NCBI RefSeq assembly: GCF_000510645.1
Contig: NZ_KI783301.1
Span: 1,370,705-1,434,704, forward strand
Origin: Thermicanus aegyptius DSM 12793
GTDB taxonomy: Bacteria > Bacillota > Bacilli > Thermicanales > Thermicanaceae
Length of the DNA stretch: 64,000 nt
Reading direction: 5' to 3'
Part shown: positions 1 to 64,000 of the stretch, piece after piece
Layout of the letters: each line of letters opens with the position of its first letter
Numbering within the stretch: the first letter of the stretch is position 1
Program-made: the position numbers and the translations under genes
Notes under the pieces: model-generated
Databases searched by the model: none
Told to the model about the DNA's origin: nothing
Seen by the model: the letters and a program-made list of their open reading frames with translations, nothing else

Positions 1-1
1 C

Positions 2-1318
2 GAGATGTGCTGGGAAGGCAGGAAAGTGGAGATTCGCCGTCCGTCCGATGCTATTGAGCTCGGGATTGCCACAATTTATCAGGAGCTAAATCTGATTCCG
101 GAGTTGACGGTGTATGAAAACATCTTTCTCGGTCGGGAGATCAAGAACAAGGGCAAGTATTCACTGTTGAATCGGAAAGCGATGAAACAAAAAGCGGCGG
201 AAGTGCTGAAGCGGCTCGGTCAGGAGATCACTCCCGACGCCAAGGTTTCATCGCTGGGCATCGGCAAGCAGCAATTAGTGGAAATTGCGAAAGCGCTTAC
301 GATCAACGCGAAGCTGATCATCATGGACGAGCCCACGGCATGTCTCAGCGCTTCCGAAGCGGAGCAGCTGTTGAAAACGATTGACGAGCTGCGCAAACAG
401 GGAATTGCCGTTATCTATATTTCCCATCGGCTGGAAGAGATCAAAAAAATCGGCGATCGCGTCTCGATCCTGCGGGACGGCCGAAAGATCGATACGCTGC
501 CGATAAAGGAAACCAGCTCGGACAAGATGATCCAGATGATGGTGGGCCGCACGCTGGAAGACAAGTACCCGAAAGAATCGTTCGAGCGGGGTCGTGAAGG
601 GCTCAGAGTGGAGCGTCTCCGTCTCAAAGGAAGAGCAAAAGAGATTAACTTCACCGCCTACCAGGGCGAGATTCTCGGCATTTCAGGACTAGTCGGCGCA
701 GGGCGGACGGAGTTGGCGAGAGCCATTTTCGGGGCGGATCCGGTGGAGTCGGGGGACATCTACGTCTTCGACCAAAAAGTGGACATCAAGTCTCCACAGG
801 ACGCGGTTCGTGCGGGACTGACGCTGATCACAGAGGACCGCAAAGGGGAAGGCCTGATTCTCGATCAGACGCTGGAATTCAACATGACCATTGCCAGCCT
901 GCCCAAGTTCAAAACAGGGCTGTTTTTGGAGCGCAATCGGTTGAAGTCTGTATCGCAGGACTACGTGCGGGAGCTGCAGATTCGGCCTACCGACATCAGC
1001 AAGCACGCGCGGAAACTGAGTGGCGGAAACCAGCAGAAAGTGGTGATTGCCAAATGGCTTTCCACTGACGCCAAAGTGTTCATCTTTGACGAACCGACGC
1101 GGGGAATCGATGTTGGGGCTAAGGTGGAAGTGTACCGCCTGATCAACTATCTGGTGAAGAACGGGGCGGTGGTCATCATCATCTCTTCCGAGTTGCCGGA
1201 AATTCTGGGGATTTGCGACCGGATTTTGGTCATGCACGAGGGAGGGATTACCGCAGATTTGGCCAGAGATCAGGCTGATCAGGAGATAATTATGAAAGCG
1301 GCTACAGGGGGGTTGTAA
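2..1318 (+). CDS. Sugar ABC transporter ATP-binding protein (RbsA/MglA type), 5' end outside window
   Basis: This is the energy-coupling subunit of a ribose/galactose/inositol-type importer, with two fused ATPase domains that work at the cytoplasmic face of the membrane. The visible part begins inside the first domain, so the first Walker A is missing. The reading frame is open to the window edge, so the first ATG (position 5) is probably internal. Seen are the Q-loop region IYQELNLIPEL, the first Walker B LIIMDEPTACLS, the second domain with GLVGAGRTELARAI as Walker A, the signature LSGGNQQKVVIAKWL and the Walker B VFIFDEPTRGIDVGA. Family members are about 500 residues, so roughly 60-70 residues are lacking. 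The stop codon is one base before the permease start, indicating translational coupling. Location ahead of inositol genes suggests inositol as substrate; that is inference. Confidence 0.93.
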   Translation, partial: EMCWEGRKVEIRRPSDAIELGIATIYQELNLIPELTVYENIFLGREIKNKGKYSLLNRKAMKQKAAEVLKRLGQEITPDAKVSSLGIGKQQLVEIAKALTINAKLIIMDEPTACLSASEAEQLLKTIDELRKQGIAVIYISHRLEEIKKIGDRVSILRDGRKIDTLPIKETSSDKMIQMMVGRTLEDKYPKESFERGREGLRVERLRLKGRAKEINFTAYQGEILGISGLVGAGRTELARAIFGADPVESGDIYVFDQKVDIKSPQDAVRAGLTLITEDRKGEGLILDQTLEFNMTIASLPKFKTGLFLERNRLKSVSQDYVRELQIRPTDISKHARKLSGGNQQKVVIAKWLSTDAKVFIFDEPTRGIDVGAKVEVYRLINYLVKNGAVVIIISSELPEILGICDRILVMHEGGITADLARDQADQEIIMKAATGGL

Positions 1319-1319
1319 G

Positions 1320-2318
1320 ATGTCCGATCTGGCTATCGAAAAAGAAACAAAGGAAACGAGCGATTCCAGGAGTATGTTCAGGGAAGCTCTGAGCAAATTC
1401 GGCGCACTGATTGGCCTCGTGTTGCTGTGCGTGACGCTGACGATCCTGTCCGACAAGTTCTTCACCCTAAACAACATCATGAACATCGCCCGCCAGTCGT
1501 CCATCAACGCGCTTTTGGCGTTGGGAATGCTGTTGCCCATTCTGACGGCGGGTATTGACTTGTCGGTCGGGTCGGTTTTGGCACTGGCCATTATGCTCAT
1601 GGGGATCGTCACGGTGAATTGGGGAGCGAGTCCGTTGATCGGAATTCTTGTCTGCCTCGTAATCGGTGCGCTGTGCGGATGGTTGAACGGCATCATGCTG
1701 ACGAAGCTGCGACTGCCTCATCCGTTCATTTCCACTCTGGGCATGATGAACGTGGCCCGCGGGCTAGCACTGATCGTTACCGGAGCGGCTCCGATCGCAG
1801 GCTTTCCCTACGCCATCCAGTACGTGGGTAGCGAGTTCATTGGACCGTTTCCGGTCAGTTTTCTGCTCGTCATTCTGATGTACGTGGCATTTCATCTCTT
1901 TTTGACCCGCACAGCGACCGGACGGTATATCTACGCCATCGGTGGCAACAAGGAAGCTGCACGACTCTCAGGAATCAACGTGGATAAAGTCCTCGTCATC
2001 GTCTACACCATCAGCGGACTGATGGCCGGTTTGGCTGGGTTGGTGATGGTGGGCCGTGTCAACTCCGCGTTTCCGCTTGCCGGGGTCTCGTACGAGCTGG
2101 ACGCGATCGCAGCGGTGATTATCGGCGGAGCCAGCTTTTTCGGCGGAGTCGGCACCGTCTGGGGAACCTTGATAGGTGCTATGATCATCGCCGTGTTGCG
2201 CAACGGATTGAACCTGTTGAACGTGTCGGCTGATTTCCAAATAGCTGTCATCGGTCTGGTCATCATCGCAGCGGTGTATGTGGACGTGGTGCGCCAGCGG
2301 TCGATCCAGAAACAGTGA
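1320..2318 (+). CDS. Sugar ABC transporter permease (RbsC/AraH family)
   Basis: A 332-residue integral membrane subunit of the same importer as the flanking ATPase gene. A long run of hydrophobic segments begins near residue 30 (IGLVLLCVTLTILSDKFF), and the conserved permease-family stretches LLALGMLLPILTAGIDLSVG and AAVIIGGASFFGGVGTVWG are present, as in RbsC-type proteins. The length is normal for the family. The gene follows the ATPase by one base and precedes an inositol-dehydrogenase-like gene by 25 bases, so all three are probably co-transcribed. The receptor gene lies further downstream at 3476, an order in which a dehydrogenase gene is embedded between permease and receptor. Substrate is inferred as an inositol from the neighbourhood. 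Confidence 0.93.
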   Translation: MSDLAIEKETKETSDSRSMFREALSKFGALIGLVLLCVTLTILSDKFFTLNNIMNIARQSSINALLALGMLLPILTAGIDLSVGSVLALAIMLMGIVTVNWGASPLIGILVCLVIGALCGWLNGIMLTKLRLPHPFISTLGMMNVARGLALIVTGAAPIAGFPYAIQYVGSEFIGPFPVSFLLVILMYVAFHLFLTRTATGRYIYAIGGNKEAARLSGINVDKVLVIVYTISGLMAGLAGLVMVGRVNSAFPLAGVSYELDAIAAVIIGGASFFGGVGTVWGTLIGAMIIAVLRNGLNLLNVSADFQIAVIGLVIIAAVYVDVVRQRSIQKQ

Positions 2319-2343
2319 ATTCATTGTGGCAGGAGGACATTCC

Positions 2344-3354
2344 ATGAAAGAACAGATTCGTTGTGCAGTTCTCGGATTGGGAAGGTTGGGCTATTGGCAC
2401 GCGGAGAACCTGGCGACACGCATCAAGGGAGCACATCTGCAATGCGTTGTGGATCTGCAGCCGGGCAAGGCGGAACTAGTAGCGAGAGAGCTGGGAGTGG
2501 GGAAGTGGACGACGGATCCGCTTGCCGTCTTTGAAGATCCGGCCATTGAAGCTGTGATAATCGCCACGCCTACGAGTACGCACGCGGAGATGGTGAAGCG
2601 GGCGGCAAAGAGCAAAAAGCATGTGTTTGTAGAAAAGCCCCTCACCCACGATCTGCAGGAAGCGGATGAAGTGATTCATGACATCCAGGAAAGCGGCGTG
2701 TTCTGCCAAGTCGGGTTTATGCGGCGGTTCGACCCGGCTTACGCGGAAGCGAAACGGCGGGTGCTCGCTGGGGATATTGGCCAGCCGATCTACTTCAAGG
2801 CGATCTCCCGTGATCCGGGTTCGCCTCCGCCCGAGTTCATAAAAGCGAGCGGCGGTATTTTCCTCGACATGTCGATTCACGACTACGACATCGCCCGGTT
2901 TTTGATGGGGGCAGAGGTAGCGTCAGTGTCTGCGTTCGGAAGCGTGTTAGCCCACCCGTTTATGAAGGAGTTGGGCGACGCCGACCAGACGATTACGTAC
3001 CTCTCGTTTGATTCGGGGGCGGCAGGGGACATCGAAGCGAGCCGGAACGCTTTTTACGGTTACGACATCCGCGGCGAGATCGTTGGAACGGAGGGAACCA
3101 TCATGATCGGGTCGCTTCGCTACCACGATGTCACCCTGCTAACGTCCAAGGGGAGCCTACATGACATCGTGCCAGCGTTTCCGGAGCGGTTCAAGGATTC
3201 CTACCAGCTGGAAATGGCTCACTTCATCGACTGTGTGAGAAGAGGGGAACGTCCGTCGGTTACCGAATGGGATGGCAAAGCGGCTCTGGAGATCGCAGTC
3301 GCGGCAAAAACGTCGTTTGAAACTGGACAACAGGTGTTCGTCAAGCATTTGTAG
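2344..3354 (+). CDS. Gfo/Idh/MocA oxidoreductase, inositol dehydrogenase-like
   Basis: An NAD(P)-dependent sugar or inositol dehydrogenase of 336 residues. The start is the ATG at 2344, placed 7 bases after AGGAGG; an upstream in-frame extension from 2278 overlaps the permease gene and lacks a ribosome site. The Rossmann motif GLGRLGYWH lies at residues 11-19, the EKP motif has its lysine at residue 98, and the catalytic Asp/His pair of the family fits D175 and H179 in LDMSIHD. It is clearly similar to the second dehydrogenase at 4542 (both share the SRDP..P.(E/R)(F/Y)IK region), so the two are paralogues. Known roles of such second copies include scyllo- or D-chiro-inositol oxidation; which applies here cannot be read from sequence. 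Confidence 0.9.
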   Translation: MKEQIRCAVLGLGRLGYWHAENLATRIKGAHLQCVVDLQPGKAELVARELGVGKWTTDPLAVFEDPAIEAVIIATPTSTHAEMVKRAAKSKKHVFVEKPLTHDLQEADEVIHDIQESGVFCQVGFMRRFDPAYAEAKRRVLAGDIGQPIYFKAISRDPGSPPPEFIKASGGIFLDMSIHDYDIARFLMGAEVASVSAFGSVLAHPFMKELGDADQTITYLSFDSGAAGDIEASRNAFYGYDIRGEIVGTEGTIMIGSLRYHDVTLLTSKGSLHDIVPAFPERFKDSYQLEMAHFIDCVRRGERPSVTEWDGKAALEIAVAAKTSFETGQQVFVKHL

Positions 3355-3416
3355 CCCCAAAGGTAAAGCTGCCTAAAAGCCTACTGGTGATTGACAGGAT
3401 AGTTTCACCGGTAGAA

Positions 3417-3432
3417 GGTAAGCGCTTAATCT
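3417..3432. promoter_or_regulatory. Candidate operator, TAAGCGCTTA palindrome upstream of the receptor gene
   Basis: A perfect 10-base palindrome TAAGCGCTTA at 3419-3428 lies 48 bases before the receptor gene. The same palindrome with matching flanks (GGTAAGCGCTTAATCT) recurs at 7481-7496 before iolE. Such AGCGCT-centred palindromes are typical of LacI/CcpA-family binding sites, and a LacI-type regulator is encoded at the end of this locus. Binding by that regulator is inference; CcpA is the alternative. Confidence 0.6.
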
Positions 3433-3475
3433 TCTTGCCGGTGTCAAAAGTATTTGTTAAGGAGGAGGGTTTTCT

Positions 3476-4459
3476 ATGAAGAAAAAAGCGTTTGCATTAT
3501 CAGTCGCAGTTAGTCTGGTTTTTTCCGCCCTGGCGGGGTGCGGAAGCCCGTCCGTTCAGCCGAACAATGCGGGAGGCGATGAGGCAACCAAAGAAGGCAA
3601 GCCGAAGGTTGTTGTCGTGTTGAAAACGCTGAGCAGCCAGTATTGGAAGTTTGTGGAGGCTGGGGCGAAAAAAGCGTTTCAAGATTTCGGTGTCGATGGT
3701 ACGGTTATCGGACCAGCTTCAGAATCCCAGATCATGGAGCAGGTGAACATGCTGGAGGACGCCCTCAGCCAAAACCCGAGCGCACTGGTCGTCGCACCGA
3801 CCCAACCCTCGACGGCCATCCCGGTCTTTCAAAAGTACAAGGAAAAGAAGATCCCCGTGCTGTTGATCGATACGGACGCTGAGTGGCCGGATAAGACGAC
3901 GTTTATCGGGACCGACAACCTGACCGCCGGGAAAAAGGCCGGAGAGCTTCTCTCGTCCATGCTGAAGCCGGGCGATAAAGTGGCTCTGTTGGCTGGAGCG
4001 CTGGGCAACCCGGCGATGGACGCGCGAGTTAAAGGAGCGAGAGAAGTGCTGGAGTCGAAGCGTATGGTAGTCGTTGCGGAACAGCCAGCCGACAGCGACA
4101 AGGCCAAAGCGATGGCGGTGATGGAAAACATCCTGCAGACCAATCCCGATCTCAAAGGCGTCTACTCCTCCAACGATGACATGGCCATCGGAGCTCTCAG
4201 GGCACTTAAGGCCAAGGGAATGAACATCCCGGTCATCGGCACCGACGGCACGATCGAAGCGGTAGAGGCGATCATCGCCGGAGATCTCGTAGGATCGATT
4301 GCACAAAGCCCCTACGATATGGGCTACAAAGGCGTCGAAAATGCCTTGAAAGCGATCAAGGGTGAGAAAGTCGAAAAGCGGATCGACAGTGGCGTCGACG
4401 TGATCACTAAGGAGAACGCACAGAAGAAGCTGGAATTCCTCAAGAGCATTTTGCAATAA
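3476..4459 (+). CDS. Sugar ABC transporter substrate-binding lipoprotein (RbsB-like)
   Basis: A 327-residue receptor that captures the sugar outside the membrane. The N-terminus is a lipoprotein signal: basic MKKK, a hydrophobic stretch and the lipobox LAGC with the modified cysteine at residue 22. The mature part is of the periplasmic-binding-protein type 1 fold, with features usual in ribose/inositol receptors such as KTLSSQYWK, NPSALVVAPTQPS, and GTDGTIEAVEAI. A strong ribosome site (AAGGAGGAGG) lies 8 to 9 bases before the ATG. The gene begins after a 121-base gap with the candidate operator, so it may start its own transcript that continues into iolG. It completes the transporter encoded at 2-2318. 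Confidence 0.93.
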   Translation: MKKKAFALSVAVSLVFSALAGCGSPSVQPNNAGGDEATKEGKPKVVVVLKTLSSQYWKFVEAGAKKAFQDFGVDGTVIGPASESQIMEQVNMLEDALSQNPSALVVAPTQPSTAIPVFQKYKEKKIPVLLIDTDAEWPDKTTFIGTDNLTAGKKAGELLSSMLKPGDKVALLAGALGNPAMDARVKGAREVLESKRMVVVAEQPADSDKAKAMAVMENILQTNPDLKGVYSSNDDMAIGALRALKAKGMNIPVIGTDGTIEAVEAIIAGDLVGSIAQSPYDMGYKGVENALKAIKGEKVEKRIDSGVDVITKENAQKKLEFLKSILQ

Positions 4460-4541
4460 ACATAGCTGGCAAAAAGCCGGGGCGGGGGCGCGGGTCGAAC
4501 GCGCCCAAGCGTTACCCGGCCGTCTGAAAGGAGCAACTGAC

Positions 4542-5561
4542 ATGGACAAAGTAAAAATCGGCATCATCGGCGCTGGACGAATCGGCAAACTGCACGCCGA
4601 AAACCTGCGCTTTAACACGCGCGTGGAGATCAAGTCGATTTCCGACCTTTACGCGCAAGCCGTGGCGGAATGGGCATCCGGCATCGGCATCGGCCGAGTG
4701 ACGGACGATTACGGCGACATCCTGCGCGACCCCGAAATCGACGCGGTGTTCATCTGCTCGTCCACCAACACCCACGTCCCGATCATTCTGGAGGCGGCCA
4801 AGTCCGGCAAGCACATCTTCTGCGAAAAGCCGATCAGCTTTGACATTGCCCAAACCAAGCAGGCACTGGAAGTTGTGAAAGCGGCAGGCGTGAAATTCCA
4901 GACTGGGTTTAACCGACGGTTCGATCCCAATTTCAAACGTGTTCGCGAGATCGTTCAAGCAGGAAAGATTGGCGATCCCCATGTGGTGAAAATCACCTCG
5001 CGAGACCCGGACCCGCCTTCCAGAGAGTACATTAAAGTGTCGGGCGGCATGTTCATTGACATGACGATTCACGACTTTGACATGGCCCGATACTTGACAG
5101 GAACAGACGTGGAAGAGGTGTATGTCACGGGAGCAGTACTGGTTGACCCGGTCTTCGCCGAATGTGGCGACGTGGACACGGCCGTCATAACACTGAAGTT
5201 TGCCAACGGTGCGATCGGCGTGATCGACAACAGCCGCCAAGCGATGTACGGGTACGACCAGCGGGTTGAAGTATTCGGTTCCAAAGGATGCGTGACGGTG
5301 CAAAACGAATTTCCCAACTCCGCGGAAGTGAGCACGAAAGAAGGAGTATACCGGGACAATCCCAAGCATTTCTTCCTGGAACGATACCGCGAGGCGTACA
5401 TTGAGGAGACTAACGCCTTTGTCGATTGCCTGTTGCATGACAAAGAGACGCCTGTTGACGGCAACGACGGTCTGCAAGCCGAGCTGATCGCCCACGCCGC
5501 CAAGAAGTCGCTTGCCGAAGGCAGACCGGTGAAATTGGCGGAAATCGAATTGGAAGTATAA
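4542..5561 (+). CDS. iolG: myo-Inositol 2-dehydrogenase
   Basis: Catalyses the first step of inositol breakdown, NAD-dependent oxidation of myo-inositol to 2-keto-myo-inositol, in the cytoplasm. The protein is 339 residues, the family length. The Rossmann motif GAGRIGKLH spans residues 10-18, EKP has K96, and the catalytic pair fits D173 and H177 in IDMTIHD. GAAAGGAG lies 6 to 7 bases upstream of the ATG. It is separated from the receptor gene by 82 bases that include a GC-rich stretch, and is followed by iolD 24 bases downstream, so iolG and iolD are probably one unit. Its immediate position before iolD makes it the better iolG candidate than the paralogue at 2344. Confidence 0.92.
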   Translation: MDKVKIGIIGAGRIGKLHAENLRFNTRVEIKSISDLYAQAVAEWASGIGIGRVTDDYGDILRDPEIDAVFICSSTNTHVPIILEAAKSGKHIFCEKPISFDIAQTKQALEVVKAAGVKFQTGFNRRFDPNFKRVREIVQAGKIGDPHVVKITSRDPDPPSREYIKVSGGMFIDMTIHDFDMARYLTGTDVEEVYVTGAVLVDPVFAECGDVDTAVITLKFANGAIGVIDNSRQAMYGYDQRVEVFGSKGCVTVQNEFPNSAEVSTKEGVYRDNPKHFFLERYREAYIEETNAFVDCLLHDKETPVDGNDGLQAELIAHAAKKSLAEGRPVKLAEIELEV

Positions 5562-5585
5562 GTTCGCAAAGGGAAGGTGATGGAG

Positions 5586-7451
5586 ATGAAAACGGTTCGC
5601 TTGACCATGGCACAGGCGCTCGTCAAGTTCCTGGACAATCAGTACGTCAGCATCGACGGCCGGGAACACAAGTTCATCAAAGGCGTCATGGGAATTTTCG
5701 GTCATGGCAACGTGACCGGGCTGGGCGAAGCCCTGGAGTACCATCGGGGCGGTCTTGCGTTCATCCAGGGGAAAAACGAGCAGGGCATGGCTCACGCGGC
5801 GATGGCCTACGCAAAGCAAAAAAACAGGCTGGAGATCTTCGCCTGCACCTCCTCCATCGGCCCGGGCGCGCTGAACATGGTTACGGCTGCGGCCACGGCG
5901 ACGGTAAACAGGATTCCGGTGTTATTTTTGCCGGGAGACACTTTTGCCTCCCGTCAGCCCGATCCCGTGCTGCAGCAGATCGAAGATCCGTCCGACTACA
6001 CGGTGACGGCCAACGACGTGTTTAAGCCGATATCCCGGTACTGGGACCGCATTGCCCGTCCGGAACAGCTGATGACCGCCGCCCTGCACGCGATGCGTGT
6101 GCTCACCGATCCGGCGGAGACGGGAACGGTGACGCTCTGCCTGCCCCAGGACGTGCAGTGCGAAGCCTACGACTATCCTGTCGAGTTTTTCGAGAAACGG
6201 GTCCATTACATCGAAAGACGCACTCCCACCCGCGAGGCGCTCAGCCGGGCCGTCGAGCTCATTTTCCGCAAGAAAAAGCCGCTGATCATCGCAGGCGGCG
6301 GAGTGCATTACTCGCTCGCCACCCGAGAGCTGATCGACTTCGCCGAGACCTTCGGGATTCCGGTGACCGAGACGCAGGCAGGCAAAAGTGCGTTGCCGTG
6401 GGACCATCCGCTCAACGCGGGCGGGGTCGGGGTGTTGGGCTCGCTCGCAGCCAACCTGCTGGCGAAGGAAGCGGACCTGGTGATCGCCGTCGGTACCCGG
6501 CTGAGCGACTTCACCACTGCGTCGAAAACCGCTTTCGCAAATCCGGACGTGGAATTTTTGAACATCAACGTTAGTCCGCTGGACGCCATCAAGATGAATG
6601 GCCAGGCGCTGCTCGCCGATGCAAGGGAGGCGCTTGTTGCCCTGAAAGAGGCGCTTCAGGCGAAAGGGTACCAAACCGGCTACGAGCAGGGGCGGATCTG
6701 CGAGCTGAATGAACAGTGGAAGCGCGAAGTGGATCGCCTGTATGCGCAGGAACTGCCGCATGGTCTTTCCCAGACACGGGTGCTGGGCGAGATCAACTCG
6801 TTCATCGGCGAAACAGACATCATCGTTTGCGCAGCGGGTGGTCTCCCTGGCGACCTACAACGCCTGTGGAGGTGCAAGCAACCGAAAACCTACCACCTGG
6901 AATACGGCTTTTCTTGCATGGGCTACGAGGTGTCCGGTGCGTTTGGAGTGAAATTGGCGGAACCGGACCGGGAGGTTTACGCCCTGGTGGGAGACGGCAG
7001 CTATCTGATGCTACATTCCGAACTCGTCACCAGCATACAGGAAGGGCGGAAAATCACTGTTCTCCTGTTTGACAACCACGGATTCCAGTGTATCCACAAC
7101 CTGCAGCGGGCCCACGGAAGTGAAGGCTTCGGGAACGAATTCCGCTACCGTACGGCGGAAACCGGCCGGCTGACGGGAGAGTACCTGTCGATCGACTTTG
7201 CCGCCCACGCCCGCAGCATGGGGGCCAAAGCCTATACCGCCCGCACGGTCGAGGAACTCAGGGAGGCTTTGCAACAAGCGAAGCAAGAAAGCGTCACGAC
7301 ACTGATCGACATCAAGGTGGTCCCGGGGACGAACAGCGACGGCTACGAGTCGTGGTGGCGGGTTGGCGTGTCCGAAGTGTCGGCGAGCGACAAGGTAAGG
7401 GCGGCGTATGCGGAGATGAAACAGAAAGTGGAGACGGCCAGACAATTGTGA
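5586..7451 (+). CDS. iolD: 3D-(3,5/4)-trihydroxycyclohexane-1,2-dione hydrolase
   Basis: A thiamine-diphosphate enzyme that opens the ring of the diketone made by IolE, giving 5-deoxy-glucuronate. The protein has about 621 residues, the family size. The cofactor-activating glutamate is seen in GKNEQGMA (E65), the ThDP motif begins GDGSYLM at 469 and ends at the FDN about 27 residues later. The start could be GTG 5577, ATG 5580 or ATG 5586; I chose 5586 because AAGGTGA is then at a normal distance and the protein begins [10 protein letters not shown] as relatives do. The stop is followed by a 67-base gap containing the second candidate operator. Confidence 0.94.
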
Positions 7452-7480
7452 GCCCCGAAAGAAAATTTTTTCACAAAGTG

Positions 7481-7496
7481 GGTAAGCGCTTAATCT
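7481..7496. promoter_or_regulatory. Candidate operator, second TAAGCGCTTA palindrome, upstream of iolE
   Basis: GGTAAGCGCTTAATCT here matches the site at 3417-3432 over 16 bases, with the perfect palindrome at 7483-7492. It lies in the only sizeable gap between iolD and iolE, 27 bases before the chosen iolE start. Its spacing suggests repression of an internal promoter or a block to transcription. Binding protein not proven. Confidence 0.6.
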
Positions 7497-7518
7497 AAAC
7501 GGGATGGGAGTTAGAGAG

Positions 7519-8445
7519 ATGAAGATTGGAAACATCGCATTCGGGATCCATCCGATCAACTGGGTCGGAGAAGATGTGCGGGAACACGGCGAGCATTACA
7601 CCTACCAGCAGGTGATGGACGAGATCGCTTCCCTAGGCTTCAGCGGTACAGAGATGAGTCGGAAGTTTCCATCCGATCCCGAGGTGTTGAAGCGGGAACT
7701 TAGTTCGCGGGGGCTTGTGCTCACCTCGCAGTGGAAGTCGGTGCTGTTTTCCGATCCGGCACGCCTCTTGGAAGAGTTGCGGGCGTACCGGGAGCACGCC
7801 CAGTTTTTGCGGGAGATGGGGTGCAAGGTGATCAGCACGGCGGAAGTGGGAGGGTCACTGCACTGGGATCCTCGTCGCACCCCGTACGAAAAAGAAGTGG
7901 ACCGTCTCGATGACGAAGGTTGGAAGCATTTGGTGGAAGGCTTGAACCAGGCCGGTGAAATCTGCCGGGAATACGGGATGTACTTGGTTTACCATCACCA
8001 CGGCGGGACCGTTGTCGAGCGGTCGGAGGAGATCGACCGCCTGATGGACATGACCGACACAGAGCTGGTCTTCCTGCTGTACGATACGGGACACGCGTAT
8101 TACGGGGGGAGCGACCCGCTGGCCCTGCTGAAGAAACATTTCCACCGGATCAAATATGTGCACTTGAAAGATGTCCGGCAGGATGTGCTGGATCGCGCGA
8201 GACAAGAGGGAGCGGACTTTTTGACCGCGGTGCGTCGGGGTGTATTCACCGTTCCTGGCGACGGCTGCATCGACTTTGCGCCGATCCTCCGCGAACTTCT
8301 GGAACGGGATTGGCAGGGATGGGCGTTGATCGAGGCGGAACAAGACCCCTCGTTGGCCAACCCCTATGAGTACGCCCAAAAGACAAAAGCGTACATCGAG
8401 CAAACCGTTCGGGACCTTCGTGCGGAAGCTGGGCTGAAGAAGTAA
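7519..8445 (+). CDS. iolE: myo-Inosose-2 dehydratase
   Basis: Removes water from 2-keto-myo-inositol to give the diketone used by IolD. It belongs to the AP-endonuclease-2-like TIM-barrel family that also includes sugar epimerases. The protein begins MKIGNIAFGIHPINWVGED, the typical IolE opening; the ATG at 7504 in the same frame is possible, but GGGAG is better placed for 7519, giving 308 residues. Metal-ligand-bearing segments are visible: VYHHHGG, LLYDTGHAYYGG, and YVHLKDVR, followed by GDGCIDFAPIL and ALIEAEQD. It is the first gene after the second operator and is followed by iolB 29 bases downstream. Confidence 0.93.
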   Translation: MKIGNIAFGIHPINWVGEDVREHGEHYTYQQVMDEIASLGFSGTEMSRKFPSDPEVLKRELSSRGLVLTSQWKSVLFSDPARLLEELRAYREHAQFLREMGCKVISTAEVGGSLHWDPRRTPYEKEVDRLDDEGWKHLVEGLNQAGEICREYGMYLVYHHHGGTVVERSEEIDRLMDMTDTELVFLLYDTGHAYYGGSDPLALLKKHFHRIKYVHLKDVRQDVLDRARQEGADFLTAVRRGVFTVPGDGCIDFAPILRELLERDWQGWALIEAEQDPSLANPYEYAQKTKAYIEQTVRDLRAEAGLKK

Positions 8446-8474
8446 ATATAAGGAAAAAGGAAGGAGAGACCGCC

Positions 8475-9290
8475 ATGGCTGATCTGATCGTACGAAGCCG
8501 GCCTGTACCGGATGAAGAGGGCAACGTGCTGACCATCACCCCCGAGTTGGCGGGTTGGGAGTACGTCGGTTTTGAGGTCTACAGGCTAAGACGGGGGCAA
8601 CGCCTGCATAGGGAGACAGGCGAGCGGGAAACCTGTCTCGTGCTGTTGAGCGGCAAGGCCAACGTCACGGCAGGGAGGCAAACGTGGACTAACATTGGCA
8701 AGCGGATGGACGTGTTTGAAAAAATTCCTCCTTATTCCGTCTACGTCCCGTCCGGGGATTGCTATGAAGTGGAGGCACTCACCGATCTGGAGCTGGCCGT
8801 CTGCTCGGCACCGGGGAAAGGCAGTTATCCCGCCAGGCTAATCGCGCCGGAAGAGATAGGCGTGGAAATCCGCGGAGCGGATAACATGGAGCGGCTGATT
8901 CACAACATTCTGCCGGAGTCCAAGCCGGCCGACAGTTTGCTCATCGTCGAAGTGTTCACGCCGGAGGGGCATTGGTCGAGCTATCCGCCGCACAAGCACG
9001 ACCAGGATCGGCTGCCGCACGAGTCGTACCTGGAAGAGACCTACTACTACCGGATGCGTTCAGCGCACGGCTTTGCCGTCCAGCGAGTCTACACGGACGA
9101 CCGGTCTCTGGACGAAACCATGACGGTGAAAAACGGCGATGCCGTGCTCGTTCCCCGCGGATACCACCCGGTGTCGGCGCCTCCGGGGTACGAGGTCTAC
9201 TACCTGAACGTGATGGCCGGTCCGGTTCGTACCTGGAAGTTTCACAACGATCCCGAACACGAGTGGCTATTTGAGAAGATGAAGAGATAG
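8475..9290 (+). CDS. iolB: 5-Deoxy-glucuronate isomerase
   Basis: Converts 5-deoxy-D-glucuronate to 2-deoxy-5-keto-D-gluconate. The 271-residue length and double-cupin make-up match IolB. The second cupin carries the likely metal ligands: SSYPPHKHD (residues about 173-181), LEETYYYR and later VPRGYHPVSAPPGYEVYYLNVMAG. AAGGAGAG lies before the ATG. The gene is followed by iolC after 10 bases, fitting a tightly packed iolEBCA operon. Nothing in the sequence suggests damage. Confidence 0.94.
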   Translation: MADLIVRSRPVPDEEGNVLTITPELAGWEYVGFEVYRLRRGQRLHRETGERETCLVLLSGKANVTAGRQTWTNIGKRMDVFEKIPPYSVYVPSGDCYEVEALTDLELAVCSAPGKGSYPARLIAPEEIGVEIRGADNMERLIHNILPESKPADSLLIVEVFTPEGHWSSYPPHKHDQDRLPHESYLEETYYYRMRSAHGFAVQRVYTDDRSLDETMTVKNGDAVLVPRGYHPVSAPPGYEVYYLNVMAGPVRTWKFHNDPEHEWLFEKMKR

Positions 9291-9300
9291 GGGGAAGACC

Positions 9301-10311
9301 ATGCGTTTGTCATTTGACCAGGCGAAACCGCTGGACTTCATCGCGGTCGGTCGGTTGTGCATCGATCTCAACGCCAACGAAACCAATCGGCCGATGGAAG
9401 AGACGGTGACGTTTACGAAGTACGTCGGCGGCTCTCCCGCCAACATCGCCATCGGCATGGCCCGGTTGGGCATGAAGACGGGGTTCATCGGCCGGGTGGC
9501 GGACGACCAGATGGGCCGGTTTATTGTTCAGTACCTCAAGAAAAACGGGATTGACACGACCTCTGTCGTCACCGACAAATCGGGCAGCGTGACGGGACTC
9601 ACATTCACCGAGATCAAAAGTCCAACAGACTGCAGCATCCTGATGTACCGGGACAACGTGGCCGACTTGAAGCTGGAACCGAACGACGTGAGCGAAGGTT
9701 ATGTGAAGCAGGCGAAAGCGTTGCTCATCTCCGGCACGGCGCTGGCCAAAAGCCCGTCGCGCGAGGCGGTGTTTGTGGCTCTCCACTACGCGCGCAAGCA
9801 CAACGTGACCGTGTTTTTCGACTTGGACTACCGACCATATACATGGACTTCGCCGGAGGAGACGGCGGTCTACTACCGCCTGGCCGCGGAGAAGTGCGAT
9901 GTGATCATCGGGACTCGGGAAGAGTTTGACATGGTGGAGCGCTTCGGCGTCGGCGACACTCCACAGCGTGATGACTACGTGACGGCCCGTATGTGGTTTG
10001 ACCATCACGCTAAGATCGTCGTGATCAAACACGGGCAGGATGGTTCCATCTCCTATACCAAAGACGGCGGACGGTACGAGGGTACCGTCTTTCCGGCCAA
10101 CGTGGTGAAGACCTTCGGAGCCGGGGATTCTTATGCGTCTGCCTTTATCTACGGGTTGATGCAGGGTTGGGAGATCGAGCGCTGCATGGAGTTCGGCAGC
10201 GCTTCCGCCGCCATCGTGATCTCCAGTCACAGTTGCTCCGATGCGATGCCGACCGCCGAGCAAATTCACAAATACATCGAGAGGTGCAAGAAGGGAGAGG
10301 GTGTGCAATGA
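9301..10311 (+). CDS. iolC: 5-Dehydro-2-deoxygluconokinase
   Basis: Phosphorylates 2-deoxy-5-keto-gluconate at carbon 6. It is a PfkB/ribokinase-family protein of 336 residues. The family signatures are visible: the N-terminal [18 protein letters not shown] (substrate contact and glycine-rich stretch) and the C-terminal FGAGDSYAS with the catalytic base at D276. The region [16 protein letters not shown] is characteristic of the IolC branch rather than general ribokinases. The stop codon overlaps the iolA start in an ATGA arrangement, so the two genes are translationally coupled. A GGGGGAAG ribosome site lies before the ATG. Confidence 0.94.
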
Positions 10312-11768
10312 CCAAAACGACAAGCGTGGCGAGACTGAAAAACTTCATTGGAGGCGAGTGGGTGGATTCGCTTTCGGCCAAAGCGGAATCGGTTCCCAAC
10401 CCGGCGACGGAAGAGATCCTCGCGTACGTGCCGATTTCCATCCGTGAAGATCTGGATCGTGCAGTGAAAGCGGCCAAAGAGGCCTTCAAAACCTGGAGCA
10501 AGACCCCCGTTCCGAGGCGGGCCCGCATCTTGTTCAAATTTCAACAGCTCCTTGTGGAACACTGGGAGGAGTTGGCCCGGCTCATCACGATGGAGAACGG
10601 CAAGAGCTACAAGGAAGCGTACGGCGAAGTGCAGCGTGGCATCGAGTGCGTTGAGTTCGCCGCCGGGGTGCCCACGCTGATGATGGGGCGGCAATTGCCG
10701 GACATCGCGACTAACCTGGAATCGGGCATGTACCGCTACCCGATCGGTGTGGTGGGCGGCATCACTCCGTTCAACTTTCCGATGATGGTGCCCTGCTGGA
10801 TGTTCCCGCTTGCCATCGCTTGTGGAAACACGTTTGTGCTGAAGCCATCCGAGCGTACGCCGCTGTTGACCAATCGTCTGGCGGAGCTCTTTACCGAAGC
10901 GGGGCTGCCGGCCGGGGTGTTGAACGTGGTGCACGGAGGCCGTGACGTGGTCAACGGCCTGTTGGAACATCCCGACGTCAAAGCGATCTCGTTCGTCGGC
11001 TCGCAACCGGTCGGCGAGTACGTGTACAGGACGGCAGCAGCCCACGGCAAACGGGTGCAAGCGCTCACCGGAGCAAAAAACCACACGATCGTCATGCCTG
11101 ACGCCGATTTGGCCCTCGCCATAAGGGAGATCATCAACGCCGCGTTCGGCTCGGCGGGCGAGCGCTGTATGGCCTGCTCCGTCGTGGTGGCAGTCGGCGG
11201 GATCGGCGATGAGTTGGTGGAGAAGCTGGTGAAAGCCGCCGACGAAATCAATTTGGGCAACGGTCTGGAGGATGATGTATTCCTTGGACCGGTCATCCGC
11301 GACGGCCACAAGGAGAGAACTGTGAAGTACATCGAACTTGGTGAGCGGGAAGGGGCTCTTTTGGTCCGCGATGGGCGCAAAGACGCAGCCACGTGCGAAA
11401 AAGGGTACTTCATCGGGCCAACCATCTTCGACAACGTCACACCGGAGATGACCATCTGGAAGGATGAAATCTTCGCCCCGGTGCTGTCGATCGTGCGAGT
11501 CGACACCCTGGACGATGCCATCGAACTGGCCAACAAGTCGCAGTTTGCCAACGGTGCCTGCATCTTTACAAAAGACGGAAGCAACGCCCGCTATTTTCGC
11601 GAAAACATCGACGCCGGCATGCTGGGCGTCAACCTCGGGGTCCCCGCTCCGATGGCGTTCTTCCCGTTCTCCGGTTGGAAGAACTCGTTTTACGGCGATT
11701 TACACGCCAACGGCCACGACGGCGTGGAGTTCTACACCCGTAAAAAAATGGTGACAGCGCGCTGGTAA
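10308..11768 (+). CDS. iolA: Methylmalonate-semialdehyde dehydrogenase (acylating)
   Basis: CoA-acylating aldehyde dehydrogenase that turns malonic semialdehyde into acetyl-CoA and CO2, the last step of the inositol route; members also serve valine breakdown. With the ATG at 10308 (overlapping the iolC stop by four bases) it has 486 residues, the family length. The catalytic cysteine is C287 in GERCMACS, where general aldehyde dehydrogenases have a GQxC motif. [13 protein letters not shown], the nucleotide-binding strand, and the C-terminal [12 protein letters not shown] typical of MMSDH are present. A longer reading from 10167 runs through iolC and is not the real start. The likely ribosome site is GGGAGAGGG. 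Confidence 0.94.
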
Positions 11769-11845
11769 CGCACGTCATGTTGTTTCGGGGATCACGCCCA
11801 TGGCTTCTTTTCCATGACGATACCCTTAAGAAGGAGGATGCCACC

Positions 11846-12709
11846 ATGCCCCTGGTCTCTTTGAAAGACATGCTTCTTAAGGCGGCAGATGAAAGGTACG
11901 CCGTCGGCCATTTTAACGTGAATAACCTGGAATTCGCCCAGGCCATCCTGCAAGCGGCCGAGGAGGAGCGTTCACCGGTGATTCTCGCGGTCAGCGAGGG
12001 GTATTTGCCGTACCTGGGCGGCGTCCGTTGCGCGGCTGCGATGATCCGGGCCCTGATCGAGGAGTACGGAATCACCGTACCGGTGGCGATCCACCTCGAT
12101 CACGGGGGCTCGTTTGCCGTCTGCGTGAAGGCGATGTACGCCGGATTTACCTCCGTCATGATCGACGGGTCGCAACACCCGCTGGAGACGAACATCGCCG
12201 TGACCAAACGAGTCGTGGAAGCTGCCAGGGCTCTTGGCGTTTCGGTCGAAGCCGAGCTGGGGCGGATCGGGGGCCGGGAGGATAACCTCGTCGTCGACGA
12301 GGCAGCTGCGATGTTTGCCGTGCCCGCCGAGTGCGAGCGATTTGTTCGGGAGACAGGGGTGGACTGTTTGGCTCCCGCGCTTGGGTCGGTCCACGGTCCG
12401 TACCGGGGTAAACCCAACCTGCAGTTTGACCGTATGGGAGAAATTCGCAGGCTCACCGGGGTGCCGCTCGTTCTGCACGGCGGAACGGGACTGCCGCCGA
12501 GCGATATCCGCCGGGCCATCTCGCACGGGACGGCCAAGATCAACGTGAACACAGAGAACCAACAGGCCTTCACCGCCACGGTACGCAACGTGCTCGCTGA
12601 GCGGCCGGACGAATACGACCCCAGGCGCTATTTGGGGCCGGCCAGAGAAACGGTGAAGCAGGCGGTCAGAGCCAAGATGCGCGAGTTTGGCTGTTCCGGC
12701 CGGGCGTAA
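11846..12709 (+). CDS. iolJ: Class II aldolase, 6-phospho-5-dehydro-2-deoxy-gluconate aldolase
   Basis: Splits the phosphorylated intermediate into dihydroxyacetone phosphate and malonic semialdehyde. It belongs to the zinc-dependent fructose-bisphosphate aldolase class II family; the 287-residue length fits. Zinc-site segments are visible in VAIHLDHGGS, and later in GSVHGPYRG and LVLHGGTGLPP, followed by KINVNTENQQAF. The ATG at 11846 follows AAGGAGGA by 7 bases; the frame is open further upstream to 11777 but without a ribosome site. Its role as IolJ rather than glycolytic Fba is inferred from its place immediately after iolA; the two are not separable by motifs alone. Confidence 0.88.
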   Translation: MPLVSLKDMLLKAADERYAVGHFNVNNLEFAQAILQAAEEERSPVILAVSEGYLPYLGGVRCAAAMIRALIEEYGITVPVAIHLDHGGSFAVCVKAMYAGFTSVMIDGSQHPLETNIAVTKRVVEAARALGVSVEAELGRIGGREDNLVVDEAAAMFAVPAECERFVRETGVDCLAPALGSVHGPYRGKPNLQFDRMGEIRRLTGVPLVLHGGTGLPPSDIRRAISHGTAKINVNTENQQAFTATVRNVLAERPDEYDPRRYLGPARETVKQAVRAKMREFGCSGRA

Positions 12710-12737
12710 CTCAGCAAAAATACAGAAGGAGGGAGAC

Positions 12738-12966
12738 ATGAAACCGACCATTTACGATATGGAAAATGAGGCGGGCGTGTCCATTACCACCGTGTCCAAG
12801 GGGCTGAACCGCACGGGATGCATCAGCGACCCTTCTATAGCAAAAGAGCGTCGACGACTTTATCATCGCCGCGGGATTCAAAAGCAAAACGCTGTTGAAG
12901 CAACTGGTTCAGGACAAGTTTCCGCTGGCGCTCGTCGCCTACGACATCCCTGAAATGGCGATGTAA
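12738..12966 (+). pseudogene. Decayed LacI-family regulator gene
   Basis: The start has a good ribosome site (AAGGAGGGAG) and begins MKPTIYDMENEAGVSITTVS, the LacI helix-turn-helix, closely matching the intact regulator at 13183 (MKPTIYDVARIASVSIATVS). After about 30 codons the similarity jumps, in another frame, to the middle of a LacI ligand domain (QKSVDDFIIAAG and KFPLALVAYDIPEM), then stops. So the gene has lost its central part by deletion and frameshift. It sits directly after iolJ and before the intact copy; it probably arose by tandem duplication. No function expected, although a short HTH peptide could still be made. Confidence 0.8.
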
Positions 12967-13182
12967 AGTGTGGCGGTAGGCGACTTTTCGAGGGGCCGGA
13001 TGGCATTTCGTGATGTGGCAAATCGCCGTTCCGCATCACAAGGAAGGGCCGTCGGGCATTCCGTGGGCGGGTCAGTTTGTGGTATTCTCTTCCTAGATGA
13101 CAAAAAAAATCCCTCCACAATCCCACTCGTTTAGGGGGAAGGGAAATGTTGGAGTAAGTCAAACCGGATCGAGGGAATAACA

Positions 13183-14190
13183 ATGAAACCGACCATATAC
13201 GATGTGGCCCGGATCGCGAGCGTATCCATCGCCACCGTATCCAAGGTAATCAACGGCAAAGGCAACATCAGTGACAAAACGAGACAAAAAGTTCTGAACG
13301 TGATGAAAGAGCTGCAATATCAACCCAACGTGCTTGCTTCCGCTTTGACAGGCAAGCGGACGTATACCATTGGTCTGTTGCTTCCGGACATTTCCAACCC
13401 GTTTTTTGCGGAGATCGCACGAGCGGTGGAAGACCGGGGGGGAGAGTTGGGCTTCAACGTGATGATATGCAGCACCGATAATAACGATGCGAAGGTTGAG
13501 AAGTATATTTCACTGCTCCGCCAAAAAAGCGTGGACGGTATTATCATCGGTACCGGGGTACAGGACCAAGAAATCTTGGCATCGATCGCGACGGAAGGAT
13601 TTCCTCTTGCGCTCATCGCCAGGGATATGCCTTCGCTGGCGGTAGATACCGTATTGGTGGACGATTTTGTCGGAGGGTATCTGGCCACGAAGCACTTGTT
13701 GGATCTGGGGCACAGGCGCATCGCCGTCGTGACGGAAAATCTGAAAGTATCGTCCAGCCGCGATCGTTTGCGTGGGTACCGTCAAGCCCTTGAAGACAAG
13801 GGGATTTGTTATGATGAAACACTCATCAAAACAACGGACTTCAGCATTGCAGACGGAAAGAAAAAGGCATTGGAACTATTTGAAGCAGAGCTTCTGCCAA
13901 CGGCCGTCTTCGCTTGCAACGACCTCTTGGCCATCGGCGTAATGCAAGCGGCGAAAGAACGGGGGCTGCGGGTTCCTGCGGACCTTTCGGTGGTTGGTTT
14001 TGACAACACGATCCTGGCCACCATTACCGACCCGATGCTCACCACGGTCGCCCAGCCTATCGAGCATATGGGCAAACAGGTGGTCGACCTGCTGGTTCAA
14101 CAAATGACTCAGGAACCTCGGACCAAACAGCGAGTGATTCTGCGTCCCGAATTAATCATTCGCAATTCTACCAATGTGCCAAAAGCCTGA
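13183..14190 (+). CDS. LacI-family transcriptional regulator of the inositol locus
   Basis: A 335-residue repressor-type protein with an N-terminal LacI helix-turn-helix (TIYDVARIASVSIATVSKVI, residues 3-22), hinge region and a type 1 periplasmic-binding-like ligand domain (TIGLLLPDISNPFFAEIARA; DGIIIGTGVQ; DLSVVGFDNTILATI). Lengths and domain order are normal. It ends the inositol gene series in the same orientation, so control of that locus, probably through the two TAAGCGCTTA sites, is the simplest idea. This differs from Bacillus subtilis, where the DeoR-type IolR does the job. The ligand is unknown; an inositol or pathway intermediate is inferred. The gene is 216 bases downstream of the decayed paralogue. 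Confidence 0.9.
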   Translation: MKPTIYDVARIASVSIATVSKVINGKGNISDKTRQKVLNVMKELQYQPNVLASALTGKRTYTIGLLLPDISNPFFAEIARAVEDRGGELGFNVMICSTDNNDAKVEKYISLLRQKSVDGIIIGTGVQDQEILASIATEGFPLALIARDMPSLAVDTVLVDDFVGGYLATKHLLDLGHRRIAVVTENLKVSSSRDRLRGYRQALEDKGICYDETLIKTTDFSIADGKKKALELFEAELLPTAVFACNDLLAIGVMQAAKERGLRVPADLSVVGFDNTILATITDPMLTTVAQPIEHMGKQVVDLLVQQMTQEPRTKQRVILRPELIIRNSTNVPKA

Positions 14191-14453
14191 CCGTTCCTGC
14201 GAGAACCTGCCACCGGTCAGCTGGTTCGGGCACGGGTGGAAGTGGTCAATCCGGAATCCCGCTCTCACAACCATCTATGTGAAGGCCGTGATATATAAAT
14301 ATTTCCAGAACTATATAAAATCGGGAAACGGAATGGGAAGGCTGGTCTGTTTGACGGATTCTTGTTTTGTCACTTTTCTCAAGATGAGATCTTACGTACG
14401 TATTAAACCGGAGCTCCGAGAATGGCATTTGCCGTCGTGAGACTATCGAGCGG

Positions 14454-14678
14454 GTGCTTTATCCGGAAGTAACCAAAAAGTTTAACACAACCCCCAGCTG
14501 GGTGGAGAGGGCGATTCGTCACGCCATCGAAGTGGCTTGGCAACGGGGAAACATGGATTCGATTTCCAAATATTTCGGGTATACCGTGAGCAATACCAAA
14601 GCAAAGCCGACCAATTCCGAGTTCATCGCCATGGTGGCGGATAAGCTGCGGATTGAGGATAAAGTGGGCTCTGTTTGA
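14454..14678 (+). pseudogene. spo0A: Orphan C-terminal part of Spo0A effector domain
   Basis: The last 74 codons of a Spo0A-type sporulation master regulator: [40 protein letters not shown] and [19 protein letters not shown] are the conserved DNA-binding helices and C-terminal end of the family. The receiver domain, linker and first part of the effector domain are missing; the 260 bases upstream (14191-14453) show no Spo0A coding and nothing else I recognise. The fragment opens at a GTG but lacks a convincing ribosome site. It is followed by a good terminator, as at a genuine gene end. It marks the left border of the backbone block. Either the gene was cut by rearrangement or insertion, or this is a chimeric join. 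Confidence 0.85.
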
Positions 14679-14723
14679 TTTTCCGATGCGAACAATTTCT
14701 AACCTATCCTCTCATTTTTTCGA

Positions 14724-14750
14724 AGCCCATGAACTCATGGGCTTTTTTTT
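14724..14750 (+). terminator. Rho-independent terminator after the spo0A fragment
   Basis: AGCCCATGA (14724-14732) pairs perfectly with TCATGGGCT (14735-14743) across a two-base gap, followed by an eight-T run. This is a textbook intrinsic terminator 46 bases after the stop codon. Confidence 0.9.
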
Positions 14751-14879
14751 AAGCATAGGTAGAAGGAATTGGCACATACTAAGGTTAGGTTTTTGTTTGT
14801 AGTTTAAACGCTTGTCTGCTCCTGTATCCGCTATTTTGATGGAAAAGCAACGGAAAAACGATGGGATGAAGAAAGAGAA

Positions 14880-16031
14880 ATGATCGGGAAGATTGTGGTC
14901 GATTCGATAACCAAACGACTCCTCCAGAGAATAAACTCCTCTTCAATCGCAGTGCTAAATCACGCTGACTTAGATGAATTAGCCGCATATCAATTAAAAA
15001 GGAAAAGACCCATTGCGGTCATCAATTTTAAACCCACCCTGTCAGGGAAATTCCCTGCCAAAGGAGGGGTGATCCTCCTTGAAGCAGGAATTCCCGTTTT
15101 TGATTGTCTCGAACATCAGGAATATTTCCCCTTACTAAAGGATGGAATGCAGGTATCCATATCAAGCGGAAGGTCCCTAACGATGAGGGTTGAGGATCTC
15201 CATCTGACCCTTCCTTTACGAATGGTGACGTTAACGGAAGCGGAAACAAAATGGAAAGAAGGGACGAAGAATTTAGATCAGACCTTCCTCCCCTTTGCTA
15301 AAAATACGCTTTATTATGCAATGCAAGAAATAAAGGACTTTGCCAAGCCGCTTCCTCCCCTTTCCTTAACCATTCGGATGGAAGGAAGGCCGGTGATCAT
15401 CGTGGTACGGGGGAAAGGGGCTACGGAAGAACTTCAATTCCTTCTCCCTATGGTGAGAAAGATGAATCCTGTTTTCATCGGCGTGGACGGAGGGGCAGAT
15501 CTCCTCCTTCAACAAAGAGTCATTCCCGACATCGTCATCGGGGATATGGATAGCATCACTGATCTTGCTTTGCAAAAGGGGAGAGAGCGAATTCTCCATG
15601 CCTACATGAACGGCTTTGCACCGGGAAAAAACCGCTTAGAGGAACTCAATTATCCGTACCATCTTCTCCCCTATAAAGGGATGAGTGAGGATATCGCTCT
15701 GCTTCTGGCTTATCAGCATGGCGCTTCCTCCATTTACTTGGTGGGTTCCCATTCCCATATGCTTGATTTTTTGGAAAAAGGGAGGATGGGAATGGGAAGC
15801 ACCGTTCTCACTCGTATGAAAGTTGGACATCTTCTCATCGACATGAAAGGGCTCTATCCGCTCCTTCATCAGAGAAAAAACCGGAAGAAGTTTCAACTCT
15901 TGCTCGCCTTCACTTCTCTTCCTCTTCTGTTTCTCCTCTTGGCTGCAGGATTCCAATTGCCCTTAAGCAGCATTTGGCATGACCTTACCGCTTGGTTCCT
16001 TCAGGTTCTATCTGCCTCTTCATCTTCCTAA
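14880..16031 (+). CDS. steA: SteA-like protein (putative cytokinetic ring / thiamin pyrophosphokinase-like fold)
   Basis: A 383-residue protein with a thiamin-pyrophosphokinase-like core: FIGVDGGADLLL near residue 200 and PDIVIGDMDSITD near residue 218, the equivalents of the substrate loops of that fold. A hydrophobic segment near the C-terminus (LLLAFTSLPLLFLLLAAGF) would anchor it in the membrane. This architecture is that of SteA, studied in Corynebacterium as a septum-linked partner of SteB; in Bacilli it is often found near spo0A and cell-envelope glycosyltransferases, as here. Enzymatic thiamin function is unlikely because of the membrane anchor and context. ATG at 14880 is preceded by GAAAGAGAA, a weak ribosome site. 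Confidence 0.82.
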   Translation: MIGKIVVDSITKRLLQRINSSSIAVLNHADLDELAAYQLKRKRPIAVINFKPTLSGKFPAKGGVILLEAGIPVFDCLEHQEYFPLLKDGMQVSISSGRSLTMRVEDLHLTLPLRMVTLTEAETKWKEGTKNLDQTFLPFAKNTLYYAMQEIKDFAKPLPPLSLTIRMEGRPVIIVVRGKGATEELQFLLPMVRKMNPVFIGVDGGADLLLQQRVIPDIVIGDMDSITDLALQKGRERILHAYMNGFAPGKNRLEELNYPYHLLPYKGMSEDIALLLAYQHGASSIYLVGSHSHMLDFLEKGRMGMGSTVLTRMKVGHLLIDMKGLYPLLHQRKNRKKFQLLLAFTSLPLLFLLLAAGFQLPLSSIWHDLTAWFLQVLSASSSS

Positions 16032-16105
16032 TCCGGTTTATGCCTTTAAATGCCTAAACCAAGGATATGCTTATACTTTACAAAAAAAGGGAGAGTCAGC
16101 GATTC

Positions 16106-16774
16106 ATGATATCGGTTGTCATTCCCGCCTACAACGAGGTGGAAATTCTCCCGCAAACGCTCTCGAGCCTTGAGGGCATCCCGTTCTGGGATGAGCTTTT
16201 GGTTATTGATGATGGGAGCACGGACGGAACCCGATTTCTTTCCCTCCCTCCAAAGGGAAGATGGCTCCGCCATGAGAAAAATTTAGGGAAAGGAAAGGCG
16301 TTGGAAACGGGGTTAAAAGAGGCGAAGGGAGAGCTTCTTCTCCTCCTGGATGCTGATTTAGGGAAAAGTGCAATGTATGCGAAACAACTGATTTCCCCCA
16401 TTTTGCATGATAAGGCAGATGTAACGATCGCCAAATGGCCGTCTAAAGGGAAGGACTCCGGGTTTGGAGTGGTCAAAGGGGTGGCAAAATGGGGGATTTA
16501 TGCTTTAACCCGTCACATGCTGGACGAACCCTTATCCGGCCAACGATGTTACCATCGGCGGGTTCTCCCTTATTTAACCTTTAAAGGAGCAGGTTTTGGG
16601 ATCGAAGTTTCCATGGATATCGATTTACTGCGAGCCGAGGCCAGATTAGCCTGGATTGAGCTCCCATTTACGCACCGGGGGAGGGGCAGGGGGATCGACG
16701 GATTCTGGCACAGAGGGAAGCAAGGGATCCATATTCTAAAAACCTTAATTCAACACGCAAATGAAGAAAAATAG
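16106..16774 (+). CDS. Glycosyltransferase family 2
   Basis: A 222-residue cytoplasmic sugar transferase of the GT-A fold. It begins MISVVIPAYNEVEILPQTLS, followed by LLVIDDGSTDGT and LLLLLDADLGKS, the nucleotide- and metal-binding motifs (the DxD equivalent is DAD). The upstream in-frame extension to 16067 adds 13 residues without a clear benefit; ATG 16106 gives the family's usual opening and has GGGAGAG upstream. The gene lies between steA and a MraY-like transferase, a combination suggesting a cell-envelope polymer pathway. The C-terminal SGQRCYHRRVLPYL region resembles dolichol-phosphate-type transferases. Acceptor unknown. Confidence 0.88.
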   Translation: MISVVIPAYNEVEILPQTLSSLEGIPFWDELLVIDDGSTDGTRFLSLPPKGRWLRHEKNLGKGKALETGLKEAKGELLLLLDADLGKSAMYAKQLISPILHDKADVTIAKWPSKGKDSGFGVVKGVAKWGIYALTRHMLDEPLSGQRCYHRRVLPYLTFKGAGFGIEVSMDIDLLRAEARLAWIELPFTHRGRGRGIDGFWHRGKQGIHILKTLIQHANEEK

Positions 16775-16783
16775 AGGTGAGAG

Positions 16784-17584
16784 ATGGAGCGGCTTTACAT
16801 CGGTCTTCTTTTTGCTTTTTCCCTCTTCTCATTCCTTTCCCTCTACCTTCGAATGGCCTACACGTACAAATGGTTGGTTCCCAACTATAAAGGCATTTCA
16901 ATCCCCGTGGGAATGGGAGTGGTCCTTCCAGTTTCCTTTATCCTCATCACGCCCTTTCTAAATCAAGGGGAGGGGAGGGATGCCTCCTTCCTCTTATTGC
17001 TCTTCTTAATGGCAGGAGTGGGGTGGTATGATGATCTGTGGGGGGAAAAAGAAGCAAAGGGGTTGCGGGGCCATTTTCGGCTTCTATGGAAAGAGAAAAA
17101 AATAAGCAGCGGAATTTGGAAAATCGTGGCCGCGTTTGTGGCCGGAGTTTTCCTTCTCCGTTCCATGCCTTTGAGGCAGTGGGAGTGGGCCGTGGGGCTT
17201 TTTTCTTTCATGTTGTCCGTTCATCTCATCAATCTGCTGGATGTAAGACCGCTTCGAGCGCTAAAGGGATTTTGGTTTCTTCTTATCCTGCTCCTTCTTT
17301 CCCATCACCAAATTTTTTCAGAAAGATTTCTCATGATCTATATTTCCACCTTCATTCTAGGAGTTTATGATGGAAAAGAGTTAGCCATGATGGGAGACGC
17401 CGGGGCAAACCTATTGGGAGGGATCATCGGTTATTACCTCCTTCATCTAGGTTCTCCCGTCGAATGGCTGCTGTTTTCCGGTGTGGGGATGTTGATCACC
17501 CTCTATGCAGAATCAAACTCATTAAGCCGCTTCATCGACTCCAACTTTCTTCTTCGAAAGATCGATCGATTGGGCAGAGGGTAA
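16784..17584 (+). CDS. MraY/WecA-like glycosyl-phosphotransferase (GT4) membrane protein
   Basis: A 266-residue polytopic membrane protein. It has the family-like motifs GWYDDLWGEK (the aspartate pair region near residue 84), HLINLLDVRPLRALKGF (position of the NxxD motif) and MGDAGANLLGGIIGYY (the GDAG loop). It is shorter than MraY (about 320-360) and lacks a canonical MraY C-terminus, so it is a relative of the Firmicutes proteins found beside steA rather than MraY itself. Predicted function is transfer of a sugar phosphate to a lipid carrier. It starts 10 bases after the glycosyltransferase gene, so the two are probably cotranscribed. Confidence 0.82.
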   Translation: MERLYIGLLFAFSLFSFLSLYLRMAYTYKWLVPNYKGISIPVGMGVVLPVSFILITPFLNQGEGRDASFLLLLFLMAGVGWYDDLWGEKEAKGLRGHFRLLWKEKKISSGIWKIVAAFVAGVFLLRSMPLRQWEWAVGLFSFMLSVHLINLLDVRPLRALKGFWFLLILLLLSHHQIFSERFLMIYISTFILGVYDGKELAMMGDAGANLLGGIIGYYLLHLGSPVEWLLFSGVGMLITLYAESNSLSRFIDSNFLLRKIDRLGRG

Positions 17585-17601
17585 CCGGGCAGAGGGTAAC
17601 C
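17572..17601. repeat. 15-base tandem duplication over a stop codon
   Basis: GGGCAGAGGGTAACC occurs twice head-to-tail (17572-17586 and 17587-17601). The first copy contains the stop codon of the MraY-like gene, so the duplication does not alter the protein. Probably a replication-slippage product. Confidence 0.85.
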
Positions 17602-17603
17602 GA

Positions 17604-17873
17604 CTACTCCGCCTTTTTTTGGTTCTTTTTTTGGTAAACTTTAAGGAATTTCGGTTGCAAGTATCTCCGCTTCCCATCTTTATAGAAAATATATCCCGCT
17701 AGATAAAAAACTCCGACGGCAAATAGAAGGAGTCCCCCGATAAATTGAAAGAGAGGGAAATGCCGATCGGCAAGAGAATCAATTAGGCTCGTTTTCATCA
17801 GGTTCCATCCAAAAGCTGCCACAAGCCCGGGAATTAGTATGAGAAGAAGAGCGATCAATCGATCCAATCTCAT
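17604..17873 (-). CDS. DUF2627 family small membrane protein
   Basis: An 89-residue protein with two hydrophobic segments (LIALLLILIPGLVAAFGW near residues 6-23 and FIGGLLLFAVGVFYLAGYIF near 44-63) and a basic C-terminal tail. The make-up and position beside the leucine dehydrogenase/bkd operon are those of the Bacilli family DUF2627. Function unknown. It is transcribed towards the MraY-like gene (convergent, 19 bases between the stops) and divergent from leucine dehydrogenase. Confidence 0.8.
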   Translation of the reverse strand: MRLDRLIALLLILIPGLVAAFGWNLMKTSLIDSLADRHFPLFQFIGGLLLFAVGVFYLAGYIFYKDGKRRYLQPKFLKVYQKKNQKKAE

Positions 17874-18044
17874 GGAGAGGATTCCTTTCTATTCACATTT
17901 GAACTTCGGTTTTAATCCTAGTGTACCGCTATTTTGCTATTCTGTCTATTTCTCAAACTCTTGACAAAACATCGTCGGTAGAAAAAAATGAGGGTAGGAA
18001 TTGTGAACAAAACGTGACGGGAGGGGTTTTTGTTTCTACACGAA

Positions 18045-18058
18045 AGAAAACGCTTACA
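18045..18058. promoter_or_regulatory. Candidate catabolite-responsive element upstream of leucine dehydrogenase
   Basis: AGAAAACGCTTACA differs at one base from the cre consensus TGWAARCGYTWNCW. It lies in the 307-base space between the divergent DUF2627 and leucine dehydrogenase genes, about 120 bases before the latter. Catabolite control of amino-acid degradation genes by CcpA is well known in Bacilli; binding here is inferred. I see no other clear element in this gap. Confidence 0.5.
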
Positions 18059-18180
18059 TTTACTCTTTTTTTGTTACCGGAAATGTTTTTGGTAATATTT
18101 TTTCACAAATTCATGAAAGGTTTGCTCCTCATTCATTTTAAAGGTACAATGAATACATCTTTTAAAGGAGGCTGGAAGGG

Positions 18181-19287
18181 ATGGAGATTTTCCGAGCCAT
18201 GGGAGAGTATGAATATGAACAGGTCGTATTTTGCCATGATGAAAATTCCGGGCTAAAGGCCATCATCGCCATTCACGACACGACGTTGGGCCCCGCATTA
18301 GGCGGCTGTAGGATGTGGAATTATGCCACTGAGGAAGAGGCGATTATAGATGCTTTAAGGTTAGCTCGCGGGATGACCTACAAAAATGCTGCAGCCGGGT
18401 TAAATCTTGGTGGCGGGAAGTCGGTCATCATCGGGGATCCCAAAAAAGATAAAACAGAAGAGTTATTTAGAGCTTTTGGCCGTTGTGTCCAGAGTTTAAA
18501 TGGACGGTATATTACGGCAGAAGATGTGGGGACGACGGTAGCCGACATGGATATCATCCATGAAGAGACGGACTATGTGACAGGGATATCGCCTGCCTTC
18601 GGCTCGAGCGGAAATCCGTCTCCCGTAACCGCATACGGGGTATACAAGGGGATGAAGGCTGCCGCATTGAAAGCTTTCGGAACCGATTCGCTGCATGGCC
18701 TAACCATTGCGGTGCAGGGAGTGGGGAATGTTTCTTACCACTTGATGAAACATCTCCATGAAGAAGGGGCGAAGCTGATCGTTACCGATATTTATGAGGA
18801 GAATGTCGGCAGAGCTGTTCGCGATTTTGGGGCAAAAGCGGTTGGCGTCGAGGAAATTTATCAGGTTGACGCAGATATTTTTTCGCCGAATGCGTTGGGG
18901 GGGATTATTAACGATGAGACGATTCCCCTCCTGAAAGCAAAAGTGATCGCCGGCGCAGCCAATAACCAATTGAAGGAAGAACGGCATGGAGATCTCCTCA
19001 TGGAGAAGGGGATTATCTATGCACCGGATTTTGTGATTAATGCAGGTGGCGTGATCAATGTTGCGGATGAATTAAACGGGTATAACCGGGAGCGGGCGAT
19101 GAAAAAGGTGGAACTTATCTATGATAATATCTTGAAGGTATTTGAGATTTCCGATCGGGACGGCATTCCTCATTATAAAGCCGCCAACCGCATGGCGGAG
19201 GAGAGAATCGCTAAAGTCAGTAAATCTCGTCAAACATTTCTCCGGGATAGCAAAAACATCTTAAATCATCTGAAGCATCGGGGATAA
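18181..19287 (+). CDS. ldh: Leucine dehydrogenase
   Basis: NAD-dependent enzyme that deaminates leucine, valine and isoleucine to their 2-keto acids, feeding the branched-chain dehydrogenase complex. The 368-residue length matches. The Glu/Leu/Phe/Val dehydrogenase motifs are present: [11 protein letters not shown], the catalytic lysine in [17 protein letters not shown], and the NAD fold in [12 protein letters not shown] (around residue 179). AAAGGAGG lies 7 to 8 bases before the ATG. It is followed by lpdV after 40 bases. In many Bacilli it is part of a ptb-bcd-buk-lpdV-bkd operon; ptb and buk are not between these genes here. Confidence 0.93.
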
Positions 19288-19327
19288 AAACAAACAAGAA
19301 ATTGAACGATCGTAGGGAGGAATGAAA

Positions 19328-20758
19328 ATGTCCCAAGAAATTCAAGAAGTCGATGTGGCCATCATCGGAGGAGGTCCGGGCGGTTATGTGGCAGCGATTC
19401 GCGCCGCACAATTAGGTTTAAAGGCAGCTCTGGTGGAGAAGGAGAAATTGGGAGGAATCTGCCTTCATAAGGGGTGTATCCCAACAAAAACGTTGCTGCG
19501 TAGTGCTGAGATTTATCATGAGGCAAAGGAAGGAAGAAAATACGGCATTCTCATGGATGCTTTATCGATCGATTTTGCTCAGGTTCAAAGGCGAAAAGAA
19601 GAGATCGTAGAACAGTTACATAAGGGAATTCAGTTTCTCCTGAAGAAGGGTAAGATTTCCGTTTACGAGGGGTACGGCCGCATTCTAGGCCCTTCCATCT
19701 TTTCGCCTCAGGCAGGCGCGGTTTCCATAACGAAAGAAAACGGAGAGTCTGAGATCGTTTATCCCCGGCACGTGATCATCGCCACCGGTTCACGGCCTCG
19801 TCTCCTCCCTGGGCTTCCCTTTGACGGTGAGAAGGTGATGACCAGTGATGAGGCTTTAATGATGCAGAAGTTGCCGAAATCGATCCTTATTGTGGGGGGA
19901 GGCGTGATCGGTGTGGAATGGGCTTCCCTCCTCTCCGATTTTGGCGTAGAAGTTACCATTGTTGAATCTATGGATCGCATTCTTCCCTTTGAGGATGAGG
20001 AAATCAGCAAGGAGATGACCCGTATTTTCAAAAAGAGAAAGGTTAATATTTTAACAAAGGTGAAGCTCCTTCCTGAAACAGTGAACCTGGAGGGGGACGG
20101 AGTTACGGCAAAAGGGATTCAGGAAGGGAAGGAAATCGAATTTCATGCGGAAAAGATGTTGGTTTCCGTGGGAAGAGCAGCCAACGTAGAGGATATCGGC
20201 CTCGAAAACACCTCAATTGAGGTAGATCAGGGTGTAATCAAGGTGAATTCCTTTTATCAAACGAAGGAACCCCATATCTACGCCATCGGTGATTGTATCG
20301 GGGGATTGCAACTGGCCCATGTGGCTTCCCATGAAGGGATTGTGGCCGTGGAGCATATCGCCGGGTTACATCCTGATCCGATCAATTACGCCCATGTTCC
20401 CAAATGTACCTATAGCCGTCCACAGGTGGCCAGCGTAGGACTTACGGAGAAAGAGGCGATTGAGAGAGGGCATAGAGTAAAAACCGGAAAGGTTCAGTTT
20501 AGAGCGATTGGTAAAGCCTTAATCAAAGGAGAACCGGATGGGTTTGCAAAAATCGTCATGGACGAAAAAACAAAAGATCTCTTAGGGGTTCATCTGATTG
20601 GCCCGGAGGTAACGGAACTTATCTCCGAATCTGCGTTGGGTCTGTTCTTAAACGCCACCCCTTGGGAAATCCATCATTCCATCCATCCCCATCCAACCCT
20701 CTCCGAGATAATGGCAGAGGCGGCGATGGCGATTGAAGGGGAATCGATCCACGGGTAA
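19328..20758 (+). CDS. lpdV: Dihydrolipoamide dehydrogenase (branched-chain 2-oxoacid dehydrogenase E3)
   Basis: FAD-dependent E3 subunit that reoxidises lipoyl groups. FAD motif GGGPGGYVAA, redox-active pair in GGICLHKGCIPTKT, NAD motif IVGGGVIGVEWAS, second FAD motif YAIGDC, and the C-terminal interface HPHPTLSE with its catalytic histidine are all visible. The ATG at 19328 (476 residues) is preferred over 19322 because AGGGAGGA would otherwise abut the start. Position after leucine dehydrogenase indicates the bkd operon, but the expected E1 and E2 genes do not follow; the operon is interrupted within 25 bases by a repeat and IS remnants. Confidence 0.92.
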   Translation: MSQEIQEVDVAIIGGGPGGYVAAIRAAQLGLKAALVEKEKLGGICLHKGCIPTKTLLRSAEIYHEAKEGRKYGILMDALSIDFAQVQRRKEEIVEQLHKGIQFLLKKGKISVYEGYGRILGPSIFSPQAGAVSITKENGESEIVYPRHVIIATGSRPRLLPGLPFDGEKVMTSDEALMMQKLPKSILIVGGGVIGVEWASLLSDFGVEVTIVESMDRILPFEDEEISKEMTRIFKKRKVNILTKVKLLPETVNLEGDGVTAKGIQEGKEIEFHAEKMLVSVGRAANVEDIGLENTSIEVDQGVIKVNSFYQTKEPHIYAIGDCIGGLQLAHVASHEGIVAVEHIAGLHPDPINYAHVPKCTYSRPQVASVGLTEKEAIERGHRVKTGKVQFRAIGKALIKGEPDGFAKIVMDEKTKDLLGVHLIGPEVTELISESALGLFLNATPWEIHHSIHPHPTLSEIMAEAAMAIEGESIHG

Positions 20759-20781
20759 GAGACTCGCTAGATCAAAGGGTT

Positions 20782-20942
20782 AAAGGAGCTATTCCTGTAA
20801 TGAATTAAACCCGCTAACATATCAATCCCATATATTCACTCTTCGTCAAATATTATCCTTAAGCGCTTCGTGCGTCAAAGATGAAATCATGAGAAAAAGC
20901 GAGAAAAACGAAGAAAACATTAATTAATTGAGGGAGGTGTAC
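20782..20942. repeat. Interspersed repeat, intact copy (about 160 bases)
   Basis: Starts AAAGGAGCTATTCCTGTAA, passes through a CCCGCTAACATATC block and ends with a ribosome-site-like GAGGGAGG. The second copy is split: its left 27 bases are at 40226-40252 and its right part at 41916-42043, with an IS110-type element between them. Both copies contain ATGAAATCATGAGAAAAAGC and run directly up to an open frame: an IS3-type transposase here, the AlbA_2/NB-ARC gene there. It may be a mobile-element end or a shared leader. Identity unknown. Confidence 0.75.
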
Positions 20943-20945
20943 CAG

Positions 20946-21424
20946 TCAAACACAAGATTTTGGGCGAGCCGCGGGCGTCACTCCGTCAAAGGCCCTCTGC
21001 AAGGAACTCGGTATCTCAAGAAGCGGATTCTACGCTTTTCTGAAGCAGAGATATAAATCGGGACGAACCCATAAAGAAGCTGATCCGAGAGAGATACCAT
21101 CAATACAACGGGATTTACGGTTACAGCCAAATCCAACTGTTCATGATGCACGTTCACGGTGTGCTCGCTAATCATAAGAAGGTACTTCGCCTCATGCAAG
21201 AGATGGGTCTTCAATCCCGAACGCACCGAAAATGGCGTAAAACCTACGCTTCAAGCGCTGGTAGTCGGGTTGCTGAAAACTTGCTTCAACGGAATTTTAA
21301 AGCAGGGAGGCCTAATCAGAAATGGGTAACGGATGTTACACAATATCGAGTGCTCGATACATGGCTATATCTATCTGAAATTAAGGATTTGTACAATTGT
21401 CAACGTCAATTGAATCCTCACTAA
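20946..21424 (+). pseudogene. IS3-family transposase (OrfB) remnant
   Basis: The opening frame reads TPSKALCKELGISRSGFYAF, an IS3-type OrfB start. It shifts frame near 21080 into RYHQYNGIYGYSQIQLFM, VLRLMQEMGLQSRTHRKWRK and NQKWVTDVTQYRV, followed by LYLSEIKDLYNC. This is the first half of the DDE integrase domain, with the first catalytic aspartate in WVTD. The reading ends where the IS5-type element begins (21425). Frameshifted and truncated, so inactive. Confidence 0.85.
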
Positions 21425-22297
21425 GAATCTATCCGAAAACCTCTGCACGGTGGAAACAAATCCAGGCGCAAGCAAAGTGGAGCATCGCCTCGTAGTTTTC
21501 CACTTTCTTCTCCCAACGAATGAGTAGGGGGCGTAAACGGTTGATCCAAGAGTGGGTTCGTTCGCCCCCCATCGCCGTGCCCGGTATCCCGAAATCGTTG
21601 CCTTCTCTTCACCACGCGAACGCAAATGAAGGACGTATCCCAGCTCGGCCACTTGTTCCCGAATGATCGGATAGTCGTATCCCTTATCTAGGCACAAATG
21701 CTGCGGGTTTCTTTTCGTCCGGTTCCGGTCGTGGTGCAATCGGCTCAGACAGCGTGGGCTTGAGCAGTTTCATATCGTGGAGATTCACCCCATCGACGAC
21801 GGCGCCCAAGGGCATGCCGCGTCCATCCGTCCACAGACTCCGTTTCGTGCCACGCTTGCCGCGATCCGTCGGGTTAGGTCCCGTTCCTTTTTCCCCTCAA
21901 GCGGCTTGGTCATGGCTCTGTCCACCGCTGCTAGGTCCATTCGATGCTTTTGGCTTCATCGCACGCCTGTAACCCCGCTTTCCACATGCGTTTGAACACG
22001 CCTTGCTTCCGCCAATACTGAAAACGATTATGTACCGTACTGGCGGCCTCCATCTGACGAGGCATCGCAGCACGTAAAAGATCACCGTCATCGCCTGACG
22101 ATCGTCCATACGCGGACGACCGCCTTTCGGTTTTGGCGGTTCCTTCTGTAGCAAGGATTGGACTTTCTCTCACAGTTCATCGGGAATCGAAAAGGGTTGC
22201 TTCGATTCATGACGATCTCCTCCAAGTGCTTCTCTTGAAGGAGTTCGACATTTTTCACCGTTTTCCTACTTGCTCAAAATAGTTTTCGGATAGGCTC
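21425..22297 (-). mobile_element. Decayed IS5-family element with terminal inverted repeats
   Basis: The ends GAATCTATCCGAAAAC (21425-21440) and the reverse complement of 22282-22297 (GAGCCTATCCGAAAAC) match at 14 of 16 positions, and both are flanked by TAA (21422-21424, 22298-22300), fitting a 3-base target duplication. The minus strand encodes an IS5-type transposase in fragments: LQKEPPKPKGGRPRMDDRQA near 22100, NRFQYWRKQGVFKRMWKAGL near 21990, and LCLDKGYDYPIIREQVAELG near 21660. At least three frame changes separate the pieces. Total about 873 bases. Inactive. Confidence 0.87.
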
Positions 22298-22591
22298 TAA
22301 CTTAACCTATAAAAACATTTAGAGGGTGGTCCCGATGAAAGAGTTCAGGTGTGCAGGTAATATTCCGAATATCCTTTTCACAAGAGCTTCCTCCATTTTT
22401 GGTGTTTTGGTTGGCAAACATTACTTTATCAAGGGAGAAGCTCTTTTTCTAGGTTCTTTTTTCCATTTCTTATTCTTATGCCTACGGAGAATTTTACACT
22501 AACGGTAAGCTGTAAGCATGGAGAGAATGTGCTGAAAGCTATATTTCGGGATCATTGGTAGTCAAGAGTTCATTTTGGAGGAACGGGGTCG
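22298..22591. other. Gap without recognisable gene
   Basis: About 290 bases between the IS5-type element and the IclR-type gene. A short frame starts at ATG 22335 (MKEFRCAGNIPNILF) but is not recognised. A ribosome site GGAGGAACGGGG precedes the next gene. Nothing else can be supported. Confidence 0.4.
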
Positions 22592-23347
22592 ATGGTGAAC
22601 AATTATTGGGTTCCTGCTTTGGAGCGGGCACAGGAAGTAATCGATTTAATTTGCAATCAATCCGGAAAATTAAAAATGTCGGATATTCAAAAGAAATTAA
22701 AAATCAGCAAAAGCACCCTGTTTAATCTATTGCGTACTATGGAAACGCTCAGGTGGATAACAAAGGACCAGAACGATTGTTACAGTCCGGGCGTACGACT
22801 GGGAATATGGGGTAACTCCTATTTCCAGCAGTTTGATCTGGTCAATTTATTTATGAAGGAAGCGGTTCCCATAAGGGATATGCTTAAACTATCCGTTCAG
22901 CTTGCAAGATTGGAAGGAAACCAGGTTTTATACCTGGCTAAAGTGGAAGCACCGTCGCAAGTTCAAATGGTAGCGGGCCCGGGATTCAGGATGCCTGCCC
23001 ATGCGACCGGTCTGGGAAAAATGCTGTTATCCGCGCTTGATAAGCAAGTATTGGATCGTTTATATCCTGAAGAAATGCTGGTTCGGATGACATCTTTAAC
23101 ATTGAATCGGAAATCAAAGTTGATCGACCAGTTAACGATTATTCAGAAACAGGGCTATGCTGTTGACTTGCAGGAAGGTGTCATGGGCTTCTGTTGTGTG
23201 GCGGCACCCGTATATGAAGTAAACGGATTGATGATCGCCGCCGTAAGTGTTTCAATTCACTCACATCTCTGGAGTGAAAAATCTGACATATATAAGATAG
23301 AAATACTGTCATTGTCACAAAGGATTTCAATGAATCTGAATTACTAA
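22592..23347 (+). CDS. IclR-family transcriptional regulator
   Basis: A 251-residue regulator: N-terminal winged helix (ALERAQEVIDLICNQSGKLK; SDIQKKLKISKSTLFNLLRT), then the IclR effector domain with MPAHATGLGKMLLSAL, GYAVDLQEGVMGFCCVAAPV and NGLMIAAVSVSI, all standard family segments. The start ATG at 22592 has GGAGGAACGGGG upstream. It precedes, in the same orientation, a broken dehydrogenase gene, a peptide-type ABC transporter, an SDR enzyme and a hydantoinase-type gene, and probably controlled that catabolic block. Effector unknown. Confidence 0.9.
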   Translation: MVNNYWVPALERAQEVIDLICNQSGKLKMSDIQKKLKISKSTLFNLLRTMETLRWITKDQNDCYSPGVRLGIWGNSYFQQFDLVNLFMKEAVPIRDMLKLSVQLARLEGNQVLYLAKVEAPSQVQMVAGPGFRMPAHATGLGKMLLSALDKQVLDRLYPEEMLVRMTSLTLNRKSKLIDQLTIIQKQGYAVDLQEGVMGFCCVAAPVYEVNGLMIAAVSVSIHSHLWSEKSDIYKIEILSLSQRISMNLNY

Positions 23348-23569
23348 GTCATTAAATATGTACATGGGAAGGCAGGGCGATTCGATCCTGAAAGGATTTC
23401 CCTACCTTACATGTTTGATTTTCTAACATAAAATTTCATCTTTCTATTGACTTCTCTTAAATTCAGGTGATATTATTTTAATAAGTTCATTAATATGTAT
23501 TTAGTTCAAAATAAAGAACCATTAACGTCATGTTAGTTGACGTAGAATTGAATGGAGGAGAGTAAGTCT

Positions 23570-24446
23570 ATGCATTTGAAAGACAATAATGGGTTTTTCC
23601 ATCGAATGAAATCGATTGGATGAGTTGGACTGGGAAGTATGGGTATACCTGTGGTCGAAAATTTGTTGAGTGCGGGCTATTCCTTGTGTGTTTATACCCG
23701 CACCCCCCAATAAGGTTCTCCCGTTAGTAGAACTGGGGGCTTGTACATTGCCAATCTCCACAAGCGGTTGCAGAACAAGCGGATGTTGTCTTTACAATGT
23801 TGTCTGAAAACGCGGCCTTGCATGATGCCATGGCAGATCGGGATGGTTTAATTGGACCGAACAAAATTGTTGTGAATATGAGTACGATTAGTCCTGATGA
23901 AACGCTTTAAGTTGGCAGCGGAAATTGAACGGGCGGGCGCTTCATTTCTGGAAGCGCCGGTATCCGGTTCGGTAACAGGGACAATTGGTGATTTTGGTTG
24001 GGGAAACCAGGACGTTCTCGAATAAATGCTAGGAGATATTCGATGTGCTAGGCAAAACAACGATTCATTTCGGAGAAATTGGTGCCAGCAGCCAAGAGAA
24101 ACTGGTCATCAATCTCCTGCTGGGCATTACGGTGCTAGGAATTTCCGAAGTCTTATTGTTGGCTGAGAAAATCAACCTGGACCGGGAACTGGTCATGCAG
24201 ATGATGTCTGAATCCGCATTATCCTCTCCGCTTCTGGCTATCAAGAAAGAGCAGCCAGTCCTGAAGGAACATTTTCCTTCAGCCTTTGCTCTCAAGTGGA
24301 TGGCTAAGGATTTGGCACTGGCTGTCGAAGCGGCCGATCAACTCCAAACCGAACTGCCCCTTACCGCTACTGCTTTCACCCATTTTCAGTCGGCAAGAGG
24401 GACAGGTAAGGTGACTTGGATGTTTCCGGCATCTATCTGTACCTGA
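23570..24446 (+). pseudogene. 3-Hydroxyisobutyrate dehydrogenase-family gene, broken
   Basis: A start with GGAGGAG at 23554-23560 leads into an NAD-binding opening, VGLGSMGIPVVENLLSAG, interrupted just before it by a TGA. Further pieces are in other frames: a DVVFTMLSENAALHDAM-like stretch near 23790 and, from 24044, IHFGEIGASSQEKLVINLLL and ALKWMAKDLALAVEAADQL, the C-terminal helical domain with the conserved GxxGxGxxxKxxNN-type region altered to GASSQEKLVINLL. At least three disruptions are needed. In the family these enzymes oxidise small 3-hydroxyacids or reduce tartronate semialdehyde. Confidence 0.8.
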
Positions 24447-25181
24447 AGGAAGAGTATGGAAGAGTATGTTAATAAAAATGTCCCGATTGAATATGGAAAA
24501 TAATTCAAGTTATACACAGTGCCAGACATCCTACAAGAAGAAGTTGATTGTGTCGATTTGCAAATTGACAGTTGACCGTGCGGAAAAATAACATATCATT
24601 CCCGTTTCCAGAACGAAAGACTTGGCTACAGGATATCTGTCTTGCGCCAAATGTCAAAGAACTAATTATTTCCAATATCGGAGGCAAGGAGTCAATAGAA
24701 ATTCGAAGGCACGTTCAGATGGTTTTACAGGATTCATTTTCGTCCTTGCCATCAAAAGGTAAAGGACATTCTGATGGAACCTTTGATCATACATAGTAAA
24801 AAGGACATCTAGAAGGGAGGAAAAGGTAGAAAAAAATCAGACTGATCAATATGGTGAGGACGACCGTTCTAGATCCGGAACTTGTGGCTCTTGGTGAGGA
24901 GACATAGGCGCAGGACGGTTCGGAACAGGCAGAATTTGTTTGAGGACGTAACATGTGCGAGACCATTAGCGTGATGTATCTTGGGAAATTTTCTGAGTAA
25001 GGAGCCAATGAACAAATATTCTACAATCCGTATTCTTCGTAGAGAAGTGATAAGGCAATCCGTCCATCTCCGGGATGTATCTTTTGTTCGCGATGTTCCT
25101 GAATAGTTCTTGTGTCAATTGGTTCCCGATCATTTTTGCGGCATGTCACAATTTATTCATTACAAACATGGAGGTTGAAGA
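24447..25181. other. Non-coding stretch with gene remnants
   Basis: About 735 bases without an intact gene. One short frame near 24700 reads EIRRHVQMVLQDSFSSLPSK, which resembles the Q-loop region of an oligopeptide ABC ATPase (compare QMQMVFQDPFRSLNP in the gene at 29812), so it may be a relic of a lost transporter gene. The rest shows no recognised coding. The final 30 bases hold the ribosome site ATGGAGGTTG before the receptor gene. Confidence 0.4.
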
Positions 25182-26837
25182 ATGAAAAAGCTGATTTGTA
25201 TTGCATTTGCTTTGGTATGTTCCATTGCCATATTAACAGGTTGTTTTTCCGAACCGAGTTCGAACGATGCGGCTTCTTCTATGCCATCCGCTGCTTCCTC
25301 CGTTTCCCCGTCGGAAAACACGGCTGGGAATACTCTTGTGATTGCGGCCGTGAAGACTCCGCCTGGTATCGATCACGATTTCCACATCGCGCTTGAATCC
25401 CACGAGATGCGTGCCAACATCGAAGAGACGCTCCTTCGCTACAAGCTGGTGGAAGCGAACGGGATTCGTACCGAGGACTTCAATACCTTGGAAGGCGCCC
25501 TGGCCGAGTCATGGGAGCTCTCGCCGGACAAACGAACCATCACCTTCCATTTGCGCAAGGGTGTGATGAGCGCCGCTGGTAACGAACTCACTGCAGATGA
25601 TGTCAAATATACATGGGATCGTTCCATCGCGCTGAATGCCATCGGCAACTTCTACTTTGGTACTGTGCTACGGACCGGAGGACAGGCTATCACGCCGGAC
25701 AGTTATAAGGTGATCGACAAATACACTATCTCGCTAACCACGAAGGAACCTCACCCTCTCATCGAGCGGATCTGGGTTAACACAGACCTGGGAATTTTGG
25801 ACTCGAAGGAAGTCAAGAAGCATGCAACTTCTGACGATCCATGGGCGACCAAGTGGCTGGCTAACCATTCCGCATCCTTTGGCGCCTATAAGGTCACAGA
25901 ATGGTCTCCGGGACAGCAAGTCGTGCTGGAGGCGAACGAGAAATACTACCGAGGCGTTCCAGAAATCAAGAAGGTCATCTACAAGGAAGTTCCCTCATCT
26001 GCTAACCGGGTGGCCCTTCTGAGCAACGGATCTGTTGACATGGCCGAATGGCTCCTGCCCCGTGAGCGCAAGCAATTGGCAACCACGCCTGGCGTGAAGA
26101 TCGAGAGTGTTCCCGGCAATTACATCCTGCGCATTCAGATGAACCCGAACATCGCCCCATTCGACAAGAAGGAAGTTCGGCAGGCGCTGAACTATGCGGT
26201 CAATGTAGAGGACATCATCAAGACCGTGTACTTCGGCGAAGCAAAGCCATCCAAAAGCATTATTAACTCCACATATCCGGGTTACACGTCGGAGTATTTC
26301 CCATACCAGTACAACGTAGACAAGGCGCGTCAGCTCTTGGCTCAGGCCGGATACGCTAATGGTTTGAAAATTAAATTGTCCTACGATGCCAGTGATCAGG
26401 AATACGAACAGATCGCAATTCTGATTAAGTCGCAGTTGGCAAAGGTCGGTGTGGATGTTGAGCTCGACAAGGTGCCGGGTGCCAATTATTACGAGCGCAT
26501 GGGCAAGCGGGAGTTCGCCTTCTTCTTCTTCAAGGACATGGCCATTGTACCGGACGCAGGCTACATCACGTCCTTGTGGATTAAGTCCGACTCATTCATC
26601 AACTATGGTGGCTATAAGAATCCCGAAGTTGATCGCCTAATCACAGAGGGCATGACTGTCACCGACCAGGCTAAGCGTCTAGAGATCTATAAACAGGTCC
26701 AGAAGCTGGTGATCGATGACGCCCCTTGGCTCTTCCTAGTCGAACCAGGGTTCCACCTCCCAATGAAGGACAAGTGGAAGGGCTTTGCATGGTACACCCC
26801 CAATACACTGCGGTATCGTGATCTTTCAACGAACTGA
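25182..26837 (+). CDS. Peptide/nickel-type ABC transporter substrate-binding lipoprotein
   Basis: A 551-residue extracytoplasmic receptor of the SBP_bac_5 family. N-terminal lipoprotein signal MKKLICIAFALVCSIAILTGC with lipobox LTGC, then a Ser/Ala-rich linker. The family signatures are visible: ALAESWELSPDKRTITFHLR (near residue 100), ELTADDVKYTWDRS, and QALNYAVNVEDIIKTVYFGE in the middle. It starts a five-gene transporter set continuing with two permeases and two ATPases in the same orientation. Ligand is unknown: peptide, opine-like or heterocyclic compounds are all possible for this family, and the nearby hydantoinase hints at a cyclic amide. Confidence 0.92.
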   Translation: MKKLICIAFALVCSIAILTGCFSEPSSNDAASSMPSAASSVSPSENTAGNTLVIAAVKTPPGIDHDFHIALESHEMRANIEETLLRYKLVEANGIRTEDFNTLEGALAESWELSPDKRTITFHLRKGVMSAAGNELTADDVKYTWDRSIALNAIGNFYFGTVLRTGGQAITPDSYKVIDKYTISLTTKEPHPLIERIWVNTDLGILDSKEVKKHATSDDPWATKWLANHSASFGAYKVTEWSPGQQVVLEANEKYYRGVPEIKKVIYKEVPSSANRVALLSNGSVDMAEWLLPRERKQLATTPGVKIESVPGNYILRIQMNPNIAPFDKKEVRQALNYAVNVEDIIKTVYFGEAKPSKSIINSTYPGYTSEYFPYQYNVDKARQLLAQAGYANGLKIKLSYDASDQEYEQIAILIKSQLAKVGVDVELDKVPGANYYERMGKREFAFFFFKDMAIVPDAGYITSLWIKSDSFINYGGYKNPEVDRLITEGMTVTDQAKRLEIYKQVQKLVIDDAPWLFLVEPGFHLPMKDKWKGFAWYTPNTLRYRDLSTN

Positions 26838-26933
26838 TCGCCGTCCGCAAGGTATGATGGAAAAAGATTCCTTATGACGGATGGGTGCAGGGCCCGATGT
26901 GCCCTTACCCCCGCACGGAAGGAGAGAACTGTA

Positions 26934-27944
26934 TTGAATCTTCCATGGTACATCCTACGGCGTTTACTCATGTTGATACCGCAACTCTTGGGGATCTCGA
27001 TCGTTACCTTTATACTTGTACGAATGCTGCCGGGCAATCCGGCCACTCTGATTCTGGGCCCAACAGCGACGAAGGATGCTGTTGCGGCACTGTCAGCCAA
27101 GATGGGGCTCGATCAACCGGTTTGGATACAATATGTCTTTTACCTACGGAATCTGTTTAAAGGCGACCTGGGTATGTCATGGTATACGACCAACCCTGTA
27201 CTGTCCGACCTCTTGTCCCGGGCGCCGGCCACCTTGGAACTGATCACGGTGGCCATGCTTTTGGCGATATGCATTGCCGTTCCACTAGGTGTAGTTGCAG
27301 CCCGGCGCCCCGGTGGCATTGTGGATCGGTTTGTGAGTTGCTACAGCTTACTCGGAGGTGCCATGGCCGACTTTTGGTTTGGCCTCCTGTTAATCTTTTT
27401 CTTCTTTTTCAAGCTACATTTGGCGCCGGCACCCCTGGGACGCTTCCCTCCGGATCAGCTTCCGCCGATGTTCATCACGGGATCCTACCTAGTGGACAGC
27501 CTGCTGACACTAAATTGGACCGGATTGCGGTCGGCTTTTTCGCAACTGGCCTTACCCGCATTGACTCTTGCCCTGGTGAACGCAGGGATTATCTTGAAGC
27601 ACACACGTTCCACGATGGGAGAGGTACTACTTAGCAAATACATTAATTATGCCAACCTGATGGGGCTCCGGCCGCGGCAAATTACCTGGGCTGCCCTGCG
27701 CAATACCCTTGCGCCCGTAGTGACCATCATCGGCGTTCTTTATACCTACCTACTCGGTGGGGCGGTTCTGGTGGAATCGATTTTCTCTTGGGGCGGCATC
27801 GGCCAATATGCCGTGCAGTCCGTGATCAATTCTGATTACGCCGCAGTCCAGGGATTTGTCCTAGTGTCGGCAAGTTTCACGCTATTGGTCAATTTGATTG
27901 TAGACCTGCTGTACCTAGCGATAGATCCTCGCATTTCGTATTAA
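26934..27944 (+). CDS. ABC transporter permease, DppB type
   Basis: First membrane subunit of the importer. With the TTG at 26934, 8 to 9 bases after GGAAGGAG, it begins LNLPWYILRRLLMLIPQLLG, the usual DppB opening, and has 336 residues. An open extension to 26874 has no ribosome site. Six membrane spans are suggested, with the ATPase-contacting loop seen as LMGLRPRQITWAALRNTLAP (the EAA-like region) and the C-terminal ESIFSWGGIGQYAVQSV. Second gene of the cluster. Confidence 0.92.
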   Translation: MNLPWYILRRLLMLIPQLLGISIVTFILVRMLPGNPATLILGPTATKDAVAALSAKMGLDQPVWIQYVFYLRNLFKGDLGMSWYTTNPVLSDLLSRAPATLELITVAMLLAICIAVPLGVVAARRPGGIVDRFVSCYSLLGGAMADFWFGLLLIFFFFFKLHLAPAPLGRFPPDQLPPMFITGSYLVDSLLTLNWTGLRSAFSQLALPALTLALVNAGIILKHTRSTMGEVLLSKYINYANLMGLRPRQITWAALRNTLAPVVTIIGVLYTYLLGGAVLVESIFSWGGIGQYAVQSVINSDYAAVQGFVLVSASFTLLVNLIVDLLYLAIDPRISY

Positions 27945-27985
27945 GGTCCTGCCCTAGTGGGGGGCTAGTAGTGGAGGAGTTGCTG

Positions 27986-28843
27986 ATGAATTCACGGTTG
28001 CGCGATGCAGCCCGATATTTTCTGTTTTTCCTACGTGGTCATCCAGTTGCCATGTTGGGTTTCGGTTTACTGTCTCTGCAGATACTCGTGATTGTGCTAG
28101 CGCCGCTCATTGCAACCCACCCGCCGGAACTGGCGATCTCAGAGGATTTCCTCCAGCCGCCGAATCAGGTGCACTGGCTAGGCACGGATAACTCTGGTAT
28201 GGATATTTACTCCCGGGTGATTTACGGTGCACGCACTGACCTAACCGTGGCAGTGACTGGTGTTCTGCTGGCCATGCTTATCGGTTGTCCTTTAGGGGCC
28301 ATAGTGGGTTATTACCGAGGGTGGATCGTCGAGGCCATCATGCGATTGATGGACTTCCTTCAGTCCTTTCCGATCTTCATCTTGGCCATGGCACTGGTAT
28401 CCGTAACGGCTCAGCAGATGAGCAATGTGATCTACGTAATATCATTCTTAAATATACCAATCTTTGTCCGGCTGATGCGAGCAGAGATTCTTTCGCTGCG
28501 AGAGAGCGAGTTTGTTGAAGCTGCCCAGTGCGTGGGAAACTCTGACGCCCGCATTATATTCAAGCACCTACTGCCCAATGCGATGGGCTCTGCGTTTGCG
28601 CAGGCTTCCATCAGTATCGGATGGGCTATCCTCATTACTGCCGGCCTCAGCTTTATCGGCGCTGGTCTAAAAATTCCCGCTGCGGAATGGGGGCTGATGA
28701 TCAGTATCGGTTCGCAGAACATGGTGACCGGACAGTGGTGGCCTTCTTTCTTCCCCGGCATGGCAATAATGATTTCTGTATTGAGCTTTGCATTGGTGGG
28801 TGACGCATTGCAAAAGATTTACGATCCTACGAAGAGGAGGTAG
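27986..28843 (+). CDS. ABC transporter permease, DppC type
   Basis: Second membrane subunit, 285 residues from the ATG at 27986, which has GGAGGAG 6 bases upstream; a GTG at 27971 in the same frame overlaps that ribosome site. Features: hydrophobic N-terminal segment MLGFGLLSLQILVIVLAPLI, the conserved HWLGTDNSGMDIYSRVIYGA of DppC/OppC proteins, and the EAA loop EAAQCVGNSDARIIFKHLLP. It ends 4 bases before the first ATPase gene. Confidence 0.92.
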   Translation: MNSRLRDAARYFLFFLRGHPVAMLGFGLLSLQILVIVLAPLIATHPPELAISEDFLQPPNQVHWLGTDNSGMDIYSRVIYGARTDLTVAVTGVLLAMLIGCPLGAIVGYYRGWIVEAIMRLMDFLQSFPIFILAMALVSVTAQQMSNVIYVISFLNIPIFVRLMRAEILSLRESEFVEAAQCVGNSDARIIFKHLLPNAMGSAFAQASISIGWAILITAGLSFIGAGLKIPAAEWGLMISIGSQNMVTGQWWPSFFPGMAIMISVLSFALVGDALQKIYDPTKRR

Positions 28844-28847
28844 TCGC

Positions 28848-29822
28848 GTGGGCGCATTACTTCAGGTGGAGAATCTCCATATACACTTTCTCACACATCG
28901 CGGCGTCGTCAAGGCGCTGAATGGATTTGACCTAACTATAGAAGAAAGCCAGATTGTCGGGTTGGTGGGCGAATCGGGTTCCGGCAAGTCCGTAGCCGCT
29001 AGGTCAATCCTGGGTGCAGTCGCATCCCCGGGACGTGTGGTAAGGGGGCGGGTTCAGTTCAACGGGGTTGACCTTCTCGCACTGAGGGAGAAGGAAATGC
29101 GGAAGATTCGTGGACGAGAGATATCGCTGATCGTCAACAACCCGAAGAATCATCTTAACCCGTCGATGACAGTGGGAGAGCAAATCATGAACGTCTACCG
29201 CGCTCATACCGGGGCATCTGTCGCCGAAACGCGGCGTCAAATGATTCAGATGCTGAAGTCGGTTGGCATTTCGGACCCCGAACGTCGAGCCAGTTCTTAT
29301 CCACACCAGTTGAGTGGCGGCATGGCACAGCGAGTATTAATTGCCATGGCTTTAATCAATTCCCCTAGGCTTTTGATTACAGATGACGCCACCACCGGCC
29401 TTGATGTCACGATTCAGGCCCAGGTGCTGGATCTGATCTGTGAAATGTCCCGAAATACCGGAGCGGCCATTTTGATAATCACACATGATCTGGGGATCAT
29501 TGCTCAGTATTGTCAATATGTCGGTATAATGTATGCCGGACGTATCGTTGAGTTTGGTCCGGTGACTGATGTGTTTGCCTACCCGCGTCATCCCTATACC
29601 GAAACTCTTTTCGAATCCTTGCAGGTGAGCCAAGAGTCCGGCGACACGCGTAGGAGCCAGGTGGAGCTCGACAAGGTAAACCTTCCTTCAGGATGTGTAT
29701 TCCGCACTCGCTGCAAATACGCGCAACCGTCTTGCGCGGAGGAGCCTGCGATTGATTACGCTGGTGCCGGACACTGGGTTCGCTGCTGTTTCCCCCTAGG
29801 AGGTACTCACCATGACCATTGA
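28848..29822 (+). CDS. ABC transporter ATP-binding protein, DppD type
   Basis: First ATPase subunit, 324 residues from GTG 28848 (GAGGAGG just upstream). Walker A GESGSGKSV near residue 42, signature LSGGMAQRVLIAMAL, Walker B RLLITDDATTGLDVT (with DD where most have DE), and the oligopeptide-family C-terminal CVFRTRCKYAQPSC. The DD in Walker B removes the usual catalytic glutamate, whereas the partner ATPase keeps it (VLDEPT), so this subunit may be the degenerate one of the pair. Its end overlaps the partner gene by 11 bases. Confidence 0.92.
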   Translation: MGALLQVENLHIHFLTHRGVVKALNGFDLTIEESQIVGLVGESGSGKSVAARSILGAVASPGRVVRGRVQFNGVDLLALREKEMRKIRGREISLIVNNPKNHLNPSMTVGEQIMNVYRAHTGASVAETRRQMIQMLKSVGISDPERRASSYPHQLSGGMAQRVLIAMALINSPRLLITDDATTGLDVTIQAQVLDLICEMSRNTGAAILIITHDLGIIAQYCQYVGIMYAGRIVEFGPVTDVFAYPRHPYTETLFESLQVSQESGDTRRSQVELDKVNLPSGCVFRTRCKYAQPSCAEEPAIDYAGAGHWVRCCFPLGGTHHDH

Positions 29823-30816
29823 AGTACGTGACCTGTGCAAGGTTTTCCCCGTCAAGGGGAGTCGGGACGGGCTCGTCGCCGTTGACGGCGTATCGTTTCG
29901 CATCGACTTTGGCGAGACCTTGGGCCTTGTGGGCGAAAGCGGTTCGGGGAAGACCACGGTGGGCCGCTGTATTCTGCGCCTTCTTGAGCCCACTTCTGGA
30001 CAGATTCTCTTCGACGGCAGGGACATCACCCGGCTAAAGCAGCATGAACTGCGTCATTTGCGCAGCCAGATGCAGATGGTGTTCCAGGATCCGTTCCGCT
30101 CGCTCAACCCACGCATGTCCATAGGGGCTTCGATCGCCGAACCCATGTTGCTACAGGGAATGGGAAAAGAACAGAGTTGGAAGCGTGCCGCGGAACTGAT
30201 TCAAAAGGTAGGCCTAAAGGCAGAGGATCTGGATCTGTTTCCCTACCAGTTGGGGGGTGGAGAACTGCAACGAGTGGGAATTGCGCGGGCTATTGCGACA
30301 AATCCCAAATTTATCGTGTTAGATGAGCCTACGTCCTTGCTCGACCTGACGGTCCGGACCGACATTCTCCAATTGCTGGTTAGTCTTCAACGCGAGATGG
30401 GGCTTGCTTACCTTTTGATCACACATGACCTCAGTACGGTGCGTGACATTTGCCACCGTGTCGCCGTAATGTATTTAGGACAAATTGTGGAGATGGGCGA
30501 CGTTCAGCAGGTTTTTGGGAATCCATGCCATCCTTATTCCCGGGCTTTGCTCTCTTCGGTGCTTGTCCCTGACCCTAGGGTCCGCCGAAGCGGGTATACC
30601 CTCAAGGGGGAAATTCCAAGTCCACTCCATGTACCGCATGGCTGTTACTTGCATACCCGTTGCCCAGAGGCAACGGACCGATGTTGCTCGACACGCCAGC
30701 AGCTTTTGCCTGCAGACGGCAAACGATTGGTGCGCTGTTGGCAAGTGACCGCTCCAGCTGACGAGGAAACGTTGGCGAATAATCAGGAAGGGGGTCTTTT
30801 TGTTGAAACTAGCTGA
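29812..30816 (+). CDS. ABC transporter ATP-binding protein, DppF type
   Basis: Second ATPase subunit, 334 residues. Walker A GESGSGKTT near residue 45, Q-loop QMQMVFQDPFRSLNP, Walker B FIVLDEPTSLLDLTV and the family tail CYLHTRCPEATDRC. The signature motif reads LGGGELQRVGIARA, where LSGGQ is expected; the serine that contacts ATP gamma-phosphate is thus glycine. Combined with the DD Walker B of the partner gene this suggests an asymmetric ATPase pair, or damage. It overlaps the start of the SDR gene. Confidence 0.9.
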   Translation: MTIEVRDLCKVFPVKGSRDGLVAVDGVSFRIDFGETLGLVGESGSGKTTVGRCILRLLEPTSGQILFDGRDITRLKQHELRHLRSQMQMVFQDPFRSLNPRMSIGASIAEPMLLQGMGKEQSWKRAAELIQKVGLKAEDLDLFPYQLGGGELQRVGIARAIATNPKFIVLDEPTSLLDLTVRTDILQLLVSLQREMGLAYLLITHDLSTVRDICHRVAVMYLGQIVEMGDVQQVFGNPCHPYSRALLSSVLVPDPRVRRSGYTLKGEIPSPLHVPHGCYLHTRCPEATDRCCSTRQQLLPADGKRLVRCWQVTAPADEETLANNQEGGLFVETS

Positions 30817-31534
30817 TAAGGTAGCGATAGTAACCGGTGCGGCCAGTGGCATGGGTAAGAGCATTGCTCTGGCTTTTGTCCGGGAGGGAGCTAAAGTGGT
30901 AGGGGTGGACTGTGTTGCTGACCGCCTGGCGCAAGTGGAAAAGGAAGGCGAGGGGAAGATCGCCACGTGGGTAACGGATCTCTCTGATGCTACTCAGGTC
31001 GAGGCGATGGTAGCCGGGGTCATGGAACGGTTTGGCAGGGTTGATATCCTTGTGAATGTCGCAGGCATCGCCACTCAGTCTCCCCTAGCGCAGATGCCCG
31101 TGAGCATGTGGGATGAAATGATGTCTGTAAACCTTCGCAGTGTTTTCCTTTGCACGCGGTTTGTATTACCCCATATGCTACAAAACAAATTCGGGCGAAT
31201 TATCAATGTGTCTTCCCAACTAGGATACAAGGGTGCTCCCGAGTTAACCCATTACTGTGCGGCCAAGGGCGGTGTCATCGCTTTTACCAAGGCCTTGGCC
31301 CGTGAGGTTGCTCCCCACATTCTGGTGAATGGCATCGCCCCCGGGCCTGTTGAAACGCAGTTATTGGCAGGACTCTCGGACGAGTGGAGAGCCATGAAAG
31401 CTGCGGAGCTTCCTCTGGGTCGTTTCGGCCGGGTTGATGAGATCGTACCCACCGCAGTCTTTCTGGCCAGCGAAGATTCCACCTACTATACGGGGCAGAT
31501 CTTGGGCCCCAACGGCGGCGATGTCATGCTTTGA
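30803..31534 (+). CDS. SDR-family dehydrogenase/reductase (FabG-like)
   Basis: A 243-residue short-chain dehydrogenase from TTG 30803 (GGAAGGGGG 8 bases upstream), overlapping the preceding ATPase gene by 14 bases. Motifs: NAD(P)-binding TGAASGMGKS near residue 13, NVAG, and the catalytic serine, tyrosine and lysine in NVSSQLGYKGAPELTHYCAAKGG. The aspartate in GVDCVADR after the second strand favours NAD over NADP. It is likely a catabolic alcohol or hydroxyacid dehydrogenase working with the transporter rather than fatty-acid FabG, given its place in the operon. Confidence 0.9.
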   Translation: MKLADKVAIVTGAASGMGKSIALAFVREGAKVVGVDCVADRLAQVEKEGEGKIATWVTDLSDATQVEAMVAGVMERFGRVDILVNVAGIATQSPLAQMPVSMWDEMMSVNLRSVFLCTRFVLPHMLQNKFGRIINVSSQLGYKGAPELTHYCAAKGGVIAFTKALAREVAPHILVNGIAPGPVETQLLAGLSDEWRAMKAAELPLGRFGRVDEIVPTAVFLASEDSTYYTGQILGPNGGDVML

Positions 31535-31950
31535 TCTAGCGTGCAAGATCGAATCCACAGGGCTACGGGCAGGTTTGGCAGCCCTGAATGTTTGCCGCGG
31601 AACATTTGCGTTCGATACGGTTAATGTTCGCTAACCATCTTCTGGTTTGCCATGCAAACTTACACCGACTGCAAGGCACGTTGTGTCCCCGACTTATAAT
31701 CCATCTGATGCCGAAATAGGTAAATTTCGTGCGAGCGGGATTGTCTAAATCGTCATTGCGTGCTGTTCGCTCCGTAGCTCTGATTCGACAACGCCAGAAC
31801 GATTTTCAATGTGCAAGAAGTGATCGGAGAAACGATCAGGCCTGTCGCCGGCAACATGATCGTCGATAAAGGTTCCGAAAAAATAGCATGAAAGACCGTA
31901 CGATTATCTTGTGTTTAAAGGATTCCATTGTACTGGAGAGGAGATTCAAC
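31535..31950. other. Gap before the hydantoinase gene
   Basis: About 415 bases. Near 31815 one frame reads VIGETIRPVAGNMIVDKGSE before a stop, which looks like a gene tail but is not recognised. The last 15 bases carry GGAGAGGAG, the ribosome site of the next gene. No terminator or promoter can be named with confidence. Confidence 0.4.
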
Positions 31951-33402
31951 ATGGCCAAAAAATGGATCAGAAACGGTGTTGTTGTCACGTCCTCGGATTC
32001 ATTTAGGGCGGACCTGCAGATCGAAGAAGGAAAAATTGCCGCAATCGGAAAAATGCCGGAAAATACAAATGATGAAGTGATTGACGCGTCAGGACTCTAT
32101 ATTTTTCCGGGGGCTGTTGACGAGCATACACATATGTCCATGCCTTCCAATGGGACCGAGACAATGCCTTGGGAGACCGAGACGATTGCCGCGGTGGTGG
32201 GCGGAACAACAACCATCGTGGATTTTGCGATGCAGGCAAAAGGAAGCTCGCTCACGGATACGATCCGTAAGTGGCAGGTGAGAGCTAAAGGAAACACTGC
32301 GGTCGATTACAGCCTTCATGTTGCCATTACCGATTTGACGGATGAAATCTTGGAAGAGATACCCACCGCGGTCCGGCTCGGTGTATCTACCTTCAAGTTG
32401 TTTATGGCCTATAAAGGGGAATTAATGGTCGATGACAGCACGATGTTCCGGACATTTCAGAAGGCGAAGGAAGTGGGGGCGCTTGTCATGGTGCACGCCG
32501 AAAACGGCGATGTCATCTCACATCTTCAGCAGCAACTACTGGCTGAAGGAAAAACGGAACCTCGCTATCACTCGGTAAGCAGGCCGATCGAAATCGAAAC
32601 GGAGGCGACCCACCGGGCAATCAAACTCGCTAAAGCGGCCGGTGCTCCTATTTTTATAGTACATGTATCGGGAGGAGAATCCGCCGAGGAGATTCGCAGA
32701 GCGCGTGCTTCCGGTCAAGCGGTATTTGCAGAAACTTGTCCCCAATACCTCTTGTTGGATGAAACGTTTTTGGGACTACCGGATTTTGAAGGCGCCAAAT
32801 ATGTTTGTTCTCCGCCTCTTAGGGCAAAAGGCAACCAAGAGCAGCTATGGAACGCATTGGCGGACGGCACGCTGCAGACGATCGGCACGGACCACTGCTC
32901 GTTTAATTTCAAAAACCAAAAACAGATGGGGCGCAACGATTTTTCGAAAATTCCTAACGGAGTCAACGGTATCGAGAATTGGATATCACTACTGTATACT
33001 TACGGGGTAAAGGCGGGGAAATTTTCTCTTAATCGATTCGTTGAACTCGTCTCGACCAATCCTGCCAAATTTATGGGTTTATATCCCAAGAAGGGTACGA
33101 TAGCAGTAGGGAGCGATGCCGACCTTGTTTTATTTGATCCGAAGGAGAAACAAACTATTACAGCCGTCAATCAATTGCAAGGTAGTGACTACAATTTGTA
33201 CGAAGGATTTGAGGTGCAGGGCATAGCACGCCATGTGTTGCTCCGTGGAGAAGTCATTGTGAAGAATGGAAAATACGTCGGAAATCTGTCGCAAGGACAA
33301 TATATCCATGCCCAACCTTTCGCTGCCGCCTATACACTGAATGCTGCAAAGGGGGCAATAACTGCTGAAGATAAACAAATCGAGACTGGAACTGCACTTT
33401 GA
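31951..33402 (+). CDS. Hydantoinase / dihydropyrimidinase-type amidohydrolase
   Basis: A 483-residue cyclic-amide hydrolase that opens hydantoins or dihydropyrimidines. Start ATG 31951 follows GGAGAGGAG; the open extension to 31888 has no ribosome site. The binuclear metal site is visible: H59 and H61 in DEHTHM, the lysine that becomes carboxylated in STFKLFMAYKG (K149), the histidines in VMVHAENG and FIVHVSGG, and the aspartate in GTDHCSF. These are complete, so an active enzyme is expected. Upstream are an SDR enzyme and a peptide-type transporter, in keeping with uptake and use of a cyclic amide; the exact substrate (hydantoin, dihydrouracil or other) is not determinable. Confidence 0.92.
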   Translation: MAKKWIRNGVVVTSSDSFRADLQIEEGKIAAIGKMPENTNDEVIDASGLYIFPGAVDEHTHMSMPSNGTETMPWETETIAAVVGGTTTIVDFAMQAKGSSLTDTIRKWQVRAKGNTAVDYSLHVAITDLTDEILEEIPTAVRLGVSTFKLFMAYKGELMVDDSTMFRTFQKAKEVGALVMVHAENGDVISHLQQQLLAEGKTEPRYHSVSRPIEIETEATHRAIKLAKAAGAPIFIVHVSGGESAEEIRRARASGQAVFAETCPQYLLLDETFLGLPDFEGAKYVCSPPLRAKGNQEQLWNALADGTLQTIGTDHCSFNFKNQKQMGRNDFSKIPNGVNGIENWISLLYTYGVKAGKFSLNRFVELVSTNPAKFMGLYPKKGTIAVGSDADLVLFDPKEKQTITAVNQLQGSDYNLYEGFEVQGIARHVLLRGEVIVKNGKYVGNLSQGQYIHAQPFAAAYTLNAAKGAITAEDKQIETGTAL

Positions 33403-33481
33403 GAAGTTATCCCAATGGTAAAATCGGCGAAACGGGCGTTTGCCATCCGGAGAAAGAAACGTTTCAGGTTGTCGGCGTTGG

Positions 33482-33745
33482 ATGCTAGATAGCCATATTA
33501 ACAAACTGGGTTTGGATAAACGGTTTACCATTTGCAATCAGCAAGAGGTAGCAAGAAAACTATGTGAGGTTTACGGGCATAATAAAGCCCAACAACTGTT
33601 AGGCTTTATCCTATTACAGCAGTTATTGGGTTTTGAAGCAATGAAACAACTTCCAAAATCAACCTATGACAGAAGGATTAAAGACTTTAGCAAGTTAGGG
33701 TTAGCCCCGATCTTCTCAATGAAAGAACTCCCCCATTGGATTTGA
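33482..33745 (+). CDS. Hypothetical 87-residue protein, possibly a replication-protein tail
   Basis: ATG 33482 opens an 87-residue frame with a convincing protein look: GLDKRFTICNQQEVARKLCE, LLGFILLQQLLGFEAMKQL and LPKSTYDRRIKDFSKLGL. The last part resembles the helix-turn-helix C-terminus of some phage or plasmid replication initiators, but I am not sure of that. No ribosome site is clear, so it may be the 3' remnant of a longer gene. It is followed by a perfect stem-loop at 33789-33827. Confidence 0.35.
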   Translation: MLDSHINKLGLDKRFTICNQQEVARKLCEVYGHNKAQQLLGFILLQQLLGFEAMKQLPKSTYDRRIKDFSKLGLAPIFSMKELPHWI

Positions 33746-33788
33746 ATTTTTAGAAACTTGAATTTGTCATAGATTCGTTGTCTCTATT

Positions 33789-33827
33789 AAGCCTAGAAAT
33801 CGGTGCGTGGTGCGGATTTCTAGGCTT
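33789..33827. terminator. Perfect 13-base stem-loop
   Basis: AAGCCTAGAAATC (33789-33801) and GATTTCTAGGCTT (33815-33827) form a perfect 13-pair stem with a 13-base loop made of two GGTGCG-like units. It lies between the plus-strand frame ending at 33745 and the minus-strand gene ending at 33867, so it is probably a bidirectional terminator; the T-tracts are weak. Confidence 0.55.
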
Positions 33828-33866
33828 TATTGGTTTAGGCTAATCGCACCACATAGCAATCTATGT

Positions 33867-34526
33867 TCAGTTTACCGTCTTAATATTCTTTATCTTATGT
33901 AAATTGTATTTTGTCCAAGTAGCGAACTCTACAACCTCTTGTTTATTTAGAAATACAACATGTTTCGTTCCATCTGATACTTGTTCAATGCAATAGAATG
34001 GAGAATGCACAACATAATCAGAGAAATAAAAAGTTATTCCTGATTCGGTTAAATGTGTTCGTTGGGGATTAATTTTATACCAATTAAAAAATTCGAGAGC
34101 TTCATTGGGACGCAGCATTACAAGTTGTTTAATTCCTTTTGTATTCTGAATAATATAAATGAAATACTCGGATAATCCTTCTACCGTAAAAATGGTTCCA
34201 AAATCAGTTTTTAATGTATTTGAAGTATAGTGTTTCAGTGTTTTTTGCTTTTTTTTAGGCAGAAATAAGATTGTTAGAAATACTGCTACAAATAAGCCTG
34301 ATAACAGTTTTATTAAACCAGTCCAATCCTGATTTACGAATAACTTAATAACTCCCTCACCAAGCCATAAAAATATTACAAGAGCAATTATTGATAGTAT
34401 TCCAAGTAATATTTTTCCTGCTGTCTCTTTAACTTTGCTGGCTCCAAATAATAATATTAGCATAATGATAATTAGGAGAACAATAACCAAGAAATTCACT
34501 CCCTCCAGATTGGTGACATTTTCCAC
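33867..34526 (-). CDS. Hypothetical membrane protein
   Basis: A 219-residue protein with three predicted membrane segments in the first 110 residues (FLVIVLLIIIMLILLFGAS, ILLGILSIIALVIFLWLG, LIKLLSGLFVAVFLTILFLP) and then a soluble C-terminal part of about 125 residues rich in aromatic and charged residues (TDFGTIFTVEGLSEYFIYII; RPNEALEFFNWYKINPQRTH). The C-terminal part could bind a ligand inside the cell. Not recognised. AT-rich compared with the preceding block, and oriented against it, which suggests a separate origin. The start ATG has GGAGGGAG upstream. Confidence 0.65.
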   Translation of the reverse strand: MENVTNLEGVNFLVIVLLIIIMLILLFGASKVKETAGKILLGILSIIALVIFLWLGEGVIKLFVNQDWTGLIKLLSGLFVAVFLTILFLPKKKQKTLKHYTSNTLKTDFGTIFTVEGLSEYFIYIIQNTKGIKQLVMLRPNEALEFFNWYKINPQRTHLTESGITFYFSDYVVHSPFYCIEQVSDGTKHVVFLNKQEVVEFATWTKYNLHKIKNIKTVN

Positions 34527-34642
34527 ACATATTCAAAATTCTATATCCACAAGTTAAAAAGTCAACTAGTTACGGAGAAATATGGATTAGGCTGGTAACA
34601 CGTTTCGCTGGCTGTCTTTATTAATTACTCAAGTCATGTGGA

Positions 34643-34867
34643 GTGCTGCTCACTGCTGGTTGGGCGGGAATAAATGATACTAAGCAAAAATTCAAATATG
34701 CATACGAAATAGTTGAGCCATCGCTCAGCGAAGAGACGCAAAGAAAATATTTTGAAATCCTGACTCCATTCACAAAAACGGTCAAAATTGGCGTTTTACG
34801 CGAATTGAATCAACGAAGATCCGACCGTATATTTATCCTAGTAAATGCAAGTGCATCCATGGGGTGA
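34643..34867 (+). CDS. Hypothetical 74-residue protein or gene tail
   Basis: The frame from GTG 34643 reads KQKFKYAYEIVEPSLSEETQ and FEILTPFTKTVKIGVLREL, which looks like genuine protein, but the start is poor and the upstream sequence does not extend it. It ends 10 bases before the ATP-grasp gene, whose ribosome site (GGGGTGAG) covers its stop codon. Possibly the end of a gene that was cotranscribed with the ATP-grasp gene. Not recognised. Confidence 0.35.
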   Translation: MLLTAGWAGINDTKQKFKYAYEIVEPSLSEETQRKYFEILTPFTKTVKIGVLRELNQRRSDRIFILVNASASMG

Positions 34868-34877
34868 GCTGCGCAAA

Positions 34878-35693
34878 ATGAGATTCGTTTCGTTTAACGC
34901 GTATCGGACCATCGGAATACCGAATGTGAAATATATCAAACCAGCGAATATGTTCCGGGAAATGGACATGATAAAGCAGGCGGATATCGTGCTTTTTCCA
35001 GAAACGTGGCAGGTACCGGCACTTGTTTACGGGTTAAAGAAAACCATTTTTCCGAGCGTGGAAACACTGCAAATCGGATATAGCAAAGTTGAAACAACAC
35101 GGGCATTGTGGGCTATTGCCCCGCAGGTTGTTCCCTACACCGAAATATTAGCCAGTACACCTGGCAATCGGGCGAAGGTGTTGGAAAGCTTTCCGATCTC
35201 GTTTGTCGCCAAGGAAAATCGAAACTCCATGGGCAGAGGCGTTTTTCTTATTCGTAACGAAGAAGAATTTTATCAGTACGCTCAAAATAACGAAGTGCTG
35301 TATATCCAGGAGTATTTGCCGAATGACGGCAAAGATTTGCGAATTTGTGTCGTTGGCGACCGGATATTTACCGCATATTGGCGCGTAGGAACTGATGGGG
35401 AGTTTCTTCACAACGTCGCGTGCGGGGGCCAGCTTTGTTATGATTTTATTCCCCAGGACGCCTGTGAGCTTGTTCTTCAACTCGCCAAACAGTTGAACAT
35501 TAATCATGCCGGGTTCGATGTAATGATCAGCAATGGGCGGATTTATATATTGGAAATAAACGTTCTGTTTGGCAATCAGGGAATTTTGGCGCGAGGTCTT
35601 TCCCTGGAAGAAGAAATATATCAATATTTGATAAGAACCTATCTGTCTCCTTACCCGACCGCCCCGAATTCAGTCAACAAAATCATTTCGTAA
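34878..35693 (+). CDS. ATP-grasp protein (RimK-like)
   Basis: A 271-residue protein from ATG 34878 with GGGGTGAG upstream. The ATP-grasp features are visible: lysine-bearing strand FPISFVAKENRNSMGRGVFL, the hinge YIQEYLPNDGKDLRICVVGD, and the metal-binding end GFDVMISNGRIYILEINVLF with the conserved D, E and N. Family members join an amino acid or acid to a carboxylate using ATP; examples include RimK and lysine-biosynthesis ligases. The N-terminal domain (KYIKPANMFREMDMIKQAD) is of the same kind. No neighbour names its substrate. The gene appears intact despite lying among remnants. Confidence 0.8.
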   Translation: MRFVSFNAYRTIGIPNVKYIKPANMFREMDMIKQADIVLFPETWQVPALVYGLKKTIFPSVETLQIGYSKVETTRALWAIAPQVVPYTEILASTPGNRAKVLESFPISFVAKENRNSMGRGVFLIRNEEEFYQYAQNNEVLYIQEYLPNDGKDLRICVVGDRIFTAYWRVGTDGEFLHNVACGGQLCYDFIPQDACELVLQLAKQLNINHAGFDVMISNGRIYILEINVLFGNQGILARGLSLEEEIYQYLIRTYLSPYPTAPNSVNKIIS

Positions 35694-35775
35694 AATCCGC
35701 ACTTTACGAATATTATCTACTTCATCAATGTTCACACTGTCTACACGACTTATGTGGAGTGTGTGGCATTTTTGA

Positions 35776-35991
35776 TTATAGAGGGTTAGATTGAAGTTCT
35801 TTGGTGGCTTCGTCAGGGTCTTGTTCGTCAGGGTCTTGAATGGCCCGTATCAAAGCAACTTCATCAATATACTGTATGTTATCTTCCGCATGAGAGTCGA
35901 GAATTTCGAGCAAGACGTACTGATCTGGGTAAATGTTCCGAACTTCTTGCCATTGCATCGTTATCACATTCCGCAAATGGTATTTCAACAT
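35776..35991 (-). CDS. Small hypothetical protein (71 residues), probably truncated
   Basis: Reads MQWQEVRNIYPDQYVLLEIL after an 11-residue start extension, followed by NIQYIDEVALIRAIQDPDEQ and DEATKEL. This resembles small hypothetical proteins that occur next to aspartyl-protease-like genes in Bacilli. A 12-base direct repeat TCAGGGTCTTG twice (about 35814-35838) duplicates DPDEQ, and the frame stops shortly after. Function unknown. Confidence 0.45.
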   Translation of the reverse strand: MLKYHLRNVITMQWQEVRNIYPDQYVLLEILDSHAEDNIQYIDEVALIRAIQDPDEQDPDEATKELQSNPL

Positions 35992-36463
35992 TGATTATAC
36001 CGCAATAAAAAAGTTTGGAAGATTAATCACGTTCATGTTTACGGTTAAGAATCGACTAACTTGTTTCAGCGGATTAATCTGCGGAACTCAGAGTGAGTCA
36101 TATCAAAATAAGCTTGGCTTGAGTCCTTGTTCTTTGAACGGACTTCACAGCGGGTTTGAAAATAAAGTTCAACCACGTCAGAGTTACGACGGAGCTCAAC
36201 CAATAAGCAAAGAAGATGACACCCAAGTGAGGGATTTTTCGGATTGGCTGAGGGAGGCGCTGCAGACAAAGCCGATTTTCTCCAGTGGGAAGAAGAATGC
36301 AATTGCCTGCACGCTCAGGAACTGGAACGGCTGTACATGCAGGGCGTGAAAGACGGAGCACAGATTTTGCTCAGCTTACTTTGCAGTCAAAACAAAGAAG
36401 ATGGACTGCCTGCGACAATGGCAATATGATGGAAGATTTTTCCGGAACCTCATTTCGCATTCA
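35992..36463. other. Decayed region with short coding remnants
   Basis: No intact gene. A frame around 36290 reads EEECNCLHAQELERLYMQGV, typical of a coiled helical protein, but it is only 61 codons and shifts frame upstream; a neighbouring frame holds DDTQVRDFSDWLREAL. Together these look like a broken small gene of unknown function. Confidence 0.35.
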
Positions 36464-36568
36464 ATGCCAAAGGAAACTTACGTTAAAGTCGTGAAGATCG
36501 TGACCATGGACGAATATACGCCAAAGAAGCGGGACTTGAAATTTAAGAAACAAGGTCAAGGAATTTGA
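36464..36568 (+). CDS. 34-residue basic peptide, possible antitoxin remnant
   Basis: ATG 36464 opens MPKETYVKVVKIVTMDEYTP and ends with a lysine-rich tail at 36568. It lies 2 bases before the start of a broken toxin-like gene (36571), the spacing of a toxin-antitoxin pair. There is no recognised antitoxin domain. Low confidence. Confidence 0.3.
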   Translation: MPKETYVKVVKIVTMDEYTPKKRDLKFKKQGQGI

Positions 36569-36570
36569 GC

Positions 36571-36871
36571 ATGGACAAAACGTATATCGTTTATTGGACG
36601 TAAACGGCATTGGATGAACTCAGCCGCATTCTCGTCTATCCGCCGGACGTGAAAGGAAAGAATCTATCTGGAATCGTTTGATCGATTGCTATTTGCACCA
36701 ACTCTTACCGCCAAACCAATCCTGACAGGTAAATTGAAAGGACAATGGGCAAGGCTGGGGCTCTATCAAGTTATTCTCGTGTTTGAGGTTAACGAAGACG
36801 AAGCAATCGTTTGGATAAATGGCATTAAACATAAACGGGAGAATGTCTATTGGAAAAGAAAGAGGACTTAG
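36571..36871 (+). pseudogene. RelE/ParE-like toxin gene, frameshifted
   Basis: Starts MDKTYIVYWT and then hits a TAA; continuing in register gives TALDELSRILVYPPDVK, then after a shift near 36660 SFDRLLFAPTLTAKPILTGK and LGLYQVILVFEVNEDEAIVW, ending GIKHKRENVYWKRKRT. The overall pattern (helical pair, then a strand with RxG-like GLYQVIL, then a WINGIKHKRENVY end) is that of small ParE/RelE toxins. At least one stop and one frameshift make it inactive. Confidence 0.5.
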
Positions 36872-37583
36872 TCCGGTATAAAGATCATACTGGGATTTTA
36901 TTGGGAGATTGGAGCTTTTGCTCTGGTCTTCTTTTTTTGCACTGAGAATGGAGATGATGAATCGAAAGCGTGCGGATTGAAAATAGAACTGCGGTTCGAG
37001 GGCGATCAGATCCTAACCTTCACTCTTATCGCCTTGTTGAAAAGGCGCTTCAAAGGCGGCGATCATGAGGCATAATCCGACTGCGCTCCCTTATCCTGGG
37101 AAACGGGGAAAACCGATGAACGTAGGCGCATATATTCGGGTTTAGACGGTGTTTCGCTGGGTGGTCTGTTCTTCCTGCTTTCTGTTTTCCAACGAAGTTC
37201 GAGACCTGGATCTCAAAACGGCTTTGCAACATCTGATTGCATATTTCATGGAATTCGTGGAAGCCAAGTCCAAATGGGATCAGTCTGTCGTTTTTCGTCA
37301 ACTCCAGCATTGGATTTCGAGTTTGCCCAATTATATCAAGGGTTTGTTTGGACAATTAAGCTGCGAAAGTTGAGTAAGTATAAATCAAAAATAGCGAAGA
37401 AATTAAACGCTAAATAAGTAGATTAATCGAACGTAAATTATATGTTATTTAATATTACATAAATAGCGTTATATTTATATTTTTATAATTAAATCTATTT
37501 TTTATGTAATTTTTATGGACAAAAAATATCATATTATGTATAATAATATTCACATATAAATTAAATGAAATTATTTATGCAAG
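36872..37583. other. Gap, mostly AT-rich and without recognised genes
   Basis: About 710 bases. A 74-codon frame at 37149-37373 reads DLDLKTALQHLIAYFMEFVE and looks protein-like but is not recognised. From about 37380 the sequence becomes strongly AT-rich and includes TTATTTATGCAAGGTGG just before the RpiR-type gene, so its promoter is probably here; no single -35/-10 pair stands out. Confidence 0.4.
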
Positions 37584-37589
37584 GTGGTG

Positions 37590-38483
37590 ATGAATTTTTT
37601 GATGCAAATGCTTGCTCTATCTGCAGATCAATTAAAAGAAATACTCAATAGAGTGATCCGCTCCGATAACTCTACACCGAACAATCGCAGAATTGCAGAG
37701 TACCTTCTTGTTCATTACAGATCAGTTGCTTTTATGACAGCCTCCGAAATTGCAGAAAAAGTAGGCGTTAGTCAACCGGCAATAACCCGATTTGTTACGA
37801 ATGTGTTAGGTTTTCAAGGATTTTCCCATTTTTTAAAAATTATTCAAGATATTATCAGAAATGAAGTAACGGGAGTCGAGCGTTATCATATTTCTTCCAG
37901 TAAAAACAAGTCAAATATAGAGATTGTGATTAGTCAAGAAATTGAGAATTTGAATAAATTGGTGGAGTACACTTCTGAAGAAAAATTGATTCATACTGCG
38001 ACTCAAATCGCTAATAAGAAAACGATTTTTATTATCGGATTTCGTACGGGTGCCCCATTGGCAAATTATTTTTACTTTTTTTTGAGGAAAATTCACCCCG
38101 ATGTTCGAGTTTGTACGAGTGGGGGCAGCGAAGTTTATGACATGATGCATAAAATGGATCGTGAAACGACATTATTTATTCCCTTTATATTCCCGAGATA
38201 CCCGCGTGAAATGATAGAGGTCATCCAGTATCTCAAAAAGGAAAAATTCCATTTTCTTACGGTTACGGACAGTTATACGTTGCAAGTGGAGGGGATATGC
38301 GAGTGTGAAATTGTTACTCCTATTATCATAACTACTTTATTCGACTCATATACAACAAGTTTTTGTGTGCTTAATATCCTTTTGGATATGATCGGTCGGA
38401 TCGATCTCGCTCGGACAAAGGACATGTTGGGTGGCATTGAGGAAATGTATCAAAGAAATCGCGTATTTTACAAAAAAACATAA
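37590..38483 (+). CDS. MurR/RpiR-family transcriptional regulator
   Basis: About 297 residues. N-terminal RpiR helix-turn-helix domain with SEIAEKVGVSQPAITRFVTN (around residues 50-70) followed by LGFQGFSHFLKIIQD, then a SIS sugar-isomerase-like domain (KKTIFIIGFRTGAPLANYFY). The start is uncertain between 37590 and 37602; AAGGTGG lies just before. It is directly upstream of an amino-acid ABC transporter in the same orientation and likely regulates it. SIS domains usually bind phosphosugars, so the effector may be a sugar phosphate or a related molecule. Confidence 0.87.
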   Translation: MNFLMQMLALSADQLKEILNRVIRSDNSTPNNRRIAEYLLVHYRSVAFMTASEIAEKVGVSQPAITRFVTNVLGFQGFSHFLKIIQDIIRNEVTGVERYHISSSKNKSNIEIVISQEIENLNKLVEYTSEEKLIHTATQIANKKTIFIIGFRTGAPLANYFYFFLRKIHPDVRVCTSGGSEVYDMMHKMDRETTLFIPFIFPRYPREMIEVIQYLKKEKFHFLTVTDSYTLQVEGICECEIVTPIIITTLFDSYTTSFCVLNILLDMIGRIDLARTKDMLGGIEEMYQRNRVFYKKT

Positions 38484-38524
38484 AAGCAGCTTGTAAATTA
38501 TTCGTTTTTTAGGGAGGTACTATT

Positions 38525-39349
38525 ATGAATCAATGGACAAAAAAATCGATCGTTATGTTGGCAATCAGCATGCTTATTCTTTTTACAGTGGCTTGTGGAA
38601 GCAAAACCGAAACATCCAAACCTAATGCTGCATCCTCTAACCAAGCCAGTGCTAGTACAGATGAAGTATTGCAAAAAATCGCCAAAACCAAAACTCTAAC
38701 AATTGGAACTGATGCTACTTTTAAACCATTTGAATATAAAAACGGAGATAAGTATGAGGGTTTTGATATTGATTTGATTCAGGCGATAGCCAAGGAACTT
38801 GGGGCGGAAAAGGTGGATATTGTGGATACGGAATTTAAAGGATTGATTCCCGGACTTCAGGCAAAGAAATTTGATATTATCGTGTCTTCTATGTATATAA
38901 CTGATGAACGAAAAAAAACCATTGATTTCTCGGACACCTATTTCCCTGGCGGACTCTCCATTATGGTGAAAAAAGATAACGATTCTATAAAAAGCATCAA
39001 CGATTTGAAAGGCAAGAAGGTTTCAGTTCAGATCGGTACCAAATCCGTTAAATTTTTAGAAGACAACTATAAAGAAATACAGCTTGTCAAAGTAGAGAAA
39101 AATACAGAGATGTTCTTGGAATTGGAAACAGGAAAAGTAGATGCGGTAGTAACAGGACTGCCGGCAGCTAAAACTTATACAAAAGAAAAGGGAACTACGA
39201 AAGTTTTACCAGATACTCTGACTCAAGAGTATTACGGATTTGGAATACGCAAAGAAAATGCGGAATTTACCAAAGCTGTCAATGAAGCTTTGAAAAAAGT
39301 GAAAGCAAGCGGACAATATGACCAGATCGTGAAAAAATGGTTCGAGTAA
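38525..39349 (+). CDS. Polar amino-acid ABC transporter substrate-binding lipoprotein
   Basis: A 274-residue receptor with lipoprotein signal (lipobox VACG, cysteine near residue 21 after MNQWTKKSIVMLAISMLILF). The SBP_bac_3 pattern is clear: TIGTDATFKPFEYKNGDKYE, GFDIDLIQAIAKELG, SSMYITDERKKTIDFSDTYF and GKKVSVQIGTKSVKFLEDN. Relatives bind glutamine, arginine, histidine or cystine. GGGAGGTAC lies before the ATG. It begins a receptor, permease, ATPase series, of which the ATPase is truncated. Confidence 0.92.
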   Translation: MNQWTKKSIVMLAISMLILFTVACGSKTETSKPNAASSNQASASTDEVLQKIAKTKTLTIGTDATFKPFEYKNGDKYEGFDIDLIQAIAKELGAEKVDIVDTEFKGLIPGLQAKKFDIIVSSMYITDERKKTIDFSDTYFPGGLSIMVKKDNDSIKSINDLKGKKVSVQIGTKSVKFLEDNYKEIQLVKVEKNTEMFLELETGKVDAVVTGLPAAKTYTKEKGTTKVLPDTLTQEYYGFGIRKENAEFTKAVNEALKKVKASGQYDQIVKKWFE

Positions 39350-39389
39350 AAGCGGTGGATTAAAATTGAGCGACAAGGCAGGGAGTATA

Positions 39390-40067
39390 ATGCAACAATT
39401 AGATTTTTCTGTACTTGGTCATTGGGACAATATACGCCTTCTATTACATGCTTTGTGGCTAACAGTCATCTATACGCTTGCCGGATTTGTGCTTAGCATA
39501 TTCATTGGAACCCTTATATCTTTCGGACAAATGTCGAAGTTGAAGGTGCTTCAATTCCTTTCCTTAACGTATCTTTCCTGGTTTCGCGGGACACCGTTAC
39601 TGGTACAGCTGTTTTTATTATACTATGGACTTCCGATTGTTTTCGGGATTGATACGGTCCCTTGGGTATCCGGTATCATAGCGCTTGGAATGTACAGCGG
39701 TTCCTATGCGTCGCAAATCATTAGAGGGGCTATTCAATCCATTGATAGAGGACAAATGGAAGCCGGTCGAACTCTTGGATTTTCGCATGCTCAAACCATG
39801 CGAAAAATCATCATTCCCCAAGCAATTGTGCGAATGCTTGCACCTATGACCAATGAATTAATTTCTCTTACCAAAAATTCGTCGTTATTGTCTACCATTA
39901 CTGTCGTCGAGCTTTTTCGGCAAACAAACCTACTTATCGCTGATACCTATAAGACCATGGAATTTTTAATTGCCACCGCTGTTTTATATTATTTGGTAAA
40001 CAATCTTGTAGGATTCATTGGCCTTGTTTTGGAAAGACGTTTAAGTACGGGAGATGATTTACGATGA
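39390..40067 (+). CDS. Polar amino-acid ABC transporter permease
   Basis: A 225-residue HisM/GlnP-type permease from ATG 39390, with GGGAG 6 bases upstream (a TTG at 39366 in the same frame is less likely). Shows [40 protein letters not shown], and the EAA loop [20 protein letters not shown]. The stop overlaps the ATPase start in an ATGA arrangement. Intact, but its ATPase partner is broken, so the transporter is probably inactive unless another ATPase substitutes. Confidence 0.9.
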
Positions 40068-40252
40068 TACGTATTAGAGAATTGAATAAATCTTTTGGAG
40101 ACAATCACGTTTTGCGGGGTATTAACCTGCAAGTGCATCGGGGAGAGGTTGTCGTCATTCTTGGATCCTCAGGTTCGGGAAAAAGCACATTGTTGCGTTG
40201 CATCAATTATCTCGAGACGTTTGATAAAGGAGATATTCCTGTAATGAATTAA
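40064..40252 (+). pseudogene. Amino-acid ABC transporter ATPase (GlnQ type), truncated by insertion
   Basis: The first 58 codons are normal: [20 protein letters not shown] and Walker [25 protein letters not shown]. Then the frame runs into PVMN and a stop, where the sequence matches the interspersed repeat seen at 20782. Family members are about 240 residues, so three quarters are missing. The remainder of the gene is not found on the right side of the IS110-type element, so more than a simple insertion took place. Confidence 0.85.
40226..40252. repeat. Interspersed repeat, second copy, left part
   Basis: AAAGGAGATATTCCTGTAA and its continuation TGAATTAA match 20782-20808 at 26 of 27 positions. 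The right part of the same repeat resumes at 41916. It marks the left border of the IS110-type element. Confidence 0.75.
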
Positions 40253-40343
40253 TTTGCGGTTTGCAAAACAAAAAGCGCCTCCTGTATGCTGGGTCATGGA
40301 ATGACGCTCATTCACTGCCCTAATGAAGAGGAGGACGCTCACT

Positions 40344-41642
40344 ATGAAGTTTAACCAATCGAACAAGCAAAATCAACGGATTTCGAGAATTTCTGAAACA
40401 ACATTGGTCATCGGAACCGACATCGCGAAACATAACCATGTCGCTCGTGCCTTTAATTACCGAGGCATTGAACTCGGCAAGCGCTGCCTGTTCCAGAACG
40501 ATGAAAATGGCCTATTGAACCTGCTAGCGTGGGCTGAATCCATCAAGCAAGAGCATGGGATGGCGGACGTGCTGCTTGGCGTAGAGCCAACCGGCCATTA
40601 CTGGTTCCCGCTGTTTTACTTCCTGAAGCAGCGCGGTATCGAAGTCGTTCTCGTAAACCCGCATCACGTCAGGAAAAGCAAGGAACTCGACGACAACTCG
40701 CCGACCAAGAACGACATCAAAGATGCGAAAGTCGTCGCCAAACTCGTTATCGACGGACGCTATACACAGCCGCAGCTACCAGAAGGGGTTTATGCTGACC
40801 TGCGCGTGCTGATGAACCAGCGAGACCGTCTGTGCGGGGATTTGAACCGCGTGAAAGGAAGAATCCACAATTGGCTGGATCGCTTCTTTCCCGAATACAG
40901 GCAAGTGTTTAAAGACTGGGAAGGCAAGGCTTCGCTCATTACGCTGCAGAACTTTCCGCTGCCGCAAGACGTCGTCGCCGCTGGCGAAACTGCTCTTGTG
41001 GCGACCTGGAAGAAGAGCGGCGTACAACGAGCTGTAGGCCCCAAGAGAGCGGGGATGCTCTACCAAAAAGCCCAAAAGTCCATCGGCCTCACGGAAGGCG
41101 CTACGGCGGCCAGGCATGAGCTAGCCATGTACCTGGAGCAGTACGCCATGCTGTGCAGGCAGATCGAAGAACTGATGGAGCATGTGGCGGCTCTGGTGGA
41201 GCAGATTCCGGGCGCCTCCCACATGATGAGCATTCCGTGCATCGGTCTCGTCACTGTGGCAGGTTTCCTGGCGGAAGTCGGGGACTTGAGCGGCTACGAT
41301 CACAGCCAGCAAATCGTCCGTCACGCCGGTCTCAGCCTGCGGGAAAACAGCTCCGGGCTGCACAAAGGGGAAACGACCATCAGCAAACGTGGTCGCTGTC
41401 GTCTCCGGGCCCTGCTGTACCGGGCGGCACTGACGATGGTTGCCAGGAACCCGGAATTCCGCGCGTTGCACATGTATTTCACGACGCGCCGGGACAATCC
41501 GCTGAAAAAGAAACAGTCCATGATCGCGCTTTGCATCAAGCTCATCCGCATCTTGTTTGAGCTAGGCCGTAAACAGAAGAATTATGACAGCAGCAAAGTG
41601 CTCGGCCCCCATCGGGAGGCTCAGCTTCAAGCAGCAGCTTAA
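40344..41642 (+). CDS. IS110-family transposase (DEDD plus Transposase_20)
   Basis: A 432-residue recombinase. The N-terminal RuvC-like DEDD domain shows D26 in VIGTDIAKHNH, E81 in GVEPTGHYWFPL and D124/D127 in NDIKDAKVVAKL; the C-terminal Transposase_20 domain shows SIPCIGLVTVAGFLAEVGDL and IVRHAGLSLRENSSG, containing the conserved serine region. ATG 40344 is preceded by GAGGAGGACG; the frame is open to 40323. It appears intact. Known mechanism: RNA-guided recombination using a bridge RNA made from the element's non-coding end. Confidence 0.92.
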   Translation: MKFNQSNKQNQRISRISETTLVIGTDIAKHNHVARAFNYRGIELGKRCLFQNDENGLLNLLAWAESIKQEHGMADVLLGVEPTGHYWFPLFYFLKQRGIEVVLVNPHHVRKSKELDDNSPTKNDIKDAKVVAKLVIDGRYTQPQLPEGVYADLRVLMNQRDRLCGDLNRVKGRIHNWLDRFFPEYRQVFKDWEGKASLITLQNFPLPQDVVAAGETALVATWKKSGVQRAVGPKRAGMLYQKAQKSIGLTEGATAARHELAMYLEQYAMLCRQIEELMEHVAALVEQIPGASHMMSIPCIGLVTVAGFLAEVGDLSGYDHSQQIVRHAGLSLRENSSGLHKGETTISKRGRCRLRALLYRAALTMVARNPEFRALHMYFTTRRDNPLKKKQSMIALCIKLIRILFELGRKQKNYDSSKVLGPHREAQLQAAA

Positions 41643-41689
41643 TTTATTCGCAGGTTAGTAACTCATTCGTTTTACTTGCTTTATCCACA

Positions 41690-41912
41690 TGTTGATCTTT
41701 GAAAAGCGAAGCACGGATAGGCTGGGAGCAATTTATTCCATTAGGGCATCGACCCCGCAAAGGAGCTTGCCTGGCCTCCACCCCTTGAGAGGTAGAACGA
41801 AGGAATGTAAGGGCATTGACCCAGGGAGATATGGGAGGGTAAACCGCAAGGGCTTATGTGGAGATCCATTTGCGATCATATGGCTAAAAAAATCGAGGTG
41901 ACCACCACCTCT
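41690..41912 (+). ncRNA. Candidate bridge RNA region of the IS110-family element
   Basis: This 220-base non-coding end downstream of the transposase is too long for a simple terminus and has local structure: the subterminal repeat CATTAGGGCATCGACCCC at 41739, an echo TGTAAGGGCATTGACCCAGG near 41807, a CCTC/GAGG stem around 41776-41793, and a terminal hairpin GAGGTG-ACCAC-CACCTC at 41895-41911. The position agrees with IS1111-group bridge RNAs. The loops that pair with target and donor were not assigned. Boundaries are approximate. Confidence 0.45.
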
Positions 41913-41915
41913 ATT

Positions 41916-42043
41916 CCCGCCAACAGGTCGATTCCATATTTTCACTTCTCATCAAATCTTATCCAAGGATGTTTCGTAAGTCAAAGATGAAATCATGAGA
42001 AAAAGCAAGAAAGACGGAGAAAACATTAATTTAATGAGGGAGG
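41916..42043. repeat. Interspersed repeat, second copy, right part
   Basis: CCCGCCAACAGGTCG through to GAGGGAGG aligns with 20809-20938, with shared stretches such as GTCAAAGATGAAATCATGAG and AAAACATTAAT. It ends 7 bases before the ATG of the AlbA_2/NB-ARC gene and supplies that gene's ribosome site. So the repeat functions as leader sequence here. Confidence 0.75.
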
Positions 42044-42050
42044 AGATAAA

Positions 42051-44375
42051 ATGGAGAAATTGATCAATCGGCTGTTAAAAAAAACCGAAGGTACATATCT
42101 TGATTTTAAGAGAGACTTTTATAAGATTAATGACAAAAAGAGTAAAATCGATTTTGTAAAAGATATTTTGGCATTTGCTAATTCCACTATTAACGAACCT
42201 GCATATATTTTGTGTGGAGTTCAAGAGAAAGAGACAGGAGACAAAGAAGTAATTGGTATAGATCCCTCAATAAGGATTGATGACGCTAGTTGGGTGCAAT
42301 TCCTAAATTCATATGCGAGCCATCCAATAAATTTTTTTATGAAAAAGATTAAATCGGATTTATATAATAAAACATTCGTTTTGATTGAAATATCTACTAA
42401 TCAACAACGGCCTATTTTTTGTATTAAAGATGAAGGGGACAAACTCAAGAAAGGAAATATATACTTTAGAAATGGTTCTTCAAATGATATTGCTAAAGAT
42501 CTGGTAACACTTGAAATAATGATATCAAAAACTATGATGCAAGGAAATTCAAATTTGCAAGTATCGGATCCCACATATAATCGATATTCAAAATTTCCTC
42601 CAGCACCATATTATGAATTTATAGGACGTCGAGAAGAAATCAAAAAAATTTATGATGAGCTTATAGATCATCATAAAAATTACTTATTATCTTTGGTAGG
42701 TGATGGGGGTATAGGGAAAACTTCAATTGCTTATAAAGTGGCGGAAGAAATAAAAGACAAAATTGATGGTGGCGTAAGTAATTTTGATGATGTAATATGG
42801 ATTAGTGCAAAAGACCAAAGACTTTATTTTGATGAGAGAAGGGAACTAAATCCGGAGTTTCGCTCTTTAGATGATTTATTTAATAAAATACTATTAATTT
42901 TTTATGACGTAAATTATATAAAAGATATGAATAGAAGAAAAAAGTTAGATTTTGTTAACCAAGCGTTAGAAGGAACGAAATTCTTTTTTGTATTAGATAA
43001 TCTTGAAATATTTGACGGTGAGGAAATTAATCAAATTTATCAATTTATAAAAAATGCTCCATTTGGTCATAAATTCCTCCTCACATCAAGGCATGATTTA
43101 AGAGTACATGAATTTGTAAAGATAGAACGTTTTAATTTAGAAAGTTCTAGAGAATATATAAATAATCTAGTGATAAATTTAAATGTAAATGAAATAGACA
43201 AAGATGATATAATTAATAATTTTAATGAATTTTATACATTAACGAACGGAAATCCTTTATATATTAATTTTTTTATTTCACAAATACTTAGAGGAAGGAA
43301 ATTAAAAGATATCCTAGCAAAAAGGAATTTAGAATCAGAGAAATCACTAAAAGCATACTGTTTTGATTCTACATTGTCAAATTTATCTGGCGACGAACTC
43401 AAAGTCATGTACACCCTTGCAGTATCGGAACAAAACTTTTTATCATTCAACGAATTAAGATACGTCACATTAATACAGGAATCTTCTTTATTTAATATAA
43501 TTGGATCATTAACGTCGCATTCTTTAGTATACACAGAATACCAAAGAAATACGAAAGTCTACTCTTTAAATTGGTTACTAAAATCATACCTTTTAGAAGA
43601 AAAAAGGATCCCAGTAGGAGAATATACTAGGTTATATCAGAAAGTAAGGACAATCTCAATATTTAGTCATCCAATTAAGGAAGAATTAGCTTTTAATTTT
43701 GGATTACGATCACTTATAAATACAAATGAAATAATGTCTTATAACATGATATTGAATGTTCTGGACAATGTAAACAATCAAAATGTGGATAGCACTTTGG
43801 ATGACATAATTCGTCTATATCCTGGAAATTATTTAGTATATTTCTACAAAAATCTACTAAATATCTCAAATGGAACTAATTTATATAACGTTTATGCAAA
43901 TATAAATTCAGATTTCGCGCATATTTTAAGTGTTATAAAATATGATGAAGAACGCGTAATGTCATATGTCTGGAAGTCTTTTTTGTATATATTGATTGAT
44001 AAATACGACGATGTAATAAATGATATGGATATGTTAATTAACAATTCAAATAAAGATCATATAGAGTTAATTAATATTATCAAAGCCACGTGTTTAAGTA
44101 TGAAAGCATTCAATGAATATAGATATAATCGATTTAACTTACATGATCAACTCCGTGACGACGCTGACGTACTTTTTTCAAACAATTTAAGAGGTTTTAT
44201 TGGAAAACCTTACTTTTTATTTATTAAGAAAAATTTAATATATGCTTATAAACAGAACTTACTTCATGTGAAAAAAACTAAAATAAGTATTGAAAATGGA
44301 CAATTTGTCTCTGACATCCTCATATTAAAAGACTTAAAATTATTCACAAAAAAACCAGTGGTCAATTTAAAATAA
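42051..44375 (+). CDS. AlbA_2 (Schlafen-type) plus NB-ARC STAND NTPase protein, likely defence
   Basis: A 774-residue protein in three parts. Residues about 10-150 are an AlbA_2 putative nucleic-acid-binding domain (EGTYLDFKRDF, FVKDILAFANS, ILCGVQE, GNIYFRNGSS). Residues about 190-430 are an NB-ARC-type STAND ATPase: GRREEIKKIYD, Walker A GDGGIGKT at 217-224, Walker B FFFVLDNLE with D316, and the sensor-like LLTSRHD near 343. The remaining 340 residues are helical and lack a clear repeat family; they are the likely sensor. Such STAND proteins often act as single-gene anti-phage sensors that trigger an effector after ligand binding; here AlbA_2 would be the effector or DNA contact. Strongly AT-rich relative to the amino-acid transporter genes. 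GAGGGAGGAG is the ribosome site. Confidence 0.85.
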   Translation: MEKLINRLLKKTEGTYLDFKRDFYKINDKKSKIDFVKDILAFANSTINEPAYILCGVQEKETGDKEVIGIDPSIRIDDASWVQFLNSYASHPINFFMKKIKSDLYNKTFVLIEISTNQQRPIFCIKDEGDKLKKGNIYFRNGSSNDIAKDLVTLEIMISKTMMQGNSNLQVSDPTYNRYSKFPPAPYYEFIGRREEIKKIYDELIDHHKNYLLSLVGDGGIGKTSIAYKVAEEIKDKIDGGVSNFDDVIWISAKDQRLYFDERRELNPEFRSLDDLFNKILLIFYDVNYIKDMNRRKKLDFVNQALEGTKFFFVLDNLEIFDGEEINQIYQFIKNAPFGHKFLLTSRHDLRVHEFVKIERFNLESSREYINNLVINLNVNEIDKDDIINNFNEFYTLTNGNPLYINFFISQILRGRKLKDILAKRNLESEKSLKAYCFDSTLSNLSGDELKVMYTLAVSEQNFLSFNELRYVTLIQESSLFNIIGSLTSHSLVYTEYQRNTKVYSLNWLLKSYLLEEKRIPVGEYTRLYQKVRTISIFSHPIKEELAFNFGLRSLINTNEIMSYNMILNVLDNVNNQNVDSTLDDIIRLYPGNYLVYFYKNLLNISNGTNLYNVYANINSDFAHILSVIKYDEERVMSYVWKSFLYILIDKYDDVINDMDMLINNSNKDHIELINIIKATCLSMKAFNEYRYNRFNLHDQLRDDADVLFSNNLRGFIGKPYFLFIKKNLIYAYKQNLLHVKKTKISIENGQFVSDILILKDLKLFTKKPVVNLK

Positions 44376-44379
44376 CTCT

Positions 44380-44415
44380 CTTTTTCAGGAGTAACTAACT
44401 AGTTATTCCTGAAAA
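44380..44415. repeat. 17-base inverted repeat downstream of the STAND gene
   Basis: TTTTTCAGGAGTAACTA (44380-44396) and TAGTTATTCCTGAAAAA (44399-44415) pair over 17 bases with one G-T pair. It can act as a terminator for the gene ending at 44375. The right arm also matches, in inverse orientation, TTTTTCAGGAGCAACTAA near 46591-46608, so it may instead be an element end. Confidence 0.6.
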
Positions 44416-44448
44416 AGTGGATTTGCGGGAGAACCTATCTATCGTTAC

Positions 44449-44578
44449 TTATTTTCGAACCCAGTACCAAAGCCAATGCGTTTTTAATTGATGTTCATCG
44501 CACCATGCTTTAGCAGTCTTTCCACTTGCCTTAAAGTTGACCGCAGCAATCCATTCTTTACGTAATGCGAGTTTTGTC
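44449..44578 (-). pseudogene. IS66-type small ORF remnant
   Basis: The minus strand reads TKLALRKEWIAAVNFKASGK then TAKAWCDEHQLKTHWLWYWV and a stop, the pattern of the small TnpA-like protein of IS66 elements (xxWxxxVxxFxxSG.s...WC..h.i....yWvrk). A close relative occurs at 48809-48949 (MTKLALPKEWKDRVFDFKAS). The start codon position has CTG instead of ATG. No IS66 TnpB or TnpC follows. A relic. Confidence 0.65.
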
Positions 44579-44729
44579 AGAAAAACCCTCCATCCTGTTC
44601 TTTTTGGAGGATTATTTCATGAATATAATTGAGTTTGTAGGTATGGGAGTGTTTGACGTTTACGCCACCGCAATCTAAAGTAGAAAGCGGGAAGAATAGT
44701 TGGAATTTGATGAGAAACCGAAAACATGT

Positions 44730-44758
44730 TTGCAATCCATCACCTCATTTGCTATACT
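44730..44758 (+). promoter_or_regulatory. Promoter of rpn copy A
   Basis: TTGCAA (44730-44735) and TATACT (44753-44758) with an exact 17-base spacer, 54 bases before the GTG start. The same promoter is duplicated before copy C at 55077-55105. The -35 matches the consensus at four of six positions and the -10 at five of six. Confidence 0.75.
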
Positions 44759-44811
44759 CGATATAGGCATATATGTTCTCTTTATCTATTGTATCGGTGA
44801 GGTGATGAACG

Positions 44812-45819
44812 GTGGAGGAGAAACAGAATCAGCAATATAAGCAAGACAACCAAGGCAAGACGGAGTATATTCATCATGATCGTTTATTTAAAGAATTGAT
44901 TAAAATCTTTTTCGAAGATTTCATTTCGCTGTTCTTTCCAAATTTTCACCCTCTCATTTCTTTCGACTCGGTCACCTTCCTTTCCGAGGAAGTCTATACC
45001 GATGTGGTGAAAGGAGGCGAACGGAGGGTTGACCTTCTGGTAGAAACGAAGATCAAGGGGGTAGAGCGGCTCATCATCATCCATATTGAAGCCCAATCCT
45101 ATTATCAGGATGACTTTCATGAGAGAATGTTCATTTACTATAGCCGGCTTTATGAGAATCATCGCCGCCCGATTTTGCCCATTGCGGTATTTTCCTATGA
45201 TGAGAAACATGATGAACCGGATGCGTTTACCATTGAGGTCCCGGAGCTTCAAGTCCTTCAATTCCGTTATTTGACGGTGGAACTTAAGAAGAAAAACTGG
45301 AGAGATTATTTACGGTACGACCATCCAATTGCTGCTGCACTTCTCAGTAAAATGGGATATACTAAAGAAGAGAGAGTTGAAGTGAAGAAGGAATTTCTAC
45401 GGATGATCACACGCCTTGAACTAGATCCCGCTCGGCTCAACCTGATTACGGGATTCTTCGATACTTATCTAACCTTAAACGAAGAGGAGGAGAGGAAATT
45501 GCGCGAAGAGATTGGGCAGCTGCCGCAAGAGGAAGGAGCGGCGATCCTAAATATCATGAACTCTTATGAGAAGAAAGGATACGAACGTGGGAGAGAAGAA
45601 GGATTTGAAGAAGGAATAGAACAAGGAATTGAGAAAGGAATTAAGAAAGGAATTGAGCAAGGAATTGAAAAGGGAATAGAAAAAGGAATTGAGCAAGGAA
45701 AAATGGAAGATGCCCGGAAGATGCTTCTAAAGGGGATGGATGTGAATTTTATTCGGGATATTACAGAATTACCGCTAGAGAAGATTGAAGAATTGAAAAA
45801 GTCATTAGAAAGATCGTAA
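44812..45819 (+). CDS. Rpn-type PD-(D/E)XK nuclease/putative transposase, copy A (full length)
   Basis: A 335-residue member of the recombination-promoting nuclease family. HHDRLFKELIK (residues 21-31) opens the nuclease domain; the catalytic residues fit D74 in RRVDLLVETK and E93/Q95 in IIHIEAQSYY. A C-terminal helical domain follows, then a low-complexity stretch with seven-plus GIE(K/Q)GIE(K/Q)G repeats (residues about 265-300), and a conserved tail KMLLKGMDVNFIRDITELPL. GTG 44812 has GAGGTG 7 to 8 bases upstream. An ATG at 45403 (residue 198) preceded by AAGAAGGAA could start an internal C-terminal product, as known for RpnS proteins of this family. Known function: DNA cleavage and phage defence toxicity. 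One of five copies in the window. Confidence 0.9.
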   Translation: MEEKQNQQYKQDNQGKTEYIHHDRLFKELIKIFFEDFISLFFPNFHPLISFDSVTFLSEEVYTDVVKGGERRVDLLVETKIKGVERLIIIHIEAQSYYQDDFHERMFIYYSRLYENHRRPILPIAVFSYDEKHDEPDAFTIEVPELQVLQFRYLTVELKKKNWRDYLRYDHPIAAALLSKMGYTKEERVEVKKEFLRMITRLELDPARLNLITGFFDTYLTLNEEEERKLREEIGQLPQEEGAAILNIMNSYEKKGYERGREEGFEEGIEQGIEKGIKKGIEQGIEKGIEKGIEQGKMEDARKMLLKGMDVNFIRDITELPLEKIEELKKSLERS

Positions 45820-45835
45820 GCGATGTGTCGTCTTT

Positions 45836-45860
45836 GCGGGAATTTTATTCCCGCTTTTTT
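45836..45860 (+). terminator. Terminator of rpn copy A
   Basis: GCGGGAA (45836-45842), loop TTTTA, TTCCCGC (45848-45854), then six T. Intrinsic terminator 16 bases after the stop codon; the same structure follows copy B. Confidence 0.88.
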
Positions 45861-46131
45861 TACAAGACACAAAAACAACGATGTGAATGGGATGATCGCT
45901 TTCCCCGCCAATATCGGATTAAATCTAATCTTGGTTCATCCCATGGCGCATGGAGGGTTAGCCCTGACGTCACCTCGATCAGTTATACATTATCGGGTTA
46001 TTTACTTCTCCGGTCGTACAGCAAAAAAATCTGCAAGATCATGACGGCGGAAGTATGGATGACGATCGGTAAACGACCCATCAGCTCTGGTGTTGTCGAT
46101 CGTCGTTTAATTCTTGTATCCGTTCGGTTCC

Positions 46132-46275
46132 ATGGAGCAGTTCCATTTCGGTGTGAAGGCGGGTTGGCTATTTCTTGTGATGGCCATAGGGGCCGACGCT
46201 TATGCGGCCATGTTATGGGTCTTGAAGGAAACGATTTTTGTGGATTTAACGAAGCAAGCGAGAAGAAAAGGATGA
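46132..46275 (+). CDS. 47-residue membrane peptide in the rpn 3' flank
   Basis: ATG 46132 opens MEQFHFGVKAGWLFLVMAIG, then YAAMLWVLKETIFVDLTKQA and a basic end RRKG. A single hydrophobic segment of about 23 residues with a charged tail. In the copy at about 49970-50095 the ATG is ATA and a deletion shifts the frame, so only this one could be made. There is no clear ribosome site, so it may be the tail of a longer lost gene. Function unknown. Confidence 0.35.
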   Translation: MEQFHFGVKAGWLFLVMAIGADAYAAMLWVLKETIFVDLTKQARRKG

Positions 46276-46287
46276 TCACAGGCTTTA

Positions 46288-46482
46288 TACCATCATATCA
46301 AATTTTTAAAGGAATTGAAGGATTATCGCAAAGACAAATTGCGAAACAACTTGGGATTTCTCGAAATACCGTCCGCAAACACCTATCGAATCAAACAGCT
46401 CCAACGGTCATTCATCGGACCAAGGAAAATTCCGCTGGGGAAAGCCCTTTTTTGCCACCTATATTCATCCATTTATGGAAGT
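46288..46482 (+). pseudogene. IS21-type transposase (IstA) N-terminal remnant
   Basis: Reads GLSQRQIAKQLGISRNTVRK followed by HLSNQTAPTVIHRTKENSAG and SPFLPPIFIHLW, the helix-turn-helix and linker of IstA-like proteins, then stops. No catalytic domain follows. A relic embedded between the rpn flank and the FRG gene. Confidence 0.65.
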
Positions 46483-46587
46483 AAGCGATTCGAAAATGGC
46501 TCACTTTTTAAGTGATCGCCCTGGCTCAATTTATTGTTGATTTGCGAGTCCTAAAAATTAATGAAATAAATGCAATGTTCATAAATG

Positions 46588-46610
46588 GATTTTTTCAGGA
46601 GCAACTAATT
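46588..46610. repeat. Inverse partner of the repeat at 44399
   Basis: TTTTTCAGGAGCAACTAATTA, reverse-complemented, matches TAGTTATTCCTGAAAAA at 44399-44415 with two differences. The pair brackets a 2.2-kb segment holding an IS66 remnant, rpn copy A and an IS21 remnant. It also overlaps the stop codon of the FRG gene. Confidence 0.5.
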
Positions 46611-47349
46611 ATCTCCATGCAGGGGGAATCAAGGTGTTATTAATATGATTAGATAACCCTTCTAAGTCAGGAAACAAAGTAAACCTATTTATACCATTAT
46701 GATAAAGAAATCTCACTGCATCTTCTTTGATATCAAGAGTAAGTTCAAATGCCTTAATGATGTTATTTGTTATAAGATTCCCTTCAAATTCCTCTTCAAG
46801 GGGTAACATTGAATTCCCCTGAACAGTAAATACACCATTTTGAGCTACAATACGTTTATTACTTTTTATAGGGTATATTGCTATCGATTTTTGATTTGGA
46901 TCCTCGAAATGTTTAGGATATTCTATTGCCTGGGGAGATAATATTTCATTCTTTCCCAACGATAACCTATTAAGTTCTGTAGGCTTTAATACCCAAATTT
47001 TTGCTGTACCGTTTGTCCACCCATCCAAAGCAAAAAATAACGCAACCGACATACTCTCCGTCCAATCAAGAAGTCTAGTTTTAACACCGTGGTGTTGCAT
47101 TGAATAAAGTAAGTTCCAACCAGCTTCATTGTTGTGTATTAAATAGCCGAGGTTTTTATAGTAGGTGTACAGTTGTTTTTCCAGAGTAAGGTACTTTTCA
47201 AGACTCTTGTTATCAGGATTTAGTCTAAACAGTCCTGAATTAAGTTTATAAGTAGAATTGTTATGGCCACGGAACCAAGCTGTACCATCATAACTACGGG
47301 TAAAATCATCAATTTTATCAAGGAGACTTTTCCACTTTTGGCTAAACAT
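46609..47349 (-). CDS. FRG-domain protein, likely defence effector
   Basis: A 246-residue protein with the FRG hallmark: AWFRGHNNSTY (W25, R27, G28), and MQHHGVKTRLLDWTESMSVA at about 84-103, followed by ALFFALDG. These match the FRG consensus, in which the conserved arginine, histidine and aspartate suggest an enzymatic pocket; FRG proteins appear in anti-phage and toxin-antitoxin settings, though the reaction is not established. It is divergently transcribed from the DGQHR gene, start-to-start distance about 80 bases, indicating a shared control region. GGAGGTG precedes the ATG. AT-rich. Confidence 0.85.
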   Translation of the reverse strand: MFSQKWKSLLDKIDDFTRSYDGTAWFRGHNNSTYKLNSGLFRLNPDNKSLEKYLTLEKQLYTYYKNLGYLIHNNEAGWNLLYSMQHHGVKTRLLDWTESMSVALFFALDGWTNGTAKIWVLKPTELNRLSLGKNEILSPQAIEYPKHFEDPNQKSIAIYPIKSNKRIVAQNGVFTVQGNSMLPLEEEFEGNLITNNIIKAFELTLDIKEDAVRFLYHNGINRFTLFPDLEGLSNHINNTLIPPAWR

Positions 47350-47437
47350 CTATCAGAAACACCTCCTTGAAAAGGATATCATTTAATATGGTATTATGCT
47401 ATATTAAAATTAATTTATTAATAATGGGGTGAGTCAG

Positions 47438-48436
47438 TTGGTTAAATCTGATACTTCAGGGATAGCAGCTATACTTGTTACTCAAGGTGAATTTCGATTT
47501 TACATAGCTGCAATGCCCTCTTATATTCTGAGAGAAACATGTTTTACAATCACACGGGAAGCAGATCCTAAAGAAGGGTTTCAACGTGTGTTGAATGAGG
47601 AAAGGGCAAAAAAAATAGCAACCTATATTGATTCAGGAAGTGGTTCTATTCCAACCGCTATCATCTTATCTGCACAACCCCAATCTGAATTGAAATATAA
47701 TTCAAAATCTAAGACGATTTCTTTCAAAAACGATGAAAAAGCATTTTTAATTATTGATGGACAACATAGGGTCTACGGGTTTATAAAGGCAAATCAGTCT
47801 ATCAGGGTTCCTGTGGTTATTTATGAAGAATTGACTCGGGTTCAAGAAGCAAGATTGTTTATTGATATAAATACAAATCAAGAACAGGTACCAGAGGCAC
47901 TCTTGCTTGATGTTAAGACACTACTTAAAAATGAAACAGAAGATGAAAAACGTTGCAGTGAATTGTTTGACATTTTTTATAACCATGATTCAAGTGTTCT
48001 TAAAGGTAAACTCGATAGGGCTACGCGAACTCAAGGTAAAATTTCCCGTATAACATTTAATAAATCCGTGATAGAACTTTTAAAAAATGAGCTAAAAGAA
48101 TTGCCTATGGAGAAATCTTATATTGTTATCAACAATTATTTAAAAGCTTGCCAAAAAGTGTTTACGGAGATAGATAGTAGATTATCAAATCTAATGTACA
48201 AACCAGTTTCATTTGAGGGGTTACTGAGAAGTGCAAAAGCAGTTATTGATAAAGCAACAACAAAATATGATAAACTGAGTTACGAAACATTTTACGATGT
48301 GGTGAAAGTATTAAAGGACAATATTTCAAAGGAAAGATTACTACGGCCGGGCAATTCACCTAAGAGATTTTCTGAAAGCATTATTCAGGGAATTACAACT
48401 ATATACATAAGACCGAATTCTGTAGTAGAAGATTAA
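47438..48436 (+). CDS. DGQHR-domain protein (DndB-like)
   Basis: About 332 residues. The motif AFLIIDGQHRVYGF is at residues about 103-116, with VNEERAKKIATYIDSGSGSIPT-like strand before it and LFIDINTNQEQVPEALLLDV after it, all typical of DGQHR proteins. DndB, a regulator of DNA phosphorothioation, belongs to this family; other members are of unknown role in mobile islands. The start is TTG 47438 (GGGGTGAG 5 bases upstream) or GTG 47429. It is divergent from the FRG gene, so they form a module. No dndC/D/E genes are visible here, so phosphorothioation control is unlikely unless in trans. Confidence 0.85.
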   Translation: MVKSDTSGIAAILVTQGEFRFYIAAMPSYILRETCFTITREADPKEGFQRVLNEERAKKIATYIDSGSGSIPTAIILSAQPQSELKYNSKSKTISFKNDEKAFLIIDGQHRVYGFIKANQSIRVPVVIYEELTRVQEARLFIDINTNQEQVPEALLLDVKTLLKNETEDEKRCSELFDIFYNHDSSVLKGKLDRATRTQGKISRITFNKSVIELLKNELKELPMEKSYIVINNYLKACQKVFTEIDSRLSNLMYKPVSFEGLLRSAKAVIDKATTKYDKLSYETFYDVVKVLKDNISKERLLRPGNSPKRFSESIIQGITTIYIRPNSVVED

Positions 48437-48808
48437 GTTTTTAGTTTGGGGGTTGAAATAGCCCTCCATTTTTATAATATCCTTAAGAAGGAACCAGACT
48501 TTAGCATCTTTCGTAAACCATATGGCGACAATAGAGCTCCAACTGTTTCTTCAAAGAGATCACTTCATCTGCGAATAAGTAAATTCCGTTCATCCGGCGA
48601 CCTTAGCCAAATGGGTCGAGTATTCATCAAGATGAACTTTGATGAGTTTGTTGTTAGCCTTTTTTTAGTTTGGTGAAACCTCTTACCCGTCAGATATGTG
48701 AGATAGTAGTATAGGCGTATGACTGCTATGTAAGCTCAATTACTCCACGCCTACAACCTCCGTTGCATTCATAAGACCTCCATAAAGATCAATATGAAGG
48801 TTTTTTTC
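48437..48808. other. Gap between DGQHR gene and IS66 remnant
   Basis: About 370 bases. A 76-codon frame (48446-48676) reads IALHFYNILKKEPDFSIFRK but has no relatives that I recognise and no ribosome site. Nothing further can be supported. Confidence 0.35.
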
Positions 48809-48949
48809 ATGACGAAGTTAGCATTACCTAAAGAATGGAAAGATCGGGTGTTTGACTTTAAGGCAAGCAGGAAGACCGCCAAGTCTTGGTGTTTAAAAAA
48901 ATATCAAGGATCATCAACTATGATGATGGATTCGAATCGAATCTGCTAA
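48809..48949 (+). pseudogene. IS66-type small ORF, second remnant
   Basis: MTKLALPKEWKDRVFDFKAS then RKTAKSWCLKKYQGSSTMMM, stopping after 46 residues. It is the plus-strand relative of 44449-44578 (TKLALRKEWIAAVNFKASGK), sharing also the upstream GAAGGTTTTTTTCATGA region. Truncated relative to the IS66 protein. Between here and 49095 no gene is seen. Confidence 0.6.
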
Positions 48950-49095
48950 GATCCCACCCCAGAACATTTCAGTGGATTCAGGTTCAGATGGATAAATTAT
49001 GGCGGGACTGAGGTACAACTAAATCTTCCTTTATTTAACGATTATTTAACGAAAACGGAGAGATTACAGATCCTGCTGCCATAGAGGTCGACTTT

Positions 49096-49653
49096 TTGAA
49101 AATCAGTCGCCCGATTTTGCCTATTGCGGTATTTTCCTATGATGAGAAACATGATGAACTGGATGCGTTTACCATTGAGTTCCCGGAGCTTCAAGTCCTT
49201 CAATTCTGTTATTTGACGGTGGAACTCAAGAAGAAAAACTGGAGAGATTATTTACGGTACGACCATCCAATTGCTGCTGCACTTCTCAGTAAAATGGGGT
49301 ATACTAAAGAAGAGAGAGTTGAAGTGAAGAAAGAATTTCTACGGATGATCACACGCCTACAACTAGATCCCGCTCGGCTCAATCTGATTACGGGATTCTT
49401 CGATACTTATCTAACCTTAAACGAAGAGGAGGAGAGGAAATTGCGTGAAGAGATTGGGCAGCTGCCGCAAGAGGAAAGTACTGCGATTCTAAATATCATG
49501 AACTCATATGAGAAGAAAGGATATGAGCAAGGAAAAATGGATACAGCCCGAAAGTTGCTTCTAAAGGGGATGGATGTGAATTTTATTCGGGATATTACAG
49601 AATTACCGTTAGAGAAGATTGAAGAATTGAAAAAGTCGTTAGAAAGATCGTAA
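49096..49653 (+). pseudogene. Rpn-type nuclease gene, copy B (5' truncated)
   Basis: Similarity to copy A begins abruptly near 49108 (RPILPIAVFSYDEKHDE, residue 119 of A). The catalytic D and E/Q are therefore absent. The C-terminal domain is fully open: 185 residues from TTG 49096, containing LLSKMGYTKEERVEVKKEFL and LQLDPARLNLITGFFDTYLT, no GIE repeats (direct KKGYEQGKMDTARK), and the tail KLLLKGMDVNFIRDITELPL. The internal ATG equivalent to A residue 198 is at 49346 (ATGATCACACGCC). Not a nuclease, but may make a C-terminal protein that binds the full-length ones. Confidence 0.75.
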
Positions 49654-50248
49654 ACGATGAGCCGTCTTTGCGGGAATTTTATTCCCGCATTTTTATTTTT
49701 ACAAGACACAAAAAACGATGTGAATGGGATGATCGCTTTCCTCGCCAATATCGGATTAAATCTAATCTTGGTTCATCCCATGGCGCATGGAGGGTTAGCC
49801 CTGACGCCACCTCGATCAGTTATACATTATCCGGTTATGTACTTCTCCGGTCGTACAGCAAAAAAATCTGCAAGATCATGACGGTAGATGTGTGGATAAC
49901 GATTGGTAAAACGACCGAATCAGGTCTGGTGATGTCGATGGTCGTTTAATTCTTGTACCCGTTCGGTTCCATAGAGCAGCTCCATTACGTTGTGAAGGCG
50001 GGTTGGTTATTTCTTGTGATAGCCGTAGGGACCGGCCATGTTGTGGGTCTTGAAGGAAACGATTTTTGTGGATTTGACCAGGCAAGCGCTTGGAAAATTG
50101 AAAAGGAGTTTTGCACGCGGATTAAGATGAGTTAAAATAAAAGCATATGAAATGAATCATGATTTGTCCTAAAAAACAACCACAGAAAAATGCTAACTTT
50201 GTGAAATAGATCGAAAAATGGGCAAAAAAGATTAAGAGGGATGAGGGA
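49654..50248. repeat. 3' flank of rpn copy B, with terminator
   Basis: The terminator GCGGGAA (49670-49676), TTCCCGC (49682-49688) is followed by T-rich sequence. The rest matches 45820-46275. The 47-codon frame of copy A is broken here (ATG to ATA at 49972 and a deletion near 50030). The last 100 bases before the next gene are AT-rich and not shared. Confidence 0.7.
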
Positions 50249-53200
50249 ATGAGCAGCAATCCGTCCGTGTATCAAAAATTGGAGAAGGCTCGACAAGAAT
50301 TACTGGACCTTGGATTACGGAATTCTCTACTGAATTACCGTCTTTTGAAAGCCCGTGGTTTGGAAGTGGTGGATGGATCACCGCAGGATGTTTTTGAAAT
50401 TCTGGTTCGCAATAAAAAATCGGTAACCTTTTTGCCCAAGAGAGAAAATGAGAACGAATTGCTGCTTTCTGAAACGGAATCTAATGTAAATGAAAAAGAA
50501 ATGCTCTCTTCGCAAGAGGATCTTTTACCATCCCAACAGCGCGTTCCGGAACCTAAGTTGAATACGAATTTGACAGAAAAACAATTACAAGCAAGGTTGT
50601 TAAATACATATTATACAGCTCAAACTTTTATTGAAGAGCAGGGCGTTAACATATTGTATATGGCTCTTGGAATGTTGCGCTGGTATGAATCCGAAAGCAG
50701 TAAAGAGGTTCGAAAGGCTCCACTGATTTTGATTCCGGTAAAACTGGAACGGATAAATGCGCGGGAACGGTTCAGAGTATCTTCCACTGAGGAAGATATT
50801 GGCTTCAACTTATCCCTGATCACAAAGGCGAAGGCGGAATTCGGGATTTCCATTCCAACTCTTCCGGAAGAAGAGGAAATCGATGTCGCTCAATATTTTC
50901 TTCAGGTGGAAGAAGCAATTCAGAGCGAGCCTCGGTGGTCGGTGGACAGACAGGCCATCGTTCTGGGATTTTTTTCATTTGGCAAGTTTCTTATGTACCG
51001 GGATTTAGACGTAACCAACTGGCCGGAAGAATGGAAGCCTACCGAACATGATATCCTTCTTAGTTTGCTAAATGACGGATTTTCGGAACCGGTTTCCGCT
51101 ATTCAAGATGACGATTTTATGGATCCGCATGTTTCATTCCACGATATGCATCATGTGATGGATGCGGACAGCTCGCAGCTGCAGGCAATTCTCGATGTGA
51201 ACAGTGGCCGGAATCTGGTCATCCAGGGTCCTCCAGGAACGGGAAAATCACAGACAATCACCAATATCATAGCCGAAGCGGTGGCCCGTGGGAAAACGGT
51301 ATTATTCGTTTCGGAAAAAATGGCTGCCTTGGAAGTGGTCAAAAGACGGCTGGATCACGTTGGATTGGGGGATGCCTGTCTCGAATTACATAGCCACAAA
51401 ACTAACAAAAAAACGTTCCTTAACGAATTGGCCAGAACGTTGGAATTGAGAAAACCGAAAGTGAAAGATTTTGACGAAGAGGTTCAAGTGCTGGAGAATT
51501 TTCGTCGACGGCTTAATGATTATTGTGTGGGGATTCATACACCGGTGGGGGAAAGTGGGTTAACCCCTTATCAACTATTAGGTGAACTGGTGCGTTTCAG
51601 GCACAAGTTTGGTGACGACTTTATTTTCCCCTCTCTGGAAATCGACGGGATGGTGAAATGGGATCGCTCTACGTTTCAGCACCGTATTCTGCTCGTGGAG
51701 GAACTCCAGAAACTGTTGGGTGCGTTGGGAAATCCAAAGGAGCATCCGTTTTGGGGAAGCGGCCGAACCGTCTTTTTGCCAACGGAAGTGGGAAAGTTAA
51801 GGGAGACGGTGACTAAGACGAAACAAGCTTTCGAAACCTTAAAGGAATCTTCACGAGTGTTAGCGCAAATAATGCGCACAGAAACTATTCAGGACGTAAA
51901 AGATGTCGAGATGGTCGGTGTTGTCGCAAGTAAAATACTAGAAGCGCCAGATTTGCAAGGGGTTCGAATCGATGCGGACGAATGGACGCAACAAGTGGAT
52001 GAAATCCAACATCTCGTATCGTCGGGATTAAAATTTTCTTCATTGCAACATCGATACCGGGATATCCTGATTCCCGAGGCGTGGGATCAGGATCTACTCG
52101 ATATACGCCAAACGCTCATGACGTATCACAAAAAATGGTTGCGATGGTTATCGGGATCCTATCGAAAAGCAAAGAAGAAGTTGTTTCGTTTATATAAGGA
52201 CAGCTCTGGTAAAAAATTGGATGACCTTCAAGTTGTCGAGGATATCATGGAAACACAGCGTCATCAACAGTTCATTCAAAGCATGGACGCCGTGGGCTCT
52301 TCTTGTTTTGGTGTGCATTGGAAGAAAGAGCAATCGGATTGGGTTCGCTTCAACGAGTGGGTTCAATGGTTGTTTCCATTCTACAAAGAGATCCAATCTG
52401 GCCATATTCCGGGATGGATCATTCCTCTATTAACCGCACCTTTGAATCGAACGAAATTAGAAAACAGCATTGTAACGGTCGGACAACAATTGGAGCAGTT
52501 CCGAGAATGTGGTGCAGAGTTGGAAAACCTTCTGGAGCTTAATACTTCCGTTAAGTTCGGAAATTGTCAGTCGCTTTCGGATCAAGCGTTTCAAGAGTTG
52601 AATGAGCAGTTTAAGAGTTGGGTGGATCATGCAGATTCGATACAAACGTTAGTTTCCTATAACTTGCTGTGCGACACATGCAACAAGGAAAAGTTGGAGG
52701 CCATCGTGTCGCTCAGCCGCACTTGGGAACATGCCTCACAGCGATTAACCGATCTTTTCCGTTTTACATGGTATGATGCGTTGATCAAGCAAGCCTTTCA
52801 GGAACGGTCTGTTTTGGCCCAGTTTGATGGGGATCGCCATCGTCATGTGGTGGAAACGTTTCAGGAATTGGATCGAGCTCTTTTGGAATACAACAAAATG
52901 AAACTGGTCGAAATCCATTGGAAAAAGATTCCCCAGTATGATGCAGGAGGACAACTGGGGGTTCTGAAGCGTGAATTTGAAAAGAAAAGGGGACATCTGC
53001 CCATTCGTCGGCTCATGGAAAATGCTGGTTATGCAATCCAAGCCCTCAAACCGGTCTTTATGATGGGGCCACTCTCGATCGCTACCTATCATCCGCAGGA
53101 GAGTGTGAAATTTGACCTGGTAATATTTGATGAAGCGAGTCAGGTTAAGCCGGTTGACGCGTTCGGAGCCATTCTTCGAGGAAAACAGGTGGTAGTCGTT

Positions 53201-54982
53201 GGAGACAGCAAACAAATGCCTCCGACCCATTTCTTTGATTCACTCACCAAAGGGGAAGAAAGCGAAGAGGATAACACCGTTGGCGATATGGAGAGTATCT
53301 TGGGGCTCTTTTTGGCTCAAAATGCGCCACGGCGGATGCTCCGTTGGCATTATCGGAGTCGGCACGAATCATTAATCGCTGTGTCCAACTTGGAGTTTTA
53401 CGACAATCGGCTCGTGGTTTTTCCAAGCCCAGACTTGAAAAAAGATCGTTCGGGACTGGTGTTTCATTACCTGCCGCATGGCAGGTATGACCGCGGGCGT
53501 AACCGAACCAATGCGGAAGAAGCCAGAGCCGTGGCACAGGCGGTTATGGAGCACGCCAAGCGGTATCCCCATTTATCATTGGGCGTTGCCGCTTTCAGCG
53601 TTGCGCAAATGCAGGCAATTCAAGACCAGCTGGAACTTTTGCGTCAGGAGGACCCGTCATGCGAATCGTTTTTCCAAGCGCATCCCCATGAACCGTTCTT
53701 TGTAAAAAATTTGGAAAATGTCCAAGGTGATGAACGGGACGTAATGTTCATCAGTATCGGTTACGGCAAAACCGAAGACGGGTATTTATCCATGGATTTC
53801 GGAGCGCTAAATCGCGACGGAGGGGAGCGGAGACTGAACGTGCTGATCACTCGCGCTCGCTTTCGTTGCGAAGTGTTTGCCAATATGACAGATTATGATA
53901 TCGATTTAAGTCGTACTCAAGCCCAAGGCATGAAAGCACTGAAAACGTTCCTGAGATACGCTCGAACAGGCATCTTGGAAATTCCCAAGGACACGGACAG
54001 GGAGGCGGACTCTCCTTTTGAGGAAGTGGTGGCGGAGACGATCCGCTCGATGGGATATGAAGTGAGAAAACAGGTCGGATCCGGAGGATTCTACATCGAT
54101 TTGGCCGTCGTCGATCCAGAATCGCCTGGCCGTTATGTGCTGGGGGTGGAGTGCGATGGAGCCACCTATCATAGCGCCAGGTCGGCGCGGGATCGTGATC
54201 GGTTAAGGCAACAAGTGCTGGAGGGATTGGGGTGGTACATTCACCGGATATGGAGTACCGACTGGTTTCGCCATCCGGATCGTGAACAAAAACGGCTTGC
54301 TGAGGCCATTGAGAAAGTACGGCTCCAAATAAAGTCAAGCATATTGGTGGAAGTTCGGGAAGAAATTACGAATGTTTTTTCTCTGGAACGGGAAGATAGC
54401 ATTGCGCGGGAAGAACAAAAATCTGTAACTCCTTATCAATGTGCTAGTTTAAACATCGATATGTTCGGTTTCGAATTTCATAAGCTTCCAACCCAACAGA
54501 TTGCATTATGGGTCCTAGAGGTGGTGAAAGTCGAGAGCCCTGTGCATATTCATGAAGTTATAAAAAGAATTTGTGAGGCAGCAGGCATTAAACGTGCAGG
54601 CAATCGCATACAGGAAGCGGTGGAAAAGGCTTGCAGAGCGTTAGCCCGATTGGGGAAAGTTGAAATAAAAGGAGATTTTCTCTGGTTAGAAGGGATGAAG
54701 CGACCGGATATTCGAGATCGCAGTCACCTTCCTGCTTCATCCAAAAAACTGGATTTGGTTTCAACGGAAGAGATCTGGGTTGCCATCGAAAGAGTAGTCT
54801 CCGTTGCGTTGGGGATAAAAGAAGATGACATTACACCTGCTGTTTGCAGATTATTGGGTTTTATGAGAGTAACGGAGGAAATGAAGGATCGCATTGAAAA
54901 GATTATTTCTAAGATGATAGCAGAGAACGTGTTGGAGAAGCAGGGATCTCATTGTATTTTAACGAACGAGATTTCCCTATAA
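50249..54982 (+). CDS. DUF4011 helicase with Vsr-like nuclease, likely defence
   Basis: A 1577-residue protein, intact. The opening KARQELLDLGLRNSLLNYRL (residues 13-32) is DUF4011. Superfamily 1 helicase motifs: GPPGTGKS at 327-334, IFDEASQ with D961, GDSKQMPP from 985, WHYRSRHESLI, VQGDERDVMFISIGYG near 1158, and LITRAR from 1199. The C-terminal REase of the MTES_1575/Vsr kind shows SPFEEVVAETIRSMGYEV, D1284 in FYIDLAVV, and E1301 with D1303 in GVECDGATYHS, then HRIWSTDWFRHP. The tail includes a DUF3320-like region. Such single-gene helicase-nucleases are found in anti-phage islands. Flanked by copies B and C of rpn. ATG has GGGATGAGGG upstream. Confidence 0.9.
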   Translation: MSSNPSVYQKLEKARQELLDLGLRNSLLNYRLLKARGLEVVDGSPQDVFEILVRNKKSVTFLPKRENENELLLSETESNVNEKEMLSSQEDLLPSQQRVPEPKLNTNLTEKQLQARLLNTYYTAQTFIEEQGVNILYMALGMLRWYESESSKEVRKAPLILIPVKLERINARERFRVSSTEEDIGFNLSLITKAKAEFGISIPTLPEEEEIDVAQYFLQVEEAIQSEPRWSVDRQAIVLGFFSFGKFLMYRDLDVTNWPEEWKPTEHDILLSLLNDGFSEPVSAIQDDDFMDPHVSFHDMHHVMDADSSQLQAILDVNSGRNLVIQGPPGTGKSQTITNIIAEAVARGKTVLFVSEKMAALEVVKRRLDHVGLGDACLELHSHKTNKKTFLNELARTLELRKPKVKDFDEEVQVLENFRRRLNDYCVGIHTPVGESGLTPYQLLGELVRFRHKFGDDFIFPSLEIDGMVKWDRSTFQHRILLVEELQKLLGALGNPKEHPFWGSGRTVFLPTEVGKLRETVTKTKQAFETLKESSRVLAQIMRTETIQDVKDVEMVGVVASKILEAPDLQGVRIDADEWTQQVDEIQHLVSSGLKFSSLQHRYRDILIPEAWDQDLLDIRQTLMTYHKKWLRWLSGSYRKAKKKLFRLYKDSSGKKLDDLQVVEDIMETQRHQQFIQSMDAVGSSCFGVHWKKEQSDWVRFNEWVQWLFPFYKEIQSGHIPGWIIPLLTAPLNRTKLENSIVTVGQQLEQFRECGAELENLLELNTSVKFGNCQSLSDQAFQELNEQFKSWVDHADSIQTLVSYNLLCDTCNKEKLEAIVSLSRTWEHASQRLTDLFRFTWYDALIKQAFQERSVLAQFDGDRHRHVVETFQELDRALLEYNKMKLVEIHWKKIPQYDAGGQLGVLKREFEKKRGHLPIRRLMENAGYAIQALKPVFMMGPLSIATYHPQESVKFDLVIFDEASQVKPVDAFGAILRGKQVVVVGDSKQMPPTHFFDSLTKGEESEEDNTVGDMESILGLFLAQNAPRRMLRWHYRSRHESLIAVSNLEFYDNRLVVFPSPDLKKDRSGLVFHYLPHGRYDRGRNRTNAEEARAVAQAVMEHAKRYPHLSLGVAAFSVAQMQAIQDQLELLRQEDPSCESFFQAHPHEPFFVKNLENVQGDERDVMFISIGYGKTEDGYLSMDFGALNRDGGERRLNVLITRARFRCEVFANMTDYDIDLSRTQAQGMKALKTFLRYARTGILEIPKDTDREADSPFEEVVAETIRSMGYEVRKQVGSGGFYIDLAVVDPESPGRYVLGVECDGATYHSARSARDRDRLRQQVLEGLGWYIHRIWSTDWFRHPDREQKRLAEAIEKVRLQIKSSILVEVREEITNVFSLEREDSIAREEQKSVTPYQCASLNIDMFGFEFHKLPTQQIALWVLEVVKVESPVHIHEVIKRICEAAGIKRAGNRIQEAVEKACRALARLGKVEIKGDFLWLEGMKRPDIRDRSHLPASSKKLDLVSTEEIWVAIERVVSVALGIKEDDITPAVCRLLGFMRVTEEMKDRIEKIISKMIAENVLEKQGSHCILTNEISL

Positions 54983-55076
54983 TTTATAATTGAAATTGAT
55001 TAGCAGCATCCACCTCCGCAAACAAAGTGGAAAGCGGGAGAAACAGTCGGTATTTGATGAGAATCCGAAAATATGT

Positions 55077-55105
55077 TTGCAATCCATCGTCTCATCTGCT
55101 ATACT
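55077..55105 (+). promoter_or_regulatory. Promoter of rpn copy C
   Basis: TTGCAA (55077-55082) and TATACT (55100-55105), 17-base spacer, nearly the same as before copy A; the surrounding region from about 55025 is also duplicated with scattered changes. Located 54 bases before the start. Confidence 0.75.
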
Positions 55106-55159
55106 CGATATAGGCATGTATGTTCGCTTTATCTATTGTATCGAGTGAGGTGATGAACG

Positions 55160-56083
55160 GTGGAGGAGAAACAGAATCAGCAATATAAACAAGACAACCA
55201 GGGCAAGACGGAGTATATTCATCATGATCGTTTATTTAAAGAATTGATTAAAATCTTTTTCGAAGATTTCATCTTGCTGTTCTTTCCAAATTTTCATCCT
55301 CTCATTTCCTTCGACTCGGTCACCTTCCTTTCCGAGGAAGTCTATACCGATGTGGTGAAAGGTGGCGAACGGAGGGTTGACCTTCTGGTAGAAACGAAGA
55401 TCAAAGGAGTCGAGCGGCTTATCATCATCCATATTGAAGCCCAATCCTATTATCAGAATGACTTTCATGAGCGGATGTTCATTTACTATAGCCGGCTTTA
55501 TGAGAATCATCGCCGCCCGATTTTGCCCATTGCGGTATTTTCCTATGATGAGAAACATGATGAACCGGATGCGTTTACCATTGAGTTCCCGGAGCTTCAA
55601 GTCCTTCAATTCCGTTATTTGACGGTGGAACTTAAGAAGAAAAACTGGAGAGATTATTTACGGTACGACCATCCAATCGCTGCTGCGCTTCTCAGTAAAA
55701 TGGGGTATACTAAAGAAGAGAGAGTTGAAGTGAAGAAAGAATTTCTACGGATGATCACACGCCTACAACTAGATCCCGCTCGGCTCAACCTGATTACGGG
55801 ATTCTTCGATACCTATTTACACTTAAACGAAGAGGAGGAGAGGAAATTGCGTGAAGAAATTGGGCAGCTGCCGCAAGAGGAAAGTGCAGCGATTCTAAAT
55901 ATCATGAACTCATATGAGAAGAAAGGATATGAACAAGGGATTGAAAAGGGAATTGAGCAAGGAAAAATGGAAGATGCCCGAAAAATGCTTCTAAAGGGGA
56001 TGGATGTGAATTTTATTCAGGAAATTACTGAATTACCGCTGGAGAAGATTGAAGAATTGAAAAAGTCGTTAGAAAGATCGTAA
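55160..56083 (+). CDS. Rpn-type PD-(D/E)XK nuclease/putative transposase, copy C (full length)
   Basis: A 307-residue protein, nearly identical to copy A through the nuclease domain (D74, E93/Q95 retained) and differing in the repeat tract: only one GIEKGIEQG run (YEQGIEKGIEQGKMED) against the longer run in A. The C-terminal tail KMLLKGMDVNFIQEITELPL differs by two residues. GTG 55160 with GAGGTG upstream. Its 3' flank is not shared with A or B; sequence diverges 7 bases after the stop. Likely active. Confidence 0.9.
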   Translation: MEEKQNQQYKQDNQGKTEYIHHDRLFKELIKIFFEDFILLFFPNFHPLISFDSVTFLSEEVYTDVVKGGERRVDLLVETKIKGVERLIIIHIEAQSYYQNDFHERMFIYYSRLYENHRRPILPIAVFSYDEKHDEPDAFTIEFPELQVLQFRYLTVELKKKNWRDYLRYDHPIAAALLSKMGYTKEERVEVKKEFLRMITRLQLDPARLNLITGFFDTYLHLNEEEERKLREEIGQLPQEESAAILNIMNSYEKKGYEQGIEKGIEQGKMEDARKMLLKGMDVNFIQEITELPLEKIEELKKSLERS

Positions 56084-56300
56084 GCGATGAGCATGGAGAC
56101 ACCACTGTGCTTTGGATTTATTTTTTTCCAAAATCGTAAAAAGTCCTAGTGTATAGATTACATTCATGAGATAATCCTCCCAAGAGTTGAATAGCTAACT
56201 GGATGGCTTTTAGGGAACAAATGAAAAGCGTTTAGCACGTTGACATCCATGCTGGATGTTTTCTAGCATAGATTCATGTCAATAATGAGGGATATGATTT
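56084..56300. other. Gap before the 285-residue gene
   Basis: About 215 bases. A stem is suggested by AGCACGTTGACATCCATGCTGGATG, and a ribosome site GAGGGATATG is just before the next ATG. No gene and no repeat from the rpn family are seen. Confidence 0.35.
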
Positions 56301-57158
56301 ATGAAAAATAAAATAAAATATATTAGGATAATCAGAGATAATAGATGTTTGCTACGGATGAAGTTACAAAGAACACCGGGGAGATATATGACGGATAAAG
56401 GCGAGGTCGACATCATCATTGATGCAGCCAAAAAAAATTTTTTTGAGATTGCATCTCTTGTAACAAATAAAGGAATAGTTCAGTCTCCAGAACCGATAAA
56501 CGCGGTTTCCTGGCATGGTTTTTTTGATGAACGGGAAGGATTAATCAAACCACCTGTTATTAATTTTAAAAATAATCATAAAAAAGTATGGTGCCCCAGA
56601 CATACTGGAGGAGTAAAACAGGAGAATTTATTCTCATTTCCGGTTTGCAGTATATATATACCTGCTCTTTTTAACACATCTTCTCTCCCTCCGATGAATG
56701 TGAGCCCTTTGGATGCTTTAGTAGAAATTAGGAACCAAAAAAATGTAAGAGTTGATTTCTTTGTATTACCGAAAGGAATATCTTATGAAGATTATATATT
56801 AAATTTCAGTATTTCTATATTTGATTTAATAGCCGATATTTCTTTGTTTAACAAAGCTGCGTCTGGTGAATTTGTTGAATTACCTATAGCCTCTCCAGAA
56901 GATGTCGAATTTCATTCAGTCAAAATCGAGGACTGGAACACGTTAATCAGACTTGTTTACTCGGATCAACTACGTGAGTCTAAATTAATGGGAACATACA
57001 GTATATTATTTCATGATCCAAACAATCCGATCGATATGATTCTTAATCGTAATATTGGTTATATTGATGAAAACGGTAATGTGATATTAGAACGGTTAAG
57101 GGATAAGCATAATGAGGAGGTGAAAAGATTTATTAAAAAAGAAAAAAAATCAAAATGA
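56301..57158 (+). CDS. Hypothetical 285-residue protein, no recognised domain
   Basis: An AT-rich frame with normal protein character: IKYIRIIRDNRCLLRMKLQR, GEVDIIIDAAKKNFFEIASL, PLDALVEIRNQKNVRVDFFV and a C-terminal ERLRDKHNEEVKRFIKKEKK tail. I see no membrane segment and no known catalytic motif. Its last codons overlap the junction with a truncated rpn copy: the sequence changes from this gene to rpn exactly around 57150-57160. Between two rpn copies, so it is a candidate cargo gene. Function cannot be given. Confidence 0.6.
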   Translation: MKNKIKYIRIIRDNRCLLRMKLQRTPGRYMTDKGEVDIIIDAAKKNFFEIASLVTNKGIVQSPEPINAVSWHGFFDEREGLIKPPVINFKNNHKKVWCPRHTGGVKQENLFSFPVCSIYIPALFNTSSLPPMNVSPLDALVEIRNQKNVRVDFFVLPKGISYEDYILNFSISIFDLIADISLFNKAASGEFVELPIASPEDVEFHSVKIEDWNTLIRLVYSDQLRESKLMGTYSILFHDPNNPIDMILNRNIGYIDENGNVILERLRDKHNEEVKRFIKKEKKSK

Positions 57159-57171
57159 CTTTCATGAAAGA

Positions 57172-57723
57172 ATGTTCATTTACTATAGCCGGCTTTATGA
57201 GAACCATCGCCGCCCGATTTTGCCTATTGCGGTATTTTGCTATGATGAGAAACATGATGAACCGGATGCATTTACCATTGAACTCCCGGAGCTCCAGGTC
57301 CTTCAATTTCGGTATGATCATCCAATCACTGCTGCACTTCTCAGTAAAATGGGATATACTAAAGAAGAGAGAGTTGAAGTGAAGAAGGAATTTCTACGGA
57401 TGATCATACGCCTGCAACCAGATCCCGCTCGGCTCAACCTGATTACGGGATTCTTAGATACCTATTTACACTTAAACAAAGTGGAGGAGAGGAAATTGCG
57501 TGAAGAGATTGGGCAGCTGCCGCAAGAGGAAGGTGCAGCGATCTTGAATATCATGAACTCTTATGAGAAGAAAGGATATGAAAGAGGGATTGAAAAAGGA
57601 ATTGAGCAAGGAAAAATGGAGGCAGCCCGAAAGTTGCTTCAAAAGGGGATGGATGTGAATTTTATTCAGGAAATTACTGAATTACCGATGGAGAAGATTG
57701 AAGAATTGAAAAAGTCGTTATAA
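57172..57723 (+). pseudogene. Rpn-type nuclease gene, copy D (5' truncated)
   Basis: Homology starts at about 57153 (base match to 45108 in copy A, residue 99) and continues to the end. The catalytic residues D74 and E93/Q95 are missing. An additional internal deletion removes about 12 codons (LTVELKKKNWRD) near 57315. The C-terminal part is open, 183 residues from ATG 57172, with one GIEKGIEQG run and the tail KLLQKGMDVNFIQEITELPM. Ends KSL and a stop instead of KSLERS. Could produce a C-terminal protein from the ATG near 57400 (residue 198 equivalent). Confidence 0.75.
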
Positions 57724-57888
57724 ACATTGTAAGTGTTAAGGTTGGGATCGGCAGTAGGTCCGCCTGGGCGTCTTGATGGACGCAAGCAAACCGGATGTTT
57801 TAGGGGGACAGTGCAGAGTGCTATACTTGATGTGAATTAAAGTTACGATTGGGAATCACAGACGTACAACACAACAACAATTTTTAAC
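57724..57888. other. Gap between rpn copy D and the S-box promoter
   Basis: About 165 bases with no gene. The sequence just after copy D is not shared with other copies. Confidence 0.35.
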
Positions 57889-57917
57889 TTGACAAGACGA
57901 CGATGAGCGTATAAAAT
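57889..57917 (+). promoter_or_regulatory. Promoter of the SAM riboswitch transcript
   Basis: TTGACA (57889-57894), a perfect -35, and TAAAAT (57912-57917) with a 17-base spacer. It drives the S-box leader beginning a few bases later. A related TAAAAT-bearing stretch precedes the decayed second S-box at 59840. Confidence 0.8.
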
Positions 57918-57944
57918 AACGATAAATTTCATCATTGTAAGCTT

Positions 57945-58076
57945 TCTTATCCAGAGTGGCAGAGGGACTGGCCCGATGAAGCCCGGCAACCGCCTATTCC
58001 TTGTTGAAGATGAACTTCAGCAGGAAGCAAAGGAAAGGTGCTAATTCCTGCAGGATAGATGTCCTGAGAGATAAGA
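57945..58076 (+). ncRNA. SAM-I (S-box) riboswitch
   Basis: Conserved aptamer blocks: CTTATCCAGAGTGGCAGAG, GGACTGGCCCGATGAAGCCC, GGCAACC, AGGTGCTAATTCCTGC and the closing GAGAGATAAG, which pairs with CTTATC to form P1. SAM binding folds the aptamer and promotes the downstream terminator (58098-58132). The first gene after it is a methionine-synthase-type remnant, then a MetY-type gene, both standard S-box targets. Confidence 0.93.
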
Positions 58077-58097
58077 AGAGCGAATCGTGTGGAAGCG

Positions 58098-58132
58098 AAT
58101 CCTCTTCGATCTCGGAAGAGGATTTTTGTTTT
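58098..58132 (+). terminator. Riboswitch-controlled terminator
   Basis: AATCCTCTTC (58098-58107) pairs with GAAGAGGATT (58115-58124), followed by TTTTTGTTTT. Placed 22 bases after the S-box aptamer, as in transcription-attenuating SAM riboswitches. Confidence 0.88.
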
Positions 58133-58180
58133 ACCCTTGACTGACGTATCTGGTTCCGGTTTTAGCAGGGATGGGGATAG

Positions 58181-58429
58181 GCGGGTGAGATAACAAAGTG
58201 CTTCAACACGAACGGTCACTACATCGTTCCGGAGCTGGACGCCGCCGCGGAAGGGCAAGTGCTAAGTATTCTCCCGGAGGAACGCTTCTGGATCAACCCC
58301 GACTGCGGGCTCAAAACGCGGGACGTGCCGGAGACGATCGCAGCGCTTCGGAACATGGTCGAAGCGTCCAAAGCGCTGAGAAGAGAGCTTAGCGAGGAAG
58401 TCGGGGGTGCCTCTTTGCATTCTCGATGA
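58181..58429 (+). pseudogene. Methionine synthase (MetE/YxjG-like) remnant with internal deletion
   Basis: The frame reads [20 protein letters not shown], matching the internal EMTKWFDTNYHYIVPE segment of cobalamin-independent methionine synthase-type proteins, then jumps to [20 protein letters not shown] and [20 protein letters not shown], which is the family's C-terminal zinc-site end (cysteine in NPDCGLKTR). The middle of the protein is deleted, and the N-terminus is absent with a TAG just upstream. Its place under the S-box explains the riboswitch. Inactive. Confidence 0.82.
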
Positions 58430-58531
58430 ATGACCTTGAGGTGATGTACGCGGAATGCGGACGGATGTGGATTTCGATGCGGATGAAACGTATGAAGATG
58501 GAGGTGGAGGCAATGTACATAGGTTGCCTGA

Positions 58532-59788
<1,257 letters not shown>

Positions 59789-59839
59789 AGTAGCATCAAT
59801 GGGTACAGTTATTGGTATAAAAGACCGTTCGCGTATAAA

Positions 59840-59915
59840 ATGGTGGCAAATTTCATTCATACGTGTTAGCTTGCTTATCCAGAATGGCAGTGAAACCGGT
59901 CCGGTCAAACCCTAA
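59840..59915 (+). ncRNA. Decayed second S-box leader
   Basis: GCTTATCCAGAATGGCAGTG followed by AACCGGTCCGGTCAAACCCTAAGGGG resembles the start of the S-box at 57945 (CTTATCCAGAGTGGCAGAGG, ACTGGCCCGATGAAGCCC) but lacks the GCAACC and AGGTGCTAA blocks. The upstream GCGTATAAAATGGTGGCAAATTTCAT also matches the first leader. So the S-box leader was duplicated and then lost most of the aptamer. Not a working riboswitch. Confidence 0.7.
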
Positions 59916-59926
59916 GGGGAAAAAGC

Positions 59927-60010
59927 ATGAATCGGTTATCCGAAGAGGAGAGGAGGCAGATGGCGCTGGCGCGATTTAAGATGATCGCGCCCTTACCGCA
60001 TCGTCCCCTG
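59927..60010 (+). pseudogene. DDE transposase N-terminal remnant
   Basis: MNRLSEEERRQMALARFKMI then APLPHRPLRP resembles the start of Mu-type/IS481-like DDE transposases in Bacilli (xLSxEERRxxAlxRfxxIaPLl). The similarity ends after about 28 codons. Weak evidence. Confidence 0.4.
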
Positions 60011-60074
60011 CGACCTTGGAACAAAGTTTTTAAGCGAATGTTGATTAAAATTTTTTATAAAAAAGGAGAGATAT

Positions 60075-60660
60075 ATGAGAAAAATACAGCTTTCTATCCC
60101 TGCGGTTCCTGTTCATAAAAACGAACTGCTTCACACCAGCAAGGGAAAAAACACCAGACTGTACGAAATTCTCTTCCCCCATCGGCAAGGATTGGAGGCG
60201 CATATTCGGAGAAGATTGCGCATTGGTGTTGTCCGGAAATTTGACTTATTTTGTGAGTAACCGTGATACTATCGAAGCTGAGCCGGGCAGCATCGTGTTC
60301 GGTTGGCAAAATGTTTTGCATGGATACCTGAACCAAGAAAATGAGCCGGTCCACCTGCTTGTTTTTGTCACCCCGGCTAAAATAGGATTGGTTTATCCCG
60401 ATGATGAGGATCCGGTTGTGCGAAAAGTTGCTGTGGAACGTCGCAAAGTGAACATTGAAGAAGAAGTAGATGTTTTATCCGAATATTCATCGTTTCAGAC
60501 AGTTCTCGTGCATGGCCGATACGAAGAGCCGGAAGAGCCGGATGCATACAAAGTTTTTGTGAATTGGAGAAAGAAACAAATTTTCATTTTTGATCGAGAA
60601 AAAGTGGAACTGGCGACCGACGAGCCGATTCGTCTGCTGAAATATGTGGCGAAGAGTTAA
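60075..60660 (+). pseudogene. Cupin-domain protein gene with one frameshift
   Basis: ATG 60075 (AAAGGAGAGATAT upstream) begins MRKIQLSIPAVPVHKNELLH then LYEILFPHRQGLEAHI. Near 60208 the frame shifts by one; continuing in the new frame gives GEDCALVLSGNLTYFVSNRD, IEAEPGSIVFGWQNVLHGYL and PVHLLVFVTPAKIGL, a classic cupin barrel, to a stop at 60660. The metal-ligand positions are not all present. A sequencing error is possible. Role unknown; a small-molecule-binding or sulfur-related cupin is compatible with the neighbouring methionine genes. Confidence 0.7.
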
Positions 60661-60833
60661 GCTGGTGTCTCTCCTTTATCATCGAAAGTGGAGAACAATA
60701 TGCGCCACAGGCCGTAACGACCGTGAATTCTGCCGCATCGTCATTGTGTAACCCGTAAAGGAAAAGAGAGAGTCGAGCCTCGTGTTGGAGCGAAGCCCAT
60801 GAAACACGTGAAGAACTTGGAAGCGCAGCGAGA
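60661..60833. other. Gap between cupin gene and rpn copy E
   Basis: About 170 bases, no gene. It ends AGCGCAGCGAGATTGGTAG just where rpn similarity begins. Confidence 0.35.
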
Positions 60834-61244
60834 TTGGTAGAGGTGAAGAAGGAATTTCTACGCATGATCACACGCCTTGAACTAGATCCCGCTCGGCTCA
60901 ACCTGATTACGGGATTCTTCGATACCTATTTAAACTTAAACGAAGAGGAGGAGAGGAAATTGCGCGAAGAGATTGGGCAGCTACCGCAAGAGGAAGTTGA
61001 GGCGATCCTGAATATCATGAACTCTTATGAGAAGAAAGGATATGAACGGGGGAGAGAAGAAGGATTTGAACAAGGAATAGAACAAGGAATTGAGAAAGGA
61101 ATTGAAAAGGGAATTGAGCAAGGAAAAATGGAAGATGCCCGGAAGATGCTCTTAAAGGGGATGGATGTGAATATTATTCGGGATATTACAGAATTACCGC
61201 TAGAGAAGATTGAAGAATTGAAAAAGTTGTTAGGGAAGAATTGA
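60834..61244 (+). CDS. Rpn C-terminal-domain protein, copy E (candidate RpnS-like antitoxin)
   Basis: Homology to rpn begins at about 60842, so only the C-terminal part remains: 136 residues from TTG 60834, or 126 from ATG 60864, which corresponds exactly to the internal ATG at residue 198 of copy A and retains its AAGAAGGAA ribosome site 9 bases upstream. Contains LELDPARLNLITGFFDTYLN, the GIEQGIEKGIEKGIEQG repeat, and MLLKGMDVNIIRDITELPLE. Family knowledge: Escherichia coli rpn genes make such short C-terminal proteins from internal starts as inhibitors of the nuclease. Here a stand-alone gene would do so. No strong promoter was found. Confidence 0.7.
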   Translation: MVEVKKEFLRMITRLELDPARLNLITGFFDTYLNLNEEEERKLREEIGQLPQEEVEAILNIMNSYEKKGYERGREEGFEQGIEQGIEKGIEKGIEQGKMEDARKMLLKGMDVNIIRDITELPLEKIEELKKLLGKN

Positions 61245-61360
61245 GCTAATATTATCGAGTTAACGAGAAGGAAAGACAGTTAGTAATTATCTGTATCGTT
61301 TATGGCACTAGTAATTGATTAAGTTATTCTTTTGGATGAAAAGCAGATGATGGGTGGAAA

Positions 61361-61920
61361 ATGAGATGGCTTGAGCCAAGACAAAGAATGATAAGAGATG
61401 ATAACATCAAAGAACAGCATGGCGAATATGAGATTTCCGAGCGTTATGAGATCATTAATGGTATTCGTTATATTTTTTATCTTCTCCTATGTTCATCAGA
61501 AAACTGCTATCGAATTTATACCTTGCTTTTCTCCTGTGGTGAGGAGGGGAAATTTCTCGCACCTCTGGATTTTCATTTTGATGAAGAGAACATCGTACAG
61601 CTGGATCTCATTAACATAAGTCGGGAACGGGTGAAGATCATCCGGGACGGTTATATATTTGGCGTGCCTGATCTTGTAGTGGAAATCATGTCGGAAAGCA
61701 CTGGAACAAGGGATAAGACGATTAAAAAAAAGGCTGCATGAACGGTTAGATGTGAAGGAATACTGAGTAGTCGATCCGACCTATCGACTGGTGGAGCAAT
61801 TTGTGTTGGACAACGGACGCTATCTCCTGGAGGCCACATGACTGATCAAGATAGACTATCTGCACGAACCGTTTCGTGTTTGAGTGTAGATTTGCGGGAA
61901 ATATTCCCGAGACAAATCGA
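61361..61920 (+). pseudogene. Uma2-family (PD-(D/E)XK) endonuclease gene, frameshifted
   Basis: Starts near ATG 61361 and reads EYEISERYEIINGIRYIFYL, FLAPLDFHFDEENIVQLDLI and GVPDLVVEIMSESTGTRDKT, the Uma2 signature with D and E of the nuclease motif (VPDLVVEIMS). It runs to a stop at 61741 in a poly-A region; a frame change then gives LHERLDVKEY, a stop, VVDPTYRLVEQFVLDNGRYL and further codons to about 61920, the family's C-terminus. Family length is about 190. Broken by a slip at the A-run and a nonsense change. Follows rpn copy E by about 115 bases. Confidence 0.78.
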
Positions 61921-62176
61921 TAAATGAACTCGGGGTGATGAGTCTCATGACATATAGACGTAGTATTGGTTTAGCAGCATAAGCAAGTCCAAAAAATTCT
62001 GTGGCTTTTTGGGGTAACTTAGTTTTGGTGTTGACAACTTTGACAAGGATGACAATTGCGCCCGTTCCACATTTGGAGATTTGATCTACATAGAACCCCA
62101 CACTCTTACAAAAATAACGTTAGACGTTGTTTTGTACTCTACTATTGCCTCCTCATCTTTACTGCTCATCACGCAT

Positions 62177-62600
62177 TTAATTCACCACGCTTTTAATGCC
62201 CCTTTGTTCAAAATCGGTCAGACAATCATTTTCCGGAGTTAAATCGGTTACGATCACATCAACCTGGCTTAAATTGGCGAATAAGCTGAATGCGGTTTTA
62301 CCGAATTTAGTATAGTCAACCAAGTGAATTCTCTGTTCCGAATGAAACATCATTAATTTGCGAATTTTTGCCTCAAACACGTTTAAATCCTAAATGATCG
62401 CTGGTACAAGAAACAAAGGCTTTATCGGCATAGTAAGAGGATAAGCTGTTTGTGGCTGCATAACCGACATAAGATAGCAATCTGGTTCTGAGTCATCCAC
62501 CGATAATCACTAATTTTAAATTTTCTTGGTCGCTCAGTTCAATTTCAACCTTTTAATGCGTTCGTGATGATTTTCTTCGATTTTTTAGATACCGAGAAAT
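62177..62600 (-). pseudogene. DeoR-family regulator gene, broken
   Basis: On the minus strand, from right to left: IELSDQENLKLVIIGG, a stop, LRTRLLSYVGYAATNSLSSY, YADKAFVSCTSD, then after a shift VFEAKIRKLMMFHSEQRIHL and DYTKFGKTAFSLFANLSQVD, DVIVTDLTPENDCL and a stop. This is the C-terminal ligand-binding domain of a DeoR-type sugar regulator. The N-terminal helix-turn-helix is absent. Contains a stop codon and at least one frameshift. Between 61921 and 62176 no gene is seen. Confidence 0.78.
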
Positions 62601-62819
62601 ATAGAAAGATGTGGTGCTTGTGTCAGGCTTCATTTCCATTAGGGAGATGGGGCTATTTTAATTGTTGCATGATATAACGCAAAAAATGGTATCAATTTAA
62701 TATTTTTGCGTCAATATATAGCTTTAATTTACATATAATTTACACTACTTTTACCCTGTTTTTACATCCGTTGATTAAAATATAGACGTAGCCAAAAATT
62801 CATTGGGAGGGAAAACAGG
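62601..62819. other. AT-rich upstream region of the ABC receptor gene
   Basis: About 220 bases, AT-rich, with TTTAATTTACATATAATTTACACT that could hold a promoter (TATAAT-like at about 62733). No gene. A ribosome site GGGAGGGAAAACAG is next to the receptor start. Confidence 0.45.
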
Positions 62820-63854
62820 GTGAAGAAATTATTCGCTGCAATGATAGTGCTATCGTTATTCGCTTTGATGATTGGCTGTTCGGCAGGTGGAGGAGAGGGG
62901 AAGAAGGTGGTTGTCTATTCCCCGCATGGTAAGGAAATCATGTCTGAAGTCTCCAAATGGTTCAAGGATGAAACGGGTATCGACGTGGCGTATCTGACGA
63001 TGGGTGGCGGGGAGCTTGTTGACCGAATTCGAGCGGAAAAAGAAAACCCCCAAGCCGATGTGATTTATGGAAATCCTTCTTCCGTCTTCAACCAACTTAA
63101 AAAGGAGGGACTTCTGTCGGAATTTGTTCCAACTTGGGCGGAAAAGATCGATCCACTCTTTAAAGACGTGGATCGCAAATGGTATGGGACAATCCAAACG
63201 CCGGTAGTGCTGTTTTACAATCACGATGCATTAAGCGCCGATAAGGCACCGCAGGATTGGTTCGATCTCGGTGATCCAAAATATAAAGGCCAAATTATTT
63301 TCCGAAGTACGACTTCTGCTGCTTCCCGTGCAACGCTCTCGGGTCTTATGGATTATTTTTATCAGAAGGGAACTCTTGAATCGGAGGGATGGAATTTCTT
63401 TAAAGCGATGGATAGTAATGTTAAGAAATATGTATCCGACTCTTCGATTATGTTCCAATCCCTCGCACGGCAAGAAGGATCTATCAGTTTCTGGACTTTG
63501 GATGGTGTTATTGACAATATTGAAAAAAATAAAATGCCTTTTACCATTGTGAGAGCAAAAAGCGGGAGCCCGATCATAACGGATGGAGTTGCTATCATTA
63601 ACGGTGCAAAGCATAAGGATGCCGCACAGAAATTTGTAGAATTCGTCGGAAGGGCAGATATTCAAGAAAAATTGGCGAACCAATTTAATCGTATGCCAAC
63701 GCATCCGGATGCAATGTCAAAGGCGCCCGAGTGGATGAAAAAATTTGATTATAAACCGATGAACATCAATTGGGATAACCTTGCGGAAAATCAATCGGAA
63801 TGGATTCAGTATTTCGAAGATAACATTCGGGATTCAGCAAAAGTGGATAAGTAA
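62820..63854 (+). CDS. ABC transporter substrate-binding lipoprotein (iron(III)/aminoethylphosphonate type)
   Basis: A 344-residue receptor from GTG 62820. Signal MKKLFAAMIVLSLFALMIGC ends in a lipobox IGCS with the cysteine at residue 20. The mature part has VVVYSPHGKEIMSEVSKWFK, NPQADVIYGNPSSVFNQLKK, TPVVLFYNHDA, and a late SPIITDGVAIINGAKHKDAA, the pattern of SBP_bac_6/8 (Fbp- and PhnS-like) receptors. Tyrosine iron ligands were not firmly placed, so iron or phosphonate cannot be decided. Followed by an ATPase gene. Confidence 0.9.
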   Translation: MKKLFAAMIVLSLFALMIGCSAGGGEGKKVVVYSPHGKEIMSEVSKWFKDETGIDVAYLTMGGGELVDRIRAEKENPQADVIYGNPSSVFNQLKKEGLLSEFVPTWAEKIDPLFKDVDRKWYGTIQTPVVLFYNHDALSADKAPQDWFDLGDPKYKGQIIFRSTTSAASRATLSGLMDYFYQKGTLESEGWNFFKAMDSNVKKYVSDSSIMFQSLARQEGSISFWTLDGVIDNIEKNKMPFTIVRAKSGSPIITDGVAIINGAKHKDAAQKFVEFVGRADIQEKLANQFNRMPTHPDAMSKAPEWMKKFDYKPMNINWDNLAENQSEWIQYFEDNIRDSAKVDK

Positions 63855-63911
63855 ATTGAGAGAGTTAGGGAGAGAAACTTCTTAATGTCTTCCGGGAGGA
63901 ATGGGTGAAAA

Positions 63912-64000
63912 GTGTCTAAAGTGGTTTTGCAACATGTAACCAAAAAATTTGACGTAATAAAAGCGGTTGATTCCCTTCAGCTTGAGGTGGAAGAAGGAGC
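63912..64000 (+). CDS. ABC transporter ATP-binding protein, start only
   Basis: From GTG 63912 the frame reads SKVVLQHVTKKFDVIKAVDS then LQLEVEEGA to the window edge, the usual first strand of an ABC ATPase before Walker A. GGGAGGAATGGG is upstream. It is 57 bases after the receptor gene and is the ATPase of the same importer. The rest lies outside the window. Confidence 0.85.
   Translation, partial: MSKVVLQHVTKKFDVIKAVDSLQLEVEEG

Follow-up and report, generated by a model that had tools for sequence, protein, structure and literature searches.

Truncated rpn copies of Thermicanus aegyptius retain an RpnS-type module, and two of the three match no resident full-length subfamily copy in repeat number

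The stretch of the Thermicanus aegyptius chromosome analysed here (64,000 nucleotides, hereafter the window; positions 1370705-1434704 of a genome that forms one contig of 3.66 Mb) carries five copies of a single Rpn subfamily on its + strand, two of them full length and three 5'-truncated. The locus therefore raises the question of whether the truncated copies serve as stand-alone antitoxins, so that gene fragmentation raises the antitoxin dose, as the initial annotation had proposed, or whether they are leftovers of the family. The five copies are as follows.

44812-45819, + strand: copy A, full-length Rpn-family nuclease gene, 335 aa, 11 in-register glycines
about 49089/49108-49653, + strand: copy B, N-terminally truncated, starting at about residue 118 of A, 2 in-register glycines
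55160-56083, + strand: copy C, full-length Rpn-family gene, 307 aa, 4 in-register glycines
about 57149/57151-57723, + strand: copy D, N-terminally truncated, starting at about residue 100 of A, 4 in-register glycines
about 60834-61244, + strand: copy E, stand-alone C-terminal rpn frame, 126-aa product from ATG60864, 8 in-register glycines

Full-length copies of the same subfamily also lie outside the window.

1837875-1838765 and 178661-179557, both - strand: full-length copies L064 and L065

The assignment of these genes to the Rpn family (TIGR01784/COG5464) was confirmed by the scores of A and C (55.9 and 56.7 bits), which exceed the TIGR01784 cut-off of 52.1 bits; PF12784 (Pfam) was matched below its cut-off only. 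In an alignment of 20 sequences, the PD-(D/E)XK residues D74, E93 and Q95 were invariant, and the genes also show the Rpn trait of a C-terminal tract of four-residue repeats whose number varies among full-length copies. A search with the whole of A against solved structures returned no match. Comparison of the five copies showed that D74 and E93-x-Q95 are kept in A and C and are absent from B, D and E, while the C-terminal frames of the latter are open, in agreement with the initial annotation. The description of these copies as C-terminal halves is correct with regard to the truncation itself but not for D, which keeps residues from about 100 onward. D also contains a 16-codon deletion that is common to two distant full-length copies, and it ends 3 codons early. 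In E, the homology begins at about residue 189-191 of A and is far above chance (87% DNA identity over 433 alignment columns, E = 3e-160). The 450 bp 3' of A are common to B and to the distant copy L064, and a terminator-like element lies just behind A.

45836-45854, + strand: terminator-like hairpin and T-run, just 3' of A

A second Rpn subfamily in the genome shows a similar pattern: L012 (L012:1111-1710) encodes 200 aa without the N-terminal part, and its full-length paralogue L014 (L014:787-1698), which encodes 304 aa, is located elsewhere in the genome; the two appear to be one repeat unit apart.

The part that remains in the truncated copies resembles RpnS. In the AlphaFold2 model of the 126-aa product of E, a long repeat helix is followed by two short helices at the C-terminus; the mean pLDDT is 67, and the C-terminal blocks lie mostly between 74 and 89. 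The modelled C-terminus superposed on the crystal structure of RpnA-S (7TH0) at 0.9 A over 42 columns (TM 0.85, target); the Foldseek E-value of this comparison, 4.1, is not significant for a domain so small. A whole-fold search with the E model yielded mainly chance matches between helices (best E-value 0.9), and only the 7TH0 superposition was used. A profile of the rpn C-termini studied here aligned to 7TH0 only from the repeat region onward. The three-helix RpnS module is thus kept without the nuclease residues, in E according to the model and in B and D according to the alignment. As judged by profile and model, the truncated copies encode a module whose form matches that of E. coli RpnS, and B, D and E are orphan RpnS modules of a known kind. 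Stand-alone RpnS genes derived from rpn copies have been described in E. coli, namely ypaA/rpnES beside rpnE and a second gene, rpnCS, beside rpnC (Zhong et al. 2023, PMC10327210), and the proposal that such modules stand alone is consequently not new.

In E. coli, whether such a module can neutralise a given nuclease depends on the repeats: one extra four-residue repeat on either partner abolishes neutralisation, which is restored if both partners carry the extra repeat (PMC10327210). The in-register glycines of the full-length copies number 11 in A, 4 in C, 7 in L064 and 6 in L065, and those of the truncated copies number 2 in B, 4 in D and 8 in E. The repeat number of B and that of E therefore match no full-length subfamily copy in the genome, and D matches only C, which sits 1.1 kb upstream of it. 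A repeat number equal to that of a full-length target, as expected of an RpnS antitoxin, was found for D and not for B or E; one in-register match out of three is not remarkable. Given the one-repeat rule and these counts, B and E should not neutralise the resident subfamily copies, while D could neutralise C by the same rule. The proposal of stand-alone antitoxins thus holds in that the RpnS module is kept, as the 7TH0 superposition indicates, but its claim of added dose is not supported by the register.

The match of D to its close neighbour C, together with the RpnS-type domain of all three copies, nevertheless speaks for retention of the truncated copies as functional antitoxins that add RpnS dose against the resident Rpn toxins. 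A comparable arrangement was found in another genus (L059, genome G128), where a full-length rpn gene with 6 repeats is followed by two tandem C-terminal genes (L059:878-2352) of 87 aa each, which apparently have their own starts (MGKMSIEIREEV and MGKMSIKIREEV). These tandem genes carry 4 repeats each, however, and are likewise out of register with their full-length neighbour. We consider such a gain in antitoxin dose improbable, and the substitutions and start sites described below also bear on it.

Private changes were counted in 106 non-repeat C-terminal codons. The truncated copies together carried 13 nonsynonymous and 8 synonymous changes (B, 3 N:2 S; D, 7 N:2 S; E, 3 N:4 S), corresponding to a dN/dS of about 0.63 (p = 0.33 versus neutrality), whereas the four full-length copies pooled carried 2 N:7 S (dN/dS 0.11, p = 0.003 versus neutrality); the contrast between the two groups gave a Fisher p of 0.11, and since these within-genome tests rest on few changes, selection after a recent truncation stays compatible with them. 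Ka/Ks over all retained codons was uninformative (17 N:15 S versus 12 N:21 S, p = 0.22), and the pairwise dN/dS of E against A was 0.09. The Ka/Ks check on B, D and E that had been proposed for the locus thus agrees with neutral change when the copies are pooled, but gives a different impression for E alone, whose private changes favour neither a relic nor a constrained gene. D, the copy with the most amino-acid-changing substitutions, includes L>P, F>L and E>V among its C-terminal private changes and looks neutral, that is, it appears to evolve as if unconstrained; this argues against an added dose from the one copy that is in register.

The open frames themselves had been taken as a sign of selection, on the grounds that random decay should have introduced a stop into one or more of the three copies. 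If all 21 private changes were neutral, however, the probability of finding no stop in B, D and E would be 0.46, and the open frames are therefore not evidence of selection. No frame-breaking indels were found in the C-terminal frames of the three copies. The sole neutral yardstick is the downstream flank common to A and B, which has 31 mismatches and 5 gaps in 451 bp; by hand calculation, about 1.8 indels would be expected in the 318 coding bases of B if it had been neutral since the A/B flank split, and none was seen (P about 0.17). The lack of indels in B supports constraint weakly, and the truncation may postdate the split. We infer that the truncated copies are probably under no current selection.

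An antitoxin made from these frames would need a translation start, and the codon named in the initial annotation is one of three start candidates for these copies. In A they lie as follows.

45403-45405, + strand: ATG, codon 198 of A, the internal start named in the initial annotation, with AAGAAGGAA upstream (predicted SD pairing -6.2 kcal/mol, spacing 9)
45499-45501, + strand: TTG, codon 230 of A, candidate alternative internal start, GAGGAGGAGAGGAAA-TTG (about -11 to -12 kcal/mol)
45556, + strand: ATG, third start candidate in A

In E, the candidate starts are 60864 (ATG), 60960 (TTG) and 61017 (ATG). Alignment of the copies confirmed that ATG60864 of E is codon 198 of A; ATG45403 in A and ATG55751 in C are the same codon, and its counterparts lie at 49345 in B and 57400 in D. 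The AAGAAGGAA site reported before this codon occurs in A, D, E and L064, but not in B, C or L065 (AAGAAAGAA), and the predicted SD pairing falls from -6.2 kcal/mol with AAGAAGGAA to -1.4 kcal/mol with AAGAAAGAA. The codon-198 Met is kept in 27 of 28 homologues, where it lies inside a strongly conserved motif, KKEFLRMLVRLELD. The SD strength at this codon equals the synonymous null across the 28 homologues (mean -2.4 versus -2.6 kcal/mol); with no selected ribosome-binding site in the relatives, codon 198 was rejected as a conserved internal start, and it is probably not the internal start of the family. Positions 1-89 of the PADLOC profile PDLC01084 (C3a178, 'putative invertase', 90 aa) align to A198-310, so that the profile begins at the codon-198 Met. 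This speaks in favour of codon 198 and is an indication that short proteins beginning at this Met have been annotated in other places; a start set by a gene caller is not proof of translation, and most matches to the profile in 399 genomes lie inside full-length frames.

A different position shows signs of selection in relatives. In 13 of 26 relatives, an ATG occurs about 10 residues before the four-residue repeats, with SD pairing of up to -12.9 (GAGGAGG), and the excess of SD strength over the synonymous null at this ATG has a p of about 0.001 (z-scores averaged within genera, hand calculation); relatives with Leu at this codon show no such excess. The position corresponds to the proven start M244 of RpnA, some 8 residues ahead of the RpnA repeats, whereas codon 198 of A lies about 60 residues before its repeats. 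As in the genes studied here, the full-length form of the intragenic toxin-antitoxin RpnA/RpnA-S (7TH0) is a PD-(D/E)XK protein with a C-terminal repeat helix. In the T. aegyptius copies the pre-repeat codon is Leu (CTA, CTG or TTG), and the next ATG follows 3 codons on with poor spacing. The strongest SD site of the C-terminal region in these copies is that of TTG230 (GAGGAGGAG). All seven copies in the genome have this TTG, and GAGGAGGAGAGGAAA precedes it in six; D reads GTGGAGGAGAGGAAA, with an SD of -9.3. As a family-wide start, TTG230 was rejected because its site is strong in the T. aegyptius genome only (relatives, -6.1 versus a null of -5.9), and we regard it as a local start candidate.

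Across the class, C-terminal pieces outnumber N-terminal ones. Among 399 genomes, T. aegyptius included, about 10-12 clean C-only copies whose frame is open as far as the normal C-terminus (counted from B, D, E, L060, L063, L099, L107, L108, L120, L121, the L059 event and L012) were found against 0-1 N-only copies; 5-14 candidates were scored per genome, the copies are partly non-independent, and four come from the T. aegyptius genome, the genomes drawn for comparison including no other of the same genus or family. This ratio is more asymmetric than simple decay predicts, and its direction fits either an antitoxin or a harmless fragment that survives where a lone nuclease part does not. The excess of C-only copies in relatives can accordingly be cited for an added antitoxin dose, but it may also reflect only counter-selection of N-only, uncontrolled nucleases or recombination in the repeat tract, with the C-only pieces being harmless and drifting. 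The sole clean N-only piece, L140, breaks off shortly before the final catalytic residue and may represent the missing half of L107, which lies on the same strand at a distance of 38 kb. The other N-terminal pieces are full genes split by a frameshift or nonsense change in which the C part is still there; both observations are consistent with counter-selection or recombination. This explanation, which concerns the bias only, leaves the tandem L059 genes with their own starts and the long-term retention of rpnES in E. coli unexplained. We regard it as a tentative possibility, one that refines the view of the truncated copies as relics and does not exclude it.

C-terminal rpn copies do decay, as indicated by what is apparently one truncated C-terminal rpn fragment sharing a frameshift in two species of one genus (L098:1912-2248 and L110:928-1300). 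In the T. aegyptius genome, decayed rpn pieces are located at 1438400-1444000 (L067), and an RpnS-like frame that is broken C-terminally lies at about 2089.7 kb.

The E. coli genes offer the closest comparison. RpnES has been detected as a protein (PMC10327210), a precedent for functional stand-alone antitoxins; ypaA is annotated as a pseudogene or as partial in many records despite this detection. Like B, D and E, RpnES (ypaA) and RpnCS are short separate genes that keep the RpnS module of a paralogous rpn. At the rpnE-ypaA loci of 22 strains (L118 and L142-L163), the repeat number of RpnES differed from that of the neighbouring RpnE in every one of the 10 distinct haplotypes, the difference ranging from 1 to 6 repeats, so that RpnES shares with B and E a repeat number out of register with a full-length gene, in its case the adjacent one. 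Since RpnES also fails in 10 of 10 haplotypes, an equal repeat number may not define the stand-alone kind. Because of these mismatches, stand-alone RpnS would not simply add dose for the gene next to it, provided that the one-repeat rule holds generally. The two sets of genes also differ: ypaA begins exactly where the RpnS module does, its ATG has AAGGAG a short distance upstream, and the gene follows rpnE directly, whereas B, D and E begin far upstream of the repeats and are separated by 1-5 kb from a full-length copy, and E borders on intron debris.

The RpnES frame is intact in the 22 strains and its tail looks constrained (pN/pS 0.33, 4 N:5 S). As the tail of this expressed, out-of-register protein appears to be under constraint, register mismatch alone is not proof of lost function, and out-of-register orphan RpnS proteins may have been kept for another job, such as immunity or anti-addiction directed at Rpn toxins from other strains or from incoming elements, or the modulation of other Rpn complexes through mixed oligomers. 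The absence of a match in any of the 10 E. coli haplotypes, the bias towards C-only retention, the frames of B, D and E that are open without indels, and the private changes of E would fit such a role. However, shuffling the full-length and stand-alone lengths among the E. coli haplotypes gave no match 57% of the time, from which it follows that the RpnE/RpnES mismatch needs no selection and that nothing holds the pair in register; moreover, B and D show no constraint. We therefore think it unlikely that the orphans were kept for another job. If stand-alone RpnS is generally out of register, in T. aegyptius, in another genus and in E. coli, it would form a separate layer against foreign Rpn toxins or modulators of mixed oligomers and not a dose booster, a generalisation that we hold to be doubtful.

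The surroundings of the copies bear on how the truncations arose. Immediately upstream of E lies an intron-derived segment.

60708-60833, + strand: group II intron remnant, fused to the 5' end of E

This remnant is 84% identical over 131 columns to G000:C1:315052-315182, a stretch that adjoins an intron of the Rfam family RF02003, and the 5' end of E is therefore read as a junction created by rearrangement, with intron debris on its other side. Upstream of E, promoter-like sequences did not exceed chance level, and no plasmid-borne relatives of E were found. The gene 5' of E (60075-60660) has a good ribosome-binding site at its start (60075) and appears to be frame-broken near 60225, with its second half continuing in another frame. 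Defence-type genes are interspersed among the rpn copies (42051-54982), including a PDC-S50-like gene at 42051, PDC-S15 at 46609, a DGQHR (DndB-like) gene at 47429 and a ProA/PDC-S37 helicase of 1577 aa at 50249.

Taken together, the observed family membership, truncations, repeat counts, junctions and substitution counts make it moderately probable that B, D and E are N-terminally truncated relics, either decaying or mismatched orphans, and not an extra dose of antitoxin. B, D and E would have arisen as the Rpn gene family duplicated inside a defence island, where recombination and intron-linked rearrangement would have removed the PD-(D/E)XK part, so that the C-terminal RpnS module, consisting of a long repeat helix and a small helical bundle, remained as an open frame. 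Each truncated copy, if translated, would be an orphan RpnS. B and E, whose repeat numbers differ from those of all full-length subfamily copies in the genome, would not neutralise those copies, and D, in register with C alone, nonetheless appears unconstrained and is the copy most readily taken to be decaying; that effective neutralisation is lacking would follow from the published one-repeat rule. Because their repeat numbers pair with no nuclease of the family in this genome, B and E are likelier to be relics or mismatched leftovers than extra antitoxin. The idea that fragmentation raises the antitoxin dose is thus not supported, given the register of B and E, the neutral-looking changes of D and the lack of a selected ribosome-binding site at codon 198 in relatives.

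The T. aegyptius genes are Gram-positive-type relatives of the E. coli stand-alone RpnS, with four full-length copies and three orphans of one subfamily in a single genome. The finding that none of the 10 E. coli haplotypes is in register raises the question of what role a stand-alone RpnS has if it is unable to bind its neighbour. The natural set described here makes the published repeat-number rule directly testable: the rule predicts that D blocks C and no other copy, and that no subfamily member is blocked by B or E.
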